Part shown: in pieces, positions 1-64,000 of the stretch | Layout: every line of letters begins with the position of its first letter | Position numbering within the stretch: position 1 is the first letter of the stretch | Assembly (NCBI RefSeq): GCF_019468465.1 | Contig: NZ_CP080519.1 | Span: forward strand, 8,921,001-8,985,000 | Reading direction: 5' to 3' | DNA: 64,000 nt | Source: Amycolatopsis sp. DSM 110486 | Lineage (GTDB): Bacteria > Actinomycetota > Actinomycetes > Mycobacteriales > Pseudonocardiaceae | Notes under the pieces: generated by a model | The model's input: the letters and a program-made list of their open reading frames with translations, nothing else | The model's database searches: none | Told to the model about the DNA's origin: nothing | Made by a program: the position numbers and the translations under genes

Positions 1-2
1 TG

Positions 3-659
3 AAGAAGGCGACTGTGCACCGGCTGGCCCTGGACCTCGTGGCGCACCGGATGCTCGAGCGCGGCGCGTACGGCTATCGGCTCGGGCTGCACCTGTTCGA
101 GCTGGGCCAGCACGTGCCGGCTTCGCGGCGGCTGCGGGCGACCGCGTTGCCGTTCATGGCCGACCTGCTGACCGCGACGGGTGAGGTCGTGCAGCTGGGC
201 GTGCTCGACGACACGGACATCGTGTACGTCGAGAAGCTCACCGGCCAGCACAGCGCCTCGGTGCCTTCGGCGGTCGGTACGCGGCTGCCCGCGTACTGCA
301 CCGGCCTGGGCAAGGCGATTCTCGCGTTCAGCGACGAATCCGCCGTCGAACGCGTGACGTCCGCGCCCATGCCGGCGCGGACCGGGACCACGATCACCGA
401 TCCGCGGCACTTCCTGCGCGAGCTGGCGAAAATCCACGACTCCGGCATCGCCTACGACCGGGAAGAGGGCACGCGGGGCATCGCGTGCGTCGCGGCGCCG
501 ATCGTGGTGGAGAGCTACGTCGGGCGCGACGGCCACCGAGCCGTCGCCGGGCTTTCCGTGACGGGGCCCGCGCACCGCCTGCAGCCGGCGCGGCTGGGGG
601 CGGCGGTGCGGACCGCCGCCCTGAGCATCAGCCGTCTCCTGGGCTACCCGCTGCACTGA
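3..659 (+). CDS. IclR-family transcriptional regulator (5' end outside window)
   Basis: The gene is cut by the window edge. The reading frame is open from base 3 and begins inside the helix-turn-helix (KKATVHR at the recognition helix), so a start at the GTG of base 15 would delete the DNA-binding domain. The rest matches an IclR effector domain: YRLGLHLFELGQ, then the region around GTRLPAYCTGLGKAILAF and a C-terminal GLSVTGPAHRL segment. IclR proteins bind small aromatic or acid ligands and usually control an adjacent catabolic operon. The ring-cleavage genes that follow are the obvious candidates. It converges on the hydratase gene, with only 9 bases between the stops. Confidence 0.9.
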   Translation, partial: KKATVHRLALDLVAHRMLERGAYGYRLGLHLFELGQHVPASRRLRATALPFMADLLTATGEVVQLGVLDDTDIVYVEKLTGQHSASVPSAVGTRLPAYCTGLGKAILAFSDESAVERVTSAPMPARTGTTITDPRHFLRELAKIHDSGIAYDREEGTRGIACVAAPIVVESYVGRDGHRAVAGLSVTGPAHRLQPARLGAAVRTAALSISRLLGYPLH

Positions 660-668
660 CCCGCGGGT

Positions 669-1460
669 TCACGCGTCTGTTTCGCCGGCCGGCCTGCGGA
701 CGCTCACGGTGGTGGTGCCGCCGAAGCGGGCCGTGATCGTGCCCCCGGCTCGCAGCGCCACGGCGGAGGTGAGGCCGCCGGTGATGATCAGTTCGTCCTT
801 CTTCAGGCCGCTTCCGCGCGCGGCCAGCTGCGCGGCCAGCCACGCGACGCCGTGCAGCGGATGTCCGGCGGCCGCCGCGGAGGTCGCGGTCGCGACGAGG
901 GCGTTGTCCTCGTGCAGCTCGACGGTGACCCGGTGGGCGTGCAGCGGATCGACGTCGAGCACCGATCCCAGCACGACTCCGGCGGCCGAGGAGCCGTCGG
1001 CGGTGTTCTGTTCGGCGGTGAACCGGTAGTCGCGCCAGATCGAGTCGACGACCTCGAGGCACACGCGCACCTCGGCGATCGCGTCGGCGACCTCATGCAG
1101 CGCGAGGCCGGGCCCGGCCAGGTCGCGGCCCAGGACGACGCCGATCTCCGGCTCGACGCGGGGGTGCAGGAAACCGGTGGCTCGCGCGCCGTCGCGCAGC
1201 ACCATGTCGTCGAGCAGCGGCCCGTGGTTGGGCGCGGTGACGCCCATCTGCCGGCGCATCGCGGCGGAGGTGTAGCCGAGCTTGTAGCCGATGGCGCAGC
1301 GTCCTTCGGCGAGGCGCAGGCGCGTGAGGTCGTCCTGGATTTCGTACGCGCTGTCCAGTGACAGCGTGGTCACTTCCGTTGCCGCGTCGAGGAGTGTGCG
1401 TTCGGTGCGGGCCCGGTGCAGCACTTGCGCGAGGGCGAGGGTTTCGATCGTGTCGGTCAC
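669..1460 (-). CDS. 2-keto-4-pentenoate hydratase / 2-oxo-acid hydratase (MhpD-like)
   Basis: The protein is 263 aa, close to the usual 260 aa of the MhpD/HpaH hydratase family (fumarylacetoacetase-like fold), which adds water to 2-hydroxydienoates in meta-cleavage pathways. The family signature IGYKLGYTSAAMRRQMGV lies near residue 60, with acidic metal-binding stretches around EPEIGVVLG. I chose the GTG at 1460 because a GAGGAA sits directly before it and homology begins about 10 residues later. A longer reading to 1565 adds residues unlike the family. It is divergent from the ring-cleavage dioxygenase across 128 bases, so the two probably share a control region. Known for the family: divalent-metal-dependent hydratase or decarboxylase. 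The exact substrate cannot be inferred. Confidence 0.88.
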   Translation of the reverse strand: MTDTIETLALAQVLHRARTERTLLDAATEVTTLSLDSAYEIQDDLTRLRLAEGRCAIGYKLGYTSAAMRRQMGVTAPNHGPLLDDMVLRDGARATGFLHPRVEPEIGVVLGRDLAGPGLALHEVADAIAEVRVCLEVVDSIWRDYRFTAEQNTADGSSAAGVVLGSVLDVDPLHAHRVTVELHEDNALVATATSAAAAGHPLHGVAWLAAQLAARGSGLKKDELIITGGLTSAVALRAGGTITARFGGTTTVSVRRPAGETDA

Positions 1461-1588
1461 TTCCTCATCGTCGCGGCCGGCGGCCGTTGATGAGTCCCAC
1501 CGGTCCACTCGCCGGTCCGAGGCGTGGCCGGGGGTCCCGCCGGTTCCGAGACTGGACCTCACCACCCACTCGACGACGAGGAGGAACC

Positions 1589-2662
1589 ATGGCCGAAGTA
1601 CTGGGTCTCGGGGTCACCCACTACCCACCGCTGAGCGGCACCGACGACAACCTGACGCGGGTGTTCCGCGGCGCGCTCGCGGACCCGAAGCTGCCCGCCG
1701 AACTGCGCGACCCGGCGTCGTGGCCCGAGCGGGCCCGCCGTGAATGGGCCGAAGACGAAGGTGTCGCGGCCGGGAAGGCACACCGCGCGGCCTTGCTGGA
1801 GGGCTTCCGCCGCACGCGCGCCGCGCTGGACGAGTTCCAGCCGGACGTCGTGCTGATCTGGGGCGACGACCAGTACGAGAACTTCCGCGAGGACCTCGTG
1901 CCGCCGTACGCCGTGCAGATCTACGACGACCTCACGGTGCACCCGTGGCGCCACGCCGACGAGTCGTCGAACATGAAGGGCAAGCCCAACGTCTGGGGCG
2001 AGGGCGAGAACACCGAGCGCCTCATCCGCGGCCACCGGCCGTTCGCCCGCCACCTGGTGGAAGGGCTGCTGGCGCGCCACATCGACGTGCCGTACTCGTA
2101 CGAGCCGCTGCACCACCCGGGTCTCGCGCACGCGTTCCTGAACACGGTGCTGTACCTGGACTACGACCGCGAGGGGTTCGACTACCCGGTGGTCACGTTC
2201 CCGTTGAACTGCTACGGCCGCAAGGTGATCAGCTTCCAGGGCAACATCAGCCCACTCGGTGTGGAGCGCGAGCTCGACCCGCCCTCGCCCTCGCCGGCGC
2301 GGATCATGGACGTCGGCGCGGCGGTCGCGCGGATCTGTGCGGACAGCCCGTACCGGGTCGCGCTCGTCGCCAGCTCCAGCTGGTCGCACAGCTTCCTCGT
2401 GGACTCGACGATGCGTTTGTTCCCCGATTCGGCGGCCGACGAGAAGATGTACGACGCGCTCGTCGCCGCGGACTACCCGGTGTGGGAGAACACGACGCTC
2501 GCGGACGCGGAGAAGGCCGGCCAGCAGGAGCTGCTGAACTGGTGGGCGCTGCTCGGCGCGATGCGGGAGCTGGGCCGCGGGCCGAGCTGGACGAGCTTCG
2601 TGGCGTCGAACATCTTCGTGTCCAACAAGGTCTTCGCAGTCTACGACGCGGAGCAGCGGTGA
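1589..2662 (+). CDS. class III extradiol ring-cleavage dioxygenase (LigB-type)
   Basis: The protein is 357 aa with an excellent Shine-Dalgarno site (GAGGAGG, 1578-1584) before ATG. N-terminal GVTHYPPL carries the first predicted Fe(II) ligand (His11), and C-terminal ASSSWSHSFL is typical of the LigB fold. Such enzymes cleave catechol-like rings between C2-C3 or C4-C5 without flavin or heme. Where many LigB members have Asp-His in the second metal motif, this one reads GDDQYENF (Gln95). I believe this marks a separate subfamily, so the ring substrate is uncertain. The stop overlaps the next gene by 4 bases (GTGA), so the reductase is translationally coupled. Confidence 0.87.
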   Translation: MAEVLGLGVTHYPPLSGTDDNLTRVFRGALADPKLPAELRDPASWPERARREWAEDEGVAAGKAHRAALLEGFRRTRAALDEFQPDVVLIWGDDQYENFREDLVPPYAVQIYDDLTVHPWRHADESSNMKGKPNVWGEGENTERLIRGHRPFARHLVEGLLARHIDVPYSYEPLHHPGLAHAFLNTVLYLDYDREGFDYPVVTFPLNCYGRKVISFQGNISPLGVERELDPPSPSPARIMDVGAAVARICADSPYRVALVASSSWSHSFLVDSTMRLFPDSAADEKMYDALVAADYPVWENTTLADAEKAGQQELLNWWALLGAMRELGRGPSWTSFVASNIFVSNKVFAVYDAEQR

Positions 2663-3663
2663 CGCGCTGCGACGTCGCGGTCGTCGGCGCCGGGCCCGCG
2701 GGGCTGTTCGCGGCGGTGTACGCGGGGATGCGCGGGCTGTCGGTGACGGTCGTCGACGCGCTGCCGGAGCCCGGCGGCCAGATCACCGCGCTGTACCCGG
2801 AAAAGCTGATCCGCGACGTCGCCGGGTTCCCCGCGGTGAAAGGCCGCGACCTCGTCCGCGGACTGGTGGAGCAGCTCGACCAGTTCTCGCCTCGGATGCT
2901 GCTCGGGCATCGGGCGACGGCGCTGGACGACCTGGCGGACGGGCGGCTGCGGCTGGGTTTCGACGACGGTGCTGTGCTGGAGGCCGGCGCGGTCGTGGTC
3001 ACGGGTGGGATCGGCACGTTCTCACCGCGCAAGCTGCCGTGCGGCGAGGAGTTCCTGGGCCGCGGGCTCACCTACTTCGTCCGCGATCCGGCCGAGCTCG
3101 CCGGCAGCCGCGTGCTCGTGGTCGGCGGCGGCGACTCGGCGCTCGACTGGGCCGAGACGTTGCAGCACACGGCGGACGTCACGTTGGTGCACCGCCGCGA
3201 CACCTTCCGCGCGCACCTGCACACCGTGGGCCAGGTACTGGCCGGCCCGGCGACCGTGCGCACGAACGCGACCGTCGAACGCCTCGACGGCGATGCCCGG
3301 ATCACGCGCGCGACCCTGCGCGACACGGTGAGCGGCGAGACGACCCAGGTGCCGTGCGACCACGTCGTGGCGGCGCTGGGGTTCGTCGCGAACCCGGGCC
3401 CGCTGCTGCAGTGGGACCTGGCGACGCGCGACCGCAAGATCGTGGTCGACGCCGCCATGCGTACGTCGCGGCCCGGCGTCTTCGCCGCCGGCGACATCTG
3501 CACCTACGACGGCCGGGTCCCGCTCATCGCGGTCGGCTTCGGCGAGGCGGCCACCGCCGTGAACCACGCGGCCGTCCACCTCGACCCGGCCGCCTCCCCC
3601 TTCCCGGGGCACTCCACCGACGGCCCGGCGCTCGCCGCCCGGCCCCTGCGAGTCCCCGCCTGA
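2659..3663 (+). CDS. ferredoxin--NADP(+) reductase, TrxB-like (YumC type)
   Basis: The 334-aa FAD protein has an N-terminal dinucleotide motif (VVGAGPAGLFAA, residues 9-20), the segment GGQITALYPEKLIRDVAGFP that is typical of thioredoxin-reductase-like ferredoxin reductases, and a second Rossmann motif VVGGGDSALDWAE. The redox CxxC of true thioredoxin reductases is absent, which supports ferredoxin as the electron acceptor or donor. The GTG start overlaps the dioxygenase stop (GTGA). A ferredoxin gene follows 18 bases downstream, so the pair makes a small electron-transfer chain. Its monooxygenase or dioxygenase partner is not in the window unless it lies upstream. Confidence 0.88.
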   Translation: MTRCDVAVVGAGPAGLFAAVYAGMRGLSVTVVDALPEPGGQITALYPEKLIRDVAGFPAVKGRDLVRGLVEQLDQFSPRMLLGHRATALDDLADGRLRLGFDDGAVLEAGAVVVTGGIGTFSPRKLPCGEEFLGRGLTYFVRDPAELAGSRVLVVGGGDSALDWAETLQHTADVTLVHRRDTFRAHLHTVGQVLAGPATVRTNATVERLDGDARITRATLRDTVSGETTQVPCDHVVAALGFVANPGPLLQWDLATRDRKIVVDAAMRTSRPGVFAAGDICTYDGRVPLIAVGFGEAATAVNHAAVHLDPAASPFPGHSTDGPALAARPLRVPA

Positions 3664-3681
3664 CCCGAGAGGACCCCGGCC

Positions 3682-4023
3682 ATGGCCTACGTCATCACCG
3701 ACGCCTGCGTCGACATCCTCGACCGCGCGTGCACCGAGGAATGCCCGGTCGACTGTATCTACGAGGGCGACCGCAAGATGTACATCAACCCCGTGGAATG
3801 CATCGACTGCGGCGCTTGCGAACAGGCCTGCCCGACGGGCGCGGCGCTCGCCGACCGGATGCTCGCCGGCACCGACGCGCAGTGGAACACGGCTGACAAC
3901 GCCGGGTTCTTCACCGAAGCGCTGCCGGGACGGGAAACCCCGCTCGGCACCCCTGGTGGCGCTACCCACCTGGGCGCGGTGGGTGTCGACACCGAGACCG
4001 TTGCCGCGCTGCCTCGTACCTGA
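3682..4023 (+). CDS. 7Fe-type ferredoxin ([3Fe-4S][4Fe-4S], FdxA-like)
   Basis: The 113-aa protein carries the full actinobacterial FdxA cysteine pattern: C9, C17, C21, C25, then C40-x2-C43-x2-C46-x3-C50. By homology with 7Fe ferredoxins, C9/C17/C50 hold the 3Fe cluster and C21/C40/C43/C46 hold the 4Fe cluster. The usual family length is about 105-110 aa. Here the last ~45 residues are variable and low in cysteine. AGAGGAC precedes ATG. It lies between the ferredoxin reductase and an aldehyde dehydrogenase in the same direction with short gaps (18 and 13 bases), consistent with one operon. Confidence 0.93.
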   Translation: MAYVITDACVDILDRACTEECPVDCIYEGDRKMYINPVECIDCGACEQACPTGAALADRMLAGTDAQWNTADNAGFFTEALPGRETPLGTPGGATHLGAVGVDTETVAALPRT

Positions 4024-4036
4024 TTCGGAGAGAACT

Positions 4037-5560
4037 GTGACAACCCTGGAAAACCGGCCGGTCGCCGGAGTCGATCCGTGGACCGGTGAGGCCCTGGAGG
4101 CCGGCGCGGTGGAGAACAGCGCGGAGGAAGTGCGCGCGATCGTGGCGGAGGCGGCCGCGGCGGCGCCGAGGCTGGAGGCGCTGGGCCGGCGAGGGCGGGC
4201 AAAGCTGCTGCGTGCGCTCGCGCAGGCGCTCGAGGCCGAGCGCCAGCAGATCGTCTCGCTCGCCGACGCCGAGACGGCGCTGGGTGCGCCGCGGCTCGGC
4301 GGGGAGCTGACCCGAACGTGCTACCAGTTGGAGTTCTTCGCCGGCGTCGTGGAGGACGGCGGCTACGTGGAGGCGACCCTCGACCCGGCCGGGCCGACGC
4401 CGATGGGGCCGCGGCCGGACCTGCGGCGGATGCTGGTGCCGATCGGGCCTGTCGCGGTGTTCGGGGCGAGCAACTTCCCGCTGGCGTTCTCGGTGCCCGG
4501 CGGGGACACGGCGTCGGCGCTGGCCGCGGGGAACCCCGTGGTGGTCAAGGCGCACGGGTCGCACCCCGGGACTTCGCGGCTCGTCCACGAGGTCCTGCGT
4601 GAGGCGCTCGTCGCGGCGGGGGCGCCGGCCGGGGCGCTCGGGCTGGTCTTCGGGCGGGCGGCGGGGGAGAGCCTCGTGACCGATCCGACGGTCAAAGCGG
4701 TCGGGTTCACGGGCTCGCTGTCCGGCGGCCGGGCGCTGCTGGACCTCATCCGCGGCCGCGCGGAACCGATCCCGTTCTACGGTGAGCTCTCCAGCCTCAA
4801 CCCGCTGGTCGTCACCGCTGCCGCGGCGCGTGAGACGGGCGCCGAAATCGGGGTGGGCCTCGTCGCGTCGGTGACCGGGTCGGCGGGGCAGCTGTGCACG
4901 AAACCCGGGCTGGTGCTGGTGCCGGCCGGTACCGACGGCGACGCTGTGGTGGCCGCTGCGGCCGAAGCGCTCGGCAAGGCGGAAGTGGTGCCGTTGCTCA
5001 ACCGGCGAATCCACCAGGCGTACCTCAGCGACACCGCCGGGCTCGTCCGCGCGAAGGAAGTGTCCGAAGTAGCCAGCGGACCGAAGCCAGGCGGCGGGTA
5101 TGGCGTGGCTCCGCTTCTGACCACAGTGGACGCCGACGGGATCCCCGCCGAGGCGTTCGCGGAGTACTTCGGCCCCGCAGCCGTGATCGTGCGGTACCGG
5201 AGCCAAGCCGAACTGCTCGCCGTCGTCGACCAGGCGCCCGCGTCGCTCACCGCCACGCTGCACCTCGGCGCGGACGAGGCCCCGAAGGACCTGGTCACCG
5301 AGCTTAGTCGGCGCGTCGGCCGCCTGGTGTTCAACGGCTACCCGACCGGCGTGGCGGTGAGCTGGGCCCAGCACCACGGCGGCCCGTGGCCGGCGACCAA
5401 CAGCCTCCACACCTCCGTCGGCGCCACGGCGATCCGCCGGTTCCTCCGGCCACTGGCCTGGCAGAACGCCCCCGCGCACCTGCTGCCCGACGAGCTCACC
5501 GACGAGCCCCGAGCACCCCTGCCGCGCCGGATCGACGGGCGGCTGCAGGCTCGGCACTGA
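4037..5560 (+). CDS. NADP(+)-dependent aldehyde dehydrogenase (ketoglutarate-semialdehyde type)
   Basis: The 507-aa protein has the ALDH superfamily architecture. The start is the GTG at 4037 behind CGGAGAG, because residues before it are not family-like. The catalytic cysteine is Cys287 in SAGQLCTKPG, and the general base is the Glu of GELSSLNP. The NADP fold carries GASNFPLAFSVPGGDTASALAAGNPVVVK-type residues (central part GASNFPLAFSVPGG). The C-terminal pattern (NGYPTGVAV and QHHGGPWPAT) matches the 2,5-dioxovalerate / alpha-ketoglutarate semialdehyde dehydrogenase subgroup. In this operon it probably oxidises an aldehyde released after ring cleavage and hydration. The substrate is inferred only from context. 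Confidence 0.9.
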   Translation: MTTLENRPVAGVDPWTGEALEAGAVENSAEEVRAIVAEAAAAAPRLEALGRRGRAKLLRALAQALEAERQQIVSLADAETALGAPRLGGELTRTCYQLEFFAGVVEDGGYVEATLDPAGPTPMGPRPDLRRMLVPIGPVAVFGASNFPLAFSVPGGDTASALAAGNPVVVKAHGSHPGTSRLVHEVLREALVAAGAPAGALGLVFGRAAGESLVTDPTVKAVGFTGSLSGGRALLDLIRGRAEPIPFYGELSSLNPLVVTAAAARETGAEIGVGLVASVTGSAGQLCTKPGLVLVPAGTDGDAVVAAAAEALGKAEVVPLLNRRIHQAYLSDTAGLVRAKEVSEVASGPKPGGGYGVAPLLTTVDADGIPAEAFAEYFGPAAVIVRYRSQAELLAVVDQAPASLTATLHLGADEAPKDLVTELSRRVGRLVFNGYPTGVAVSWAQHHGGPWPATNSLHTSVGATAIRRFLRPLAWQNAPAHLLPDELTDEPRAPLPRRIDGRLQARH

Positions 5561-5582
5561 GGGAAACAATTCTTACCCGTCG

Positions 5583-6898
5583 ATGACAACACGACCACGG
5601 CACTGGCGGCCGCCGCGCTGGTCCCGTTCGCCGCGGTGTTCGCGGGGGGCACCGCCTCGGCGTCGCCGGTGCCGGACCGGAGCCGGCCGGGGTCGGTCTT
5701 CGTGGGCACCAACCACAACAACAGCACTGATCCGAGCCAGCCGGGCAACCAGGTCGCCTACTACCACCGGGCGGCCGACGGCAAGCTGACGCTCGTCGGC
5801 ACGTTCGCCACCGGCGGTCAGGGTTCGGGGCCGGGCCAGCGCTTCGCGGGCGACGGTCTCGGTTCGGGCAATTCGGTGCGCCTCACCGCGGACCACCGTT
5901 TTCTGCTGGTGACCAACGCCGGCAGCGCCACGCTTTCCGTGCTGCGGATTCTGCCGGACCGTCTGCAGGTCGTGGACGTCGTCCCGACCGGTGACGGATC
6001 CGCGTCCCAGCGGTTCCCGAACAGCGTCACGCAGCACGGAAACGTCGTTTACGTGTTGAATGCCTCGGGTCAGGGCAGCATCACCGGGTTCCGCCTCGGG
6101 TTCGACGGCCGGCTCACCCCCGTACCGGGCTCCACCCGGCAGCTGCAAGCCGGCCAGGACCGCTTCGCTCCCGACGCGCTGAAGGACCCGACCCAGGTCT
6201 CCTTCAGCCCGGACGGGCACCACCTGCTGGTGTCCATCAAGGACGGCCCCACCAACGACGTGATCCCGGGCGCCAACCCGACCGGGCCGGGCCGCGTGCT
6301 CACCTTCGGTGTCGACGGCGCGGGACGGCCCAGCAAGGACTTCGTCCGCACCGACTTCGCCAACCGCGGTCCGTTCGGATTCTCCTTCGACCGCAAGGGC
6401 AACGTCGACCTGGCCGAGTTCGTCGGCGGCGGCGTGGAGGACGGCCACCCGACCGGCGCGGCCGGCAGCTACCGCCTCGGCCGCGACGGGCACCTGACCC
6501 CGATCAGCACGGCCGTGGCCGACCGCCAGATCGACACGTGCTGGGTCGTGAACAACGGCAAGTACGCCTTCGGCTCCGACTACACCTCCGGCACGATCTC
6601 GAGCTGGAAGGTGAACTCCGACGGCAGTCTCACCCTCTTGCACGAGGTGGCCGGCACCACGGACAAGCCGGCCGACAGCCAGGGCAGCACGCCGCTGGAC
6701 CTGGGCGTGAGCCCGGACGGCAAGAACCTCTACAACGTGCTCCCAGGCTCCGGCAAGCTCGCCGCCTGGTCGATCGGCGCCGATGGCGAGCTCGCCAAGA
6801 TCGGTGAGTTCGGCGGCCTGCCCCAGACCGTGAACGGCGACCACGCGCCGAGCGACTTCAGCGCGCTCGGCAGCCCCGCGGGCATCGACGTGAGCTGA
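5583..6898 (+). CDS. secreted beta-propeller protein, lactonase/YVTN family (apparent 5' frameshift)
   Basis: The coding frame encodes about 430 aa of repeated propeller blades (for example VTNAGSATLSVLRI, LSPDG- and SPDGHHLLVS-like units), resembling 6-phosphogluconolactonase / carboxymuconate-cyclase-like propellers. The frame immediately before the first usable in-frame start (GTG 5636) reads ALAAAALVPFAAVFAGG then TASAS, a classic Sec signal peptide. There is no ATG, GTG or TTG in that frame back to the upstream stop. An ATG at 5583 in another frame would supply the basic n-region (MTTRPR). A one-base slip between 5583 and 5600 would join the two. Either the gene is frameshifted, or it starts at 5636 without export. 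A paralogue lies at 8636. Confidence 0.75.
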
Positions 6899-6905
6899 CC
6901 CCACG

Positions 6906-6939
6906 CCCGGGATGGCCGCCGAAAACCGGCCATTCCGGG
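6906..6939 (+). terminator. GC-rich hairpin after the first propeller gene
   Basis: A 13-bp stem (6906-6918 with 6927-6939, one G-T pair) encloses an 8-base loop containing GAAAA, 8 bases after the stop. No U-tract follows, so it is a weak or U-less terminator or an mRNA-stabilising hairpin. Confidence 0.5.
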
Positions 6940-7071
6940 CCTGGCCCGTGAAAACCCCGCGGCCCACTGGGGTCGCCGGCTCGGGTGTTCCTCGATGCGA
7001 CGACGCCGCCCACCGGGGCAGGGTCGGCCCGTACCGCGTTGTCCACACTCGTGCGCAAAGGGCCTTCAATC

Positions 7072-8472
7072 ATGGAAACCGTCGAGAATTCGCTTCAAGC
7101 CGACCTCCTCGTGGTCGGCTTCGGCAAGGGCGGCAAGATCGCCGCCGGTACCATGGCCCGGCTCGGGAAGCGGGTCGTCGTCGTCGAGCAGTCGCCGGAG
7201 ATGTACGGCGGCACCTGCCCGAACGTCGGCTGCGTGCCCACCAAGGCGCTGGTGCACCGCTCCCGCAACCGCCGTCCGTCCGACCCGCCGCAGGAGTGGT
7301 ACGAGCGGGCTGTGGGCGAGGTGCACGCGATCACCTCGCTGTTCCGCAAGGGCAACTTCGACGGGATGGACGGCCTCGAGACGGCGTCGGTCCTCACCGG
7401 GCACGCGGAGTTCACCAGCCCCGACACCGTCCTCGTGGACACCGCCGACGGCCCCGTGACCGTCCGGGCCGAGCACATCCTCATCAACACCGGCTCCACG
7501 CCCGTGATCCCCGACCTCCCGGGCCTGCGGATGAGCAAGTACCTGGTCACCAGCACCGACCTCATCCACCGCACCGAGCTGCCGAAGCGGCTGGCGATCG
7601 TCGGCGGCGGCTACCTCGGCATCGAGTTCGCCGCCATCTACCGCCAGTTCGGCTCCGAGGTCACGCTCTTCGAATCGACGGCGCGCATCCTCGACCACCT
7701 CGACGACGACGTGCAGGCAGTTGCCGAGAAGATCCTCGTCGACGAGGGCATCGAGATCGTCACCGGCGCCAACGTCACCGGCGTCGAGGACGGTGCCGGT
7801 GAGGCGATCGTGCAGTACATGCACGACGGCCGCGAGCGCACCCTGGCCGTGGACGCGGTGCTGTCCGCCGCCGGCCGCAAACCGGCCACCGAGGGCCTCG
7901 GCCTCGCGGCGGCGGGTGTCCGCGTGACGGCCCGGGGCGCGGTGGAGGTCGACGAGCACCTGCGCACCAGCCAGCCGCACATCTTCGCGCTCGGCGACGT
8001 CAACGGCGGGCCGCAGTTCACCTATGTCTCGCTCGACGACGCCCGCATCGTGCTGGACCAGCTGCGCGGCGAGGGCAAGCGCACCACGACCGACCGCGTC
8101 GCCGTGCCGCGGACGCTGTTCATGACCCCGCCGCTGGCGATGGTCGGCCTCACCGAGCGCGAGGCGCGCGACGCGGGCCACCGGATCAAGGTCTCGAGCC
8201 AGCCGGTCGCGGAGATCATCGCGATGCCGCGCGCCTACGTCGTGGACGAGACGCGCGGCGTGATGAAGTTCGTGATCGACCTCGACACCGACGAGATCCT
8301 CGGCGCCTCGCTGCTGAGCGTCGACGCGCAGGAGCTGATCAACACCGTGGCGCAGGCGATGCGTTACGGCATCAAGGCCGCGCAGCTGGGCGAGGCGATC
8401 TACACGCACCCGTCGTCGACGGAGGCGTTCAACGACGTGATCTCCACCGTGGTCCGGAGCGACGAGAAGTAG
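7072..8472 (+). CDS. FAD/NAD(P)-dependent disulfide oxidoreductase, RclA/mercuric-reductase-like
   Basis: The 466-aa protein is in the pyridine nucleotide-disulfide oxidoreductase class I fold. The FAD motif GFGKGGKIAAGTMARLGK is followed by the redox-active pair Cys49-x4-Cys54 in GGTCPNVGCVPTK. A second dinucleotide motif is VGGGYLGIEFAAIYRQFG, and the dimerisation domain ends with IYTHPSSTEAFND. GFGKGGK rather than GAGPGG at the FAD site, plus the absence of a heavy-metal domain or C-terminal CC pair, fits the RclA group (reactive-chlorine or hypothiocyanous acid defence, copper reduction) better than MerA or glutathione reductase. It stands alone between the two propeller genes and ends at a strong terminator. 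The substrate is inferred. Confidence 0.87.
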   Translation: METVENSLQADLLVVGFGKGGKIAAGTMARLGKRVVVVEQSPEMYGGTCPNVGCVPTKALVHRSRNRRPSDPPQEWYERAVGEVHAITSLFRKGNFDGMDGLETASVLTGHAEFTSPDTVLVDTADGPVTVRAEHILINTGSTPVIPDLPGLRMSKYLVTSTDLIHRTELPKRLAIVGGGYLGIEFAAIYRQFGSEVTLFESTARILDHLDDDVQAVAEKILVDEGIEIVTGANVTGVEDGAGEAIVQYMHDGRERTLAVDAVLSAAGRKPATEGLGLAAAGVRVTARGAVEVDEHLRTSQPHIFALGDVNGGPQFTYVSLDDARIVLDQLRGEGKRTTTDRVAVPRTLFMTPPLAMVGLTEREARDAGHRIKVSSQPVAEIIAMPRAYVVDETRGVMKFVIDLDTDEILGASLLSVDAQELINTVAQAMRYGIKAAQLGEAIYTHPSSTEAFNDVISTVVRSDEK

Positions 8473-8489
8473 CCACCCCGGGCAGAACC

Positions 8490-8531
8490 GCCCCATACCA
8501 TCCACAAAGGATGGTGTGGGGCTTTTCTTTT
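8490..8531 (+). terminator. strong intrinsic terminator
   Basis: A 14-bp stem (8490-8503 with 8509-8522, one T-G wobble) has a five-base ACAAA loop and is followed by TTTTCTTTT. It lies 18 bases after the RclA-like gene and separates it from the propeller/urease operon. Confidence 0.9.
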
Positions 8532-8635
8532 CCCGCCACCACAACGCACTGGGGGGTCGGGCCCGGGGGCACCCGGACGCGACGCGGGCGCCGCGCGGGC
8601 AGGCTCTGACGCGACGACCGAAACGGAGAACCCAC

Positions 8636-9871
8636 ATGCCACCTACGCTGGCCGACGGCCACCTCTACCTCCAGACCAACGAGGTCAGGAACGCGATCAT
8701 CCACTACTCCCGAGGGGCCGACGGCGCCCTCACCGAGGTGGAGCGCGTACCCACCGGGGGTGGCGGGTCCGGGGTGTACAAGCCGATCAGCGGCCAGGAG
8801 AGCGCGCCGAACGCCTTCGAGGCGGCGGGCAGCGTGATCCTCACGGCGGACCAGCAGTTCCTGTTCGCCACCAACGGCGGCGACAACTCCGTCTCCAGCT
8901 TCTCCGTCGGCGGCGACGGCAAGCTGACGCTGCTCGACGTGAAGCGCACCGGCAACATCGTGGCCGGGCGCAGCGGCACCGCGAAGTCGCTGGCGTTCTC
9001 GCCGGCCACCAGCACGCTGTACGTGCTGCACTCGTTCGGCCCGGACCACGTGCGGTTGATGACCGTGGACCCCGAGGGCAGGCTCACCTCGCGGCCCGAG
9101 GGCTACACCGTGAACACGCCGGACAAGCCGCTGCGCGTGTCCACGATGGTCGTGCTCTCGCCGGACGAGCGCTTCCTCGTCGTCGGCACCACGTTCGACC
9201 AGCCGGCCGCGGCCAACCCGGACGGTTCGCCGATCCTGTGGGCCGACCAGCCGGACGGCTCGAAAAAGTCGGTCGCGTCCAACGCCCCCGACCCCGACGG
9301 CATCATCGTCTTCCCGCTGCAGCACGACGGTTCGCTGGGCGAGGGCATGTTCCAGGACGGCGGCGGCGGTTCGCCGTTCTACCCCGCGTTCCTGCACCAC
9401 CGCCCGGACCACTTCGTGATCGGCTATGCCGTGGCCGACGGCATCGCGCTGGCCAAGCTCGACGACCGCGGCCAGATCGGCACCGGCCCGGTCGTGAAGA
9501 TCGACACCAGCGCCGGTCTGCCCTCGGAGCTGTGCTGGTGCGCGGTTTCGCCCGACGACAAGTGGGTGTTCGCCACGAACTTCGGCTACAGCAACATCTC
9601 CTGCTTCCGCATCGACGGCGACGTCGTCTCGCTGGTGCACGACAACGCCTGCCCGAAGATTCCCGGCGACGGTACCTTCCGCGCGCTCAACGGCACCGTC
9701 AGCAGCGGCCCGAGCGACAACTGGCTGACCCCGGACGGCACCCACCTGTACCAGATCTACGCCAACGCCTCGAAGCTCGTGGGCTACGCGGTGCAGTCCG
9801 ACGGTTCGCTCGTCGAGGTCACCGCCGCGGAGATCCCGTACAACAGCCCGCAGGGCCTGGCCGGGTTCTGA
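8636..9871 (+). CDS. beta-propeller protein, lactonase/YncE-like, first gene of urease operon
   Basis: The 411-aa protein begins at an ATG behind ACGGAGAA and has no signal peptide, unlike its paralogue at 5583. Seven-bladed propeller units are visible (LTADQQFLFATNGGDNSVSS, LSPDERFLVVGTT, VSPDDKWVFATNFGYSNISC, LTPDGTHLYQIYANAS). The fold matches the lactonase family (6-phosphogluconolactonase-like). The catalytic role is unproven and such proteins can be binding or scaffold propellers. The stop is only 3 bases from the ureA GTG, so it is probably co-transcribed with urease, an unusual association. One possibility is that it supplies or recognises a urea-yielding substrate. Confidence 0.8.
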   Translation: MPPTLADGHLYLQTNEVRNAIIHYSRGADGALTEVERVPTGGGGSGVYKPISGQESAPNAFEAAGSVILTADQQFLFATNGGDNSVSSFSVGGDGKLTLLDVKRTGNIVAGRSGTAKSLAFSPATSTLYVLHSFGPDHVRLMTVDPEGRLTSRPEGYTVNTPDKPLRVSTMVVLSPDERFLVVGTTFDQPAAANPDGSPILWADQPDGSKKSVASNAPDPDGIIVFPLQHDGSLGEGMFQDGGGGSPFYPAFLHHRPDHFVIGYAVADGIALAKLDDRGQIGTGPVVKIDTSAGLPSELCWCAVSPDDKWVFATNFGYSNISCFRIDGDVVSLVHDNACPKIPGDGTFRALNGTVSSGPSDNWLTPDGTHLYQIYANASKLVGYAVQSDGSLVEVTAAEIPYNSPQGLAGF

Positions 9872-9874
9872 GCC

Positions 9875-10228
9875 GTGACGGCGGGTGAGGCCGGCCAGGC
9901 GCGCATCGAGGCGACGCTGTCGTCCATGATGCTCAGCCCCCGGGAAATCGAGAAGCTGGTGATCTACCAGGTGGCCGAGCTGGCTCGGCGGCGCAAGGAC
10001 CGCGGTCTGAAGCTGAACTTTCCGGAGTCGATCGCGCTGATCACCGAGGCGCTGCTGGAGGCGGCCCGGGACGGCCGGTCGGTGGCGGAGGTGACCGAGC
10101 TGGGCAAACAGGTGCTCACGCGCGAGGACGTGCTGCCCGGCGTGCCGGAGATGGTGAACGTGGTGCAAGTCGAGGCCACGTTCCGCACGGGCACGCAGCT
10201 CGTGGCCGTGGCCGACCCGATTCCATAG
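9875..10228 (+). CDS. ureA: urease subunit gamma
   Basis: The 117-aa protein contains the complete gamma subunit: [31 protein letters not shown], then [23 protein letters not shown]. Urease gamma is normally 100 aa. The ATG at 9926 or 9929 ([11 protein letters not shown]) would give exactly this length, so the first 17 residues from the GTG at 9875 may be untranslated or an extension. The GTG lies 3 bases after the upstream stop with no clear Shine-Dalgarno site, suggesting coupling. UreA joins UreB and UreC in the (abc)3 urease complex that hydrolyses urea to ammonia and carbamate in the cytoplasm. Confidence 0.95.
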
Positions 10229-10237
10229 GAGCGCACG

Positions 10238-10618
10238 ATGATTCCAGGCGAATGGCTGCTCGCCGACGAGCCGATCGAGCTCAACGCCGGCCGGCGCACC
10301 GCGCGCCTGCCGGTGCGCAACACCGGTGACCGGCCGATCCAGGTCGGTTCGCACTTCCACTTCTTCGAGGTGAACCGGGTGCTGGACTTCGACCGCCCGG
10401 CGACGCTGGGTATGCGGCTCAACGTGCCCTCGGGGCAGTCGATCCGCTTCGAACCGGGCGACGAGCGGGACGTCGAGCTCGTGGAGTTCGGCGGCGCCGG
10501 GCGGGTGGTCGGCTTCAGCGGCCTGCTCGACGGCGGTTTCGCGGTTCGCGGAGCGGCGGCCCGGGCCCAGGCGCGGGCCGCCGAGCGCGGCTTCACGGGA
10601 ACGGGGGACCAGGCGTGA
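10238..10618 (+). CDS. ureB: urease subunit beta
   Basis: The 126-aa protein starts [10 protein letters not shown] and contains the beta-subunit hallmarks [39 protein letters not shown] and [17 protein letters not shown]. The usual length is 100-125 aa. The start is clear (GGAGCGCACGATG), 9 bases after ureA. The stop overlaps ureC by 4 bases (GTGA). It is a structural subunit without metal ligands. Confidence 0.97.
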
Positions 10619-12333
10619 CCACGGTTTCGCGGCGGCACTACGCGTCGCTCTACGGCCCGACTGCGGGCGACCGCTTCCGCCTGGCCGACACCGAACTGCT
10701 CGCCCGGGTGGAACGCAGTCTCATCCTCCCGGGCGAGGAAGCGATCTACGGCGGCGGGAAGTCCATTCGGGACGGGATGGCGCAGGCACCCGGCGTGCGC
10801 AACGCCGACGGCGCCCTGGATCTCGTGATCACCTCGGTGATCGTGATGGACGCCGTGCTCGGCATCCTCAAGGCGGACATCGGCGTCAAGGACGGGCTGA
10901 TCGCCGGCATCGGCCAGGCCGGCAACCCGTCGGTGCAGGACGGGGTGTCGCCCGGGCTGGTCATCGGGCCGGGCACGGAGGTGATCTCCGGCGAGGGCCT
11001 CGTCGCCACCGCCGGGGCGATCGACACCCATGTGCACTTCCTGACGCCGGCCCAGATCCCGCACGCGCTCGCCGGCGGGATCACCACGCTGCTGGGCGGC
11101 GGGACCGGACCGGCCGACGGGTCCAAGGGCACGACCTGCACGCCCGGTCCGTGGAACCTGGCCCGGATGTTCGAGGCGACGGCCGCGCTGCCGGTCAACA
11201 TCGGCCTCATGGGCAAGGGCAACAGCAGCCGCCCCGAAGGCCTGCGCGAGCAGGTGGAGGCCGGCGCCTGCGGGCTGAAGGTCCACGAGGACTGGGGCGC
11301 GACCCCGGCGGCACTGGACTGCGCGCTGTCGGTCGCCGACGAGCACGACGTGCAGGTGGCGCTGCACGCCGACACCCTCAACGAAAGTGGCTACCTGGCC
11401 GACACCCTCGACGCGATCGACGGCCGGACGATCCACAGCTACCACACCGAGGGTGCCGGTGGCGGCCACGCGCCGGACATGATGGCGATCGCGTCGCTGC
11501 CCAACGTGCTGCCGTCCTCGACCAACCCGACGCGTCCGTACACCACGGACACGACGGACAACCTGTTCTACATGACGATCGTGACGCACCACCTCAACCC
11601 CGACAACCCCGAGGACGTCGCGTTCGCGCAGTCGCGGATCCGCGCCGAGACCGAGGCGGCCGAGGACGTACTGCACGACCGGGGTGTGCTGAGCATGTAC
11701 TCCTCCGACGCGCAGGCCATGGGACGCATCGGGGACACCGTCACCACCTGCTGGCGCACCGCGGACAAGATGAAGAAGCTCACCGGCAGCCTGCCCGGGG
11801 AGGCCGCGGGCGACGACAACCAGCGGATCCTGCGGTACCTGGCGAAGCTCACGATCAACCCGGCGCTGACGCACGGCATCGGCCACGTCGTGGGCTCGCT
11901 GGAGCCGGGCAAGCTCGCCGACATCGTGCTGTGGCCGACGAACACCTTCGGCGTCAAACCCAAGTACGTGCTCAAGGGCGGGTTCGTCGCGTGGTCGGTG
12001 ATGGGTGATGCCAACGCGTCCATCCCGACGCCGGAACCGGTGCTGCTGCAGCCGATGTTCGCCGGGCTCGGCCAGGCGGTGGGGCGGACGTCGATCACCT
12101 TCCTCTCGCAGGCGGCGCAGGAGAGCAAGCTGTTCGAGCGGCTCGGGATCGACCGGTGGACCGAGGCCGTGCGCGGGTGCCGGACCGTGGGCAAGGCGCA
12201 GATGGTGCGCAACGAGCTGACGCCCGACATCACGGTGGACCCCGAGACGTACCAGGTCACTGTGGACGGTGAGCCGGCCGTGGTGCCCGCGGTGGACGAG
12301 GTGGCCATGTCGCAGCTGTACTACATCGTCTGA
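10615..12333 (+). CDS. ureC: urease subunit alpha (catalytic), flap Cys replaced by Thr
   Basis: The 572-aa protein has the dinickel site intact. His139 and His141 lie in DTHVHF, the carbamylated Lys222 and His224 in GLKVHEDWG, a His in [11 protein letters not shown], another in [10 protein letters not shown], and Asp365 in SSDAQAMG. With a constant offset of 5 from Klebsiella numbering, the flap residue Cys319 becomes Thr324 in IVTHHLNPD, and catalytic His320 is kept as His325. The flap Cys is not strictly essential in enterobacterial urease but affects pH profile and inhibitor sensitivity. The substitution therefore predicts an active enzyme with altered behaviour toward thiol-directed inhibitors. 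GTG start overlapping ureB. Confidence 0.96.
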
Positions 12334-12335
12334 AA

Positions 12336-12408
12336 TGCGGGATCGTCTGACGTGCGGGATCGCCTGATGTGCGGGCTGTCCGATGACCGGGCCTGTCCGA
12401 TGACCGGG
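12336..12408 (+). repeat. two pairs of tandem direct repeats between ureC and ureF
   Basis: Two 15-base units reading TGCGGGATCG(T/C)CTGA lie at 12336-12350 and 12353-12367. They are followed by two identical 16-base units CTGTCCGATGACCGGG at 12376-12391 and 12393-12408. They fill most of the 83-base ureC-ureF gap. Each unit carries a TGA or GATGA, so any read-through would stop. They may have arisen by local duplication, and the function is unknown. Confidence 0.85.
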
Positions 12409-12416
12409 GTCCGCTG

Positions 12417-13148
12417 ATGCCGCCGTACCTCGGGGGCGCCGACTGGCTCACGGGCTTCCTGTCCGTGCTGCAGCTGAGCGATTCGGCGTTCCCGAGCGGC
12501 CGCTACACGCTGTCCTACGGCCTGGAAACCCTGGTGCAGTCGGGTTTCCTGGCGACGCCGAGCGACCCGCGGGTGCTCTCGGCGCTGCTGCGGGACCAGC
12601 TGCTGCTCGGGGTGGCGCCGTCGGACGGGGTGGCACTGGCATGCGCCCACCGCGCCACGGCGTCGGGGGACTCCCTCGACCTCGAGTGCGTGACCCGAGC
12701 CGACGAACGGCTGACCGCGGTGAAGCTGGCGCGGGAGGCGCGGGAGACCTCCACCCGCACGGGGCGGGCGTTGCTGCGGATCGCCGGGTCGGTGTTCCCA
12801 ACCGAGGCGTTGCGGCACTACGCCGACTGTGTCGCGAAAGGACGGTCGCCCGGCAACCACGCGGTGGTGCTGGGAATCCTGAGCGCGTCGGTGGGCGTGC
12901 CGCGGCTGGAGGCGGTGGCGGGGGAGCTGTTCGCGTTCTCCGCGGCCTGGGTCGCGGCGGGCGTGCGGCTGGCCGTCACCGACCACAGCACCGCGCAAGC
13001 CGTGCTCCACGACGTGCGGGCTGCCACGGCCGAAGCGGCGATGTGCACCGTGGACAAGGACCCCGACGCCATCACGAGCTGCACGCCGCTGCCGGACGTG
13101 GCGGCGATGCGGCACGAGGAAACGCAACTGCGGCTGTTCGCCAGCTGA
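12417..13148 (+). CDS. ureF: urease accessory protein UreF
   Basis: The 243-aa helical protein has the UreF signature [21 protein letters not shown] near residues 17-37 and the central GNHAVVLGI. UreF bridges UreD and UreG and gates GTP-dependent nickel transfer into apo-urease. The start at ATG 12417 is not strongly marked. The gap before it holds tandem repeats, so a different start slightly downstream is possible. It is followed by ureG after 13 bases with a good Shine-Dalgarno site. Confidence 0.93.
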
Positions 13149-13161
13149 GGGAAGGAAAACC

Positions 13162-13860
13162 ATGGAGCCCCACCCGCATTCGCATGACCACCCGCACTCC
13201 CACGCGGCGTTCTCCGCCGTGCGCACCCCCGGCGTCGCCCGGATCGGCATCGGCGGCCCGGTCGGGTCGGGCAAGACGGCGCTGATCGAGGCGCTCGTGC
13301 CGATGCTCATCGCGGCCGGCCACCGCCCGCTGGTCGTCACCAACGACATCTTCACCAGCGAAGACGCCCTGCACGTGCGGCGCACCCTGGCCGGCGTGCT
13401 CGCGCCGGAGCGGGTCGTCGGCGTGGAGACCGGTTCGTGCCCGCACACCGCGGTGCGCGACGACCCGACCATGAACCTCGACGCCGTCGCCGAGCTCACC
13501 GGCCGCTACCCCGACGCGGACGTGGTCCTCGTCGAGTCGGGCGGCGACAACCTGACGCTGACGTTCAGCGCGGCGCTGGCCGACTACTTCGTTTTCGTGA
13601 TCGACGTGGCGCAGGGCGACAAGATCCCGCGCAAGCGTGGCCCGGGCGTGACCCACTCCGACCTGCTGGTGATCAACAAGGTCGACCTGGCGGACCTCGT
13701 CCGGTCCGACCTGGCGGTGATGGACCGCGACGCCGGCGCCGTGCGCGAAGGCCGCCCGTTCGTGTTCACCAACTGCTTCACCGGTGAAGGGCTCGACGAG
13801 GTCACCCGCCGCGTCCGCGACGTGATCGGCCGGTTCGCGCCCGCCGCCGAAGTGGGATGA
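13162..13860 (+). CDS. ureG: urease accessory GTPase UreG, His-rich N-terminus
   Basis: The 232-aa SIMIBI GTPase has a P-loop GGPVGSGKT (residues 31-39), the metal-binding motif [11 protein letters not shown], and nucleotide-specificity motif NKVDLAD. Residues 4-14 alternate His every second position (six His in 11 residues), a nickel-binding tail. Such His-rich UreG proteins are typical where ureE is absent, as here, so UreG may carry the Ni storage or delivery role itself. GGAAGGAAAACC precedes the ATG. The stop overlaps ureD (ATGA). Confidence 0.97.
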
Positions 13861-14795
13861 CCCGTCGCGACGACCCGGCGTGGTGCACGCCGACGCGCCT
13901 ACCCGAGGAGCTGCTCGGCTTCGACGGGTCCATCCGCGACGGCCTCGGCGTCGGGGCGCCCGGCAAGCTCGGCGTGCTCGACCTCGCGCTCGCCCCGCGC
14001 GGCGGCACCACCCGGGTCGTCCGGCAGTACCAGCGCGCGCCGCTGCACATCTACCGCCCGATCCACCTCGACCCGCGGCGGCCGGACATGGCCTTCGTGT
14101 TCCTGCAGCAGCAGGGCGACGGTTTCGTGCAGGGCGACCGCTACCGCATCGACGTCGACTGCGCCCCCGGCTCGGCCGTCCACCTCACGACGCAGGCGTC
14201 CACCAAGGTCTTCGGCGCGCGCGACAACTACGCGACGCAGCTGGTGAACCTGACCGTCGGTGCCGGCGCGGTGCTGGAGTACCTGCCCGACCCGGTCGTC
14301 CCGTTCCGCGGCTCGCGTCTCTTCCAGCGCACGGCCGTGACGATCGCGCCCGACGCGACGGTGATCCTCGGCGAGGTCCTGCTCCCGGGCCGGGTGGCCC
14401 GGGGCGAGGCCCACGTCTACGACCTCTACTGGGCGGAGCTGGAAGCCCGCACCCCCGACGGCGCGCTGCTGTTCGCCGACACCTTGCGCCTGCGCCCGGG
14501 CGGTGCCGGCGACCCCGTCTCACCGGCGACGCTGGGCGGGTACCAGGTGGTGGCGAGCCTGTACGTGGTGTCGGACCGGATGCCGCCGGCCGAGCTCGTG
14601 ACCGCGCTGCGCGAGGCCCTCGCCGGGGTGCCGGACGTCCTCGCCGGCGTCTCCGAGCTGCCGGCCGCGTGCGGCGCGGGCGTGCGGCTGCTTGGCCACA
14701 CCTCCCAGTCGGTCCAGGCGGCGATGCACGCCGCGTGGGACCGCGCGCGCCTCGGCCTGCTGGGCGCGCCGGCACCCGACCTGCGCAAGGGCTGA
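13857..14795 (+). CDS. ureD: urease accessory protein UreD (UreH)
   Basis: The 312-aa protein carries the UreD features [12 protein letters not shown], a central [14 protein letters not shown] segment and [13 protein letters not shown]. It forms a tunnel that passes nickel from UreG/UreF to apo-urease. The ATG overlaps the ureG stop by 4 bases. It is the last gene of the operon. Its stop is just 2 bases from the convergent LuxR gene's stop, with no terminator between them. Confidence 0.93.
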
Positions 14796-14797
14796 GC

Positions 14798-17443
14798 TCA
14801 GTCGTCCGCGCAGGCGGCCAGGACCAGGTGCAGTTCGGTGCGCGTGGTGATGGACAGCTTGGTGAAGACCTTGTGCAGGTGGTACTCGACCGTGCGCGGG
14901 CTGATGGACAGGGCGGTGGCGATCTCGGGGTTGGAGCGGCCGTTGCGGGCGAGCGAGGCGATGCGGCGCTCCTGCGGCGTCAGCTGGGAACTGGTTTCCG
15001 GCACCCGGCGGCGCGCGCGTTCGCCGGTGGCGAGGAGTTCGCGCATCGCGCGGGCGGCGAAGGCCTCGGCGCGCATGGCGAGGAACGCCTCGTGGGCGGC
15101 GCGCAGGGGGCCTCGTGCGTCGACGCGCCGGCCGCGGCGGCGGAGCCACTCGCCGTAGAGCAGGCGGGCGCGCGCGAGGTGCGGGGTGATGCGGGAGCGG
15201 CCCAGGCGGTCGATGGCTTCCGTGTACAGGTCTTCCGCTGCTTGGCCGTGGTGAAGCAGCGCGCGGGAACGCGCGTCGACGCCGAGGGCCCATTCGGTGC
15301 CGCTGAGGCAGGCGCGTTCGGAGAGGCGGTCGGCCGCCGCCGCGGCGGTGGTCAGGTCGCCGGAGCGGACGGCGCCTTCGACGAGCTCGACGAGGGACCA
15401 GCCTTGGAGCTCGATGCCGTCGCGGTCGAGGGCGTCGCGGGTCGCGTCGGCGGCTTCGGCGTACGCGGTGAGGCCGTTGCGGAGCACGGCGGTGGCGTAG
15501 CGGGCGGTGGTGCGGGCCATGCCGCCGTTTTCGAAGCAGGACTCGGCGAACGTCGGCAGCTCGTGCCCGCGCCACGCGGCCAGCACGCAGGCGGCGTGCG
15601 GGAACGACGGGGTGCCGGTGGCCCGGGTGAGGGATTCCGCTTCGGCCACCAAGGACTCCGCGACGGCGAATTGTCCGAAGTGGACTTCGGCAAGGGCGCG
15701 GTGGGTGAGGACGTACGGCAGGATCGTGCGGGCGCCGGTCTCGCGAGCGCCGGCGAGTTCGTCCCGGGTGAGGTCGTGCCAGGTGTCGTCGTCCCACAGG
15801 TCCGGTGCGACGAGGCAGGCCAGCAGCCGGGAGCGGGCGTCGTTTTCGTGGTCGTTGTCGAGGGTTTTCAACGCGAGCTTGAGCGGTTCGACGGCGGCCG
15901 CGTAGCCGGCGGTGCAGCGTTGCGCGACGCCTTCGAGCAGCCGGTCGGAGCCCGTCGGCCGGTGGGTGGCCAGGCGTGCGAGCACAGCGTGGACGACGTC
16001 GACGTGGCCGGTGAAGATCGCGGCGCCCAGGGCTTCGAGGTACGCGGGCCTCGCCAGGCGAGGTTCGCACACCTCCAGGTCCTGGGCCGAGGTGAGCAGC
16101 CGTCCGACCGCGGCCCCGCCGCGGCCGGAGTCGAACGCCATGCGGGCGCGCACCCGGTTCGACCGTGCCCGGGCGGCGACGCCGGGGGAGCCCAGCTCCG
16201 CGACAGCCAGCAGGCGGACCGCCGCGTCCACGGCGCCGGCCGCGTGATGCGCGTCGGCCGCCGCGATGGCCCGCTCGGCGCGCAGCCGCGGGTCGGCGGT
16301 GCGCAGCGCGGCGTGTTCCAGGAAGGCGGCCGCGGCCGGCAGCCCGCCCCGGCGTCCGGCCTCATCGGCGAGGCGGGCCAGCGAATCGGCGACGGCCTCT
16401 GCCGGCTCGACCGTCGCGTGGGCGAGGTGCCACGCGCGCCGGTCGGGTTCGAGCTGAGGATCGGTCGCGAGGGCGAGGGCGCCGTGGACCAGGCGGCGTT
16501 CCGCACCGGACGCGAGGCCGTAGACGCACTGGCGCAGGCGGGGTTCGCGGAAGGTGACCCACGCGCCGAACGAGACGAGGCCCGCCGCTTCGAGCGGCTC
16601 GGCCGCGTCCGGTCCGATCGCGAGCCGGGTGGCCGCCTGCCACAGCCGGACGGGCTCGCCGAGCGGTTCGGCGGAGGCGAGGATGAGCAGGAGCCGGCTC
16701 TCAGGCGTCAACGTTGTCGACGGGCCGGCGATTTCGGGGCAGGACAAGGGAACCACGCCGTAACCGCCGGCGATGCCGGCCGCCGGGCGGACGGCGTCGA
16801 GCAGCAGCCGTGGATTTCCCCGGGCCTCCGCCACAACGCGGTCGAGCACAGCGTCGTCCAGTGGCGCGGCCGCCGCGGACCTGAGGAGCTCGCGCGACTC
16901 GGCGTGGTCCAGGGGTTCGAGGCTGAGACTCGGCAGGTCGGCGAACCGCTCTCCGCGTTCGGCGAACACCAGCGTGACGGGCACCGGCCCGAGCCGGCGG
17001 GCGACGGCCGCGAGCACGGAGGCCGAAGCCTCGTCCAGCCACTGCGCGTCGTCGATCAGGCACAGCACCGGCTGCGGTTCTGCCGCCAGCGCCAGCAGTT
17101 CCACCACGGCGACACAGACGGGCAGCCGTTCGGGCGCGGCACCCGCGCGGAGTCCGACGGCCCGTTCCAGCACCTCGCGCCGGTGCGCGTGCAGCCGGGC
17201 GAGCTCGGCGGGCAGGGCCGAGCACAGCAGGTGCAGCGCGGCGTACGGCAGCTCCGCTTCGGCGGCGATCCCGCGGACGTTCAGCACCCGGTGCTCGCCG
17301 GCCGCGTTCGCGATCTGCGTGAGCAGGGCCGTTTTCCCGAGTCCCGCCGCGCCGCGGACCACGACCGCGCCGCCGCCGGTCAGCAGGTCCCGGAGCCGGG
17401 CGCGTTCGGGGTCGCGTCCGACGAGGGGGAGCGTTGCGTTCAT
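14798..17443 (-). CDS. LAL-type LuxR-family regulator (AAA/NACHT-like ATPase + HTH)
   Basis: The 881-aa protein has an N-terminal P-loop GAAGLGKT (residues ~31-38), a Walker B segment CLIDDAQWLDE, a long helical (TPR-like) middle, and a C-terminal LuxR HTH (LTPQERRIASLARNG ... ISPRTVEYHLHKVFTKL). This is the large ATP-binding LuxR (LAL, MalT-like STAND) architecture common in Streptomyces and Amycolatopsis. The ATG start overlaps the upstream paralogue's stop by 4 bases (ATGA), so the two are translated from one message. The ligand and target are unknown. Confidence 0.92.
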   Translation of the reverse strand: MNATLPLVGRDPERARLRDLLTGGGAVVVRGAAGLGKTALLTQIANAAGEHRVLNVRGIAAEAELPYAALHLLCSALPAELARLHAHRREVLERAVGLRAGAAPERLPVCVAVVELLALAAEPQPVLCLIDDAQWLDEASASVLAAVARRLGPVPVTLVFAERGERFADLPSLSLEPLDHAESRELLRSAAAAPLDDAVLDRVVAEARGNPRLLLDAVRPAAGIAGGYGVVPLSCPEIAGPSTTLTPESRLLLILASAEPLGEPVRLWQAATRLAIGPDAAEPLEAAGLVSFGAWVTFREPRLRQCVYGLASGAERRLVHGALALATDPQLEPDRRAWHLAHATVEPAEAVADSLARLADEAGRRGGLPAAAAFLEHAALRTADPRLRAERAIAAADAHHAAGAVDAAVRLLAVAELGSPGVAARARSNRVRARMAFDSGRGGAAVGRLLTSAQDLEVCEPRLARPAYLEALGAAIFTGHVDVVHAVLARLATHRPTGSDRLLEGVAQRCTAGYAAAVEPLKLALKTLDNDHENDARSRLLACLVAPDLWDDDTWHDLTRDELAGARETGARTILPYVLTHRALAEVHFGQFAVAESLVAEAESLTRATGTPSFPHAACVLAAWRGHELPTFAESCFENGGMARTTARYATAVLRNGLTAYAEAADATRDALDRDGIELQGWSLVELVEGAVRSGDLTTAAAAADRLSERACLSGTEWALGVDARSRALLHHGQAAEDLYTEAIDRLGRSRITPHLARARLLYGEWLRRRGRRVDARGPLRAAHEAFLAMRAEAFAARAMRELLATGERARRRVPETSSQLTPQERRIASLARNGRSNPEIATALSISPRTVEYHLHKVFTKLSITTRTELHLVLAACADD

Positions 17444-19968
17444 CGGGCGGCGGCCTCGATTCCGTGTTGGTGCTCGGTGACGGCCAGGTGCAGCTCGGTT
17501 CGCGACGTGATGCGCAGCTTCGCGAAGACCTTGCGCAGGTGGTACTCGACCGTGCGGGGGCTGATCGACAGCGCGGTGCCGATCTCCGAGTTGGTGAGGC
17601 CGCCGCGGGCGAGCGCGGCGATCCGGTGTTCGTGCCGGGTCAGCGCCGAGGTGGTGACCGCGGGGGTTTCGCGTTCGCCGATCGCGAGCAACGCGCGGTC
17701 CGCGAAGGCCGTGGCCCCCATGCGGAGGAACTCATCGTGCGCGGCGCGCAACGGCTCACCGGCTTCCTCGTCGCGTCCCTGCCGGCGCAGCCATTCCCCG
17801 TAGCCGAGCCGAGTGCGGGCCAGGAGCGGCCGGATCCTCGTCCGGGCCAGCCGTTCGATCGCTTCGAGGTACAGGCATTCGGCCTCGGGGCCTTCGGCCG
17901 GCAGTGCACGGGACCGGGCCTGGGCACCGAGCGCCCAGTCCGTCCCGCACCGGTCGGTGCGGTTCACGAGCACCTCGAGTGCCGTCGTCGCGATGTCGAG
18001 CCGGCCCGCGCCCACGGCGGCTTCGACCAGCTCGACCAGCGCCCAGCCCGCCGTCGCCAGTTCGTCGCGCTCGACGACACGTTGTGCCGCGGCGAGTGCC
18101 CGCGAGTAGTCGCCGACGGCGTTGCCTGCCACCGCGGTGGCCAGCTCGCCGCACGTGCGGGCGAGTCCCTGGCCGGCCGAGCCGCCGAACTCGTGACCAC
18201 GCCAGGCCGCGACGAGCACGGTCGCGTGCTCCAGCGGTGCCTGGCCCAGCTTCGTGCTCATCGTGCGAGCCTCGTCGTCCAGCGCGGCCGCCCCGGTGAG
18301 ATTGCCGGTATGGACTGAAAACAGTGCCCTTCCGGCCAAGACATCCGGCAGGGCACCGGGATCGGCCGCTCCGCTCACCAACCGGTGCCACGCCTGGTCG
18401 TCCCACAGTTCAGCGGCGACGAGCCCGGCCGGCCACGATGGCCGAGCGGTTTCGAGAGCTGCGGTCAGGGGCCCGACGGCAGCGTCGAAACCTTCGGTGC
18501 CGCGCAGAATCAGCCCGGCCCCGAGTCCGTCGTCGTGACTCAGGGGCATGGGGGCGAAATCGACGCCGGTGAGGACGGCGGCTCCGAGCGCGTCGAGACC
18601 AGCTTGGTTTGCCGGGCCGAAGGGGAGGGCGTCGCGGGTCGCGCGCAGCAGTGCGTCCGTTGCGGAGGGGGTGCGGGTCGAGATGAACGTGAGCCAGGCT
18701 CGCAGCCGAGTGGCTTCGGCCCGTTGAGCCGGTTCGAGGGCGCCGACCATCGAGTCCAGCAGCTGAAGCGCGATTCCGGGCTGCCCGGCGTCGAGCTCCG
18801 CCGCGACCGCGGCCAGAGTGCGTTCGGTCCGCAGGGCGGGGTCGGAGGTGAGCGTGGCGGCGATACGCAGGAACGCGGCGGCCGCGCTGGGCCCGCCACG
18901 CTTGCGGGCCGAGGGCACCTGCGCGAGCAGGCCGTCGGCTGCCGCCGGCTCCGGGCCCGGCACTGAGTGGGCGCGGTGCCAAGCCCGCCGGTCTTCTGAC
19001 GTCGCCGTGTCAGCCAACGCTCGATGGACCGTGCGCCGCTCCGCAGGCGTGGCCCGGTGATAAACCCAGCCGCGCACTGCCGGGTCGGAGAACGTGACCC
19101 ACTCGCCGAACGCGAGCAACCCGTCCGGCGCGACCGTCGGGATCCCCAGCTGCGAGGCGGCCCGCCACAGCAGAGCCACCTCGCCCGTCGGATCCGCGGC
19201 GGCGGCCAGCAGCAGCGTGCGGCCGTCCGGGTCGAGGCGCAGCACCCGTTCCTGGGTATCGGCGTCCGGGTTCCCGTAGGACAGGCCGAATCCACCAGCC
19301 GGCGCGAAGGCCGTCACGGTCGAACGGATCGCCCGCGGGTTCCCCCGGGTCTCCGCGACGAACCGCTCGACCACGTCCTCGTCCACCGGACCCGGCACCA
19401 GCGAATCGACCAGCGCGCGAGCAGCGGCCCGGCACAACCCGGGCACCACCAGCTCCGGCAAGGCCTCCAGCCCACCGGCCCCGGTGCGCTCCGCGAAGAG
19501 CAGCATCACCCGCCGCCCTGGCAATCGCCGTGCCACGAAAGCCAGAGCACGCGCCGAAGACTCGTCCAGCCATTGTGCGTCGTCGACGACGCACAGCAAC
19601 GGGGCCGCGGCCGAGACGAGGAACGTCGCCGCCACCCCGACCGCGAACGGATCGGAGTCCTCCGTGACCGCACGCAGTGCCCGGGCATGGTGCGGCGACA
19701 GCTGCCCGAACACCTCTTCGAGCGCGGCACACAGCTGCCGCAGTCCCGCGTACGGCCGCGTTTCGGACGAGCGCACTTGGACCACCCGATACCCGCGCGT
19801 TCGCGCGACGACGTGGCGCAGCAACGCGGTCTTCCCCACGCCCGGGTCGCCCCGCAGCACGAGCGCGCCGTGGCCGTCCCGCACGTGCTGATCGAGCAGG
19901 TGGACTTCGGCGGCACGGCCGTGCAGAGTGACGTCGGTTACTACACTGGCCGGGTTCGGGTCGGGCAC
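17440..19968 (-). CDS. LAL-type LuxR-family regulator, first gene of two-gene operon
   Basis: This ~842-aa paralogue of the next gene has a P-loop GDPGVGKT (residues ~40-47), CVVDDAQWLDESSARAL, and a C-terminal LuxR HTH (LTRHEHRIAALARGG ... ISPRTVEYHLRKVFAKL). The frame stays open far upstream on the complementary strand, but that extension lies over the divergent gene at 20171 and is not protein-like. The GTG at 19968 is the first sensible start, with no strong Shine-Dalgarno site, so the start is uncertain by some tens of bases. It is divergent from the third LAL gene across about 200 bases. Confidence 0.88.
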   Translation of the reverse strand: MPDPNPASVVTDVTLHGRAAEVHLLDQHVRDGHGALVLRGDPGVGKTALLRHVVARTRGYRVVQVRSSETRPYAGLRQLCAALEEVFGQLSPHHARALRAVTEDSDPFAVGVAATFLVSAAAPLLCVVDDAQWLDESSARALAFVARRLPGRRVMLLFAERTGAGGLEALPELVVPGLCRAAARALVDSLVPGPVDEDVVERFVAETRGNPRAIRSTVTAFAPAGGFGLSYGNPDADTQERVLRLDPDGRTLLLAAAADPTGEVALLWRAASQLGIPTVAPDGLLAFGEWVTFSDPAVRGWVYHRATPAERRTVHRALADTATSEDRRAWHRAHSVPGPEPAAADGLLAQVPSARKRGGPSAAAAFLRIAATLTSDPALRTERTLAAVAAELDAGQPGIALQLLDSMVGALEPAQRAEATRLRAWLTFISTRTPSATDALLRATRDALPFGPANQAGLDALGAAVLTGVDFAPMPLSHDDGLGAGLILRGTEGFDAAVGPLTAALETARPSWPAGLVAAELWDDQAWHRLVSGAADPGALPDVLAGRALFSVHTGNLTGAAALDDEARTMSTKLGQAPLEHATVLVAAWRGHEFGGSAGQGLARTCGELATAVAGNAVGDYSRALAAAQRVVERDELATAGWALVELVEAAVGAGRLDIATTALEVLVNRTDRCGTDWALGAQARSRALPAEGPEAECLYLEAIERLARTRIRPLLARTRLGYGEWLRRQGRDEEAGEPLRAAHDEFLRMGATAFADRALLAIGERETPAVTTSALTRHEHRIAALARGGLTNSEIGTALSISPRTVEYHLRKVFAKLRITSRTELHLAVTEHQHGIEAAAR

Positions 19969-20170
19969 GGCGTCGACGTTCGCGGGTCCCGGGCCGCTTC
20001 GAACCCGGGCCGCCCCGGGCACGACCCCGGGACCCGGGCGAACCCGGGCGAACCGGGCGACATCGGTGAACGCTGTGTACCCGGCGCCGCCCGATGATCG
20101 GGATATCCTGCGGGCGCCCGCTGGTCGCCGTGGCCGGAAGGGAAGAGCGAGCACACGGGCAGGTGGGTGA

Positions 20171-22870
20171 GTGCTGGACCGGCGCGCGGAACGCGAGACC
20201 CTCGACCGGCTGCTGGACTCCGTCCGCGCCGGTAAGAGCCAGGTGCTCGTGCTGCGCGGCGAGGCGGGCGTCGGCAAGACCGTGCTGCTCGACCACCTGG
20301 CCCGCCAGGCCGCCGGGCTCCGCGTCGCCCGCGCCGGGGGCGTCCAGTCCGAAATGGAGCTTGCGTTCGCCGGCCTGCACCAGCTGTGCGCGCCGATGCT
20401 CGACGGCGCCGAAGCCCTGCCGGATCCACAGCGGGTGGCGCTGCGCACCGCGTTCGGCCTGAGCCCGGGCCCCGCGCCCGACCGGTTCCTCGTCGGCCTG
20501 GCCGTGCTGGGTCTGCTGGCCGAGGAGGCGCGAAACCGGCCGTTGCTGTGCGTGATCGACGACGCCCAGTGGCTGGACAGCGCTTCCGCGCAAGCCCTCG
20601 CCTTCGTCGCGCGCCGGCTGGTCGCCGAGTCGGTCGCGCTGGTGTTCGCGGTGCGGGAGCCGGCCGCGGCCACGGAACTGACGGGCGTCGCGCAGCTTGT
20701 GGTCGAGGGTTTGCCCGACGCGGCGGCCCACGACCTGCTCGACTCCGTGCTGCGCCTGCCCGCCGACGACCGCGTGCGCGACCGGATCGTCGCCGAGACC
20801 CGCGGCAACCCGCTGGCGCTGGTGGAGCTCTCGCGCGGGCTGAGCCCGAAGGAGCTGGCCGAGGGATTCTCCCTGGCCGGTGCGACCACGATCCCGCGTC
20901 GCATCGAGCAGCGTTACCAGGCGCGGCTGGCCCAGCTCGACTCCGACACCACGCGCTTGCTGCTGATCGCCGCACTGGAACCGCAGGGCGACCCGGTGAC
21001 GCTGTGGCGTGCGGCCGGGCTGCTCGACATCGGCGCCGAAGCAGCGGAACCCGCGCTGGCGGCCGGGTTGATCGAGATCGGCACCCACGTGCGCTTCCAC
21101 CACCCGCTGGTGCGCTCGGCGATCTACCAGGCCGCGGCACCGAGCGAGCGGCGCCGGGCGCACTGGGCGCTCGCGCAGGTCACCGACCCCGAGACCGACC
21201 AGGACCGCCGCGCCTGGCACGCGGCGCAGGCCGCCGAAGCACCCGCGGAAGAGGCCGCCGAAGAGCTCGGCCGGGCGGCATGCCGGGCGCAGGCCCGGGG
21301 CGGCATGGCGGCCGCCGCGGCGATGCTGGAGCGCGCGGCGGAGCTGACGGCGGACCCCAAGACCCGGGCGAAGCGCACCCTGGAGGCGGCCCACGTCACG
21401 CACGTCGCGGGCGCGCCGGAGGAAGCGCTGCGGCTCTTGTCGATCGCCGAGGCCGGCCCGCTCGACCGGCTCGAGAAGGCCGAGGCCGACCTGCTGCGCG
21501 GCCGGATCTCGATGACCGTCAACCGCGGCCGCGAGGCGCCGCCGCTGCTGTTCGCCGCGGCCCGGCAGCTCGAGGAGCTGGACGTGCGGCTGGCCCGCGA
21601 GACCTACCTCGACGCGCTGCTGGCTGGGATGTTCGCGGGCGTGACCGACGCCGAACTGCGTGAGGTCGCCGAGGCCGCGCGCGCCGCACCGCGGTCGCCG
21701 CAGCCTCCGGGCCCGGCCGACCTGCTGCTCGACGGCCTGGCGATCCGGTTCACCGACGGTTTCGCGCCCTCGCTGCCGATGCTGCGGCGGGCGCTGAGCG
21801 CGTTTCGCACTCCCGATCTGTCGCTGAAGGAACTGCACTGGCTGTGGCTCGCCCACATCATGGCCGGGAACATGTGGGACGAGCAGACGCTCGACACCGC
21901 GCGGCACCTGCAGCTCGCGCGCGACAAGGGCGCGCTCAACACCCTGCCGCTCGCGCTCGCGTCGCACATCGGCGCCCACGTCTACGCGGGTGACCTGGTC
22001 ACCGCGGCGCACCTGCGCGACGAGCTCGCCGAGGTGTCGCGGGCGACCGGGATTCCGGCGGCGACGTACGGGACGCTGCTGCTGGCCGCGTGGCGTGGGC
22101 GCGAGGACGAGGCACGCGCCGTGATCGCGCGCACCGAAGCGGAGGCAGTGCGGCGCGGGGAAGGGTTCGGGCTGCTGATCGTCGGGTCGGCCCGTGCGGT
22201 GCTGTGCAACAGTCTCGGCCACTACGCGGAAGCGCTGGCGTCGAGCGAAGACGCGCGGCAGCGGCCGCCGGTGATGGGTGTGGAGCCGTGGCTCGCGCTG
22301 GTGGAGCTGATCGAAGCCGCCACCCGGCTCGGCAAGACCGCGGCGGCCGAGGACGCGTTCGCCCGGCTCGTGGAGACCACGCGCGCCAGCGGCACCGACT
22401 GGGCGCTGGGCGTCGAAGCCCGCTCACGCGCGTTGCTGGCCACCGGCGAAGACGCCGAGAGCGCTTACCGCGAGGCCGTGGAACGCCTGTCGCGCACCCG
22501 CATCCGGGGCGAGTGCGCGCGGGCGCGACTCCTGTACGGGGAGTGGCTGCGCCGCCGGCGCCGTCGGGCCGACGCGCGGGAACAGCTGCGCGCCGCCCAC
22601 GACATGTTCACCGAGATGGGCATGGAGGCGTTCGCCGAACGCGCGGGCCGCGAGCTGCGGGCGACCGGCGGCACGGCGCGCAAGCGTTCCGTCGAGACCG
22701 GCACGGAGCTCACCGCGCAGGAGGCCCAGATCGTGCGGATGGTGCGCGAGGGACTGTCGAACGCGGAGATCGGCGCGCGGCTGTTCCTCAGCCCGCGCAC
22801 GGTGGAATGGCACCTGGGGCGGATCTACGACAAGCTCAACGTCACGTCCCGGCGCCAGCTTCAGAGCTGA
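20171..22870 (+). CDS. LAL-type LuxR-family regulator
   Basis: The 899-aa protein starts at a GTG behind AGGTGGG. Its P-loop is GEAGVGKT (residues 30-37), Walker B is CVIDDAQWLDSASAQALAF, followed by a winged-helix/TPR-like region and a C-terminal HTH (LTAQEAQIVRMVREG ... LSPRTVEWHLGRIYDKLNV). It shares the layout of the two divergent genes but is a more distant paralogue (EWHLGRIY against EYHLKVF-type). The last 10 bases overlap, convergently, the 3' end of the DUF6510-like gene. Confidence 0.92.
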   Translation: MLDRRAERETLDRLLDSVRAGKSQVLVLRGEAGVGKTVLLDHLARQAAGLRVARAGGVQSEMELAFAGLHQLCAPMLDGAEALPDPQRVALRTAFGLSPGPAPDRFLVGLAVLGLLAEEARNRPLLCVIDDAQWLDSASAQALAFVARRLVAESVALVFAVREPAAATELTGVAQLVVEGLPDAAAHDLLDSVLRLPADDRVRDRIVAETRGNPLALVELSRGLSPKELAEGFSLAGATTIPRRIEQRYQARLAQLDSDTTRLLLIAALEPQGDPVTLWRAAGLLDIGAEAAEPALAAGLIEIGTHVRFHHPLVRSAIYQAAAPSERRRAHWALAQVTDPETDQDRRAWHAAQAAEAPAEEAAEELGRAACRAQARGGMAAAAAMLERAAELTADPKTRAKRTLEAAHVTHVAGAPEEALRLLSIAEAGPLDRLEKAEADLLRGRISMTVNRGREAPPLLFAAARQLEELDVRLARETYLDALLAGMFAGVTDAELREVAEAARAAPRSPQPPGPADLLLDGLAIRFTDGFAPSLPMLRRALSAFRTPDLSLKELHWLWLAHIMAGNMWDEQTLDTARHLQLARDKGALNTLPLALASHIGAHVYAGDLVTAAHLRDELAEVSRATGIPAATYGTLLLAAWRGREDEARAVIARTEAEAVRRGEGFGLLIVGSARAVLCNSLGHYAEALASSEDARQRPPVMGVEPWLALVELIEAATRLGKTAAAEDAFARLVETTRASGTDWALGVEARSRALLATGEDAESAYREAVERLSRTRIRGECARARLLYGEWLRRRRRRADAREQLRAAHDMFTEMGMEAFAERAGRELRATGGTARKRSVETGTELTAQEAQIVRMVREGLSNAEIGARLFLSPRTVEWHLGRIYDKLNVTSRRQLQS

Positions 22871-23121
22871 GTGGGCTCCTCCAGTGCCGCGAAGCCCGAC
22901 ACGTCCACGCAGTTGATACCGCGCTTCTCCACGATGACCATCAGGATCGCGTCGCAATGCCCGCAGCGGGCCACCACACCCGGCGCGTCGCGGTAGACCC
23001 GCAGCTGCGCCAGGACTTCCGTGGCGCCGCACGACGCGCAGGTTCCGCTCGCCGTGGTCATCTCGCCGCCGAACACCGCGTTGAGAGTGCCGGCGATGGC
23101 GTTGCCGTCGAACATCGTCAT
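22861..23121 (-). CDS. small zinc-ribbon protein, DUF6510-like
   Basis: The 86-aa protein has two CxxC knuckles (CASC near residue 28 and CGHC near 53), consistent with one structural zinc. Its sequence resembles DUF6510 proteins, which commonly sit downstream of a sulfite-oxidase-like gene and an FNR-like reductase in actinobacteria, as here. The ATG overlaps the reductase stop (ATGA). The function is unknown. A small redox or cofactor-related partner of the two upstream enzymes is plausible. Confidence 0.8.
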   Translation of the reverse strand: MTMFDGNAIAGTLNAVFGGEMTTASGTCASCGATEVLAQLRVYRDAPGVVARCGHCDAILMVIVEKRGINCVDVSGFAALEEPTQL

Positions 23122-23870
23122 GGTGTCCCCGTTCCGCCGAAGCGTTCGGTCCGGATCCGCTCGGGCCGGTGACCGAGGTCGACGAGCGTGTTCGCCACCG
23201 TCTCGACGAACCCGGTCGGCCCGCACACGTAGACCACGGGCTCCTCGGTGGGCGGCAGGCCGGCCCGAGTGAGGAAGTCCCGGTCGATCCGCCCGTGCTC
23301 GCCCGGCCGGGTGCCCGAGTTTTCGCGAGTGAGTGTGACGCGGATGTCGATCCCGCCGCGTCCCCCGATCCGGGTGAACTCGTCGGCGTAGATCAGGGTC
23401 TCCCGCGACCGCGCCGAATACAGCAGTCGCATCGGCACCGTGCTGCCCGCCGCGGCGTGGTGGCGCAGCATCGAACGGAACGGCACCACGCCGGAGCCGC
23501 CCGCGACGAGCAGCACCGGACTGCCGCACGTGGACTCCCACACGAAGTGCCCGCCGACGGGGCCGCGCAGCTCCACCTCGTCGCCGACGCGCAGCTCGTC
23601 GACGAGATAGGGCGAGACCTCGCCGTCGTCGAGCCGCTCGACCGTGAGCACCACGTCGGGGTCCTCCGGCGCCGAGGCGATCGAGTAGCTGCGCTCGGCC
23701 CGGTAGCCGTCCTCGGCGGTCAGGCGCACGTCGACGTGCTGGCCCGCGCGGTGGCCCGGCCAGTCCGGCAGGGCGAACGCGATGCTGCGGGTGTTCGGCG
23801 TCTCCGCGACGAGGCCGGTCACCGCGGCCTGCTGCCAGTTCAGTCGCCGGCGTAGCGCTGTTCCCGCCAT
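23118..23870 (-). CDS. FAD-binding ferredoxin-reductase-like oxidoreductase
   Basis: The 250-aa FNR-superfamily protein has the FAD motif RSYSIASAP, NAD-binding VAGGSGVVPFRSML, and the C-terminal YVCGPTGFVETV. No 2Fe-2S domain is attached, so electrons must pass to or from another protein. The ATG at 23870 lies inside the 3' end of the molybdoenzyme gene (31-base overlap), a sign of tight coupling. Inference: it is the electron partner of that sulfite-oxidase-like enzyme. Confidence 0.87.
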   Translation of the reverse strand: MAGTALRRRLNWQQAAVTGLVAETPNTRSIAFALPDWPGHRAGQHVDVRLTAEDGYRAERSYSIASAPEDPDVVLTVERLDDGEVSPYLVDELRVGDEVELRGPVGGHFVWESTCGSPVLLVAGGSGVVPFRSMLRHHAAAGSTVPMRLLYSARSRETLIYADEFTRIGGRGGIDIRVTLTRENSGTRPGEHGRIDRDFLTRAGLPPTEEPVVYVCGPTGFVETVANTLVDLGHRPERIRTERFGGTGTP

Positions 23871-24442
23871 GGGTCTCCGTAATTGTGGTATCCGTAGCGC
23901 TCCCAGAAGCCGGGTACGTCCTGCTCGCGCAGGTCGAGGCCCCGCACCCACTTGGCGCTCTTCCAGAAGTAGAGGTGGGGCACGAGCAACCGCACCGGGC
24001 CGCCGTGTTCGGGTTCGAGCGGGGCGCCGCCGAACTCGTGGACCAGCCAGGCCTTGCCCCCGGTGAGGTCGGCCAGCGGCAGGTTCGTGGTGTAGCCGCC
24101 TTCACTGAAGGCGACCGCGTAACCGGCCCGGGTTTCCACACTGTCGAGCATCGTGTCGAGCGAGACGCCGGTCCACGTCGTGTCGAGCTTCGACCACTTG
24201 GTGACGCAGTGGATGTCCACGGTGATCGACTCGGCGGGCAGCGCGCGCAGCGCGTCCCAGGTCCAGGTGACGGGCCGCTTCGCGGCGTCGCGGACGGTGA
24301 ACGTCCAGTCGTCGGCGACCACCTTCGGAGTCGGCCCCGCGGAGAGCACCGGGAACCCCGGCGTCACGTACTGCCCGGGCGGCACTCGCCCCGGGTCGAC
24401 CTCCTCGCGGCGCTTGCCGCGGAAGTTGCGGGTGAAGGCCAT
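23840..24442 (-). CDS. sulfite-oxidase-like molybdopterin oxidoreductase
   Basis: The 200-aa single-domain molybdopterin protein belongs to the cytoplasmic sulfite-oxidase-like (YuiH/YedY-related) family. The Mo-ligating cysteine is Cys79 in VDIHCVTKW, and the family's VSLDTMLDSV, GGYTTNLPLADL and LVPHLYFWKSAKWVRGL segments follow. There is no signal peptide, so it acts in the cytoplasm, unlike MsrP. It is the first gene of a three-gene operon with an FNR-like reductase and a zinc-ribbon protein. The natural substrate is unknown. Confidence 0.9.
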   Translation of the reverse strand: MAFTRNFRGKRREEVDPGRVPPGQYVTPGFPVLSAGPTPKVVADDWTFTVRDAAKRPVTWTWDALRALPAESITVDIHCVTKWSKLDTTWTGVSLDTMLDSVETRAGYAVAFSEGGYTTNLPLADLTGGKAWLVHEFGGAPLEPEHGGPVRLLVPHLYFWKSAKWVRGLDLREQDVPGFWERYGYHNYGDPWREQRYAGD

Positions 24443-24600
24443 CAGGCGCACCTCCCGTGTCCGGCTGCTCGGAGTTCCATGCAGCGCAGCGTTTCTCCCC
24501 GGCCCCGTGCTTCGCGTCGGGGAACCCCCGGGTGGACCCACCGGGGCGGTCGGGACTGGGGTCCAAGGCCCGGGCTCACCCCGATGCGACGGGCCGCGGT

Positions 24601-24616
24601 GCCAGGGCACCCTGGC
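24601..24616. promoter_or_regulatory. perfect inverted repeat in divergent promoter region
   Basis: GCCAGGG-CA-CCCTGGC is a perfect 7-bp inverted repeat, located 34 bases before the small + strand gene and in the divergent region shared with the molybdoenzyme operon. It is an operator candidate. No cognate regulator is adjacent. Confidence 0.4.
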
Positions 24617-24649
24617 GGGCAAGGGGAGTAGTCGGGGAGGAGTGAAGGG

Positions 24650-24916
24650 GTGACCGGCACGATCGGCTCCCGGGCCGGCCTGCGGGTGGTGGTCACGGGG
24701 GTGCTCGAGGTCCGCGCCGCGCAAGACGGGCGGCTCGACCTGGCCGTCGTCCTGGACGGTTCGGGGGACTGCGTCGCCCTCGAATTCCCGTCGGACCCCA
24801 CGGCGCTGACCCGGGCCAGCATCCTGCGCCCGGTGACCGCTTCGGGCTGGCTGCGCCAGGCCGGCAAGCGCTGGATCCTGCACGTGGAGTGGCTGCGTCC
24901 GGCGAGGCTGAGCTGA
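24650..24916 (+). CDS. hypothetical protein, 88 aa
   Basis: The small protein has a GTG start behind a strong GGGGAGGAG. It is rich in beta-strand-like alternation (RVVVTGVLEVRA, LDLAVVLDG, RWILHVEWLRPARLS) and may be a small OB- or barrel-like fold. I do not recognise a family. It is divergent from the molybdoenzyme operon across 207 bases. The stop overlaps the ATG of a 12-codon reading frame. Confidence 0.6.
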   Translation: MTGTIGSRAGLRVVVTGVLEVRAAQDGRLDLAVVLDGSGDCVALEFPSDPTALTRASILRPVTASGWLRQAGKRWILHVEWLRPARLS

Positions 24917-24954
24917 TGAGCTCGGCCGAGTACCGCAAGTTCATCGCGGAATAG
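24916..24954 (+). CDS. possible 12-aa micro-ORF coupled to upstream gene
   Basis: An ATG overlaps the preceding TGA (TGATG) and encodes MSSAEYRKFIAE before TAG. This is the geometry of translational coupling, but at 12 codons it may be a chance or remnant frame. No function is assigned. Confidence 0.2.
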   Translation: MSSAEYRKFIAE

Positions 24955-25013
24955 TTTACGAAAGTGAAACGGACTTCGTCGCGTACCTTTTCGCGGCCTG
25001 ATCACTGACCGAT

Positions 25014-25027
25014 TGATCACGTGATCA
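25014..25027. promoter_or_regulatory. 14-bp perfect palindrome upstream of secreted protein gene
   Basis: TGATCACGTGATCA lies 72 bases upstream of the ATG at 25100. A half-site TGATCAC recurs at 24999. The AT content is well above its surroundings, consistent with an operator or promoter region. Confidence 0.4.
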
Positions 25028-25099
25028 TCCGGGCACTGGTGGAACTGCTCGGCACCTGGTTAGCGTCCGGGGAAAGACGAAATCGGCACGAGGATTCCC

Positions 25100-25492
25100 A
25101 TGAAGAAGACTGCGCGTTTGTCGTTGGCGACCGGGGTCGCGCTGGCCGCTGTGGCGACCACGCTCATTTCGGGGGCCGGCGCGGCTTCCGCGGCGACGGC
25201 CGGGGCCACGCTCTACGACAAGACCTTCTACGCCGATGATTCCGTCGGTCCTGGCACGCTGGCCGCGTCGCTCGGGTCGTTCAACGACCGCGCTTCGTCG
25301 ATCAAGGTGGTCGGGACGAGCAGCCAGGAGTCCATTTGCTTCTATCTGGACGCCAACTTCAGCGGCGCCCATTTCTCGGGGACCGCGGACGCCGGTTCCA
25401 CGTTGATGATTCCGGTTCTGCGGCTCGTCAACCCGGCGTATGACAACTCCATTTCCTCGATCCGGCCCAAGCTGCCCGGAGACTGCAACTGA
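25100..25492 (+). CDS. secreted beta/gamma-crystallin-like (peptidase-inhibitor I36-like) protein
   Basis: The 130-aa precursor has a textbook Sec signal peptide (MKKTARLSL, a hydrophobic core, cleavage likely after GAASA near residue 31). The mature ~99 aa contains YDKTFYADD, FNDRASSIKV and CFYLDANFSGAHF, the repeated pattern of beta/gamma-crystallin-fold secreted actinobacterial proteins. Two cysteines (ICFY and the penultimate GDCN) could form one disulfide. Shine-Dalgarno GAGGATT precedes the ATG. It is probably an extracellular stress or inhibitor protein. The target is unknown. Confidence 0.75.
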   Translation: MKKTARLSLATGVALAAVATTLISGAGAASAATAGATLYDKTFYADDSVGPGTLAASLGSFNDRASSIKVVGTSSQESICFYLDANFSGAHFSGTADAGSTLMIPVLRLVNPAYDNSISSIRPKLPGDCN

Positions 25493-25519
25493 CCGGCGGT
25501 TTCAGGTGAACGGGGAAGC

Positions 25520-26533
25520 GTGAAGGTCCGGAAGCTCGCTGCGGGCGTGGTCGGTGCCGTCGTGCTGGGCGGGTGTGCCGCACCGGCGGACTCGCCCGGG
25601 CAGAGCTTCGCCGGGGTGCTCGAAACGGTCCTGCCGCCCGGTTTCACGGTCATCTCGGCGCGGCCGGCGCCGCCCGTTCCGCCCGACGACTCCGTGGTTT
25701 CGGCGTCCTTCACCGTGAAATCCGGGGCCGCCCACGTCGAGGCGAACCTCGGCGTGGGCATCGCCCGGCTTCCCGTCCCGGTCCCGGTCCTTTTCGCCGC
25801 GTGCCCCGACACGTCGTACCACCCCTACAGCCGGTGCAGCAGCACGGTTCTGGCCACGGGTGGCGTGCTCAACCTCGACACGTCCCCGGTGGACGCGGCC
25901 GCACCGGACGGCGAGCAGCGCTGGTCGGCGCAGGTGACCTTCGGCGACCAGCGGCAGGTCTTCGCCACGGAGACCCCGCTCGCCGGATCGTCCGAGGCCG
26001 CCGTACCGCTCGCCGAACTGGAGACCGTCGTTTCGTCACCGCGCTGGGATCCGCTCGGACCGCAGCCGGCACACTCCGCCCCCGCGAAGCCGCCCGCGAC
26101 CGGCGACCCCGAGGCGCGCGCGATCGTCGAGACCCTCACCACCCTGGTGCCGCAAGGACTTCACGTCGCCGACGGTGGGGGACAAGGCGGCTACGGCCAC
26201 CTCACCGTCGACGACTCCCACGTCCGGGCACTCGTCGTCGTCACGCTCCAGCGCTGGAAACGCGACGATCCCACCCTTGCCCCGCTGTACCGCACGACCA
26301 CCACCGACCTCGACGGCACGAAGATCGCGACCACCGACCTGCCTTCACCCGACGGCGGCAAGGACGTCCGCGAATGGAAGGTCGACGTGCTGCACCCGTC
26401 CGGGGTTCGCGTAGTCGTCTCGACGCTCAACGCGCCGGGCTACGGCGTGCCCGCGACACGCACCGATCCCGCTCTCGCGCAGGCGCTGCTCCGGCGCATC
26501 GCCCTGTCACCCGAGTGGGAGAAAACCGGCTAG
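25520..26533 (+). CDS. putative lipoprotein of unknown function
   Basis: The 337-aa protein starts at a GTG behind GGGGAAGC. VKVRKLAAGVVGAVVLGGC is a lipoprotein signal with lipobox LGGC near residue 19, so it is predicted to be anchored outside the membrane. A Pro/Ala-rich linker (about residues 170-195) separates two similar-sized domains, each with FTV- and VVTL-type strands. I do not recognise a family. It follows the crystallin-like gene by 27 bases and may be co-transcribed. Confidence 0.75.
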   Translation: MKVRKLAAGVVGAVVLGGCAAPADSPGQSFAGVLETVLPPGFTVISARPAPPVPPDDSVVSASFTVKSGAAHVEANLGVGIARLPVPVPVLFAACPDTSYHPYSRCSSTVLATGGVLNLDTSPVDAAAPDGEQRWSAQVTFGDQRQVFATETPLAGSSEAAVPLAELETVVSSPRWDPLGPQPAHSAPAKPPATGDPEARAIVETLTTLVPQGLHVADGGGQGGYGHLTVDDSHVRALVVVTLQRWKRDDPTLAPLYRTTTTDLDGTKIATTDLPSPDGGKDVREWKVDVLHPSGVRVVVSTLNAPGYGVPATRTDPALAQALLRRIALSPEWEKTG

Positions 26534-26877
26534 TCGTCCCGAGCCGGCGCGGCGGGTGTCCGCAAAGGACTCTCGGGAGTGGCGGGCCGGAGGCCGGCGC
26601 GTTCCAGGAACTGCCACAGGACGCGCCGGGCGGTGGGGTCGGGGCGGCCGCGCAGAAGTTCGACGAGCGCGGTCTCGGCAGCCATCGCGATGAGGAGCCG
26701 GGCGGGCCACCGGGTGCTCCACACCGGACACACGCCCTTCGCGTCCGATCCGTCCGGTTTCCTGGCCGTGGTCGAGCCGTTCCTCGCCTCGTGCCGGTCG
26801 GCCGAAACCGCGTGAAACCCCCGCCTGGCCTGGGCAATGAGCGGTGAACCGGCAGACCTCGGTGATCCGGGAGACAC
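26530..26877 (-). CDS. doubtful small protein, helical C-terminus
   Basis: The frame encodes up to 115 aa. Only the last ~65 residues look protein-like (WPARLLIAMAAETALVELL, DPTARRVLWQFLERAGLRP). It overlaps the lipoprotein stop by 4 bases and occupies the otherwise empty 385-base gap before the transporter gene. The start is unclear: GTG 26733 or ATG 26685 would be shorter options. It may be a remnant. Confidence 0.3.
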   Translation of the reverse strand: MSPGSPRSAGSPLIAQARRGFHAVSADRHEARNGSTTARKPDGSDAKGVCPVWSTRWPARLLIAMAAETALVELLRGRPDPTARRVLWQFLERAGLRPATPESPLRTPAAPARDD

Positions 26878-26918
26878 TCGTACGCGGCCGCTGAACGGCG
26901 CGGCCGGAAGGTGGATCC

Positions 26919-28274
26919 ATGGTGGAGGGGAAGGCCGGCGACGTCCAGGTCGTCGAGCCCGCGGTGATCAACCGGGCGGTCGGCGCGGCCGCGATCGGCA
27001 ACATCACCGAGTGGTACGACTTCGGCGTTTACGGGTACCTGGCGACGACGATCCAGAAGGTGTTCTTCACGGACCTGCCGGCTTCGGCCGGGCAGATCGC
27101 GACGTTCGGGGTTTTCGCCGTCTCGTTCCTGATCCGCCCGTTCGGCGGGCTGATCTTCGGGCCGCTGGGTGACCGGATCGGGCGAAAAAAGGTCCTGTCG
27201 CTCACGGTGATCCTCATGGCGCTGGGCACGTTCGCCCTCGGCGTGATCCCGAGCTACGGCGCCATCGGCCTCGCCGCGCCCCTGCTCGTGCTGCTCGCCC
27301 GGCTGGTACAGGGCATCTCCACCGGCGGCGAGTACGGCAACGCCATGACGTTCATCGCCGAGTACGCGCCGGACCGCCGGCGCGGGTTCTTCGGCAGCTG
27401 GCTCGAGTTCGGCACGCTGACCGGCTACGCGTTCGGCGCGACGATCGCCACCGTGCTCAGTGCGGTTCTGTCCGACCAGGCGCTGCTGACGTGGGGCTGG
27501 CGCATCCCGTTCCTGCTCGCGCTCCCGCTGGGCGCCGTCGGGCTCTACCTGCGCCGGCGGCTGGAGGAGTCGCCCGCGTTCGCGCAGCTCCAGGAGACGG
27601 AGAAGCCGGACGAACGCGTCCAGTCGCTGGGCGGCGAGCTGCGCGCGGTGTTCACGAAGTACTGGCCCGCGATGGTGCTGTGCGCCGGGCTCGTCCTGAC
27701 GTGGAACGTCGCGAACTACATGCTCACCAGCTACATGCCGACCTACCTGACGGAAACGCTGCCCGAGCAGCACACCGGCGTCGGCAAGACGGCGTCGGAG
27801 ATCCTGCAGATCGTGGTGCTCGTGCTGCTGATGGTGGTGATCACGTTCGTCGGCCGGCTGTCGGACAAGGTGGGCCGGCGGCCGGTGATCTTGGCCGGCT
27901 GCCTCGGGCTCGTGGTGCTGTCGCTGCCCGCCGTGCTGCTGGTCCGCGCCGGCGGCGCCACCTCGACGTTCTTCGGCCTGCTGGTGATGGGGCTCGTGCT
28001 GGTGCTGTTCTCGGCGATCCTCCCGTCGACCCTGCCGGCGCTGTTCCCCACGAACGTCCGCGCCGGCGGGCTGTCGATCGCGTTCAACCTTTCGGCGTCC
28101 CTGTTCGGCGGGACCACGGCGACGGTGATGAGCGCGCTCGTCTCGGGTACCGGAGACCTCAACTGGCCCGCGTACTACCTGATGATCGCCGGGGTGATCG
28201 GCGGCATTTGTGTCTTCTTCATGCGGGAGACGGCGCGCAAGCCGCTGCCGGGATCGGTCGCGCGAGAGGATTAG
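26919..28274 (+). CDS. MFS transporter, metabolite:H+ symporter (ProP/KgtP-like)
   Basis: The 451-aa, 12-TM protein has MHS-family signatures: NITEWYDFGVYGYLAT in TM1, GPLGDRIGRKKVL in the 2-3 loop, RLVQGISTGGEYGNAMTFIAEYAP in TM4-5, and GRLSDKVGRRPVI in the 8-9 loop. The group transports proline/betaine, dicarboxylates or aromatic acids with protons. ProP-like osmolytes are the closest guess. AAGGTGGATCC precedes the ATG. It is a single-gene unit by spacing. Confidence 0.9.
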   Translation: MVEGKAGDVQVVEPAVINRAVGAAAIGNITEWYDFGVYGYLATTIQKVFFTDLPASAGQIATFGVFAVSFLIRPFGGLIFGPLGDRIGRKKVLSLTVILMALGTFALGVIPSYGAIGLAAPLLVLLARLVQGISTGGEYGNAMTFIAEYAPDRRRGFFGSWLEFGTLTGYAFGATIATVLSAVLSDQALLTWGWRIPFLLALPLGAVGLYLRRRLEESPAFAQLQETEKPDERVQSLGGELRAVFTKYWPAMVLCAGLVLTWNVANYMLTSYMPTYLTETLPEQHTGVGKTASEILQIVVLVLLMVVITFVGRLSDKVGRRPVILAGCLGLVVLSLPAVLLVRAGGATSTFFGLLVMGLVLVLFSAILPSTLPALFPTNVRAGGLSIAFNLSASLFGGTTATVMSALVSGTGDLNWPAYYLMIAGVIGGICVFFMRETARKPLPGSVARED

Positions 28275-28346
28275 CCGGCGCAAGGCGTCACCTGTCCGGG
28301 CACAGCCGGTCACGCCTGAGCTGTCGCGATGGGCCATCGTGGTCGT

Positions 28347-28904
28347 ATGGACAACACCTTCGAAGGCCGCCTGCTCATCGGGGCGACCGGCTCGGCCGCG
28401 GTCGCGACACTGCCGATGTACCTCGGCGCGCTACGGACGGTCTTGCGCGGCCCGATCACCGTGGTCATGACGCATACCGCGGCGACTTTCCTGCCCGCGC
28501 ACACCGTCGGCCTGTTCGCCGACCGCGTGGTGACCGGCGCGGACGCGGCGACGTGGCCGGCCGACAACCACGCCACGCTGGCCGCCGGACACGACCTCAC
28601 GGTGATCCTCCCGGCCAGCGCCCACACGCTGTCCACGGTCGCGGCGGGCGCCGCGCCCAACATGCTGGCCACGACCGTGCTGGCCGCCACGCACCCCGTG
28701 GCGTTCTTCCCGGTGATGACGGCGGAGATGTGGGCCAAGGCCGCAGTGCAGCGCAACGTGACCCAGCTGCGGGAAGACGGCTACCACGTGTACGACCCGG
28801 CGTCCGGCCCGCGCTACGACGTGGCGACCGGCGCGTTCGTCGAGAGCCCGCAGCCCCCGCCGCCGCCCCGGTTCCTGGAGATCGTGCGCGAGCTGATGGG
28901 CTGA
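28347..28904 (+). CDS. HFCD-family flavoprotein (EpiD/Dfp-like)
   Basis: The 185-aa FMN flavoprotein resembles homo-oligomeric cysteine decarboxylases (EpiD, MrsD, Dfp/CoaC, UbiX relatives). N-terminal LLIGATGSAAVATLP binds phosphate, PASAHTLSTVAAGAAPNML matches PASANT (Asn to His here), and FFPVMTAEMW matches PxMNxxMW (Asn to Thr). Both substitutions hit residues that matter for decarboxylation in EpiD/Dfp, so catalysis may differ. No precursor peptide or lanthionine synthetase gene is nearby. ATG 28347 was chosen over 28329 because homology begins there. It ends 3 bases from the convergent AraC gene. Confidence 0.8.
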   Translation: MDNTFEGRLLIGATGSAAVATLPMYLGALRTVLRGPITVVMTHTAATFLPAHTVGLFADRVVTGADAATWPADNHATLAAGHDLTVILPASAHTLSTVAAGAAPNMLATTVLAATHPVAFFPVMTAEMWAKAAVQRNVTQLREDGYHVYDPASGPRYDVATGAFVESPQPPPPPRFLEIVRELMG

Positions 28905-28907
28905 GCC

Positions 28908-29837
28908 TCAGGGCCGGGTCGCCCGGAAGGTCCCCGGTGTCGTGCCTTCGGCGGCGCGGAACGCCCGGTGCAGCTGGGCCGCGCCACCGAACCCGGACTG
29001 CGCGGCGATCGCGGCCAGCGGCAGGTCCGGCCGGTCACGCAGCAGCCGGCGGGCGCGGGCCACGCGCAGGCGCCGGATCAGCGCGGTGAGCGACTCCCCG
29101 TCGTCGGCCAGCGCCCGGAACATCGACCGCCGCGACAGCCCGCACCCCGCGGCTACCGCGCCGGCGTTCAGCGCCGGATCGGCCAGGTGCTGGCCGACGA
29201 ACCGGTGGATCCGTTCCCGCGACAGCGACGCCGACGTCGGGGTGGTGCCGCGGGCGGCCCAGTCGAGGGCCGTTTCCAGCAGGCCGACGGCGTGCGGCAG
29301 CAGCGCGGCGGCCACCCCCGGGTCTTCGCGCTGCTGCAGGGCCAGCCCGGCGAGGAACTCGGCGACGAGCCGGCCGGGGCCGCGCCCGTCGAGCTCGACG
29401 GCCGTGACGCCGGCCGCGACCCGGGCGGGCAGCAGCGTCCGCGGCACCCGCAGGATGACCTGGGAGAACGCTCCCGCGAACTCCAGCCGGTAGGGCCGCG
29501 TGCTGTCCAACACCGTCATCGTCCCCGGCTCCAGCGCGGCGGTCCGCCCGTCCTGCTGCGCCAGGGAACGCCCGCCCGTTTGCACGTTGACCAGCAGGTA
29601 CTCCTCCGGGTCGCGCGCGATCAGCCGTTTCGTGCGCGCCACTTCCTGCGGGCCGGAGGCGACCGTCGACAGCCCGACGCCGTCGAGTGCGGCGTGCTCG
29701 AGCCGGCCCGTGAACCGCGCCTCGCCGGTCGCGCGGGCCGAGACCTGCACGAGGGCGTCGCAGATGACGTCGGACCAGTACCCGAACGCATCGGGCGCGG
29801 CGACGTCCTCTGTGGACCAGGACGAGGGCTCTTCCAC
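28908..29837 (-). CDS. AraC-family transcriptional regulator
   Basis: The 309-aa protein has a cupin-like AraC-binding domain (to ~residue 190, with VNVQTGGRSLAQQDGR and MTVLDSTRPY) and a two-HTH C-terminal domain (LNAGAVAAGCGLSRRSMFRALA and AAIAAQSGFGGAAQLHRAFRAAEGTTPG). The layout matches NphR/FeaR-type activators that sense phenolic or amine compounds. The GTG start has the region 29838-30222 upstream, which may carry its promoter. The target is unknown. Confidence 0.9.
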   Translation of the reverse strand: MEEPSSWSTEDVAAPDAFGYWSDVICDALVQVSARATGEARFTGRLEHAALDGVGLSTVASGPQEVARTKRLIARDPEEYLLVNVQTGGRSLAQQDGRTAALEPGTMTVLDSTRPYRLEFAGAFSQVILRVPRTLLPARVAAGVTAVELDGRGPGRLVAEFLAGLALQQREDPGVAAALLPHAVGLLETALDWAARGTTPTSASLSRERIHRFVGQHLADPALNAGAVAAGCGLSRRSMFRALADDGESLTALIRRLRVARARRLLRDRPDLPLAAIAAQSGFGGAAQLHRAFRAAEGTTPGTFRATRP

Positions 29838-30222
29838 CTTGCGATGGTGACACAGGTCCAGTGACTACGGGAGGACACGCCACCGGCGCGGGCTTGATCG
29901 ACGGGCCGGAACGCCGAAGCCGGTGTCGATCGCAGTCGACCACGCCACGCCCTTTGGGCTAGAGTTCGGGCAACGCCTGCGCGCGATGCACCAGACCGGA
30001 GACGACCCGGTTTCTCCCGCCGCGCAGATCTTGCGACTCAGAGCCGGCAACCGCGTGCTCAGCGAGCGACTCGCCCAGACCACTGGCCCGGCGACGCCGG
30101 AACCTCCATCACGCACCCGCCTCGGCGCGACGTGGTCTTCGTCCGTGCCGACAGGCGCGCCGAGAACCGAAACCACAAGTACACCGGGCAGATCCACTCC
30201 CACCAGCAGAATCGAGCCGACA
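29838..30222. other. 385-base stretch without a confident gene
   Basis: It lies between the AraC regulator start and the DinB-like start. Frames run through it on both strands but their residue composition (many Thr/Pro/Arg/His) is not protein-like. It has slightly lower GC than its flanks. It probably contains divergent promoters plus decayed sequence. I see no clear operator. Confidence 0.5.
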
Positions 30223-30810
30223 ATGACATGGTCCATGCCACCGATCACCACCGGCACCGAACGCCGTTTGCTCGAGAGCATGCTCGACCGCAATCGGGCC
30301 GAGTTGGTCAGCACGGTGCGCGGCCTGTCCGAAGCCGAGGCTCGCCGCCGCTTCGTCGCGTCACTGACCACCCCGATCGGATTGGTCAAGCATGCCGCGG
30401 TCGCCGAACGGATCTGGTTCCAGCACGTCCTGGCGGGTCTGCCCGAGAGCGAATGCGACGGCGGCACGACGCCCGGCGACGCCAGTTTCATCGTCGACGA
30501 CAATGAAAGCCTGGCCGACGTGATCTCCGAATTCGACCGCACCGCCGAGCGTTCCCGCGTGATCGCCGCCGAATTCGACCTCGACGACATCAGGACACAC
30601 CCCCGTGTCGGCGACGTCAGCCTGCGGTTCGTCTACCTGCTCGCGATCGAGGACTTCGCGCGTCACGCAGGCCACGGCGACATCCTCCGCGAGCAGATCG
30701 AGCATCCCGCCGCACTCGACCGGCCACGGCGACCTTCGACGACGAACGAGATCATCGCCGGTCCGCGGGATCGAAATCAGGAAGCCGAACTCGACGGAGG
30801 AGCTGCTTGA
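30223..30810 (+). CDS. DinB-like (DUF664) protein
   Basis: The 195-aa protein begins at ATG 30223, where homology starts. A longer frame to 29923 adds Thr/Pro-rich sequence unlike the family. The four-helix DinB fold is indicated by LLESMLDRNRAELVSTVRGLS, a metal-binding GLVKHAAVAERIWFQHVL, and EDFARHAGHGDILREQI. The His triad (VKH and HAGH) is intact. DinB/DUF664 members are metal-dependent thiol-S-transferase-like or unknown. The last ~35 residues are an unusual extension. It ends 6 bases from the convergent NACHT gene. Confidence 0.8.
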   Translation: MTWSMPPITTGTERRLLESMLDRNRAELVSTVRGLSEAEARRRFVASLTTPIGLVKHAAVAERIWFQHVLAGLPESECDGGTTPGDASFIVDDNESLADVISEFDRTAERSRVIAAEFDLDDIRTHPRVGDVSLRFVYLLAIEDFARHAGHGDILREQIEHPAALDRPRRPSTTNEIIAGPRDRNQEAELDGGAA

Positions 30811-30816
30811 GGACCC

Positions 30817-33800
30817 TCAGCGTTCGGTGATGCTCGCCGCCTGGTCGAGGTGCAGCACGAGGTCGGCTTCCGGCAGCGCCTCGCGCGCCGCCCGCTCGTC
30901 GGCCGGGGTGAGGCCCGACAGCTCGATGCGCAGCGCGCCGAGCCGACGAAGGCGCACGAGGTCACGCGCCGGGGTCGCGGCGGTGAGGACGAGGGCGCGC
31001 AACGACGGCAGCGCGGCGAGCTCGTCGACCTCCGCGACGGAGGGAATGCCGGCCGCGGCGACGGTGTGCACGTCGGCGAGGCGGGTGATGCCCCGCAGGT
31101 CGCGCTGGTCCGCGCCCATGTCGACCACGAGTTCGCCCACGCGCAGGCCCTCGGGCAGCACGTCCAGGCCGTCGACGAGTTTGCGGTGGCGCACCGACAA
31201 CCGCGGCAGGTAGGTGCCCTCGACCGACGCCAGGGCTTGGATCGCGTCGAGCGTGCCGGCGTGCAGCCGCAGGTCGGTGAGGTGCATGCGCGACAGCGCC
31301 GAAAGGTCGGTCAGCGCACTGCCGAAGCCGGTGATCCACAGGGAACGCAGCGCGCGGCAGGCGACGAGCCCTTCGAGGTCGTGGACGACGTCGTTGGACT
31401 TGATCTCGAGGTGGCGCAGGGCGGGCAGCCGGGTGAGCGGGTGCAGCCCGAGGGCCGGGTCGTCGAGCGTCATGTCGCCGACGAGCTGGATCGCCGTGAG
31501 CGTGCGGAGGTGGCGCAGCCGGCGCAGCACGTCCCAGCGGTGCACCTCCAGCACGAAGTCGCCGAAGTCCACAGTGGACAGCAGGGTGGCGGCGTACTCC
31601 TCGGAGTACTCATTATGGCGCCAGGCGCGCAGCAGCTCGTCGATCACCGAACCCCGGTGCGTGCGGCTGAACGCCTGGATCTTCTCCCACGACTCCTCGC
31701 CGCCGATCAGCGCGAGCGTGCGGATCACGCGCGCCGCCACCAGATCCGCGTCGGCGCTCGCGTGCCGGGCGATCTCGGCCGGCCCGGGGAGCAGGTCGAT
31801 CACGAACGCGCCGGCCTTGGCCAGCAGCTCCGCCTGGTCGAACCCGGCGGGCGGGATGAGCCTGCGGACCGCGGCCAGCACGTCGGTGCGCACCTGCTCG
31901 GGCTCGATCACGTCGACGTAGCTCATCTCCGCCGCGGCCAGCAGCGACAGCCGGTCGGCCACCTCGCGGTTGCCGCGCTTGCGCGCCCGCTCCAGCAGCC
32001 TGGCCAGCAGATCGCCGGCCTCCCGTGCGCGGGCCTGGGCGGCGACCATGAACACGACCTCGTTGAGCGCGTCGTCGTGGGCGTGCTCGACGAGATAGCC
32101 GAGCTCGCCGGACTTCACGAACTCACCCGCCGCGAGGAAATCGCGGAACGTGCGGTGCACGAACGCGATCCGCCCGTCCACGGCGTTCTGCCGCAGCACG
32201 CCGCTGCGCTCGAGCAGGTGCCGCAGCACCAGGTCGGGCTCGATGCCCTGCGAGCGCAGCCCGGACATGGCGCGGCCGAAGCGCTTGCGCGCGTCTTCGG
32301 GGTGCACGAGCAGTTCGGCGTTGCGGACCATCGGCGCGGCGAACCGCTCCAGGAGGATGATCTTCTCCTTGTCCGACATCTTCAGCTCGTCCTCGACCTG
32401 CACCCCGCGCCGAGTGTCCCACTCGCCGAGCAGCAGCTTCAGCGCTTTGTCGAGCAGGTCTTTGCGGCTCTGCGGGAGGTACATGTTCTCCCGCCGGTAG
32501 AGCGCGCACAGCAGGGAGCACAACAACGGGCTCGAGACGAGTCCGCGCACGTCCGGGCGGGTCGCGAGCGAGTCGCCGAGGCGTTGTTCGCAGTCGGCGA
32601 GCCAGGAGCGCTGCAGCTCGTCGGTCTCCATCGCGCGGGCGGCGCTGAACCAGTTGCCGATGAGCTCCCGCATGCCCCGCCCGCTCAGCGGCAGCAGCTC
32701 GTACGCGGGGAACGGCTCGCCGGCGATCGGCCACTCCGGGTCGACGACGGCGGGCCGGGTGCTCACGACGTAGCGCGCTCCGGGGTACCCGCGCAGCAGG
32801 CCTTCGAGCCAGCGGCGCACCTCCTCTCGCCGCGGCTGCAGGACCTCGTCGACGCCGTCGACGAGCACCATCGCGCGCCCGGAGCGCAGCAGCTCGCTGA
32901 CCCACCGGGCGGGTTTCTCGCCGGCCAGCGCCGGGGCCGTCACGCGCACGAGGTCTTCGGGCTGGGGCAGGCCGCGGTCGGCGAACTCGCGCAGCGGCAC
33001 GAAAAACGGCACGACGCCGCGCCAGGGGTCTTCGCTTTCGCCGTCGCCGGTGAACTCTGCGGTGGCCGCCGTGTAGGCCAGCCACTGCAGCAGTGTCGTC
33101 TTCCCGGCGCCCGCGCCGCCGACCAGCAGCACGCGCCGCTCGGCGGCCAGCGCGTGGGCGGTGTTGGTGCCCGCGCCCGTCAGCGCCGAGCCCGCGGCCG
33201 TCCCGCCCTGGCGCGTGACCGACGGGGCCGCGTAGTACTGCGAGAACGAGTGGCGCACGGGGGCGCGGCCGTGGCCGACCTGGAACAGCTCGAACGTGGC
33301 GTAGTCCGTGGCGAGGTAGGACAGGTAGTGCTGCTCGAAGGCTTCGGCGCGGTCGCGCGTGCGCCGATCCTCCTGGCTCTGCAGGTCGGCGACGGCGCGA
33401 CGGATCTTCAGCACGTCGCCGGCCATCCCGGCCTGCACGGCGCGCATCACCTCGTCGACGGCCCGGGCGCGGCGGGCGACGCGCCGGCAGCACTCGTCGA
33501 GCAGGCGGTGGAACGCCGCGGTCGCGTCGGCGCCCAGGGCGGCCGCGTCGAGCGCCTGGCCGCCGGCGGTGCGGACGCGGGCCCGCAGGCGGTCTTCGTC
33601 GACGAGCACGGCGGGGTTCGTGCGGACGAGCCCGCCCACGTCGGCGGCGTCGAGGGCAACCGCCGCCGCGTCGAGCGCGGCCTGCGAGTCGCCGTCGGAC
33701 ACGGCCGGGAACTCGACCCGCCGCAGCTCGGCCAGGTCCTCCTCGGCCGCGACCAGCTGCCGGTGGGGATCACCCAGGGCGCGCGCCCGGCGCTGAGCCG

Positions 33801-33870
33801 TGAGCTTGTCGGCGCCGCGCTCGACCGCCCACTGGTACAGCGCGGAGAAGGTGGCACCCAGCGAGGCCAC
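30817..33870 (-). CDS. NACHT-domain STAND NTPase with leucine-rich C-terminus (candidate immune protein)
   Basis: The 1017-aa protein has three parts. Residues 1-235 form a helical N-terminal domain like the NACHT N-terminal helical (NNH) family, without a recognisable nuclease, TIR or protease. Residues ~245-430 form the NACHT NTPase, with Walker A LLVGGAGAGKTTLLQW (Lys257) and Walker B AMVLVDGVDEV (residues 333-343), then GYPGARYVVSTRPAV. A winged-helix/helical region follows (FVHRTFRDFLAAGEFV). Residues ~720-1017 have a leucine-rich-repeat-like pattern (LPALRHLEIKS, CRALRSLWITGF, LPSLRALVL). Bacterial NACHT proteins of this type include anti-phage NLR-like factors (Kibby et al. bNACHT work). 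It is a single gene. The GTG start has no Shine-Dalgarno site, and NNH-like residues (VDPLSSAL) are readable just upstream. Confidence 0.88.
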   Translation of the reverse strand: MASLGATFSALYQWAVERGADKLTAQRRARALGDPHRQLVAAEEDLAELRRVEFPAVSDGDSQAALDAAAVALDAADVGGLVRTNPAVLVDEDRLRARVRTAGGQALDAAALGADATAAFHRLLDECCRRVARRARAVDEVMRAVQAGMAGDVLKIRRAVADLQSQEDRRTRDRAEAFEQHYLSYLATDYATFELFQVGHGRAPVRHSFSQYYAAPSVTRQGGTAAGSALTGAGTNTAHALAAERRVLLVGGAGAGKTTLLQWLAYTAATAEFTGDGESEDPWRGVVPFFVPLREFADRGLPQPEDLVRVTAPALAGEKPARWVSELLRSGRAMVLVDGVDEVLQPRREEVRRWLEGLLRGYPGARYVVSTRPAVVDPEWPIAGEPFPAYELLPLSGRGMRELIGNWFSAARAMETDELQRSWLADCEQRLGDSLATRPDVRGLVSSPLLCSLLCALYRRENMYLPQSRKDLLDKALKLLLGEWDTRRGVQVEDELKMSDKEKIILLERFAAPMVRNAELLVHPEDARKRFGRAMSGLRSQGIEPDLVLRHLLERSGVLRQNAVDGRIAFVHRTFRDFLAAGEFVKSGELGYLVEHAHDDALNEVVFMVAAQARAREAGDLLARLLERARKRGNREVADRLSLLAAAEMSYVDVIEPEQVRTDVLAAVRRLIPPAGFDQAELLAKAGAFVIDLLPGPAEIARHASADADLVAARVIRTLALIGGEESWEKIQAFSRTHRGSVIDELLRAWRHNEYSEEYAATLLSTVDFGDFVLEVHRWDVLRRLRHLRTLTAIQLVGDMTLDDPALGLHPLTRLPALRHLEIKSNDVVHDLEGLVACRALRSLWITGFGSALTDLSALSRMHLTDLRLHAGTLDAIQALASVEGTYLPRLSVRHRKLVDGLDVLPEGLRVGELVVDMGADQRDLRGITRLADVHTVAAAGIPSVAEVDELAALPSLRALVLTAATPARDLVRLRRLGALRIELSGLTPADERAAREALPEADLVLHLDQAASITER

Positions 33871-34011
33871 CAGCGCGGAGGAGAGCGGATCTACGACGAC
33901 ACCCCCAGTGTGCGTTCCGGGGTCAGTTTACCGGCCGGGGCGACCCGCGGCGAGGACGTGAGCCGCACCGCGCGCGGGAATCAACCGAGGCCCGCGTACG
34001 CTTCCACAGGC

Positions 34012-35034
34012 GTGAAGAACATTGGTTTCCTCTCGTTCGGCCACTGGTCGGACACCCCGCACTCCGAGACCCGGTCGGCGAAGGACTTCTTGCACCAGTC
34101 CATCGACCTGGCGGTGGCGGCCGAGGAGCTCGGCGTGGACGGCGCCTACTTCCGCGTGCACCACTTCGCGCGGCAGGCCGGCAGCCCGTTTCCGCTGCTC
34201 TCGGCCATCGGCGCCCGCACCTCGAAGATCGAGATCGGCACCGGCGTGATCGACATGCGCTACGAGAACCCGCTCTACATGGCGGAGGACGCCGGCGCGG
34301 CCGACCTCATCTCCAGCGGCAGGCTCCAGCTCGGCATCAGCCGGGGATCCCCCGAGCAGGTGATCGACGGCTGGCGTTACTTCGGCTTCGCCCCCGCCGA
34401 CGGCGAGACCGACGCGGACATGGCCCGCCAGCACGCCGAGGTCTTCCTGAAGGTCATCGAGGGCGACGGCTTCGCGCAGCCGAACCCGCGCCCGATGTTC
34501 GCCAACCCGCCCGGCCTGCTGCGCGTCGAACCGCACTCGCCCGGCCTGCGCGAGCGCATCTGGTGGGGCTCCGGCTCCAACGCGACAGGCGTGTGGGCCG
34601 CGAAGCTCGGCATGAACCTGCAGAGCTCCACCCTCAAGGACGACGAGACGGGCGAACCCCTGCACGTCCAGCAGCGCAAGCAGATCGAGGCCTACCGCGA
34701 GGCGTGGAAGGAGGCCGGCCACGAGCGCGAACCGCGCGTGTCGGTCAGCCGCAGCATCTTCGCGCTCACCAACGACCTCGACCGCGCCTACTTCGGCCGC
34801 GACCGCAACTCGCAGGACCAGGTCGGCATGATCGACGAGAACACGCGCGCCATCTTCGGCCGCTCCTACGCGGCGGAGCCCGACGAGCTCGTGCGGCAAC
34901 TCAAGGAGGACGAGGCCATCGAGGCCGCCGATACCCTGCTGCTGACGATCCCGAACCAGCTCGGGGTGGAGTACAACGCCCACGTGCTGGAGAGCATCCT
35001 GACGCACGTGGCGCCGGAACTCGGCTGGCGCTGA
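34012..35034 (+). CDS. LLM-class flavin-dependent oxidoreductase
   Basis: The 340-aa luciferase-like TIM barrel starts at GTG 34012 (VKNIGFLSFGHW). Family features are VDGAYFRVHHFARQ, TGVIDMRYENPLYMAEDAG, LGISRGSPEQVI and the C-terminal substrate-binding part. It is FMN- or F420-dependent. The substrate is unknown. It is divergent from the NACHT gene across 141 bases and convergent with the amidohydrolase, sharing a perfect hairpin between the 3' ends. Confidence 0.87.
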   Translation: MKNIGFLSFGHWSDTPHSETRSAKDFLHQSIDLAVAAEELGVDGAYFRVHHFARQAGSPFPLLSAIGARTSKIEIGTGVIDMRYENPLYMAEDAGAADLISSGRLQLGISRGSPEQVIDGWRYFGFAPADGETDADMARQHAEVFLKVIEGDGFAQPNPRPMFANPPGLLRVEPHSPGLRERIWWGSGSNATGVWAAKLGMNLQSSTLKDDETGEPLHVQQRKQIEAYREAWKEAGHEREPRVSVSRSIFALTNDLDRAYFGRDRNSQDQVGMIDENTRAIFGRSYAAEPDELVRQLKEDEAIEAADTLLLTIPNQLGVEYNAHVLESILTHVAPELGWR

Positions 35035-35043
35035 AGTTCTCCA

Positions 35044-35073
35044 CCGAGGCCCGGCCGGTTGGCCGGGCCTCGG
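35044..35073. terminator. perfect 13-bp hairpin between convergent genes
   Basis: The stem is 35044-35056 with 35061-35073 and the loop is GGTT. It sits 9 bases after the + strand stop and 10 bases before the - strand stop. It has no long U-tract on either side, but its position and symmetry indicate a shared bidirectional terminator. Confidence 0.8.
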
Positions 35074-35082
35074 TCGTTGCGG

Positions 35083-36834
35083 TCAAGCCTCGTGCACCAC
35101 GCGCCCGCCGACGACGGTCATCTGGACGGCGAGGTCCTTGATCGAGCCCGGGTCGGCGGTGAGCGGGTTGGCGTCGAGGACGACGAGGTCGGCGAGTTTG
35201 CCGGGGTCGAGGGTGCCGAGGGTGTGTTCGGCGAACTGCGTCTGCGCGCTGCCGAGGGTGTAGAGGTGCAGGGCCTCGCGGGCGGTGATGGCCTGTTCGG
35301 GGCCGAGGACGTCGCCCTTGAGGGTCTCGCGCGTGACCATCCAGCCGAGCGACCACAGGGGGCTGGGAGGGACCACGGGGGCGTCGGTGCCGCCGCCGGC
35401 GACGAGGCCGGCGTCGAGGATGTCGCGGATCGGCACGGCGCGGGAGCCGCGTTCGGCGCCCCACCACTTGACCTGGTTGGCGCCGAGCAGCACGGGGTGG
35501 TCCTGCACGCTCGCGAGCAGGCCCATCTTCCGCATGTGCGCGAGGTTCGGGCCGCTGGGCAGGAACAGGTGCATCAGCACCCAGCGCAGGTGCGTGAGCG
35601 ACGTGTCGCGGTGCACGGTGGCGAGGACGTCGACGATGAAGTCCATCGCCGCGTCGCCGACCACGTGGGTCTGCACCTGGAACCCGTGCCGTGCGGCGCG
35701 GAGGTACATCTCGGTCAGCTCGTCCTTGCCGCCGGGCGGCAGGAGCTGGACGCCGTGGTAGTCCGGGCTGGTCTGCTCGCCGGGGACGAGCTGGTAGGGG
35801 TCGCGCAGGAAGCCGCCTTCGACGCCGCCGTCGGAGAGGTACTTGAGGCCGTCGAAGCGGAGCATGTCGTCGCCGGTGCGCGGCTTGAACGCCGCCACGG
35901 CCGCGTCGACGTCCGCGAGCGCCGCGATCCGCCAGAGCAGGTGCGCTCGCGTGGTCATCTCGCCGTCGTGCCACAGGCGCGTGTAGATCTCGATCTGCGA
36001 CGGGTCCAGCCCCGGCTCGGTGACGCCGGTGATGCCCAGCGCGTTGTGCTCGGCCATCTGATCGCGCAGCTGCTGCCGCTGCTGGTCGGCCGACGGCGGG
36101 GCCGGCAGGAACGGCGTGACGAGTGAGCGCGCGCGTTCCAGCAGCACTCCGGTGGGTTCGCCGCTCGCGTCGCGGACGATGACGCCGCCCGTCGGGTCGG
36201 GGGTGTCGCGCGTGATGCCGGCGAGTTCCAGCGCGCGGCTGTTCACCGTGGCGACGTGGCCTCCGCGCGGGATGAACACCGGATTCTCGGGCGACACCGG
36301 GTCGAGCTCGGCCCGTGCGGGCAGCCGTCCTTCGGCGAGGAGGCTTTCGTGCCAGCCCGACCGCGCCTGCACCCACGCGCCGGACGTGCTCGCGGCGACC
36401 CGGGTGCCGATGGCCGCCACGACGTCGGCGATGCTGCGCGCTTCCAGCAGCGACACGTTCGGCCGGTCGAGCGCCGAGGTGAACTGGTGCAGGTGGCTGT
36501 CGATGAGCCCCGGCAAGACGGCGCGGCCCTTGAGGTCCACGGTGCGAGTGTGCCGCCCGCCCAGGCGCAGGATTTGGTTCGACGTCCCTGCCGCTTCGAC
36601 GCGTCCGCCGCGGATCGCGATCGCCTGCGCGGTGCGCCCGTGCAGCGCCGCGGTGACGACGTGGCCATTGTGGAGGATCAGGTCGGCGTCGGCGCCGGCG
36701 CCCGGTTGGGCGGCGGCGTTCGCCGGTGTCCCGAGCATCATCGGCGTCACGGCGAGCCCGGCCGCAGCGGCGAACAACGTCCGCCTCGAGACCGCGGAGC
36801 TTTCCCGCGCTTCAGAACCGCACAACTGGCACAT
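35083..36834 (-). CDS. Tat-exported amidohydrolase, YtcJ-like
   Basis: The 583-aa protein starts at ATG 36834 (MCQLCGSEARE). SRRTLFAAAAGLAV at residues ~17-30 is a twin-arginine signal, so the enzyme is exported folded. Metal motif GLIDSHLHQF, followed by GGHVATVNSRALELAGITRD, LKYLSDGGVEGGF, HVVGDAAMD and GGGTDAPV, matches the YtcJ/amidohydrolase-3 family, hydrolases acting on N-acyl or cyclic amide bonds. A short fragment of a paralogous gene is present near 49.6 kb. Confidence 0.9.
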   Translation of the reverse strand: MCQLCGSEARESSAVSRRTLFAAAAGLAVTPMMLGTPANAAAQPGAGADADLILHNGHVVTAALHGRTAQAIAIRGGRVEAAGTSNQILRLGGRHTRTVDLKGRAVLPGLIDSHLHQFTSALDRPNVSLLEARSIADVVAAIGTRVAASTSGAWVQARSGWHESLLAEGRLPARAELDPVSPENPVFIPRGGHVATVNSRALELAGITRDTPDPTGGVIVRDASGEPTGVLLERARSLVTPFLPAPPSADQQRQQLRDQMAEHNALGITGVTEPGLDPSQIEIYTRLWHDGEMTTRAHLLWRIAALADVDAAVAAFKPRTGDDMLRFDGLKYLSDGGVEGGFLRDPYQLVPGEQTSPDYHGVQLLPPGGKDELTEMYLRAARHGFQVQTHVVGDAAMDFIVDVLATVHRDTSLTHLRWVLMHLFLPSGPNLAHMRKMGLLASVQDHPVLLGANQVKWWGAERGSRAVPIRDILDAGLVAGGGTDAPVVPPSPLWSLGWMVTRETLKGDVLGPEQAITAREALHLYTLGSAQTQFAEHTLGTLDPGKLADLVVLDANPLTADPGSIKDLAVQMTVVGGRVVHEA

Positions 36835-37174
36835 ACTCCGACCCTTCGGACGAAAGACCCGTGGTACATCGCGTGCTTGTGGCGGCGGTGACCGTATCAA
36901 CACATCGGGGTCGAGTAATAGATCTTCCCAACCGAAGATCCTTTTGCTACAGCGGCGTCAGCCTGTCCGGATCCGCCGGTTCAGGACAGGAGGCGCGAAT
37001 CGCCGGCCGGCCCGCCGTGCGGCCGGTGCCGAACCGCCGCTCGGACCGCGTGCCGGCCGGCGATGGCGGCCGGCGCAGCCGCGCGCACTTCGTCTACATC
37101 GGACTTGAGGTCGTCAAGGTGGCGGGTGGTGGGGCTCGTCGTGCTCGGGATCGCGGCGCTCGCCGGATGGCGCC
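36835..37174. other. 340-base intergenic stretch
   Basis: It lies between the two amidohydrolase genes (both - strand), so it contains the promoter of the YtcJ-like gene, including an AT-richer patch near 36890-36960. A + strand hydrophobic frame (RWRVVGLVVLGIAALAGW) is readable near 37100-37170 but lacks a supported start and stop. I treat it as non-coding or a remnant. Confidence 0.5.
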
Positions 37175-40100
37175 CTAGTGCCCGCTGCAGCACGACGTGC
37201 GGGCCGCGGCGACGTAATGCGGGTCGTGCCACCAGAAGGCGGCGTTGGCGGGGTGGTCGGGGATCGGGGCGAGCCGGGTGTTGACCACGGTCGTGGACGA
37301 GGGTGACGCCGAGGCGAAGGGCGCCAGCAGGTCGTCCACCGTGTGCACGCGACCGGCCACCAGGGTCTGCCGGACGTCGGCCGCGGCGGTGATGTCGGTC
37401 AGCGGGTCGGCGCCGAGGACGACGACGTCGGCGTAGCAGCCACGGGCGATGCGGCCCAGCGGCTCGCCCAGGACTTCGCCTGCGATGCTCGTGGTGGTGG
37501 TCAGCGCTTCGTAGGGGGTGAAGCCGTACTTGACCATCGCGCGCAGGTTCATGTGCGTGCTCACGGCGGTGTGGTCGATGGGGGAGTCGGTGCCGGTGAC
37601 GACGCGGCCGCCGCCGCGCAGGATGGCGGCGGCCTGGGCGACCTGGCGCCGCAGGTTTTCCAGCAGCGCGGTCTGGTCGGCGGATTTCGCGGCGGTGACG
37701 GAGTTCTGCAGCGACGTGTACTCCCACGCCGGGTACAGCGTGCGCACGCGGCGGTCGGTCACGAGGCTGGTGTCGTCGCGGAACAGGGCACTGGCGGCGA
37801 ACAGCGTGGGCGTGCGCGCGGCGCCGCGGCGGACGAAGGGTTCCACCACGTCGTCGTAACCGGAGCCGAGCAGGGACACCGTGCGCGAGTAGCCCAGGCG
37901 GTTGGTGGCGCCCATGTGTTCCATGCCGTCGCCGCCGAAGGCGAGTGCCGGGTGGTGGTAGTGCGACGTCACGGGCAGCCGTCGTGCGTGAGCCCAGTCG
38001 ATCACGCGCCGGTGCATCTCGGGGCTGAGCCGGACGTAGGCCTTCATCAGGTCGTAGTCGAGCTTCTCGGCGCGTTCGAGTTCGAGCTCCAGCTGGCGCT
38101 CGTCGAACGTCGGGCGCATGAAGTTGTAGTAGATGCGCGAACCGTCGATCGCCTCGCCGGTCGCGAAGTACCGCGGCCCGAGCCGAGCGCCGGACTGGAT
38201 CGACTCGCGTTCCTCCACCATGTGGTACGCCGGGCTGCCGGGGGAGCGGGTGGTGGTGAAACCGAGCGAAAGCCACAGCCGGCCCTGGCGGTCGCCGTAG
38301 CCGTACCCCTGCATCTGGCGGTGGTTGTGCATGTCGATCATCCCGGGCACGACCACACCGTCGCGCGCGTCGACGACCGTGCCGTCGAGCCCGCTGCCCG
38401 CGCGTTCCACACTCGTGATCCGCCCACCGTCCACGACGATGTCCACCTCGGACCGCAGCGTGCGCGAGGTGCCGTCCCACATCCGCCCGGCCCGCACCAC
38501 CACGCGCCCGCGGCTGCGGGCGTTGGTCCAGGTCAGGTTCGTGGGGACCGTGCGCGGCTTCCCGCCCGAAGCCGCGACCAGCCGCAGCCGGCCGTTGTTG
38601 AGGTACAGCAGCGTGCGCGAGTCGCCGCTCCAGCTCGGCGCGTCGGTGACCTCGTCGGTGATCTGCCGCGGTTTCCCGGCGAAGGTGCCGTCCGCGTGCA
38701 CGTCCACCACCCACAGCACGCTGGCCACCACGAACGCCATCCGCCGCCCGTCCGGCGACCACACCGGCCCGTCGTCGCCGCGGGTCTGCAGCGATCGCTC
38801 CGGCATCGGGTCGACGTAACGGCCCTGGCCCGTCGCGACGTCCACCAGCAGGATCTTGCTGAGCCCCTCGCGGTAGCGCGCGGAGAACGGCTTCACCGCG
38901 GCCAGCGCGATCACCTTGCCGTCGGCCGACCACGTCGGGCGCCCGGGCTCGAACGTCGCGGTGAAGATCTGCCGCACCGCTCCCGTCGCGACGTCGACGG
39001 TGTGCAGCGCGCCGGTCTGGTCGAGGAACGCGATCTTCGTGCCGTCGGCCGACCAGGTGCCCGACACCGCGGCGAGGCCGGGCAGGTTCGTCAGCTGCCG
39101 GTCCTGCCCGGTTTTCAGGTCGCGGATCCAGAGGTCGAGCGTGCCGCCGCGATCGGTGGAGTACGCCAACCGAGTGCCGTCCGGTGACCACGCGGGGTCG
39201 CTCTTCCACCAGCCGTCGCCGGTCAACGGACGCGGCGGACGGCCGAGCTCCATCACCTGGATGTCGTTGAGCGCCCGGAATGCCACGCTCCGGCCGTCAG
39301 GCGACAACACGGGGCTGCCGATGCCGAGCACGGGATTCGGCTTGGTGGAAGTGAAGTCACGCGGCCTGGCGTGTACCGGGCCCTTTGCGACCGTGACGGG
39401 AGCGGTGAACGGCACGTCCGTCGCAGCACCGCCGCTGAGTTTGCGGCGCCGCAGCGCGCCGTCGGCGGTGTAGAGGTACTCGTCCGCGTTGAGCCACGAG
39501 ACGCGGAACGGGAAGACGTCTTCGCCGGTGAACAGCGGTTTCCCGCCGCGCACCAGCTCCGCGGCGCCCACCGCGATCGGTGGCACCCCACCGGAGTACC
39601 GCGCGTAGACGAGGTCGCCGCCGTCTGGTGTCCACATCGGACTGTGCAGCACAGTGCCGGGCTCGGTGGCGAACGTGCTGCGGGCGCCGCCGGCGACCGG
39701 GACGACGTCGATCCTCGTCCCGGCCGCCACGAAGGCGAGCTTGCTGCCGTCCGGCGACCACGCCGGTTCGTACTCCTCGTCGGCGGTGTCCGTGACGAGC
39801 GTGGCCTGGCCCGACGCGACGTCCAGCACGTGGATGCCGTAGCTGCCCGGCGCGTCGGACGAGTAGGCGATTTTCTTGCCGTCCGGCGAAAAAACGGGCT
39901 CCCGGTGGTCGAACGGCCCGCTCGTGAGACGGCGCAGACCGGTGCCGTCGGCCCGGATCGTCCACAGGTCGAAGCTGCCTTCGCGGTAGGACTGGAACAC
40001 CAGCGCGGAGCTGTCCGGCGACCACGTCGGCATCGCGATGTCGAACAGGTCGCCGGTGAGGCGCTTGGCCTGCCCGCCCCGCGCCGGCACGAGCCACAGG

Positions 40101-40294
40101 ACGCCGAGCAGGTCGAGGGCGACTTGGCGGCCGTCCGGGGAGACCTGCGCCGCGACGTTCGTGCCCTGGCGCACCGCGAGCGACTGACCCGCGCGGGGCT
40201 CGGCCACCGCGAGCCCGGCGCCGGCCGGGCCGAGGCCCACGGCCCCGACCGCACCCGCCACGCCCGTCAGGAATCCCCGCCTGTTGACCGTCAC
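37175..40294 (-). CDS. Tat-exported TolB-like beta-propeller / amidohydrolase fusion
   Basis: The 1039-aa protein has the signal VNRRGFLTGVAGAVGAVG (RR motif) and is predicted to be exported by Tat. Residues ~45-610 hold WD40-like PD40 repeats (VSPDGRQVAL, WSPDSSALVF, FSPDGKKIAYSS, WSADGTKIAFL). Residues ~620-1000 hold a metal-dependent amidohydrolase (GMIDMHNHRQM, TSHYHHPAL, VTGTDSPID, PYEALTTTTSIAGEVLG). The fusion is a recognised actinobacterial architecture, often called amidohydrolase with PD40. The propeller may recruit a peptide or polymer substrate. It lies immediately upstream of the YtcJ-like gene with a 340-base gap, so it is likely transcribed separately. Confidence 0.9.
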   Translation of the reverse strand: MTVNRRGFLTGVAGAVGAVGLGPAGAGLAVAEPRAGQSLAVRQGTNVAAQVSPDGRQVALDLLGVLWLVPARGGQAKRLTGDLFDIAMPTWSPDSSALVFQSYREGSFDLWTIRADGTGLRRLTSGPFDHREPVFSPDGKKIAYSSDAPGSYGIHVLDVASGQATLVTDTADEEYEPAWSPDGSKLAFVAAGTRIDVVPVAGGARSTFATEPGTVLHSPMWTPDGGDLVYARYSGGVPPIAVGAAELVRGGKPLFTGEDVFPFRVSWLNADEYLYTADGALRRRKLSGGAATDVPFTAPVTVAKGPVHARPRDFTSTKPNPVLGIGSPVLSPDGRSVAFRALNDIQVMELGRPPRPLTGDGWWKSDPAWSPDGTRLAYSTDRGGTLDLWIRDLKTGQDRQLTNLPGLAAVSGTWSADGTKIAFLDQTGALHTVDVATGAVRQIFTATFEPGRPTWSADGKVIALAAVKPFSARYREGLSKILLVDVATGQGRYVDPMPERSLQTRGDDGPVWSPDGRRMAFVVASVLWVVDVHADGTFAGKPRQITDEVTDAPSWSGDSRTLLYLNNGRLRLVAASGGKPRTVPTNLTWTNARSRGRVVVRAGRMWDGTSRTLRSEVDIVVDGGRITSVERAGSGLDGTVVDARDGVVVPGMIDMHNHRQMQGYGYGDRQGRLWLSLGFTTTRSPGSPAYHMVEERESIQSGARLGPRYFATGEAIDGSRIYYNFMRPTFDERQLELELERAEKLDYDLMKAYVRLSPEMHRRVIDWAHARRLPVTSHYHHPALAFGGDGMEHMGATNRLGYSRTVSLLGSGYDDVVEPFVRRGAARTPTLFAASALFRDDTSLVTDRRVRTLYPAWEYTSLQNSVTAAKSADQTALLENLRRQVAQAAAILRGGGRVVTGTDSPIDHTAVSTHMNLRAMVKYGFTPYEALTTTTSIAGEVLGEPLGRIARGCYADVVVLGADPLTDITAAADVRQTLVAGRVHTVDDLLAPFASASPSSTTVVNTRLAPIPDHPANAAFWWHDPHYVAAARTSCCSGH

Positions 40295-40464
40295 CGAGCC
40301 CCACCTCCACCTCGACGCAAGATCGAACCGGACCCTAGTCCCGAAGTTGCGCCGTGAGTGAACACTCGACCACGGAACGACACGAACAGAGCAGTCGTCT
40401 TGCCCGGACGTCCCCGGTCACCGGGGCGTCGGGGGCATCCGGGCGACGCCGAAAGGCCCGATGA

Positions 40465-41397
40465 TCAGATCCCGGCCGCGCCGAACGCCGCGTGGAACTC
40501 GGCGAGCAGGTCGCTGTACTCCTCGATGTCGCGTGAGATGTTCGGCAGCGTCAGCACCGACTCCTCCACTCCCGCGCCACCCAGTTCGGCGAGGTCGCCG
40601 AGGATCTGCTCGATGCTGCCCTGGTACGGCGGGCGATCTGCTGTCTCCACACGCACGAACTCGCCGCCCAGCGCGATGATCGCGATGCAGCGGATCGCCT
40701 GCGGGTCCCGGCCGTGCTCCTCGGCCTGCTTGCGCAGGTCGGTCAGCGTCGAGGCGACCTGGGCGGGCGGCACCATGACCGGAAGCCAGCCGTCGGCGCG
40801 GCGGGCGATGCGCTCGAGCGGCTTGCCCGACCAGCCGCCGAGGAACACAGGGATCCGCTCGGCGGGTTTGGGGCCGGTTTCGGCCGGCCACAACGTGTAG
40901 CGCTCGTTCTCGAACGACGCCGGGTCCGGGCCCCAGACCGCGTCGGCCACGTCGAGGAACTCCTCCAGGGCGGCGCCGCGCTCTTTCATGGGCCGGGGTG
41001 CGGTGGCGGCGAACTCGTCCACGGACCAGCCGGTGCCGAGGCCCGCGATCACCCGCCCGCCGCTGATCGCGCCGATCGCGGCCAGCGAGTTCGCCAGCCG
41101 GTAGGGCATGTGCAGCGGCGGCAGGAGCACCGAAGCGCCGATCCGGACCCGCGAGGTGACGGTCGCGGCCATCGTCATCGCCACCAGCGGGTCGAGCACC
41201 TTGCGGTAGACGTCGGGCCAGGCGCCGTCGCCGTACTCGGTGAGCCGGTGGATCCCCGTCTGGTCCTGCGGGTAGAGCACCCGTTCGGCCACCCACACGC
41301 TGTCGTAGCCGATTTCCTCGGCCTCGCGGGCGCCGCGGACCAGGTCGGTGCTGGGGTCGAACTTCCAGTTCTGGGGCAGCGTTACGCCGAGCTTCAT
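40465..41397 (-). CDS. LLM-class (F420-type) oxidoreductase
   Basis: The 310-aa TIM barrel starts at ATG 41397, 6 bases after AAGGAG. Motifs are MKLGVTLPQNW, YDSVWVAERVLYP, RVRIGASVLLPPLHMPYRLAN, GGRVIAGLGTGWSVDEF and PVFLGGWSG, typical of mycobacterial-type F420-dependent LLM proteins (TIGR03619-like). It lies downstream of a TetR gene on the same strand. A palindromic AT-rich site at 41417-41442, just upstream of its start, is probably the operator for that repressor. Confidence 0.87.
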   Translation of the reverse strand: MKLGVTLPQNWKFDPSTDLVRGAREAEEIGYDSVWVAERVLYPQDQTGIHRLTEYGDGAWPDVYRKVLDPLVAMTMAATVTSRVRIGASVLLPPLHMPYRLANSLAAIGAISGGRVIAGLGTGWSVDEFAATAPRPMKERGAALEEFLDVADAVWGPDPASFENERYTLWPAETGPKPAERIPVFLGGWSGKPLERIARRADGWLPVMVPPAQVASTLTDLRKQAEEHGRDPQAIRCIAIIALGGEFVRVETADRPPYQGSIEQILGDLAELGGAGVEESVLTLPNISRDIEEYSDLLAEFHAAFGAAGI

Positions 41398-41416
41398 CCA
41401 GGTCTCCTTGCTGACC

Positions 41417-41442
41417 ATTAATCATTGACTGTTAATCAATGA
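41417..41442. promoter_or_regulatory. AT-rich inverted repeat, probable TetR operator
   Basis: TCATTGA (41422-41428) and TCAATGA (41436-41442) form a perfect 7-bp inverted repeat with a 7-base spacer. Within it, TTAATCATTGA and TTAATCAATGA also read as a near-direct repeat. The AT content is exceptional for this window. The location is 25 bases upstream of the oxidoreductase start and downstream of the tetR stop. Confidence 0.65.
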
Positions 41443-41485
41443 TCAGCGTACGCCGAAACTGGTTGAGCGCGAAACCATGTGCGGA

Positions 41486-42109
41486 CTATAGGTGGGCGAG
41501 TGCCTTAGTCACGTCGAGGGCGGGATCCAGCTCGTGCGCGCCGCGCAGGGCGCCGGCGAGCAGCGCGCAGAACGCCTCCACCAGTGCGTCGAGCCCGAAC
41601 GGCCGGTCGGCACGCAGCCAGTCGGCCGTCAGCCGTTCGGCGCCGTCGGCGAACGAACGCAGCGCCGCGGCCACGGCGGGGCGGTCCGGGTCGAGGCCGA
41701 GCAGTCCGGCGAGCACCCGCAGATTCCGGTCGCGGAGGCCGGCGAACGCCGGGTCCCGGCCGGCGGCGAGGACCAGGTTCAACGCCATGTCGGGGTGCGC
41801 GGCGAGGAAGGTGACGAACCCGCGGAAGCGCGCCCGGATCCGATCGGGCACCGTCGTCGGTTGCTCGGCTTCCTCCGCTTCGCGCAGCTGCTCGTAGACC
41901 TCGGCCACGGCGGCGACGTACGCGCCTTGCTTGCCCTGGAAGTGGTGCGACACCAGCCCGTGCGCCACGCCGGCGGCGCGCGCGATGTCGCCCACGGTCA
42001 CCTCGGCGTAGGGCCGCCTTGAGAACTCGGCCAACGCGGCTTCGAGCAGCTTCTGCCGGGTCTGCTCGGCGGCGGCCTGGCGCGCGGTCGGCGGCTTCTC
42101 GGGGGTCAC
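41486..42109 (-). CDS. TetR-family transcriptional regulator
   Basis: The 207-aa protein has an N-terminal HTH (LLEAALAEFSRRPYAEVTVGDIARAAGVAHGLVSHHFQGKQGAYV) in pieces typical of TetR, and an all-helical ligand domain. It sits directly upstream of the LLM oxidoreductase on the same strand with 88 bases between, which contain the palindrome at 41417. Likely autonomous control of that oxidoreductase. The ligand is unknown. Confidence 0.9.
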   Translation of the reverse strand: MTPEKPPTARQAAAEQTRQKLLEAALAEFSRRPYAEVTVGDIARAAGVAHGLVSHHFQGKQGAYVAAVAEVYEQLREAEEAEQPTTVPDRIRARFRGFVTFLAAHPDMALNLVLAAGRDPAFAGLRDRNLRVLAGLLGLDPDRPAVAAALRSFADGAERLTADWLRADRPFGLDALVEAFCALLAGALRGAHELDPALDVTKALAHL

Positions 42110-42175
42110 GGACCGTCACGGTACTGCAGGTCGCGGCCCGCGTCGTTCGTGGTCACCGTGAGCGCGGTGGAAACG

Positions 42176-42210
42176 CGATTCTTCTTCGCAGAAAGAATCG
42201 TGAAGAATCG
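42176..42210. repeat. inverted repeat downstream of the small - strand ORF
   Basis: CGATTCTTC (42176-42184) and GAAGAATCG (42202-42210) are a perfect 9-bp inverted repeat, with a second overlapping GATTCTT/AAGAATC pairing. On the - strand it begins right after the stop of the 32-aa ORF and could act as its terminator. Confidence 0.55.
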
Positions 42211-42211
42211 G

Positions 42212-42310
42212 TCAGGATTCTGCGACGGTGAAACCGCTCACGCACATGCCCGCGGTGGCGAATCCGCTCACGACTTGACCGAGAATCCTGCGAAGGCGAA
42301 ACATTGTCAT
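42212..42310 (-). CDS. small hydrophobic 32-aa protein (candidate)
   Basis: The ATG is preceded by a near-perfect GGGAGGAA. It reads MTMFRLRRILGQVVSGFA then TAGMCVSGFTVAES, a basic start followed by a short hydrophobic segment, suggesting a membrane-associated micropeptide. The stop is followed at once by a strong hairpin. DNA repeats inside it (GAAACCGCTCACG and GAATCCGCTCACG) are unusual. It fills most of the 313-base gap between the TetR gene and a membrane-protein gene. No family is recognised. Confidence 0.45.
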   Translation of the reverse strand: MTMFRLRRILGQVVSGFATAGMCVSGFTVAES

Positions 42311-42423
42311 TTCCTCCCTGTCGATTCCGGTGGGCTCTCAGGAATCGAAGGTAACAGGAAAAGGGGGAGCCGCCAGGCTGAAAACGATCTTGCATGCTTT
42401 CGTGCCCGCGGTGCCGGTTCCGC

Positions 42424-42957
42424 TCACGCTCCGTCGTGGGCAAGGGCTTTCCCGGGCGCAGTGCGCCGGACCCGGCCCCACGGCCTGAACACCGTCAGCA
42501 GATAGGCGAACAGGAGCAGGCTCGGCGCCACGACCATCGGGGGCAGCAGATCGACCGGCTGTGCGGGGCCGCCGGCCATCAGCGCGCGGGCGTAGTCGGC
42601 GGCCGCGTCGATCCCCGGCCGCAGCGAGAACAGGATGAGCACCGCCATCAGCAGGTTCACCGCCAGTTTCGCGGCAACCCACCAGTACCGCACCAGGCCG
42701 TACCTCGAGCCCAGTCCGAGCACGGCGCCGGTGCCGAGCGTGAGCACGCTGGCCGTGAACATCGGCCACACCGCGAAGAACCGCAGCGCACCCAACGAGG
42801 TCGCTTTCACGGTGAGGTCATCGGTCAGCAGGGCCGTGCCCGCGAGGACGTCCAGCGCGAGATCGAGGCCGAACCACGCCGCCGCGGCCACGATGTGCCC
42901 GACGAGGAACGCCTTTCGCGCGCGGGCACTCAGCCGCCACTCCTGTCCGGTCCCCAT
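42424..42957 (-). CDS. small integral membrane protein (DUF2269-like)
   Basis: The 177-aa protein has four predicted transmembrane helices: HIVAAAAWFGLDLALDVL, FFAVWPMFTASVLTLGTGAV, WWVAAKLAVNLLMAVLILF and VVAPSLLLFAYLLTVF. The pattern resembles DUF2269 proteins, which have no known function. The ATG follows GGGGGAGACGGC. It is apparently a single-gene unit. Confidence 0.75.
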   Translation of the reverse strand: MGTGQEWRLSARARKAFLVGHIVAAAAWFGLDLALDVLAGTALLTDDLTVKATSLGALRFFAVWPMFTASVLTLGTGAVLGLGSRYGLVRYWWVAAKLAVNLLMAVLILFSLRPGIDAAADYARALMAGGPAQPVDLLPPMVVAPSLLLFAYLLTVFRPWGRVRRTAPGKALAHDGA

Positions 42958-43070
42958 GCCGTCTCCCCCTTCGATGGCCCTCTGTGTCCATCGTCGGGGG
43001 AAGGTGGGTGCGCGTCGTCCGTCGAGCTGCGGTACTTCGGCGTACTACTGCGCGCGTACGCGGGTGGTGG

Positions 43071-43892
43071 TCACGCGGCCGGCGCCTCGATGTCGTCGTA
43101 CACGCGGACCGCGCTCAGCAGCCCGTCGGGGCCTCGGTCGAAGACGCACACCCCGGCCTGCGGTGGCACGTCGTGCCGGCCCCAGGCGACGCAGTTGTAC
43201 TCGAGGACGCAGCGCACGCCGTCATCGGTGACCACGCACGGTTCCAGGTGGACACCGCCGGCGGCGAACGTCTTCGTGAAGAACTCGCGCAGCTCGCCGG
43301 GGCCGGTGTGCTGCGTGTGCGTGCCGATGGGCTCGCGCAGGTAGCCGATGGGGGCGAAGGTGCCGACGATCGCGTCGGCGTCGCCGGCCGCCAGCGCCGC
43401 GAGATAGTGCCCGACGACGTCGCCGAGCGGGGTGTCGGCGGACGCGAGGATCGGCGGCCGCAGGTGTCGGCGCCCGTCGACCGGCCACTGGCTGCAGTAG
43501 GTGCGGAAGACCACGGACCGTTCGGTCGCCGACTCGGCGACCACCGCCACCGGCCAGGCCACCTCCTGCCCGTCGCCGCCGAGCCACGCCAGCAGCTCGA
43601 CCACGGCCCGGCCGCCGACGCGCGTGGTCGCGATCGTCTCCGCGCGGGCGTGCTGCTCGCCCAGCCAGACCTGGTTCACGTGGACGAAGTGCCGCAGCTC
43701 CTTGCGGCTGCGGATCTCCCCGGCCCGGGGGTCGAACACCGCGACCTCGCCGGGCCAGACCGTCTCGAGCGTGCGCGCGTCGCCGTCGTTCAGCGCCGCG
43801 AAGAACTGCCCGACGGGATCCGCGTGCCCCTCGACGCGAGTCTGCTTGCGCGCCAGCTCGGCCGCATTGACGAAGTCCGGGAACCACGGCAT
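43071..43892 (-). CDS. tandem NTF2/SnoaL-like protein
   Basis: The 273-aa protein is built from two SnoaL/NTF2-like halves. The first (~25-140) begins VGQFFAALNDGDARTLETVWPGEV and the second (~145-270) begins VGHYLAALAAGDADAIVGTFAP, each ending in RVYDD-like or VFRTYC strands. NTF2-like folds include isomerases, cyclases and small-molecule binders. The duplication suggests an intramolecular dimer. No catalytic residue can be assigned with confidence. Upstream AAGGAG is 13 bases from the ATG. Confidence 0.8.
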   Translation of the reverse strand: MPWFPDFVNAAELARKQTRVEGHADPVGQFFAALNDGDARTLETVWPGEVAVFDPRAGEIRSRKELRHFVHVNQVWLGEQHARAETIATTRVGGRAVVELLAWLGGDGQEVAWPVAVVAESATERSVVFRTYCSQWPVDGRRHLRPPILASADTPLGDVVGHYLAALAAGDADAIVGTFAPIGYLREPIGTHTQHTGPGELREFFTKTFAAGGVHLEPCVVTDDGVRCVLEYNCVAWGRHDVPPQAGVCVFDRGPDGLLSAVRVYDDIEAPAA

Positions 43893-44029
43893 CTCGACCC
43901 ACGCTCCTTCTCCCGAGCGGACACCCGGACCCCACCCTGCCGTGTCGGGCGCCGCGGCGACAGTCCCGACGGGCTGACTTCACCCGGTGTATAACGCCCT
44001 ACACGGCACGGCGAGTGCTCTCGTCCGGG

Positions 44030-44437
44030 TCAGAGGCCGGTCAACCGCGTCAGACCGGCGAACCCATCTTCGGTGCCGGGCCAGTGGGCCCGGACGGCGT
44101 CGATCCCGGCGTGGCGCACGACGCTGCGCAGAACGAGGGTGACGACGATAGCGTCGTCCGCGTAGCCGAGCACCGGGATGAAGTCCGGGATCAGGTCGAT
44201 CGGCAGCGCCAGGTAGACCAGCAGCAGACCGAGTCGCACCCGCACGCCGCGGGGGAGCTCCCGGTCGGCGGCCAGGCGGCGGATCAGCCGCAGGACGTCG
44301 GGAAGCAGGCGCAGCGCCTCGCGCAACAGGTCGCCGCGCGGGCGGGCCACGACGAGCACGGCCACGAGGGCGAGCCACAGCAGCAGCAGCCCGGCGGCGA
44401 CCCCGAGCACCAGGTCCCACCAGAACGAGCCGGTCAC
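44030..44437 (-). CDS. YkvA-like (DUF1232) membrane protein
   Basis: The 135-aa protein starts at a GTG. An N-terminal TM segment (LVLGVAAGLLLLWLALVAVLVVA, given in parts: LVLGVAAGLLLLW then LALVAVLVVA) is followed by the DUF1232 signature YLALPIDLIPDFIPVLGYADD. Family members are small membrane proteins of unknown function, and some are linked to envelope stress. Confidence 0.88.
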   Translation of the reverse strand: MTGSFWWDLVLGVAAGLLLLWLALVAVLVVARPRGDLLREALRLLPDVLRLIRRLAADRELPRGVRVRLGLLLVYLALPIDLIPDFIPVLGYADDAIVVTLVLRSVVRHAGIDAVRAHWPGTEDGFAGLTRLTGL

Positions 44438-44500
44438 CGGTTCGGGCCGGGGTCTTCGGAGCCGAGGTCAATCGTCACGGCCTGATGCTACGGAAGCCCT

Positions 44501-45928
44501 TCAGGACCGCAGTTGCCGGTTCTTGATCCCGTACTGCGCCATCTTCCGGTAGATCGTCGCGCGGCCCATGCCGAGCTCGGCCGCCGCGCGGACGACGGTG
44601 GCCCCGGGCTGGGCGAGACAGCGGACGATCTCGTCGCGTTCCATCGCCTGCAGGCGGCTGAGCCGGTGGCCCGTGGTGGTGAACACCTCCGGCGGCAGGT
44701 GGTGCGTGTCGACGGTGTCCGCGCGGGCGGCGGCCTCGGCGACGATGCGTCGGAGCTGCTTGGCGTTCTCGGGCCAGTCGTGGGTCGCCAGGGCGCGGGT
44801 GGCGGCCGGCGTGAAGGAGACGGCGCGGCCGCGGGCGCGGTGGGCGAAGTGGTGGGCCAGGGGGAGGATGTCGTCGGGCCGCAGCCGCAGGGGCGGGAGC
44901 TCGACGACGGTGTCCACGAAGGACAGCAGCGGCTGCGGGATGGCGGCGGAATCCGTTGCGGTCAGGACGAAACCGGTCGGGTGGCCGGTGAAGCGGGCGG
45001 CCAGCTCGCCGGCGGCCCAGGCGGGCAGGGCGTCGACGCCGGAGACGATCACGCACGTGTCGGCCTTGCCGACCTCCGGGGCCCACATCGCGAGCCACGC
45101 GTCCACGTCGTCGGGCGCGGGCGGTCGTGCGTTGAGCACGCGCTCGCGCGGGTGCAGCTCACGACGGGCCAGTGCGGCCAGCGCCGTCTTGCCGGCGCCC
45201 GGCTCACCGACCACCGCGACGGTGCGGCCGCGGCCCATCGTGTCCATCGCCTCCAGCAGCGCGTGCTGCCACGCGGCCGAGAGCTCGGGCGGGTCGATGC
45301 GGTCGGCGTACACGCGGAAGACTTCGCCGCGCGGGGCGGGGCGCGGGCGGCGGCCCGAGGCACGCGCGAGCATCAGCGAGGAGGTGTGCCCGGCGGCCGT
45401 CTGGGCGAGAGCGAGCAGCAGGCCCGACGACTGCTCGGACCACGTCGTGAGGTTCACGCTGCCCGCGAGCGCCCCCGTGATCGGGTCGAGCACCGGCACG
45501 GCGGCGCACGTGTAGCCGCGCAGGCTCGTGCAGTAGTGCTCACCCGCGCGGACCAGCGACGGCGTGCGGTCGGCGAGCGCCAGGGCGAGGCCGTTGGTCC
45601 CGGCGTTGCTCTCCGCGTAGGAGAACCCGGGCGCGAGGTGCACCCGATCCAGCGACCGGGTCATCCCCGGGTCGCCGCACAGCCGGCTGAGCACCAGGCC
45701 TTCGCTGTCGGTGAGCATCAGGCTGATGGGTTCGTCGGCCAGCGTCGCGTGCAGGCCGCGCAGCACCTCGTTGCCGCATTCGAACAGCAGCGAGCCCGTG
45801 TCGACCGTGGCCGTGAACACGGGTTTCACCTCGTCGTCGGGCACCCCGTAGCGCGCGCTGCGCCGCCAGGACGCCCGCAGCCTCGGCGTGGTGTCGCCGC
45901 GGGCCTCGAGCCCCTCACCGCGTGTCAT
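44501..45928 (-). CDS. GAF / AAA-remnant / Fis-type regulator (AcoR/MimR-like)
   Basis: The 475-aa protein starts at ATG 45928 behind GGGAGGTGGC. Residues ~40-185 form a GAF-like sensor (NAGTNGLALALADRTPSLVRAGEHYC split in the usual way: NAGTNGLALAL, RAGEHYCTSLRGYTCAA). Residues 234-350 form an AAA+ domain with P-loop GEPGAGKT (241-248). The C-terminal Fis HTH is VVRAAAELGMGRATIYRKMAQYGI. The sigma-54-contacting GAFTGA loop is missing, as in many actinobacterial relatives of AcoR/MimR, which regulate alcohol, diol or propane/acetone catabolism. It is divergent from the amidohydrolase-DUF59-ADH operon and is presumably its activator. Confidence 0.88.
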   Translation of the reverse strand: MTRGEGLEARGDTTPRLRASWRRSARYGVPDDEVKPVFTATVDTGSLLFECGNEVLRGLHATLADEPISLMLTDSEGLVLSRLCGDPGMTRSLDRVHLAPGFSYAESNAGTNGLALALADRTPSLVRAGEHYCTSLRGYTCAAVPVLDPITGALAGSVNLTTWSEQSSGLLLALAQTAAGHTSSLMLARASGRRPRPAPRGEVFRVYADRIDPPELSAAWQHALLEAMDTMGRGRTVAVVGEPGAGKTALAALARRELHPRERVLNARPPAPDDVDAWLAMWAPEVGKADTCVIVSGVDALPAWAAGELAARFTGHPTGFVLTATDSAAIPQPLLSFVDTVVELPPLRLRPDDILPLAHHFAHRARGRAVSFTPAATRALATHDWPENAKQLRRIVAEAAARADTVDTHHLPPEVFTTTGHRLSRLQAMERDEIVRCLAQPGATVVRAAAELGMGRATIYRKMAQYGIKNRQLRS

Positions 45929-46024
45929 GCCACCTCCCGGAAGACGCCACACTGCGTCTAGGCCGATCGTGCGTCCGGCTTGGGCAAGGCTAGAAGACCC
46001 AGGGTAGCCGCCGCCGCACTCTCG

Positions 46025-46041
46025 TGTCTCAAATCGAGACA
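46025..46041. promoter_or_regulatory. TGTCTC-N5-GAGACA inverted repeat in divergent region
   Basis: It is a perfect 6-bp inverted repeat (46025-46030 / 46036-46041). It lies between the Fis-type regulator and the amidohydrolase gene, 84 bases upstream of the latter's start, and is the best candidate binding site for that regulator. A second, shorter inverted repeat GACGC-N6-GCGTC lies at 45943-45958. Confidence 0.5.
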
Positions 46042-46124
46042 GCAAGGGCCACCTCCACCGGCAATGATCGCCCTAAGTTCCGGTCTTGACGTGCCGATGT
46101 GGTCACGAATGCGGAGGAAAGCCC

Positions 46125-47150
46125 ATGTACAGCAAGGACGGCGAGAAGTACTTCATCCTCGACGCGCACGTCGCGCTCTGGGACGCGCGGCCGGAGAACC
46201 AGCGCAACATCCACGGCAAACAGTTCATCGACTGCTTCTACGACTACCACCGCAACCTCAGCCCCGAGTCCGAGGTGTGGTCGTACGAGGACTACCTCTA
46301 CTACGGTGGCGAGCGGCTGATGAAGGACCTGTTCACCGACGGGTACGTGGACCACGCCATTTTCCAGCCCGCGGCGCTGCCCGCCTTCTACAACAACAAC
46401 TTCGGGCAGACCGACGAGGCGTTCGCGCTGGCGCAGAAGCACCCCGACAAGCTCACCTACAACCACTGCTGGGACCCGCGCTACGGCGAGGACGGCCTCA
46501 AGCAGCTGCGTGAGGACGCCAAGCGCTTCAACCTCAAGGGCGCGAAGCTCTACACGGCCGAGTGGTTCGGTGACTCGCGCGGCTGGAAGCTCGACGACAA
46601 GTGGAGCTACAAGTACCTGGAGGCCGCGCAGGAGCTGGGGATCAAGAACATCCACATCCACAAGGGCCCGACCATCCGGCCCCTGGACCGCGACGCGTTC
46701 GACGTCGCCGACGTGGACAAGGTCGCCACCGACTTCACCGAGCTCAACTTCGTGATCGAGCACTGCGGCCTGCCGCGGCTCGAGGACTTCTGCTGGATCG
46801 CGACGCAGGAGCCGAACGTGCACGCCGGCCTCGCCGTCGCGATGCCGTTCATCCACACGCGACCGCGTTACTTCGCGCAGATCGTCGGCGAGCTGCTCTA
46901 CTGGCTCGACGAGAATCGCATCCAGTTCTCCAGCGACTACGCGATCTGGACGCCGAAGTGGCTCGTCGAGAAGTTCGTGGACTTCCAGATCCCCGAGGAC
47001 ATGACGGAGTACGCGCCGCTCACCACGGAGATCAAGAAGAAGATCCTGGGCCTCAACGCCGCGGCCATGTACGACATCCCGGTGCCCGAGGAGCTGCAGG
47101 TGAAGAACCCGCCCGCGGACGCGAGGGCCGAAGCGGCGGCGGTTGCCTGA
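46125..47150 (+). CDS. amidohydrolase-family protein of propane/acetone-monooxygenase-type operons
   Basis: The 341-aa protein has a strong Shine-Dalgarno site (GCGGAGGAAAG). It lacks the N-terminal HxH of classic amidohydrolases, starting FILDAHVALWD. It has NHCWDPRYG, LKGAKLYTAEW, IHIHKGPTI, VIEHCGLPRLEDFCWIA and SSDYAIWTPKW, the layout of the amidohydrolase 2 proteins found next to soluble di-iron monooxygenase genes (prmABCD, mimABCD). In those clusters it is suspected to act in cofactor or metal maturation of the monooxygenase. The function is unproven. The next gene starts inside its stop (TGATG). Confidence 0.82.
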   Translation: MYSKDGEKYFILDAHVALWDARPENQRNIHGKQFIDCFYDYHRNLSPESEVWSYEDYLYYGGERLMKDLFTDGYVDHAIFQPAALPAFYNNNFGQTDEAFALAQKHPDKLTYNHCWDPRYGEDGLKQLREDAKRFNLKGAKLYTAEWFGDSRGWKLDDKWSYKYLEAAQELGIKNIHIHKGPTIRPLDRDAFDVADVDKVATDFTELNFVIEHCGLPRLEDFCWIATQEPNVHAGLAVAMPFIHTRPRYFAQIVGELLYWLDENRIQFSSDYAIWTPKWLVEKFVDFQIPEDMTEYAPLTTEIKKKILGLNAAAMYDIPVPEELQVKNPPADARAEAAAVA

Positions 47151-47902
47151 TGCCCGATCTCGAACAGCTGGCGCGCAGTGCGCTCGACTCGGTGTACGAC
47201 CCTGAGCTCGACGAACCCATCACCGATCTGGGGTTCGTGCGTTCCGTGGCCGCGACCGAGGACGAGCTCACCGTGCACTTGCGGCTGCCGACCTCGTTCT
47301 GCTCGCCCAACTTCGCGTACCTCATGGCTTCGGACGCGAAGGACGTGCTCACCGCCGTCGGGGGCGAGCGGCGCGTGGTCGTGCAGCTCGACGACCACCA
47401 CGACTCCGACCTGATCAACCGCGGACTCGCCGCCGACGCCGGGTACCTCGGCACGTTCGGCTCCGAGGCCGAGAAGGACCTCGACGAGCTGCGGCTCACC
47501 TTCCGCCGCAAGGCCCACACCGCCGCCATGGAGCGAGCGCTGACGGGCCTGCTGCGCGCGGACAAGGAGTTGAAGGAAGAGGACCTGCACGACGTGAAGC
47601 TCGGCGACCTGCCGGCGGGCCGCACCACCGCTGCCCTGGTGCGGCGGCGGACGGCGCTCGGCCTGAGCGTCGAACCGGGTGAACCGGTGCTCGTCGACGA
47701 GCACGGCGAGCCTTACCCGCGCGAGGAAGTGCCGCTGCGGCTGCGGTTCGCCCGGTCGATCCGGATCTCGATCGACGGCAACGCGCATTTCTGCCGCGGT
47801 CTGCTTCGCACGCGTTACCCCGGGTCGGAGACCGACCAGACGACCCGGCCGCACGACCCGTCCGTTTCGGCTGTCGCCGGTGAGGAGGCACGAGCTTCGT
47901 GA
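47150..47902 (+). CDS. DUF59/MIP18-like metal-sulfur cluster assembly factor, extended
   Basis: The 250-aa protein has an N-terminal DUF59 domain (residues ~5-100: LDSVYDPELDEPITDLGFV, LRLPTSFCSPNFAY), related to SufT/PaaD-type iron-sulfur assembly factors. The long C-terminal part (~100-250) with HFCRGLLRTRYPG is specific to this operon type. It is coupled by TGATG to the amidohydrolase and by GTGA to the dehydrogenase. Inference: it matures the metal centre of a partner enzyme. Confidence 0.82.
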   Translation: MPDLEQLARSALDSVYDPELDEPITDLGFVRSVAATEDELTVHLRLPTSFCSPNFAYLMASDAKDVLTAVGGERRVVVQLDDHHDSDLINRGLAADAGYLGTFGSEAEKDLDELRLTFRRKAHTAAMERALTGLLRADKELKEEDLHDVKLGDLPAGRTTAALVRRRTALGLSVEPGEPVLVDEHGEPYPREEVPLRLRFARSIRISIDGNAHFCRGLLRTRYPGSETDQTTRPHDPSVSAVAGEEARAS

Positions 47903-48924
47903 AGGCTGTCCAGGTCGTCGGGTACGACGAGAAGCTGCGTATGACCGACGTTCCCGAACCCGAGGTGACCGGGCCGCACGATGTGCTCGTGCGCATCGGC
48001 GGGGCGGGTGTGTGCCGCACCGACCTCCACATCCTCGAGGGGCAGTGGGCGGAGAAGTCCGGCGTCACGCTGCCTTACACGATCGGGCACGAGAACGCGG
48101 GCTGGGTGCAGGCCGTGGGCTCCGCGGTCTCGAACGTGGCCGAGGGCGACAAGGTGATCGTGCACCCGCTGATCACGTGCGGGCTGTGCCCGGCGTGCCG
48201 GCGCGGCGACGACGTGCACTGCGAGAACAGCCAGTTCCCCGGCATCGACACCGCCGGCGGCTACGCGCAGGTGCTCAAGACGTCGGCTCGCAGCGTGGTC
48301 AAGCTCGACGACTCGCTGGAGCCCTCGGACGTCGCGGCGTTGGCCGACGCCGGCCTGACCGCGTACCACGCGGCGGCCAAGGCGTCGCGTCGCCTTCACC
48401 CGGGCGACAAGTGCGTGGTGATCGGCGCGGGCGGACTCGGGCACATCGGCATCCAGGTGCTCAAGGCGATGACCGCGGCCGAGCTGATCGTCGTCGACCG
48501 CAACGCCGACGCGGTGAAGCTGGCCGAGTCGATCGGCGCGGACCACGGCGTGGTCGCCGACGGCGGCCACGTGGCGGCCGTGCAGGACCTGACGGGCGGC
48601 CACGGCGCGGAGGTCGTGGTCGACTTCGTCGGCGAGGGCGGCGCGACGCGCGACGGCGTGGCGATGCTGCGCCGCGCGGGTGACTACCACGTGGTGGGCT
48701 ACGGCGAGAACATCAACATCCCGACGATCGACGTGATCTCCACCGAGATCAACTTCATCGGGAACCTCGTCGGCTCCTACACCGACCTGTGCGAGCTGAT
48801 GGTGCTGGCCGCGCAGGACAAGGTGAAGCTGCACACCACGAAGTACTCGCTCGACAACTTCCAGCAGGCCCTCGACGATCTCGACGGCGGCCGCATCCGC
48901 GGGCGGGCGATCCTGGTCCCGTGA
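47899..48924 (+). CDS. zinc-dependent NAD(P) alcohol dehydrogenase
   Basis: The 341-aa MDR-family enzyme has catalytic Zn ligands in GAGVCRTDLH and GHENAG, and four structural-zinc cysteines in CGLCPACRRGDDVHC. The Rossmann motif is VVIGAGGLGHIGIQVLKAM. It starts at GTG, overlapping the DUF59 stop. By analogy with prm/mim clusters it oxidises the alcohol made from an alkane or ketone. The monooxygenase components usually upstream are absent here, so the substrate is uncertain. Confidence 0.92.
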   Translation: MKAVQVVGYDEKLRMTDVPEPEVTGPHDVLVRIGGAGVCRTDLHILEGQWAEKSGVTLPYTIGHENAGWVQAVGSAVSNVAEGDKVIVHPLITCGLCPACRRGDDVHCENSQFPGIDTAGGYAQVLKTSARSVVKLDDSLEPSDVAALADAGLTAYHAAAKASRRLHPGDKCVVIGAGGLGHIGIQVLKAMTAAELIVVDRNADAVKLAESIGADHGVVADGGHVAAVQDLTGGHGAEVVVDFVGEGGATRDGVAMLRRAGDYHVVGYGENINIPTIDVISTEINFIGNLVGSYTDLCELMVLAAQDKVKLHTTKYSLDNFQQALDDLDGGRIRGRAILVP

Positions 48925-48991
48925 GCGCGGCCGTCCACAGCGGACGCGCCCGCGTCGGCGCTACGCTGCTGAGGGCACGAAGGAGGAACAG

Positions 48992-49312
48992 ATGATCTTC
49001 ATCACCGTGAAGTGGCAGATCAAGCCGGAGTACGCGGACCGGTGGCCGGAGCTCTCGCGGGAGTTCACCGAGGCCACGCGAGCCGAACCGGGCAACAAGT
49101 GGTTCGACTGGTCCCGCAGCCTCGACAACCCGAACGAGTACGTCCTCGTGGAGGCCTTCGCCGACGACGCGGCCGCGGCGCACGTCAACGCGGACCATTT
49201 CAAGAAGGCGCAGGCCGACTTCCCGCAGTACCTGCAGAAGACCCCGGACATCATCAACACCACGCTCGACCAGGACACCTGGTCGGAGCTGGGCGAGATG
49301 AAGGTCGGCTGA
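48992..49312 (+). CDS. antibiotic biosynthesis monooxygenase (ABM)-like protein
   Basis: The 106-aa protein is a ferredoxin-like ABM barrel. It starts MIFITVKWQIKPEYADRWPEL and contains GNKWFDWSRSLDNPNEYVLVEAF and HVNADHFKKA. AAGGAGGAACAG precedes the ATG. Such small proteins are cofactor-free quinol monooxygenases or detoxifying proteins. It follows the alcohol dehydrogenase by 67 bases and ends at a strong terminator. Confidence 0.87.
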   Translation: MIFITVKWQIKPEYADRWPELSREFTEATRAEPGNKWFDWSRSLDNPNEYVLVEAFADDAAAAHVNADHFKKAQADFPQYLQKTPDIINTTLDQDTWSELGEMKVG

Positions 49313-49331
49313 GGCACCCCGGACACGACGG

Positions 49332-49370
49332 CGGCGGCGCACCCCTGAGTGGGTGCGCCGCCGTTTTCGT
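49332..49370 (+). terminator. strong intrinsic terminator
   Basis: A 13-bp perfect GC stem (49332-49344 with 49351-49363) has the loop CTGAGT and is followed by TTTTCGT, 19 bases after the ABM stop. Confidence 0.9.
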
Positions 49371-49519
49371 CTGCCGTACCCCCTCGATCGGCGGTGGCGT
49401 GTCTGTGGCGATCGAAACGGAAGCGGCATGGTCCCGTGGTCGGGACCAGCCGGCGGCGCGAGGGAATCGACGGGTTGATCGGCGCCGGCACGACGGCGCT
49501 CGACGTGCCGGACGGCACG

Positions 49520-49737
49520 GTCCTGCCGGCCTTGACGTCCTGAACTCCTTCGCCCTCAAGCTCGCCGGCATCACCGAGGACACGCCCGAGCCGCCCGGCG
49601 GCATCATCGAACGGGACGCGTCCGGCCGCCTGGCCGAACGGCTCGTGGACAACGCGCTGCACCTCGCCGAGCACCTGCTGTCCCCGGCCGACTTGGCCAA
49701 GCGGGTCGAAGGGTTTCGCCGCGCGTCGGGCGACTGA
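49520..49737 (+). pseudogene. fragment of a YtcJ-like amidohydrolase
   Basis: The frame reads LNSFALKLAGITEDTPEPP then GGIIERDASGRL, nearly the same as the internal segment VNSRALELAGITRDTPDPT of the complete amidohydrolase at 35083-36834. No catalytic metal motifs remain, and the tail (LVDNALHLAEHLLSP) ends at TGA 49737. A preceding frame (GLIGAGTTALDVPDGTVLPAL) may be a further remnant. It is a broken relict. Confidence 0.8.
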
Positions 49738-49778
49738 CGGCCGGATCGCGCACCGACCGGCGGCGAGTCCACAAAGGA

Positions 49779-50354
49779 TCAAGTGGCGTACGCGGCCATG
49801 AACAGGTCGATCAGGCCGTCGACCGCGGCTTCGTCGACCGGGCGGGTCGAGAGCAGGGCGCGGTAGTAGAGCGTGCCGCACAGGACCTCGGCGGCGAACC
49901 CGAGCTCGGCGTCCGCCTTGAGCTCGCCGGTGCGCTGGGCGAGGGTGATGCGCTCGAGTGTGCTCTTCTCCACGGTCACCAGGAACCGCTCGTGCAGCGT
50001 TGCGCGCAGCGCATCGTCGGACTGCGCTTCGGCGATCACCGCGCGGTACACGGGCCCGATCGGGGGCGTGGAGAGGGCGGGTGCCGAGCGGAGGAACTGC
50101 TCGCGCAGGTCGGCGCGGACGTCACCGGTGTCGTGGTAGTCCAGGTCGGTCGTCCAGACGCGGGCGAGCGCGTCGAGCAGCAGCGCGGACTTCGACGGCC
50201 AGCGGCGGTAGATCGTGTGCTTCCCGACCCCGGCCCGGCGCGCGACCGCCTCCATGCTCAGCCCGGCGTAGCCCACCTCCGTCGCGAGGTCGAGCGTGAC
50301 CCGCAGGAGCTCGTCGGTACGCGCGGCGCCTCGGCGCCGGGGTCCCTCGGCCAT
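49779..50354 (-). CDS. TetR-family transcriptional regulator
   Basis: The 191-aa protein starts at ATG 50354 (MAEGPRRRGAARTDEL). Upstream in-frame ATGs would place the start inside the operator at 50371. HTH: LSMEAVARRAGVGKHTIYRRWPSKSALL. The TetR_C-like ligand domain follows. It is divergent from a DUF1801 gene. Two identical-type 15-bp palindromes lie between them, so it very probably represses both itself and that gene. Confidence 0.9.
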   Translation of the reverse strand: MAEGPRRRGAARTDELLRVTLDLATEVGYAGLSMEAVARRAGVGKHTIYRRWPSKSALLLDALARVWTTDLDYHDTGDVRADLREQFLRSAPALSTPPIGPVYRAVIAEAQSDDALRATLHERFLVTVEKSTLERITLAQRTGELKADAELGFAAEVLCGTLYYRALLSTRPVDEAAVDGLIDLFMAAYAT

Positions 50355-50370
50355 GGCTGGGGAGTCTAAC

Positions 50371-50385
50371 GGCACGGACCGTGCC
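50371..50385. promoter_or_regulatory. TetR operator 1 (GGCACGG-A-CCGTGCC)
   Basis: A perfect 7-1-7 palindrome, 17 bases upstream of the tetR start. The same half-sites recur 56 bases away. Confidence 0.8.
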
Positions 50386-50426
50386 ATTGACAGGTGTCGA
50401 CGGGGAAGCAATGCTGAGCCCGGATC

Positions 50427-50441
50427 GGCACGGTCCGTGCC
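50427..50441. promoter_or_regulatory. TetR operator 2 (GGCACGG-T-CCGTGCC)
   Basis: A perfect palindrome with the same arms as operator 1, 24 bases upstream of the DUF1801 gene's start. The two-site arrangement is typical of a divergently acting repressor. Confidence 0.8.
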
Positions 50442-50464
50442 GATCTGGACGGAAGGGGAATCTG

Positions 50465-50917
50465 ATGGCCACCAGACAGGCGGCTCGGCGCGAGGGCTTC
50501 AGCGCCGAAGAGCGCGCGGCGATGAAGGACCACGCGAAGGACCTCAAGGCGGCCGCGCGTGGCGGCTCGAAAGCCGAGAAGGCGGCGCAGGCGCGCCAGG
50601 ACGTGCTCGACAAGATCGCGGAGCTGGACCCGGCGGACCGGGAGCGGGCCGAGCGCGTGCACGCCGTCGTCCTGGCCGCGGCGCCGCAGCTGGAGCCGAA
50701 ACTCTGGTACGGCATGCCGGCCTACGCCCTCGACGGCAAGCTCCTGTGTCACTTCCAGCCGTCGGCGAAGTTCAAGACGCGCTACCCGACGCTCGGTTTC
50801 AGTGACTTGGCGAAGCTCGACGACGGTGCGCTGTGGCCGGTCGCGTATGCCGTGACCGAGGTGACCGCCGAGGTCGAGAAGCAGATCACCGCGCTGGTGC
50901 GGCGGGCGATCGGCTGA
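50465..50917 (+). CDS. DUF1801 / YdhG-like iron-chaperone-fold protein
   Basis: The 150-aa protein starts at ATG 50465 behind AAGGGGAAT. The N-terminal half is Lys/Ala-rich and helical (AAARGGSKAEKAAQARQ). The C-terminal half has the DUF1801 pattern PQLEPKLWYGMPAYAL and LDDGALWPVAYAV. Relatives include bacillibactin iron-chaperone FraL-like folds, but most are uncharacterised. It is controlled, by inference, by the adjacent TetR. Confidence 0.82.
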   Translation: MATRQAARREGFSAEERAAMKDHAKDLKAAARGGSKAEKAAQARQDVLDKIAELDPADRERAERVHAVVLAAAPQLEPKLWYGMPAYALDGKLLCHFQPSAKFKTRYPTLGFSDLAKLDDGALWPVAYAVTEVTAEVEKQITALVRRAIG

Positions 50918-51032
50918 TCTCGCGTCGTCCACCGGGGAGGCTGCACGGTTGACATCGCGTACTTGTGACGGTCGGCACGGGTGCTATACGCTCGCGGGCG
51001 GTCACCGTGGACCCGTTCGCAGGAGGTTCGAG

Positions 51033-51407
51033 ATGTTCGTCGCGCTTTTCTGGGGCAAGGTCAAGCCGGAGTGGCAGAACGACGAGTACGCCGCGATCGG
51101 GGCGCGCATGTTCGAGCGGGCCTGCGCGATGCCGGGGTTCGTCGCGCTGCACAAGCTCGACGTGCCGGACGGGCGTGAGCTGGCCATCGCGTACTTCGAG
51201 ACCGAAGAGCACATGCGCGCTTGGTACGACGATCCCGAGCACCGCGCCGTGCAAGCGTTGGGCCACCGGGAAATCCTCGACGACTACACGATCGAGATCC
51301 TCGAGCTGACGCGCTCCTACACCAAGGCGACCTCGACTTTCGAGGCCACCGAGGAAGATTGCTGCGCCGCGGACGAGCTCGTGGCCGGGCTGCGCGCGAA
51401 GGCCTGA
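51033..51407 (+). CDS. ABM/Dabb-like small monooxygenase-fold protein
   Basis: The 124-aa protein has AGGAGG 6 bases before ATG. It reads MFVALFWGKVKPEWQNDEYA, then FVALHKLDVPDGRELAIAYFETEEHMRAWYDD in the usual ferredoxin-like fold (split as LHKLDVPDGRELAIAYF and EEHMRAWYDD). It is probably cofactor-free and acts on a quinone- or heme-like substrate. Its 3' end overlaps the antisense AraC remnant. Confidence 0.82.
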   Translation: MFVALFWGKVKPEWQNDEYAAIGARMFERACAMPGFVALHKLDVPDGRELAIAYFETEEHMRAWYDDPEHRAVQALGHREILDDYTIEILELTRSYTKATSTFEATEEDCCAADELVAGLRAKA

Positions 51408-51676
51408 TCCCGCCCGGAAAGGGCCCGGCCGGGTGAGGTGCCGTAGAGCTCACGGTGGAGCGCGGCGAAGCGGTGGGCGTTGCTGAACCCCCACCGCAGC
51501 GCCACCGCCGTCACGGTGGTTTCTTCCGCGCTCTTGGCCACGAGCTCCTCGTGGGCGCGCCGCACCCGGAGCTCGCGCAGGTACTTCATCGGCGAGGGCA
51601 GGTCGGCGCGGTGGAACGCCGCGCGCAGGCCGCGCACGCTCAACCCCGCCGCGGACCAGACCGGGGAGATCGTGGT
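51317..51676 (-). pseudogene. AraC-family regulator, C-terminal DNA-binding remnant
   Basis: The readable part is a full AraC HTH domain: AAGLSVRGLRAAFHRADL, PMKYLRELRVRRAHEEL and VTAVALRWGFSNAHRFAALHRE, ending YGTSPGRALSG near 51410. The ligand-binding half upstream cannot be found in any frame, and the frame runs on into the antisense of the ABM gene before a stop at 51317. It is 5'-truncated and has lost its native stop. Confidence 0.75.
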
Positions 51677-52153
51677 GGTCAGCTGGCTGCTCGGCGGTGA
51701 GCAGGTGCCGCTGCTGTGGCACCTGCCGCGCCGGCGCACCGCCGTTCGCGCCAACGTGCTCGGCGTGGTGGTCCGCCCGCACCCGCTGTGGGCGACCGCG
51801 AGCGGCCGCCGGCGCAACGCGGCCCGTTGCTGCCGGAGGAACCGGTGCCCCGGCTCACGGGGCAGACGCCGGTGGACTCGGCCGGGCTCAAGAGCGTGAT
51901 CAAGACCGGGGTGAAGGACGGCCTGCATTTCGAGCAGGGCGAGGTCCACAACGGACTGTGGTGCTGCTCGGTGCGCTCGAACCCACCCAGGCCGACGAAC
52001 GGCTCGCCCTCGCGGCGATCTGCCTGACCGCGCCGGACGTCGTGCAGGAAAGACGAATCCATCGCGTGCTTCGGCAAGAGGCGTTCAACACGATCGTCGG
52101 GCTCACCGCGGGCGGGTGAGGCAGACTCGGGACGCCGCTCGGAGAGGAGTGTC
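51677..52153. other. stretch with no assignable gene
   Basis: Several frames on the + strand look locally protein-like (VDSAGLKSVIKTGVKDGL, then in another frame APDVVQERRIHRVLRQEAF), but they are broken by frame changes and stops. It is probably decayed coding sequence between the AraC remnant and the flavin-reductase gene. Confidence 0.5.
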
Positions 52154-52462
52154 ATGAGCGTGACCACGGGAACCGCCGGCGTCGACGGCGGTCTGTTCCG
52201 CGAGGCCATGGCGGGGGTGTGCGCGCCGGTGTCCATCGTGACGACGCTGCACGACGGGGTTCCCCACGAAACCATGGTCAGCGCCTTCGCGGCGCTCTCG
52301 GCCGATCCGCCGCTGGTCAGCGTCGCACTGGACACCGGTTCGAGGGTGCTGGCCCGCGTGCGGCTTTCGGCGGTGCCGCGGCTGGACGAGCCGCTGACCT
52401 ACCACAACCGGGCATTCGGAACCCACCTGCCGCAGCAGGTCGAACGGGAGGAGAAGGCGTGA
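52154..52462 (+). CDS. flavin-reductase-like protein with internal deletion
   Basis: The protein is 102 aa, where flavin reductases are ~160-180. The N-terminal half (FREAMAGVCAPVSIVTTL, MVSAFAALSADPPLVSVALD) and the C-terminal tail (PLTYHNRAFGTHLP) are recognisable. The 60-70 residues between them, including most of the FMN-binding barrel, are missing at about VRLSAVPRLDE. The frame is kept, so it is an in-frame deletion. It is unlikely to bind flavin. The stop overlaps the next gene (GTGA). Confidence 0.75.
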   Translation: MSVTTGTAGVDGGLFREAMAGVCAPVSIVTTLHDGVPHETMVSAFAALSADPPLVSVALDTGSRVLARVRLSAVPRLDEPLTYHNRAFGTHLPQQVEREEKA

Positions 52463-52758
52463 AGGTCGTCATCGGTGCGGAGCTTCGGCCGACGGTGGTC
52501 GAAGCCGAGGAGCTGAGGTCGCTGTCGGTCGAACGAGCCGAGGGAGTCACCGAAGCCGACGTCGACGCGGCGTTGCGCGGCGCCGGAGCCGGCACCGCGG
52601 CCGGCGGGCACGCGTGGCTGTCGGTGGCGTGGCTGCGGGGCGAAGGACCAGGTGACGATCCACAGTGGACTGAAGCGTTCGGGAAGATGATCGTTTACGC
52701 TGAGAGCAAGGGCTGGACCGATCCGCGACGGGACGCGGTGCGGGCCCACCTGTCGTGA
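52459..52758 (+). CDS. hypothetical protein, 99 aa
   Basis: It starts at GTG 52459, overlapping the upstream stop by 4 bases. It reads VKVVIGAELRPTVVEAEELR and ends FGKMIVYAESKGWTDPRRDAVRAHL. The C-terminal segment resembles the end of acyl-CoA-type or small alpha/beta proteins but I cannot name a family. It is close to the following desaturase-like gene (25 bases). Confidence 0.7.
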   Translation: MKVVIGAELRPTVVEAEELRSLSVERAEGVTEADVDAALRGAGAGTAAGGHAWLSVAWLRGEGPGDDPQWTEAFGKMIVYAESKGWTDPRRDAVRAHLS

Positions 52759-52783
52759 CGAGGACGGCGTGAAGGGGAAGTAG

Positions 52784-54406
52784 ATGCCGGACGCGATCGT
52801 GATCGGCAGTGGCGTCAACGGGCTGGTGGCAGCGGCCGAACTGGCCGGTGCGGGTTGGTCGGTGACGCTCGTGGAGCGCAACGACCGGCTCGGCGGGTTC
52901 ATCGCGAGCGAGGAACGCACGCTCCCGGGCTACGTGCACGACACGTTCTCCTCCTGGCACCCGCTGTTCGTCTCGGGCGGCGCGTACGCGGCGCTGGGGG
53001 AGGAGCTGCACCGGCACGGGCTCGTCTACCGCAACGCCGACGGGCCGCTCGTCGCGAGCATCGCCGACGACGGGCATGCCGTGGTCGCGCACCGCGACCC
53101 GGAGCAGACCGCGGCGGAGTTCGCGCACGCCGAGGACCGCACCCGGTACCTGAAGGCGTTGCAGGACTTCCTGGACCACGCCGGCCCCGTCGGCGGGCTG
53201 ATGGGTTCGGAGCTGCGCTCGCCTCTGTTGTTCAAGCACGCCGGCGGGCTCGCGCGCGGCCTCGGCCGCACGGGGACCGAACGCTGGCTGCGTGACTTCG
53301 TGAGCAGCGGCCGTTCGTGGTGCGCGCGGGAGTTCACCGGCTCCGAGGTCGACCACCTGTGGATCCCGTGGCTGCTGCACGCCGGCCTGGCCCCCGACCA
53401 GGCCTCGGGCGGGTTCCTCGTGCCGGTGCTGGCGGCGACCATGCACGGGTTCGGCCTGCCCGTGGTCGAGGGTGGGGCCGGACGGTTCGTCGAGGCGTTC
53501 CGATCGCTGCTCGAAGCTCGGGGTGTGGAGATCCGCACGGGCGCGCCGGTCGAACGCATCCTCGTCGAAGGCGGCCGCGCGGTCGGTGTCGTGGCCGGCG
53601 GTGAGACCCTGCGGGCCACGCGGGCCGTGGTCGCGTCGGTGACTCCGACGGCGCTGTACGGCGAGCTGCTGCCTGCCGGGTCCGTGCCCGAGCAGGTCAC
53701 CGACGAGGCCCGCCGCTTCCGCTACGGCCGTGCGGAGCTGCAGATCCACGTCGCCTTGTCCGCGCCACTGGACTGGCGCGACGAGCGGCTGCGCGAGATC
53801 CCGCTCGTCCACGTCTCCGACGGTTCGGCGAGCACCGGCATCGCCTGCGCCCAAGCGGAAGCCGGCCTGCTGCCGGACCGCCCGACGATCGTGGTCGGCC
53901 AGCAGTACCTGCTCGACCCCTCACGCGTGCCCGAGGGCGCGGCCGCGTTGTGGTTGCAGCTGCAGGAAACGCCGTTCGCCCCGGTCGGTGACGCGGCGGG
54001 GGAGCTCGACGTCACGGACGGCTGGACGTCGCGGCTCGCCTCCGCCTACGCCGACCGCGTGCTGGACCGGATCGCGCGGCACGCGCCCGGGCTGCGGGAC
54101 AAGGTGCTGGCCGTCGACGTGATCACCCCGCCCGACCTCGAAGCCGCGAACGTCAACGCCGTCGCCGGCGACCCGTACGGCGGCGCCGCCGAAGTCGACC
54201 AGAGCTTCCTGTGGCGCCCGTTGCCCAGCGCGGCCCACCACCGTACGCCGGTGCCGGGGCTGTGGCACATCGGCGCGTCGACTCACCCGGGCGCCGGGCT
54301 CGGCGGCGGCTCGGGCCACCTCGTCGCCCAGAGCCTCACCACGCCGTCGCGCGTGGAGACGGCGAAGTCCACGCTGACGTCTTGGTTGAGGGGCTCGCGC
54401 CCCTGA
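52784..54406 (+). CDS. phytoene-desaturase-like FAD oxidoreductase (PYROXD2-like)
   Basis: The 540-aa protein has the FAD motif VIGSGVNGLVAAAELAGAG (residues 5-23), ERNDRLGGFIASE, and the C-terminal GLWHIGASTHPGAGLGGGSG that closes the FAD pocket in CrtI-like and PYROXD2-like proteins. AAGGGGAAGTAG lies before the ATG. The substrate is unknown. A closely related but doubly frameshifted gene lies at 55362-56943, so this one may be the working copy. Confidence 0.9.
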   Translation: MPDAIVIGSGVNGLVAAAELAGAGWSVTLVERNDRLGGFIASEERTLPGYVHDTFSSWHPLFVSGGAYAALGEELHRHGLVYRNADGPLVASIADDGHAVVAHRDPEQTAAEFAHAEDRTRYLKALQDFLDHAGPVGGLMGSELRSPLLFKHAGGLARGLGRTGTERWLRDFVSSGRSWCAREFTGSEVDHLWIPWLLHAGLAPDQASGGFLVPVLAATMHGFGLPVVEGGAGRFVEAFRSLLEARGVEIRTGAPVERILVEGGRAVGVVAGGETLRATRAVVASVTPTALYGELLPAGSVPEQVTDEARRFRYGRAELQIHVALSAPLDWRDERLREIPLVHVSDGSASTGIACAQAEAGLLPDRPTIVVGQQYLLDPSRVPEGAAALWLQLQETPFAPVGDAAGELDVTDGWTSRLASAYADRVLDRIARHAPGLRDKVLAVDVITPPDLEAANVNAVAGDPYGGAAEVDQSFLWRPLPSAAHHRTPVPGLWHIGASTHPGAGLGGGSGHLVAQSLTTPSRVETAKSTLTSWLRGSRP

Positions 54407-54477
54407 GCGCGGGCCCGTGACGACGGGTGCGGCGGCCGGGAAACCACCTCGCATCAGCGGTCGCGGCGGCAGGCGGG

Positions 54478-54822
54478 ATGGCGGCCGGCAGCGAACCCCT
54501 CGGCACCCCGCCCGCGAAGGCGGTGCTGCGCCGCGCGCGGGCGATCCTGCGGTCGTTGGACGCGAGCTCGTCCGTGCTCGGGATCAGCGGGCTGGCCCGC
54601 CGCAGCGGCCTGCCGAAGGCGACGGTCCACCGGCTCGTGCAGGAGCTCGTCGAATGCGAGCTGCCGGAGCGCGACGGACACCGCTACCGCCTCGGCACGT
54701 GGCTCTACGAGCTGGGCCAGCGCGCGCCTGCCCACCGGTCGCTGCGCGTGGTCGCGAGCGAGGCGGGCTTCGGCGAGCGGGACCTCGTGGAGGTGCTGCG
54801 CGCGTCTCGTCCGGAGGTATGA
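54478..54822 (+). pseudogene. truncated IclR-family regulator (DNA-binding part only)
   Basis: About 114 aa (normal IclR ~250). An intact HTH is present (LRSLDASSSVLGISGLARRSGLPKATVHRLV split as LRSLDASSSVLG and ARRSGLPKATVHRLVQEL), then YRLGTWLYELGQRAP. It breaks off after EVLRASRPEV before the effector domain. The same half is the part missing from the IclR gene at the start of the window, but they are not joined. It is probably a remnant. Confidence 0.7.
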
Positions 54823-54910
54823 GACGGCGGCCGAGGTTCGTTCGCGCGGTCGATCTTCGCCGTCGCCGGTTGCGGGAGTCTCGACGCATCGGCACACGAA
54901 GGAGACCCCG

Positions 54911-55357
54911 ATGCTGAAGACGGACTTCATCCCCGGGCCGCAGTGGCTTCCGCAGGGCAGGATCACCGGGCTGCCCGCGTGGTACTTCGTGCTCGTGGGG
55001 CTGCTCGCGGCGAGCGGGGACCTCACCGTGCAGTTCCAGGACCGGTACCCGTGGGTGGCGCTGCTGCCGCTCGTCGTGCTCGCGGTCCACCTGGTGTTGT
55101 GGTCCACGATGCTCGCGCGGCGACGCCGGCTGCTGCGCGCGGTGTGGCGCCGCAAGCAGGCGCTGGGCCTGGTGGCGACGCTGTTCGTGGCGCGGCTGCT
55201 CGTGCAGCTCGGCCTCACGCGGCTGACCGACAGCGTCGCGCCGCTGCACAGCTACACCCACCTGATCCTCGGCCTGATGATGCTCGTGGTGACGACCGTG
55301 GGTGCGTGGTTCGACCAGTGGCTGGTGCTGCGCGTGGTGAACAAGGACCGCGCGTGA
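54911..55357 (+). CDS. small membrane protein of unknown function
   Basis: The 148-aa protein has AAGGAGA before the ATG. Four hydrophobic segments are AWYFVLVGLLAASG, PWVALLPLVVLAVHLVLW, LGLVATLFVARLLVQLGL and LILGLMMLVVTTVGAWF. There is a basic loop ARRRRLLRAVWRRKQ. No family is recognised. It ends 4 bases from the convergent pseudogene. Confidence 0.72.
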   Translation: MLKTDFIPGPQWLPQGRITGLPAWYFVLVGLLAASGDLTVQFQDRYPWVALLPLVVLAVHLVLWSTMLARRRRLLRAVWRRKQALGLVATLFVARLLVQLGLTRLTDSVAPLHSYTHLILGLMMLVVTTVGAWFDQWLVLRVVNKDRA

Positions 55358-55361
55358 GCCG

Positions 55362-56943
55362 TCAGCGGCGGCGCTTCGCGTCCCGGAGCACGCGCTGGGC
55401 CGCGAGCCGGCCGGACGTCGCGTTGGTGCCGGCGCCCGGCCAGGTCGCCGCGCCTGTGAGGTAGAGCCCGTCGACCGCCGTGCGGTAGCTGTGGTGGCCC
55501 CAGCCGAGCGGGCGGAAGACGAAGTTCTGCGGCAGGTGGTGGCTGCCGCCGACGCTGTCGCCGCCGACCAGGTTCGGGTTTGCGGATTCGAGGTCCTGGG
55601 GTGTGTGCACCGCGTACTTCGCGATCCGGGCCGACGCGCCGGGTGCGTAGCGCTCGAGCTTCGCGAGTACGCGTTCGGCCATCGGCTCGGCCGCTTCGGG
55701 CCAGGTCGTCGCGCGGATCGTGCCGGCCGCGTCGCCGCGGATCACCGAGGGCACGGTGCGGACCTGCAGCCACGCGACGTGCTTGCCGGCGGGGGCGCGT
55801 GTCGGGTCGACGGCCGTGGTCTGGCCGACGACCAGCAACGGGTCGGCGGGCAGGAGGCCGGCCTGGGCTTCGGTGTAGGTCTTGGCGAGGTCGTCGACGT
55901 AGGGCGCGGCGTGGACGTCACCAAACTCGGCGAGGTCTTCGCCGGCGGCCCAGGGGAGCGGGCCGTCGAGTGCGAGGTGGAGCATGAGCGTGGCGGGGCC
56001 GTAGCGGAAGTTCTTCGCCTTGCGCCGCAGGTCTTCGGGGACGTCGAGCAGCTTTCCGTACAGCGCTCGGGGTCCCACGTTGGCCACGACCGCGCCCCGC
56101 GCCCGCAGGCGGGTGCCGTCCGCCGTCCGCACCCGACGGCACGGTCGTCCTCGCGCAGCACCCCGTCGACCTCGAGTCCTGTGTGGACTTCGCCGCCGTG
56201 CTCGGCCAGCAGCGCGGCGAGTGCGTCCGGGAGTCGCTGCGCTCCGCCTTCGACGACGGACATGCCGTTTTCCATGTCGGCGAACAGCTCCAGCAGCGGG
56301 AACATCGCGCCCCCGCCGACGTCCGGCGCGAAGTCGAGGTGCATGCCCCAGCACGCGGCCATCGCCTGCGCTTCGCGGGTCTCGAACCAGGTTTCGCCGA
56401 GCTCGCGGGTGCTCATCAGCAGCGTCCGGGCCAGGTCGAGCGCACCGCGCACCCCCTGCTTCCGGACCAGTCGCGCGACTTCTCCGACGGCGGCTCTCGA
56501 CGGCAGCGCCGAGCCGTAGAGCGCGAACAGGTGGGTGGCGAACCGACGGTACACCGCGTAAGGCGCTCGAATCCCTCGGCGTCCGCCCGCGAATGGGCGG
56601 CGAGGCCTTCGAGCGTCTTCTCGTGGTCGTGGTGGACTCGCAGGCTGCGGCCGTCGGGGAAGACGTTGGAGTAGGGCTGGTGCGTGACTCGGAACTTGAG
56701 GCCCAGCCGGGTGAGGTCGGTGCCGAAGTCGGCGTAGGCGGCGCAACCGAGGAACAGGTTCTGGTTCGTCGAGTACAGGTCAGGCTCGAACCCCGGCAGC
56801 GTCACCTCCCCGCCGGCGATCGCCCCGCCCACGCTGTCGTTGCGCTCCACGACGGCCACGGACCACCCGGCCTTGGCGAGGTACAACGCCGCGACGAGCC
56901 CGTTGTGCCCACCACCGATCACGATCGCGTCGTACGTGCTCAC
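55362..56943 (-). pseudogene. desaturase-like FAD oxidoreductase with two frameshifts
   Basis: The reading begins at GTG 56943 (VSTYDAIVIGGGHNGLVAAL, the FAD motif) and runs to about 56565. The frame then shifts near 56555-56570 to YAVYRRFATHLFALYGSAL and continues to about 56135, where it shifts again into VRTADGTRLRARGAVVANV. The C-terminus (GLYLTGAATWPGAGTNATSGRLA) is normal. Each shift looks like loss of one base. It is a paralogue of the intact gene at 52784. Unless these are assembly errors, it is a pseudogene. Confidence 0.85.
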
Positions 56944-57071
56944 CGGTCCGCCTCGCGCATCGGGGCCCCTCCTCGACTCCGGCTCAGCGTAAGGGTTTTC
57001 GGCCCGTCGCGGCTTTCGGCGTGCCCCACCCCAGTCCTCGCCGAAGGTCATCGGCGAGGACCACCCAGGAG

Positions 57072-58211
57072 CTACGGGCCGAAGACCTCCGCGTTGTGCT
57101 CCCCGACGGACGGCGCCGGGATCGGGTCGAGGCGAGCGCCGTCGACCACGAGCGGCGATTTCGGCGCCAGGTGCGGGCCGACGCCGGGCTGGTCGAGGGG
57201 TGCGAAGAGGTCCTGGTCCGCCAGTTCGGGGTCGCGGCCGACCTCGGCGAAGGTGCGGTAGCGCTGCCACAGGATGCGGTGGGCGTCGAGGGCCTTGGAG
57301 GCGTCGGCGTACGGCGTGGTGGCGAACCAGCGGGCCAGCAGCACCGAGATGAGGTCGCGGTGTTCGAAGCGGGCGGCTTCGCCGGAAAAGTCGATCGCGA
57401 GGGAGTCGGCGAGAGCGGCGAAGGCGGCGGTGAGGCCCGTGGCGGCCAGCAGCTTCGTCCAATGGCGTTCGGTCAGCACGACAACCACGACGGCCACGCC
57501 GTCGGCCGTGGTGAAGTCGCGGCCGTAGGTGCCGTGGATGTCGTTGCCGGACTTGGCGCGTTCGTGGTCGGTGACCTGGGCTTCGGCGAGGTAACCGAGG
57601 TTGCCCGCGGTGGCGAGGGCCACGTCCTCCAGCGCGACGCGCAACGACGCGCCCCGGCCGGTTTGAAGGCGGCGGCGCTCGGCGGCGAGCAGGCCCGTGG
57701 CGAGGTACAGGCCGGCGGCGAGGTCCCATGCGGGCAGGACGTGGTTCACCGGCCCGGGCACGTCGGGCGGGCCGGTGATGAGCGGGAACCCCGTGGCCGC
57801 CTGGACGGTGTAGTCCACGGCGGCGCCCCCGTCGGAGCGGCCTTCCAGCAGCACGTGGATCACGTCAGGGCGCCGCGCGGACAGCGCGGAGTGCGTGAGC
57901 TCGGGATGCCGATCGGTGTTGGTGACGACGACACACGGTCCACCGTGGACGATCAGGTCCGCCACCCGCTGTCGGTCCACTTCGGACGCGAGGTCCACCG
58001 CGATCGAGCGTTTCCCTTTGTTGAGCCCGGTCCAGTACAGGCTCGTGCCCGAGTCGGCCAGCGGCCAGCGCGTGCGGTCGGGCGCGCCGCCCAGCGGTTC
58101 GACGCGCACGACGTCGGCGCCCAGCTGGGCCAGGGTCAAGCCGCACAGGGGAGTGGCGACGTAGCTGGAGATCTCGACTACCCGCAGCCCGTCGAGCAGT
58201 GCCTCAGGCAT
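57072..58211 (-). CDS. CaiB/BaiF-type CoA-transferase (class III), 2-methylfumaryl-CoA-isomerase-like
   Basis: The 379-aa protein starts [21 protein letters not shown]. It has the family's [42 protein letters not shown] and [14 protein letters not shown]. Its overall pattern is closer to mesaconyl/2-methylfumaryl-CoA isomerases than to formyl-CoA transferase, but the substrate is inferred. It overlaps the enoyl-CoA hydratase stop by 8 bases, so the two act in one CoA-thioester pathway. Confidence 0.85.
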
Positions 58212-59022
58212 CGGCGCCGCCCCGGCCGGTGAAGTCGGGCTTGCGGCGTTCCCGGTGCGACGCCAGGCCTTCGCGCACTTCCGGCCCCGCGAACCCGTAG
58301 AACTCCAGCGCCAGCGAGGAGTCGAAGATCGCGCCGGCGATCTGCCGGTACCACGCGTTGAGGCTCTGCTTCGTCCACCGGATCGCGTTCGGCGCGCCGA
58401 GCGCCAGCTCCCGGGCGAGGCCGCGCGCGGTCGGCAGCAGCTCCGCCTCTTCGTCCACGCACAGCGAAACCAGGCCGATCCGCTCGGCCTCCTCACCGCT
58501 CATCGGCCGGCAGGTCATCAGGTAGTACTTGGCTTTCGCCATCCCGCACAGCAGCGGCCAGCAGATCGCCGCGTGGTCCCCGGCCGCGACGCCGAGCCGC
58601 GTGTGGCCGTCGACGATCTTCGCCGTTTTCGCGACCACCGACACGTCCGCGAGCACGCCCGCCACCAGCCCCGCGCCGACGGCCGGCCCGTGGATCGCGG
58701 ACACGATCGGCTTGGAGCAGTCGATGATGTTGTAGACGAGGTCCCGCGCCTCCCGCATGGTGCGCGAGCGGGCCTCGAAATCGGTGGTCAGCTTCTCGAC
58801 CAGGTCGAACGACCCGCCGGCGGAGAACCCCTTGCCCTCGCCGCGCAGCAGCACCGCGTTCACCGCGGGGTCGCGGTCGAACTCGCGCCAGATCTCGGCG
58901 AGGTCGCCGTGTGCGGCCTCGCTCACGGCGTTGAGGTTCGGCCCGTCCAGCACCAGTTCGACCACGCCGTCCTCGTCCGGCCCGTCGACCCTGAGGTGCT
59001 CGAAACGCGCGTACCGGCTCAT
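58204..59022 (-). CDS. enoyl-CoA hydratase/isomerase
   Basis: The 272-aa crotonase fold has the oxyanion-hole segments [14 protein letters not shown] and [33 protein letters not shown] is preserved. It ends with the trimer helix [13 protein letters not shown]. It is the first gene of the operon with the CoA-transferase. Its start lies 31 bases from the TetR stop on the same strand. Confidence 0.92.
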
Positions 59023-59053
59023 GCGGCTCCTTCCGCTCGTGGATGATCAGAGC

Positions 59054-59632
59054 TCAGTCTGCACCGTCGGACCCCAGGAGTTCGGCCACGACGGCCGTGG
59101 TCGCGCGCAGCACGGCCTCACGGTGGCGCTTGCGGCGGGCGGCCGAGTCGTGGCCGGCGGGGGAGCGGATGTCGGGCGGGGTGAGATTCCACGACTGCGC
59201 CAGCGCGAGGGTGAGCATGAGGACGTCGATGCCCTGCTCGACGTCGACGTCGTGCCCGGCGGAGATCTCCGCGGCCTTGTCGAGGTGGGCGCGCACCTCC
59301 GCGGCCGACGCTTCGGGGCGCTCGAGCGCCTTCCACTGCATGAGGCGCATCACGGTCGGCTCGGCGACGAGGTAGTCGAACAGCGCGCCGATGTAGCCGG
59401 GCAGGTCGTCGGGCGTGAAGGGGACCAGGTCGGCGAGCACGCCGAGCCGCGCGTCGAGGACGGCGTCGAACAGGGCGTTCTTCGAGCCGTAGTACGCGTA
59501 GATGGCCTGCTTGTTCGCCGAGGCCGCGGCCGCGATGCGGTCGACCCGGGCACCGGCAAGGCCGCGCTCGACGAACTCGTCGTGCGCCGCCTCCAGCAGG
59601 CGGGCGCGGGTCGCGTCCGAGTCGTACGTCAT
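59054..59632 (-). CDS. TetR-family repressor of the short-chain dehydrogenase operon
   Basis: The 192-aa protein has the HTH LVERGLAGARVDRIAAAASANKQAIYAYYGSKNAL (key part AAAASANKQAIYAYYG). The start is ATG 59632 because homology begins there. A further in-frame start at 59668 would extend the protein into operator 1. It is divergent from the SDR genes, with three related operator palindromes and overlapping promoters in the 129 bases between. The arrangement shows direct auto- and cross-repression. Confidence 0.92.
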   Translation of the reverse strand: MTYDSDATRARLLEAAHDEFVERGLAGARVDRIAAAASANKQAIYAYYGSKNALFDAVLDARLGVLADLVPFTPDDLPGYIGALFDYLVAEPTVMRLMQWKALERPEASAAEVRAHLDKAAEISAGHDVDVEQGIDVLMLTLALAQSWNLTPPDIRSPAGHDSAARRKRHREAVLRATTAVVAELLGSDGAD

Positions 59633-59647
59633 GGCCCCAGGGTAATA

Positions 59648-59663
59648 AACCAACTGGCTGGTT
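59648..59663. promoter_or_regulatory. TetR operator site 1
   Basis: AACCAACTGGCTGGTT, a nearly perfect palindrome overlapping the -35 element of the SDR promoter. The consensus with sites 2 and 3 is AACCAACTG(G/T)nTGGTT. Confidence 0.85.
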
Positions 59664-59691
59664 GACAATCCGGCGGAGCCGTGGCTAGATT
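59662..59691 (+). promoter_or_regulatory. sigma-A-type promoter of the SDR operon
   Basis: -35 TTGACA (59662-59667), an 18-base spacer, -10 TAGATT (59686-59691). Transcription is expected to start about 59698, inside operator 2. This is one of the few textbook promoters in the window. Confidence 0.8.
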
Positions 59692-59717
59692 TTAAACCAT
59701 CCAGTTGGTTTTGTCTT
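59689..59717 (-). promoter_or_regulatory. divergent promoter of the tetR gene
   Basis: Read on the - strand: -35-like AAGACA (59717-59712), 17-base spacer, -10 TAAAAT (59694-59689). Operator 2 occupies exactly the spacer, so binding would block the promoter (autorepression). Confidence 0.65.
59695..59710. promoter_or_regulatory. TetR operator site 2
   Basis: AACCATCCAGTTGGTT, the inverted version of site 1's consensus, centred 47 bases from site 1. It lies at the SDR start point and in the tetR promoter spacer. Confidence 0.85.
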
Positions 59718-59727
59718 GCGCAGATTA

Positions 59728-59743
59728 AACCAAACAGTTGGAA
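59728..59743. promoter_or_regulatory. TetR operator site 3 (weaker)
   Basis: AACCAAACAGTTGGAA, with one arm intact (CAGTTGG) and the other degenerate. It is 33 bases downstream of site 2 and 18 bases before the SDR start. Confidence 0.6.
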
Positions 59744-59761
59744 CTATCGAAGGAGCGCGAC

Positions 59762-60592
59762 ATGGTCACCTGGTTCGTCACCGGCGCGTCGACCGGCATC
59801 GGCCGGGCGGTCACCGAGCAGCTGCTGGCGCGGGGACACCGCGTGGCCGCCACGGCGCGCCGGCCGGAGACGCTGGCCGGCCTGGGACACCCGGACCTGC
59901 TGTGGACCGCACAGCTGGACGTGACCGACACGGCGCAGCTGCGGTCCGTGGTCGAGAAGGCGTTCGCGGAGCTCGGGCGCATCGACGTGGTCTTCTCCAA
60001 CGCCGGCGCCGCGGCGTTCGGGGCCGCCGAAGAGCTGTCGGACGAGGCGATCGAGGGGCAGCTCGCGCTCAACACCACCGCGCCGATCCAACTGTTCCGC
60101 GCCGTGCTGCCGCACCTGCGCGCGCAGGGCGGCGGGCGGTTCGTGCAGACGTCCACGATGGGCGCCCACATCTCCAGCCCCGGCGGCAGCATGTACCACG
60201 CGTCGAAGTGGGCTGTGGAGGGCTTCCTGGAGTCGGTGATCGGCGAGGTCGCGGCGTTCGGCGTCGGCATCACGATGGTGGAGCCCGGCACCATCCGCAC
60301 CGGCTTCGGCGCGGCGATGTCCGTCGCCGAACCGCTCGACGTCTACGCGAGCACGCCCGTCGGCCGGCTGCGCCAGTACCTCGAAGGCGCCGGCAACCTC
60401 ACCGGCGACGCCCCCGGCGACCCGGCCCGCGTCGCGACGGCCGTGATCGACTCGGCCGGCGTCACCCCGGCCCCGCGCCGCCTCGCCCTCGGCGCCGATG
60501 CCTTCGAGGCCATCCGGGCCGCACTGACCACGCGCCTCGCCGAGCTGGACGCGGGCGAGGACGTGGCCCGCAGCACCGATTTCCCCCGCTGA
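59762..60592 (+). CDS. short-chain dehydrogenase/reductase
   Basis: The 276-aa protein starts at ATG 59762 behind AAGGAG. NAD(P) motif TGASTGIG (residues 7-14), NAG at the start of the central strand, catalytic Tyr145-x3-Lys149 in MYHASKWA and Ser in TSTMGA. The classical SDR fold with the extra C-terminal segment resembles oxidoreductases that reduce aldehydes, ketones or quinones. It is the first gene under the TetR-controlled promoter, followed by a second SDR 45 bases later. Confidence 0.92.
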   Translation: MVTWFVTGASTGIGRAVTEQLLARGHRVAATARRPETLAGLGHPDLLWTAQLDVTDTAQLRSVVEKAFAELGRIDVVFSNAGAAAFGAAEELSDEAIEGQLALNTTAPIQLFRAVLPHLRAQGGGRFVQTSTMGAHISSPGGSMYHASKWAVEGFLESVIGEVAAFGVGITMVEPGTIRTGFGAAMSVAEPLDVYASTPVGRLRQYLEGAGNLTGDAPGDPARVATAVIDSAGVTPAPRRLALGADAFEAIRAALTTRLAELDAGEDVARSTDFPR

Positions 60593-60637
60593 ACCTTCGG
60601 TACCCGGGTGCCGAGAAGATCGAAGAGAGCTGGAAAA

Positions 60638-61555
60638 ATGACTGACACCGCACTTCCGTTCACGGCTTCATCCACTGCCGCCGAGGTGCTCGACGGCGTC
60701 GACCTCACCGGCCTTCGCGCCATCGTCACCGGAGGCGCGTCCGGCATCGGCCTCGTCACCGCCCGGACTCTGGCGGCGGCCGGCGCCGACGTGACCGTGG
60801 CCGTCCGCAACCCGAAGGCCGTCGAGGATCTGCCCGCTGTGCAGCTCGACCTGGCGGACCGCGCGAGCATCGCGGCTTTCACCGCCGCGTGGGACGGCCC
60901 GCTGCACATCCTGGTCAACAACGCCGGGGTCATGGCGCTGCCCGAGCTCACGCGCACCGCCGACGGGTGGGAGCGGCAGTTCGCCGTGAACCACCTCGGC
61001 CCGGCCGCGCTCACCCTCGGCCTGCACGACGCCCTCGCCCAGGCCGGCGGCGCCCGCGTGGTCAACGTCGCGTCCTCGGCCCACCTCATGGCCGCGGTGG
61101 ACTTCGACGACCCGCACTTCGAGCGCACGCCCTACGAAGCGTGGACCGCCTACGCCCGCTCGAAGACCGCGATGATCCTCTTCACCGTCGCCCTCGCCGA
61201 ACGCTGGGCGGCCGACGGCATCACCGCCAACGCGCTGCACCCGGGCGGCATCATGACCAACCTGCAGCGCCACCTCGACGAAACGCAGCTCGGCTTCGTC
61301 GGCGCCCTCGACGACCACGGCAACGTCCTCGCCGTCCCGCCGGGCTGGAAGACTCCGGACCAGGGCGCGTCGACGTCGGTGCTGCTCGCGGGTTCGCCCC
61401 TGGTCGAGGGGATCACGGGCCGCTACTTCGAGGACACCGCCCTCGCGCCGGTCCAGCCGAACCCCACCCCGGACGGCAAGGGTGTCGCGCCGTACGCGAT
61501 CGACCCGGCGCTGGCGGCGCGGCTGTGGGACGAGACGCAGAAGATGCTCGGCTGA
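60638..61555 (+). CDS. short-chain dehydrogenase/reductase (retinol-dehydrogenase-like)
   Basis: The 305-aa protein has TGGASGIG as NAD(P) motif, [18 protein letters not shown] with the catalytic Ser, and YARSKTAM with Tyr and Lys. The C-terminal extension ([12 protein letters not shown]) is typical of the SDR subgroup related to retinol dehydrogenases and WW-domain oxidoreductases. It is co-transcribed with the SDR upstream by spacing. Confidence 0.9.
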
Positions 61556-61588
61556 GGCCGCTGACCACAGTGGACGGTCCGGGACCGG

Positions 61589-62659
61589 CTAGCGTGCGGC
61601 TCCCGGAACTCCGAGCTCCTTCAGGAACAGGTCGTGGAAGCTGAGCCCGAGCACCTGGCGCACGTCGGGCTCGGCCCAGCCGCGGTGGCGGAGCTCGGCG
61701 GTGATGCGGGGGAGCCCGGCCGGGCCTTCGAGGCCGGGCACGAACTCGCGCGCCGTGCGGTCGTCCCACGAGCGTTCGTCGGCACGGCGGAGGCTGTCGG
61801 AGACCTCCTTGATGAAGTCGGGGCCGAGGCCGACGTGGGCGACGCCGACGACGTCCGCCGCGTGTTCGATGTGGTCGGCGACGCGGGCGACGGTGTGCTC
61901 GTGCTCGTCGACGAACTGGGCCAGGACGTTGATCCCCACGACCCCGCCGGCGTCGGCGATCGCGCGCAGGCGGGCGTCGGTGAGGTTGCGGTGGTGGGCG
62001 CGCACGGCGAAGGCCGAGGAGTGGGACGCGACCAGCGGCCGGGTGGCGAGCTCCAGCAGGTGGTCGGTGGACGTGGCGCCGAGGTGGGAGACGTCGAGCA
62101 TGATGCCCAGCTCCTCGCACACCGCCACGGCGTCCACGCCCGCACTCGTGAGGCGGCCGCCCGTGTCGTCCTCGGCCGAGCCGTCGGCGAGCATTGTGCG
62201 CCCGAAGTGCGTGAACGACGCCATCCGCACGCCGAGCCGGTGCAGCGTCTCGAACAGGCCGACGTCGAGGCCCACGGCTTCGCAGCCCTCCAGCGCCAGC
62301 AAGAGGGCGATCCGGCCGTCGGCGAGGGTTTCGCGGATGTCGTCGCCGGTGAGGCACAGCCGCACGGCATCGCGGTTGCCGGCCTCGACGCGCCAGGCGG
62401 TTTCGATCATCCGCAGCGTCTGGCGCAGCGCGCCTTCGGGGCGGAACTCGGGTTCGAGGAACACCGGCAGCACCTGGAGGTCGACGCCGCCGGCGCGCAG
62501 CTGCGGCAGCCATACGCTGCGGAAGTACGCGGCCTGCCGGGCGGCGGGGTAGCGCGAGCAGAGCATGAGCAGGTCGTTGTGCGCGTCCGCGACCACGGCG
62601 TCGTGGTGCATGGCGTTGTGGTGCATGGCGTCGTGGTGCAGGGCGACTGCTTCGGTCAT
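61589..62659 (-). CDS. M19-family membrane dipeptidase (renal-dipeptidase-like)
   Basis: The 356-aa protein has the metal sites intact: first His/Asp in VADAHNDLLML, bridging Glu in LALEGCEAVG, and His in VSHLGATSTDH and VASHSSAFAVRAHHRN. The fold is M19 (zinc dipeptidase). The first ~20 residues contain three copies of a His-rich pentad from a 15-base tandem DNA repeat (see the repeat at 62596). The start is thus poorly defined: ATG 62659 or a downstream ATG within the repeat. The family hydrolyses dipeptides, including D-containing and beta-lactam-like ones. Confidence 0.9.
   Translation of the reverse strand: MTEAVALHHDAMHHNAMHHDAVVADAHNDLLMLCSRYPAARQAAYFRSVWLPQLRAGGVDLQVLPVFLEPEFRPEGALRQTLRMIETAWRVEAGNRDAVRLCLTGDDIRETLADGRIALLLALEGCEAVGLDVGLFETLHRLGVRMASFTHFGRTMLADGSAEDDTGGRLTSAGVDAVAVCEELGIMLDVSHLGATSTDHLLELATRPLVASHSSAFAVRAHHRNLTDARLRAIADAGGVVGINVLAQFVDEHEHTVARVADHIEHAADVVGVAHVGLGPDFIKEVSDSLRRADERSWDDRTAREFVPGLEGPAGLPRITAELRHRGWAEPDVRQVLGLSFHDLFLKELGVPGAAR
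62596..62640 (-). repeat. 15-base tandem repeat encoding His-rich pentads
   Basis: Three units of 15 bases (62596-62610, 62611-62625, 62626-62640) differ at only two positions. They encode HHDAM/HHNAM-type pentads at the dipeptidase N-terminus. This is a likely slippage-prone site. It may be a metal-binding tail or a non-translated leader. Confidence 0.85.
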
Positions 62660-62755
62660 GACAAGGCACTCCTCGACGGTCCACAGTGGAATCGCCGACG
62701 AGTGTAGGCGTGTGGTGGCTGTGCCGTCACGTGGTGATGTTCTGAGAGCACGCCG

Positions 62756-63535
62756 TCAGGACGCTCGGCTCATGATGGCACTGAGCCGGCGCGCGGCGAC
62801 CTTGGTCGTCGCGCTGAGCTCGGTCAGGCGGTCCAGTGCCCGGCTCGTCGGCGCGGACACGTTGAGCGACGCGATGATCCGCCCGGTCGCGTCCCGCACG
62901 GGCGCGCCGACCGACAGCAGCCCGCCCTCCAGCTCGTCGATCGCCACGGTGCAGCTCTCCTGCCGCTCGTGGTGCAGCCGTTCGAGCACCTCGGCCACGC
63001 TGCGCAGCGCGCGCGGGCCGAACTCGCCCGGCGGCGTGCGCGACAGCAGCGCGCGGATGTCGTCGTCCTCGTGGTCGAGGATCAGCGCGCGGCCCGACGC
63101 GGTCACGTGCAGGGGCGAGGTCCGCCCGACCCAGCCGCCGGCCTGCACGGTGTGGGGCGAGCGCTCACGCAGGATCGTGAACGACTGGTCGCCCTGCAGG
63201 ATCGACAGCAGCGCACTTTCGCCCGTCTCGGCGACCACGGCGCGCAGCACCGCCGTGCCGCTGCCGAGCAGCCGCTGGTCGCCGGCGTGCGCCGCGAGCA
63301 CGTGCAGCTGCCAGCCGAGCCGGTACCCACGCGTCTCGGGGTTCTGCTCGACCAGCCCGTGGGCGGACAACGCCTTGAGCATCCGCGAGATCTGGCTGCG
63401 CTCACGGCCCACGTGGCGGGCGATCTCGGCCCCGGACAGCTCGGGGTGGCGCGTCGCGGTGCCAGTGTCCGAGACTTCGGCCCGGTTGGGGGCACTGCCG
63501 TTCGACGCCGGTGCTCCGACGGTCACCCTCCGCAC
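62756..63535 (-). CDS. IclR-family regulator with damaged N-terminus
   Basis: The frame encodes up to 259 aa. The effector domain is complete (LLSILQGDQSFTILRERS, GWVGRTSPLHVTASGRALI, LSVGAPVRDATGRIIASLNVS). The HTH can be followed only from about ELSGAEIARHVGRERSQISRMLKAL (residue ~31 on). The first ~30 residues up to 63535 do not resemble an IclR N-terminus and lie antisense to a hydantoinase B fragment. So the first helix has been lost, probably with the original start and promoter. DNA binding is doubtful. Confidence 0.8.
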   Translation of the reverse strand: MRRVTVGAPASNGSAPNRAEVSDTGTATRHPELSGAEIARHVGRERSQISRMLKALSAHGLVEQNPETRGYRLGWQLHVLAAHAGDQRLLGSGTAVLRAVVAETGESALLSILQGDQSFTILRERSPHTVQAGGWVGRTSPLHVTASGRALILDHEDDDIRALLSRTPPGEFGPRALRSVAEVLERLHHERQESCTVAIDELEGGLLSVGAPVRDATGRIIASLNVSAPTSRALDRLTELSATTKVAARRLSAIMSRAS

Positions 63536-63689
63536 GGCCGGCGGCGGTGGGCACGGGTCCCCTGCGGACCGTCCGGTCGAGGCGGTGCTGCGCGACGTGC
63601 GTGACGAGCTGCTTTCCGTGGAGGAGGCGCTCGACGTGTACGGCGTGACCGTGGACCTGGAGGCGCTGACCGCGACGCGGAACGCTTGA
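63490..63689 (+). pseudogene. C-terminal tail of a hydantoinase B / oxoprolinase-family protein
   Basis: The frame reads LPFDAGAPTVTLRTAGGGGH then GSPADRPVEAVLRDVRDELL and VEEALDVYGVTVD, the typical C-terminus of HyuB-like subunits (glycine-rich GGGG, then a DPxxRPPxxVxxDVxxGxxS-like helix and YGV). Nothing of the remaining ~500 residues, nor HyuA, is present upstream. It is a 5'-deleted relict on the opposite strand to the truncated IclR gene. Confidence 0.75.
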
Positions 63690-63735
63690 TCCTCGGTGTG
63701 AGCACCATGGTCCCGAGCGCGTGGTGAGCTCCGTA

Positions 63736-63775
63736 GCGGAGATTCGCTCCCGGTACCCCGGGGGTGAATCTCCGC
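63736..63775. repeat. 10-bp stem hairpin with inner stem
   Basis: GCGGAGATTC (63736-63745) pairs with GAATCTCCGC (63766-63775), and the loop contains an inner CCCGG/CCGGG stem. No U-tract follows. It is a structured RNA or terminator candidate. Confidence 0.6.
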
Positions 63776-63844
63776 CGCAGAGGAGATGATCTCGAAACAG
63801 TCCGATGAGGACAGTCGGTTCCCCGGTTCTCCGGGCAGGTCGAA

Positions 63845-63877
63845 GGGCGTCGCCGACCTCGTGGACCGGCGACGCCC
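63845..63877. repeat. perfect 11-bp inverted repeat
   Basis: GGGCGTCGCCG (63845-63855) with CGGCGACGCCC (63867-63877), 11-base loop, no U-tract. Confidence 0.6.
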
Positions 63878-64000
63878 GGTCGGCGCGACCTGGCTGGGAC
63901 CGCGTGCCGCGCCTGAAATTCGGGTACCCCGTCTCGCGGGGGTGAAACCTTGCCGGGACGTGCGAAGCGCTGCCGTCTTCGCTGGTCGTGCTTACACTCG

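What the first reader, a model, noticed from the sequence alone, without database searches (positions are those of the whole stretch)
30817..33870. Lone NACHT-LRR-like NTPase: candidate anti-phage NLR
A 1017-aa protein joins an NNH-like helical N-terminus, a complete NACHT NTPase (Walker A Lys257, Walker B with GVDEV) and a leucine-rich C-terminus. No effector nuclease, TIR or protease domain is visible, and no partner gene is within 140 bases on either side. Known: bacterial NACHT proteins include anti-phage factors. Inference: the helical N-terminus would be the effector (for example membrane-acting), making it a single-gene system.
Basis: partly seen in the sequence, partly recalled or inferred. 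Interest (0 to 1): 0.75.

Follow-up and report, generated by a model that had tools for sequence, protein, structure and literature searches.

The report
Lone bacterial NLR-type immune receptor gene
A soil actinobacterium carries a stand-alone gene for a protein built like the immune receptors of animals (helical head, NACHT switch, leucine-rich sensor); it is a genuine bacterial NLR of a known kind, and its relatives suggest that the head is an exchangeable output part, but that it fights phages is not shown.

The parts
30817..33870 (-). NLR gene as called: 1017 aa, GTG start, NNH1-NACHT-helical-LRR
33871..33894 (-). eight in-frame codons upstream of the GTG (VDPLSSAL), conserved in relatives; the probable start lies here (GTA at 33892-33894, non-standard, unproven)
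   Evidence: the G052 copy (L008 and L043 are the same record) differs from the window in these codons only synonymously, and there the GTG reads GTC; 63 of 83 aligned sequences have the Asp of DPL
33902..33906 (-). GGGGG, Shine-Dalgarno-like, 7 nt upstream of the GTA
   Evidence: inference
33301..33894 (-). NNH1 all-helical N-terminal module (residues 1-198 of the extended frame)
   Evidence: Pfam NNH1; models
32641..33138 (-). NACHT NTPase (Pfam match, residues 253-418)
33097..33120 (-).
   Evidence: Lys265 invariant in 83 sequences
32842..32868 (-). Walker B VLVDGVDEV
   Evidence: Asp346 and Glu350 invariant
31570..32640 (-). helical / winged-helix region with FVHRTFRDFLAA motif (residues 419-775)
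   Evidence: 'winged helix' is named from general knowledge of NLRs
30841..31569 (-). LRR region, 11 strands in the model (residues 776-1018)
30229..30810 (+). convergent neighbour: mycothiol-S-transferase (MST/DinB_2), start approximate; not a partner; the 29864-30816 segment is absent from the closest relative G010
34012..35034 (+). divergent neighbour: luciferase-like monooxygenase, matched in 62 of 80 genus genomes; not a partner

Best explanation
A single-gene bacterial NLR. In the resting state the NACHT NTPase holds the protein closed. A ligand binds the C-terminal LRR; nucleotide exchange lets NACHT modules assemble into a ring; this clusters the N-terminal NNH1 helical bundles, which act as the output (a non-enzymatic scaffold, a recruiter of a host effector, or a cell-disabling module), ending in growth arrest or death of the infected hyphal compartment. 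Shown here: the domain order, the motifs, the NLR-like predicted fold and the exchange of the N-terminal module between relatives. Inferred from the NLR/STAND family: ligand sensing, nucleotide switch, oligomerisation. Inferred with less support: that the trigger is a phage and the outcome defence.
Against: No defence island in the loci looked at; neighbours are mainly metabolic. Two cousins with XRE helix-turn-helix N-termini suggest that the chassis can also regulate transcription. In the closest 27 sequences the exposed LRR strand positions are no more variable than other LRR positions (p 0.51), although they are over all 83 (p 0.0076), so recent arms-race selection is not evident. NNH1's activity is unknown. 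Patchiness fits any accessory gene.
Confidence: 0.6

Rival explanations
1. A STAND-type regulator of development, stress or specialised metabolism rather than a defence factor: the LRR senses a host or environmental signal and the oligomer controls a partner.
For: The genome holds 7 NACHT places at E 0.001, not all likely to be defence genes; related chassis carry XRE or LuxR helix-turn-helix domains (P0107, P0108); neighbours are mainly metabolic genes.
Against: Only 4 of 80 genus genomes hold an intact ortholog-grade copy, the gene is eroded in relatives, and no neighbour is kept, unlike a core regulator. This protein has no DNA-binding domain in Pfam.
Confidence: 0.22
2. An NLR whose NNH1 head is an adaptor that recruits a separate effector encoded elsewhere (as CARD and PYD domains do), so it is not a single-gene system. 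This is compatible with the best explanation's NLR core.
For: NNH1 shows no conserved enzyme-like set: only A76, L103, L120 and C136 reach 90% within residues 1-185; it is all-helical; no effector gene lies beside it. In the cyclase-type relatives the enzyme-like domain is fused directly.
Against: No conserved partner found; only one NNH1 place in the genome at E 0.001, so no second NNH1 protein for like-with-like binding was seen.
Confidence: 0.35
3. NNH1 acts on membranes as a pore former.
For: The first helix is a 22-residue uncharged stretch in the window protein; the N-terminus is the most hydrophobic stretch in 42 of 83 relatives and more hydrophobic than that of 15 cyclase-type relatives; over the 23 closest sequences its first 40 residues are well kept (0.70 identity).
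Against: KD19 of the window's N-terminus is 1.27, below 1.43 elsewhere in the same protein; only 24 of 83 relatives reach 1.6; no pore-former fold among the listed matches.
Confidence: 0.2
4. A decaying or silent gene without present function in this strain.
For: Broken copies in G010, G056 and G029; no standard start codon for the conserved N-terminus in the window.
Against: The window copy is open over 1017 codons with the NACHT motifs kept; N-terminal codon differences to the G052 copy are synonymous.
Confidence: 0.08

Closest known systems
Pfam NNH1 (PF22733)-NACHT (PF05729) proteins of actinobacteria
   Same: Same domain order; P0002-P0026 are 52-83% identical and 23 of those 25 carry both Pfam domains; a database names one relative 'NACHT domain/NACHT N-terminal Helical domain 1' (P0012) and another 'NACHT conflict system protein' (P0074)
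   Different: NNH1 scores just over the cut-off here; its function is unknown
bNACHT / bacterial NLR-related anti-phage proteins (bNACHT25 and others)
   Same: Central NACHT, C-terminal sensor, N-terminal effector plan; that paper states that bacteria encode NACHT modules with LRRs, 'bona fide bacterial NLRs' (PMC12169576, passages)
   Different: In those passages bNACHT25/32 carry a DNase effector and NCH1 C-terminus, bNACHT02/12 a short SNaCT C-terminus; here NNH1 and LRR, and no phage test
Animal NLRs NLRC4, NLRP3, NOD2
   Different: Sequence identity 13-20%; no CARD, PYD or BIR head (those heads are named from general knowledge)
Cyclase-NACHT-LRR relatives (P0030-P0038, P0040-P0042 and others)
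   Same: About 50% identical from the NACHT on; one (G009, N-terminus checked) sits directly upstream of the same luciferase-like gene
   Different: N-terminus is class III cyclase-like (3mr7 E 3.6e-7; 5d0g E 0.0014)

Membership tests
NLR (nucleotide-binding, leucine-rich repeat) architecture | central STAND NTPase of the NACHT clade with Walker A and B | tested here: met
   Pfam NACHT 71.6 bits against 26.7; Lys265, Asp346 and Glu350 invariant in 83 sequences
NLR (nucleotide-binding, leucine-rich repeat) architecture | C-terminal leucine-rich repeats | tested here: met
   profile E 9e-30 to a solved internalin over 778-977; 11 strands in the model; single-sequence Pfam LRR hits below cut-off
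NLR (nucleotide-binding, leucine-rich repeat) architecture | overall fold like solved NLRs | tested here: met
NLR (nucleotide-binding, leucine-rich repeat) architecture | nucleotide-dependent oligomerisation | not testable with these tools
   needs biochemistry
Pfam NNH1 (PF22733) | score over the curated cut-off of 27 bits | tested here: met
   27.6 bits, 35.8 bits in the six-frame search; marginal
bNACHT anti-phage proteins | protects against phage, dependent on NACHT | not testable with these tools
   no experiment
bNACHT anti-phage proteins | N-terminal effector of recognised activity | tested here: inconclusive
   NNH1 has no confident fold match
Defence-island gene | clusters with known defence genes | tested here: not met
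   10 neighbouring proteins in the window: 2 partial PADLOC hits (oxidoreductase C3a156; a CARF3 model matched at the LuxR helix-turn-helix end); 10 in L041, L042, L043 and L046: 1 partial mad2 hit, E 5e-16; other neighbours were not scanned
PADLOC-listed systems | full-length match to a PADLOC model | tested here: not met
   best E 0.0031, residues 241-269 (P-loop) only

The most novel reading that the evidence does not exclude
This lineage is a natural module-swap series on one NLR chassis: the same NACHT-LRR sensor drives a helical NNH1 head of unknown fold, a class III nucleotide cyclase or a DNA-binding head. The NNH1 head would then be a new non-enzymatic death or recruitment module, and its sister lineage an NLR that answers infection by making a cyclic nucleotide, which would join NLR sensing to cyclic-nucleotide defence in one polypeptide.
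Probability: 0.3. Interest if true: 0.75.

Novelty: new member of a known kind. Interest (0 to 1): 0.45.

Why it matters
NACHT modules are held to have arisen in bacteria and passed to eukaryotes (PMC12169576, passage), yet the four bacterial proteins described there as robustly protective have NCH1 or SNaCT C-termini rather than LRRs. A lone, well-modelled actinobacterial protein with the full animal layout, and close relatives bearing a different enzyme-like head, offers a direct test of which part senses and which part acts: swap heads, keep the sensor. The repeated decay in sister species fits a costly, dispensable defence gene, though other accessory genes decay too.

Tried and rejected
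Tried and of no use: searches scanned the wrong strand (my error) and gave nothing. NCBIfam gave no family for the NLR. The search for related loci in genome contigs gave only two loci. The literature search for NNH1 returned listings of unrelated papers. Searches for cyclase plus NACHT plus Pycsar and for bacterial NLRs in Actinobacteria listed, among the rows shown, no paper that I recognised as being on this family; I saw only listings and abstract starts, so absence from print is not claimed beyond.

Limits: in the tree the label NNH (111 of 136) is the default for proteins not recognised as cyclase, HTH or other, and was not verified one by one. My first labelling regex missed six cyclase-type proteins and was corrected. 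Three proteins are labelled HTH, but the HTH is verified by Pfam in two; P0151 is close kin of P0108 and its record begins after the HTH. 17 fragments of 153 listed proteins were dropped; the 153 are the best 120 rows of each of two searches that had 263 and 523 hits. The tree is FastTree, midpoint-rooted. The cyclase metal and transition-state residues are named from general knowledge: two Asp are conserved in 21 of 21; the Asn is clear in 15, absent in 5, unresolved in 1. G056's relic was found only because its locus was fetched, so relics may be under-counted; a frame change in G010 could in part be an assembly error. Kibby et al. 2023 was not read; statements about it come from PMC12169576 passages.

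Full report

Corrections to the finding. The gene is alone in the operon sense, but a convergent mycothiol-S-transferase gene ends 6 bp past its stop codon. Upstream, the divergent luciferase-like monooxygenase starts 141 bp from the GTG. The GTG itself is doubtful: many relatives begin with M(V)DPLSSAL-like sequence, and the window encodes VDPLSSAL in frame just upstream without a standard start codon before the next stop; in the G052 copy these codons differ only synonymously and the GTG reads GTC. That copy has an open frame and a standard start further upstream, and the G062 and G070 copies start with GTG at the DPL position, so the missing standard start is seen only in the window and G010. 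A GGGGG stretch lies 7 nt before a GTA codon at 33892-33894. A non-standard start is possible, unproven.

The N-terminal module is exchangeable. Of 153 proteins listed by two searches, 136 that are not fragments were placed on a tree of the core (547 columns). The window's clade of 27 (support 1.0) is sister to 18 proteins (support 1.0), of which 17 carry a cyclase-like N-terminus; the next outgroups are labelled NNH-type. In all, 21 are cyclase-type, 3 are labelled HTH (P0107 and P0108 by Pfam; P0151 as kin of P0108 only), 1 is other, and parsimony needs 5 changes. The cyclase assignment rests on a profile of 15 such proteins: residues 9-131 match a solved adenylate/guanylate cyclase (3mr7, E 3.6e-7) and 57-147 match Ma1120 (5d0g, E 0.0014); single-sequence Pfam gave no cyclase hit for the four scanned (P0031, P0036, P0037, P0065). 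Two Asp that I take for the metal ligands are kept in 21 of 21. Homology between the two types starts near residues 181-186 of the extended frame. This is the best evidence that the residues before it are an output part.

What NNH1 does. It is all-helical in the full model and in a model of the domain alone (pLDDT 91.5). The domain alone matches no solved structure with confidence. Within residues 1-185 only A76, L103, L120 and C136 reach 90% conservation, and E61 is kept in 71 of 83: not an enzyme-like pattern. The first helix is uncharged for 22 residues in the window protein; the N-terminus is the most hydrophobic stretch in 42 of 83 relatives but reaches a membrane-like score in only 24, and in the window protein it is less hydrophobic than another stretch. 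Hence scaffold or recruiter is at least as likely as a pore.

Distribution and decay. In the 80 genomes of the genus sample 43 have some relative at E 1e-30 or better, but ortholog-grade intact copies lie only in the own genome, G052, G062 and G070; G009, G047 and G068 hold cyclase-type relatives at 50-51%. G010, syntenic at 91-96% DNA identity, lacks 31430-32816 of the gene, changes frame near residue 212, and lacks the 29864-30816 segment with the neighbour gene. G056 keeps only the two ends of the gene beside the luciferase-like gene. G029 keeps about 114 C-terminal residues at another place. The deletions in G010 and G056 differ. Neighbours of intact copies differ: chaperonin and peptidase genes (G070), short-chain dehydrogenase and polyketide-cyclase-like genes (G062), a purple acid phosphatase (G052). 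PADLOC scans of 20 neighbours gave three partial hits. In the phylum sample NNH1 passes E 0.001 in 10 of 296 genomes, 7 over the cut-off.

Mechanism. By family (STAND/NLR) the LRR senses, the NACHT switches and assembles, the N-terminus acts. The fast-changing ends and slow core (seven relatives) fit this. Evidence for sensor diversification is mixed: non-hydrophobic strand positions of the LRR vary more than other such LRR positions over 83 sequences (p 0.0076) but not among the 27 closest (p 0.51). I put a defence or self-killing role first, a regulator second.

Known or new. PMC12169576 (passages) states that bacterial NACHT proteins with LRRs exist and that bNACHT proteins defend against phages; NNH1 is a Pfam family. 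So this is a new member of a known kind. The exchange of an NNH1 head for a cyclase-like head on one NLR chassis is the part most worth following; I noticed no paper on it in the listings. Passages were read in PMC12169576, PMC7159879 and PMC8195603. The latter two describe cNMP-cyclase and other effector fusions in related conflict systems of multicellular bacteria, so the principle is known.

Noticed in passing
33892-33894 and 33902-33906, minus strand: The conserved N-terminal codons have no ATG/GTG/TTG before the upstream stop; a GTA codon with GGGGG 7 nt upstream may be a non-standard start. The same layout is in the G010 copy; the G052 copy keeps the GTA but has an open frame further upstream.
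   Followed up: partly
L046 (G009) 8555-11689 and 11728-12750: A cyclase-NACHT-LRR relative lies 38 bp upstream of, and in line with, an ortholog of the luciferase-like gene: a second NLR-type gene at that gene, in another orientation.
   Followed up: partly
L040, window 29864-30816: The mycothiol-S-transferase segment is absent from the closest relative, the alignment resuming exactly at the NLR stop codon.
   Followed up: partly
P0107: A NACHT-LRR relative with an XRE helix-turn-helix at the N-terminus and a LuxR-type one at the C-terminus.
   Followed up: no
P0124: 1304-aa relative with a further, unidentified N-terminal region (only NACHT and LRR_4 by Pfam).
   Followed up: no
L044 12094-13101, L045 12365-13372: Two cyclase-type NLR genes each have an adenosine deaminase gene directly upstream on the same strand.
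   Followed up: partly
window 20171-22870: AAA_16-LuxR regulator whose homologues also lie near the cyclase-type NLR genes in L044 and L045 (65-66% DNA identity); may be chance.
   Followed up: no
NNH1 residue Cys136: A cysteine conserved in 80 of 83 sequences in an otherwise poorly conserved helical domain.
   Followed up: no
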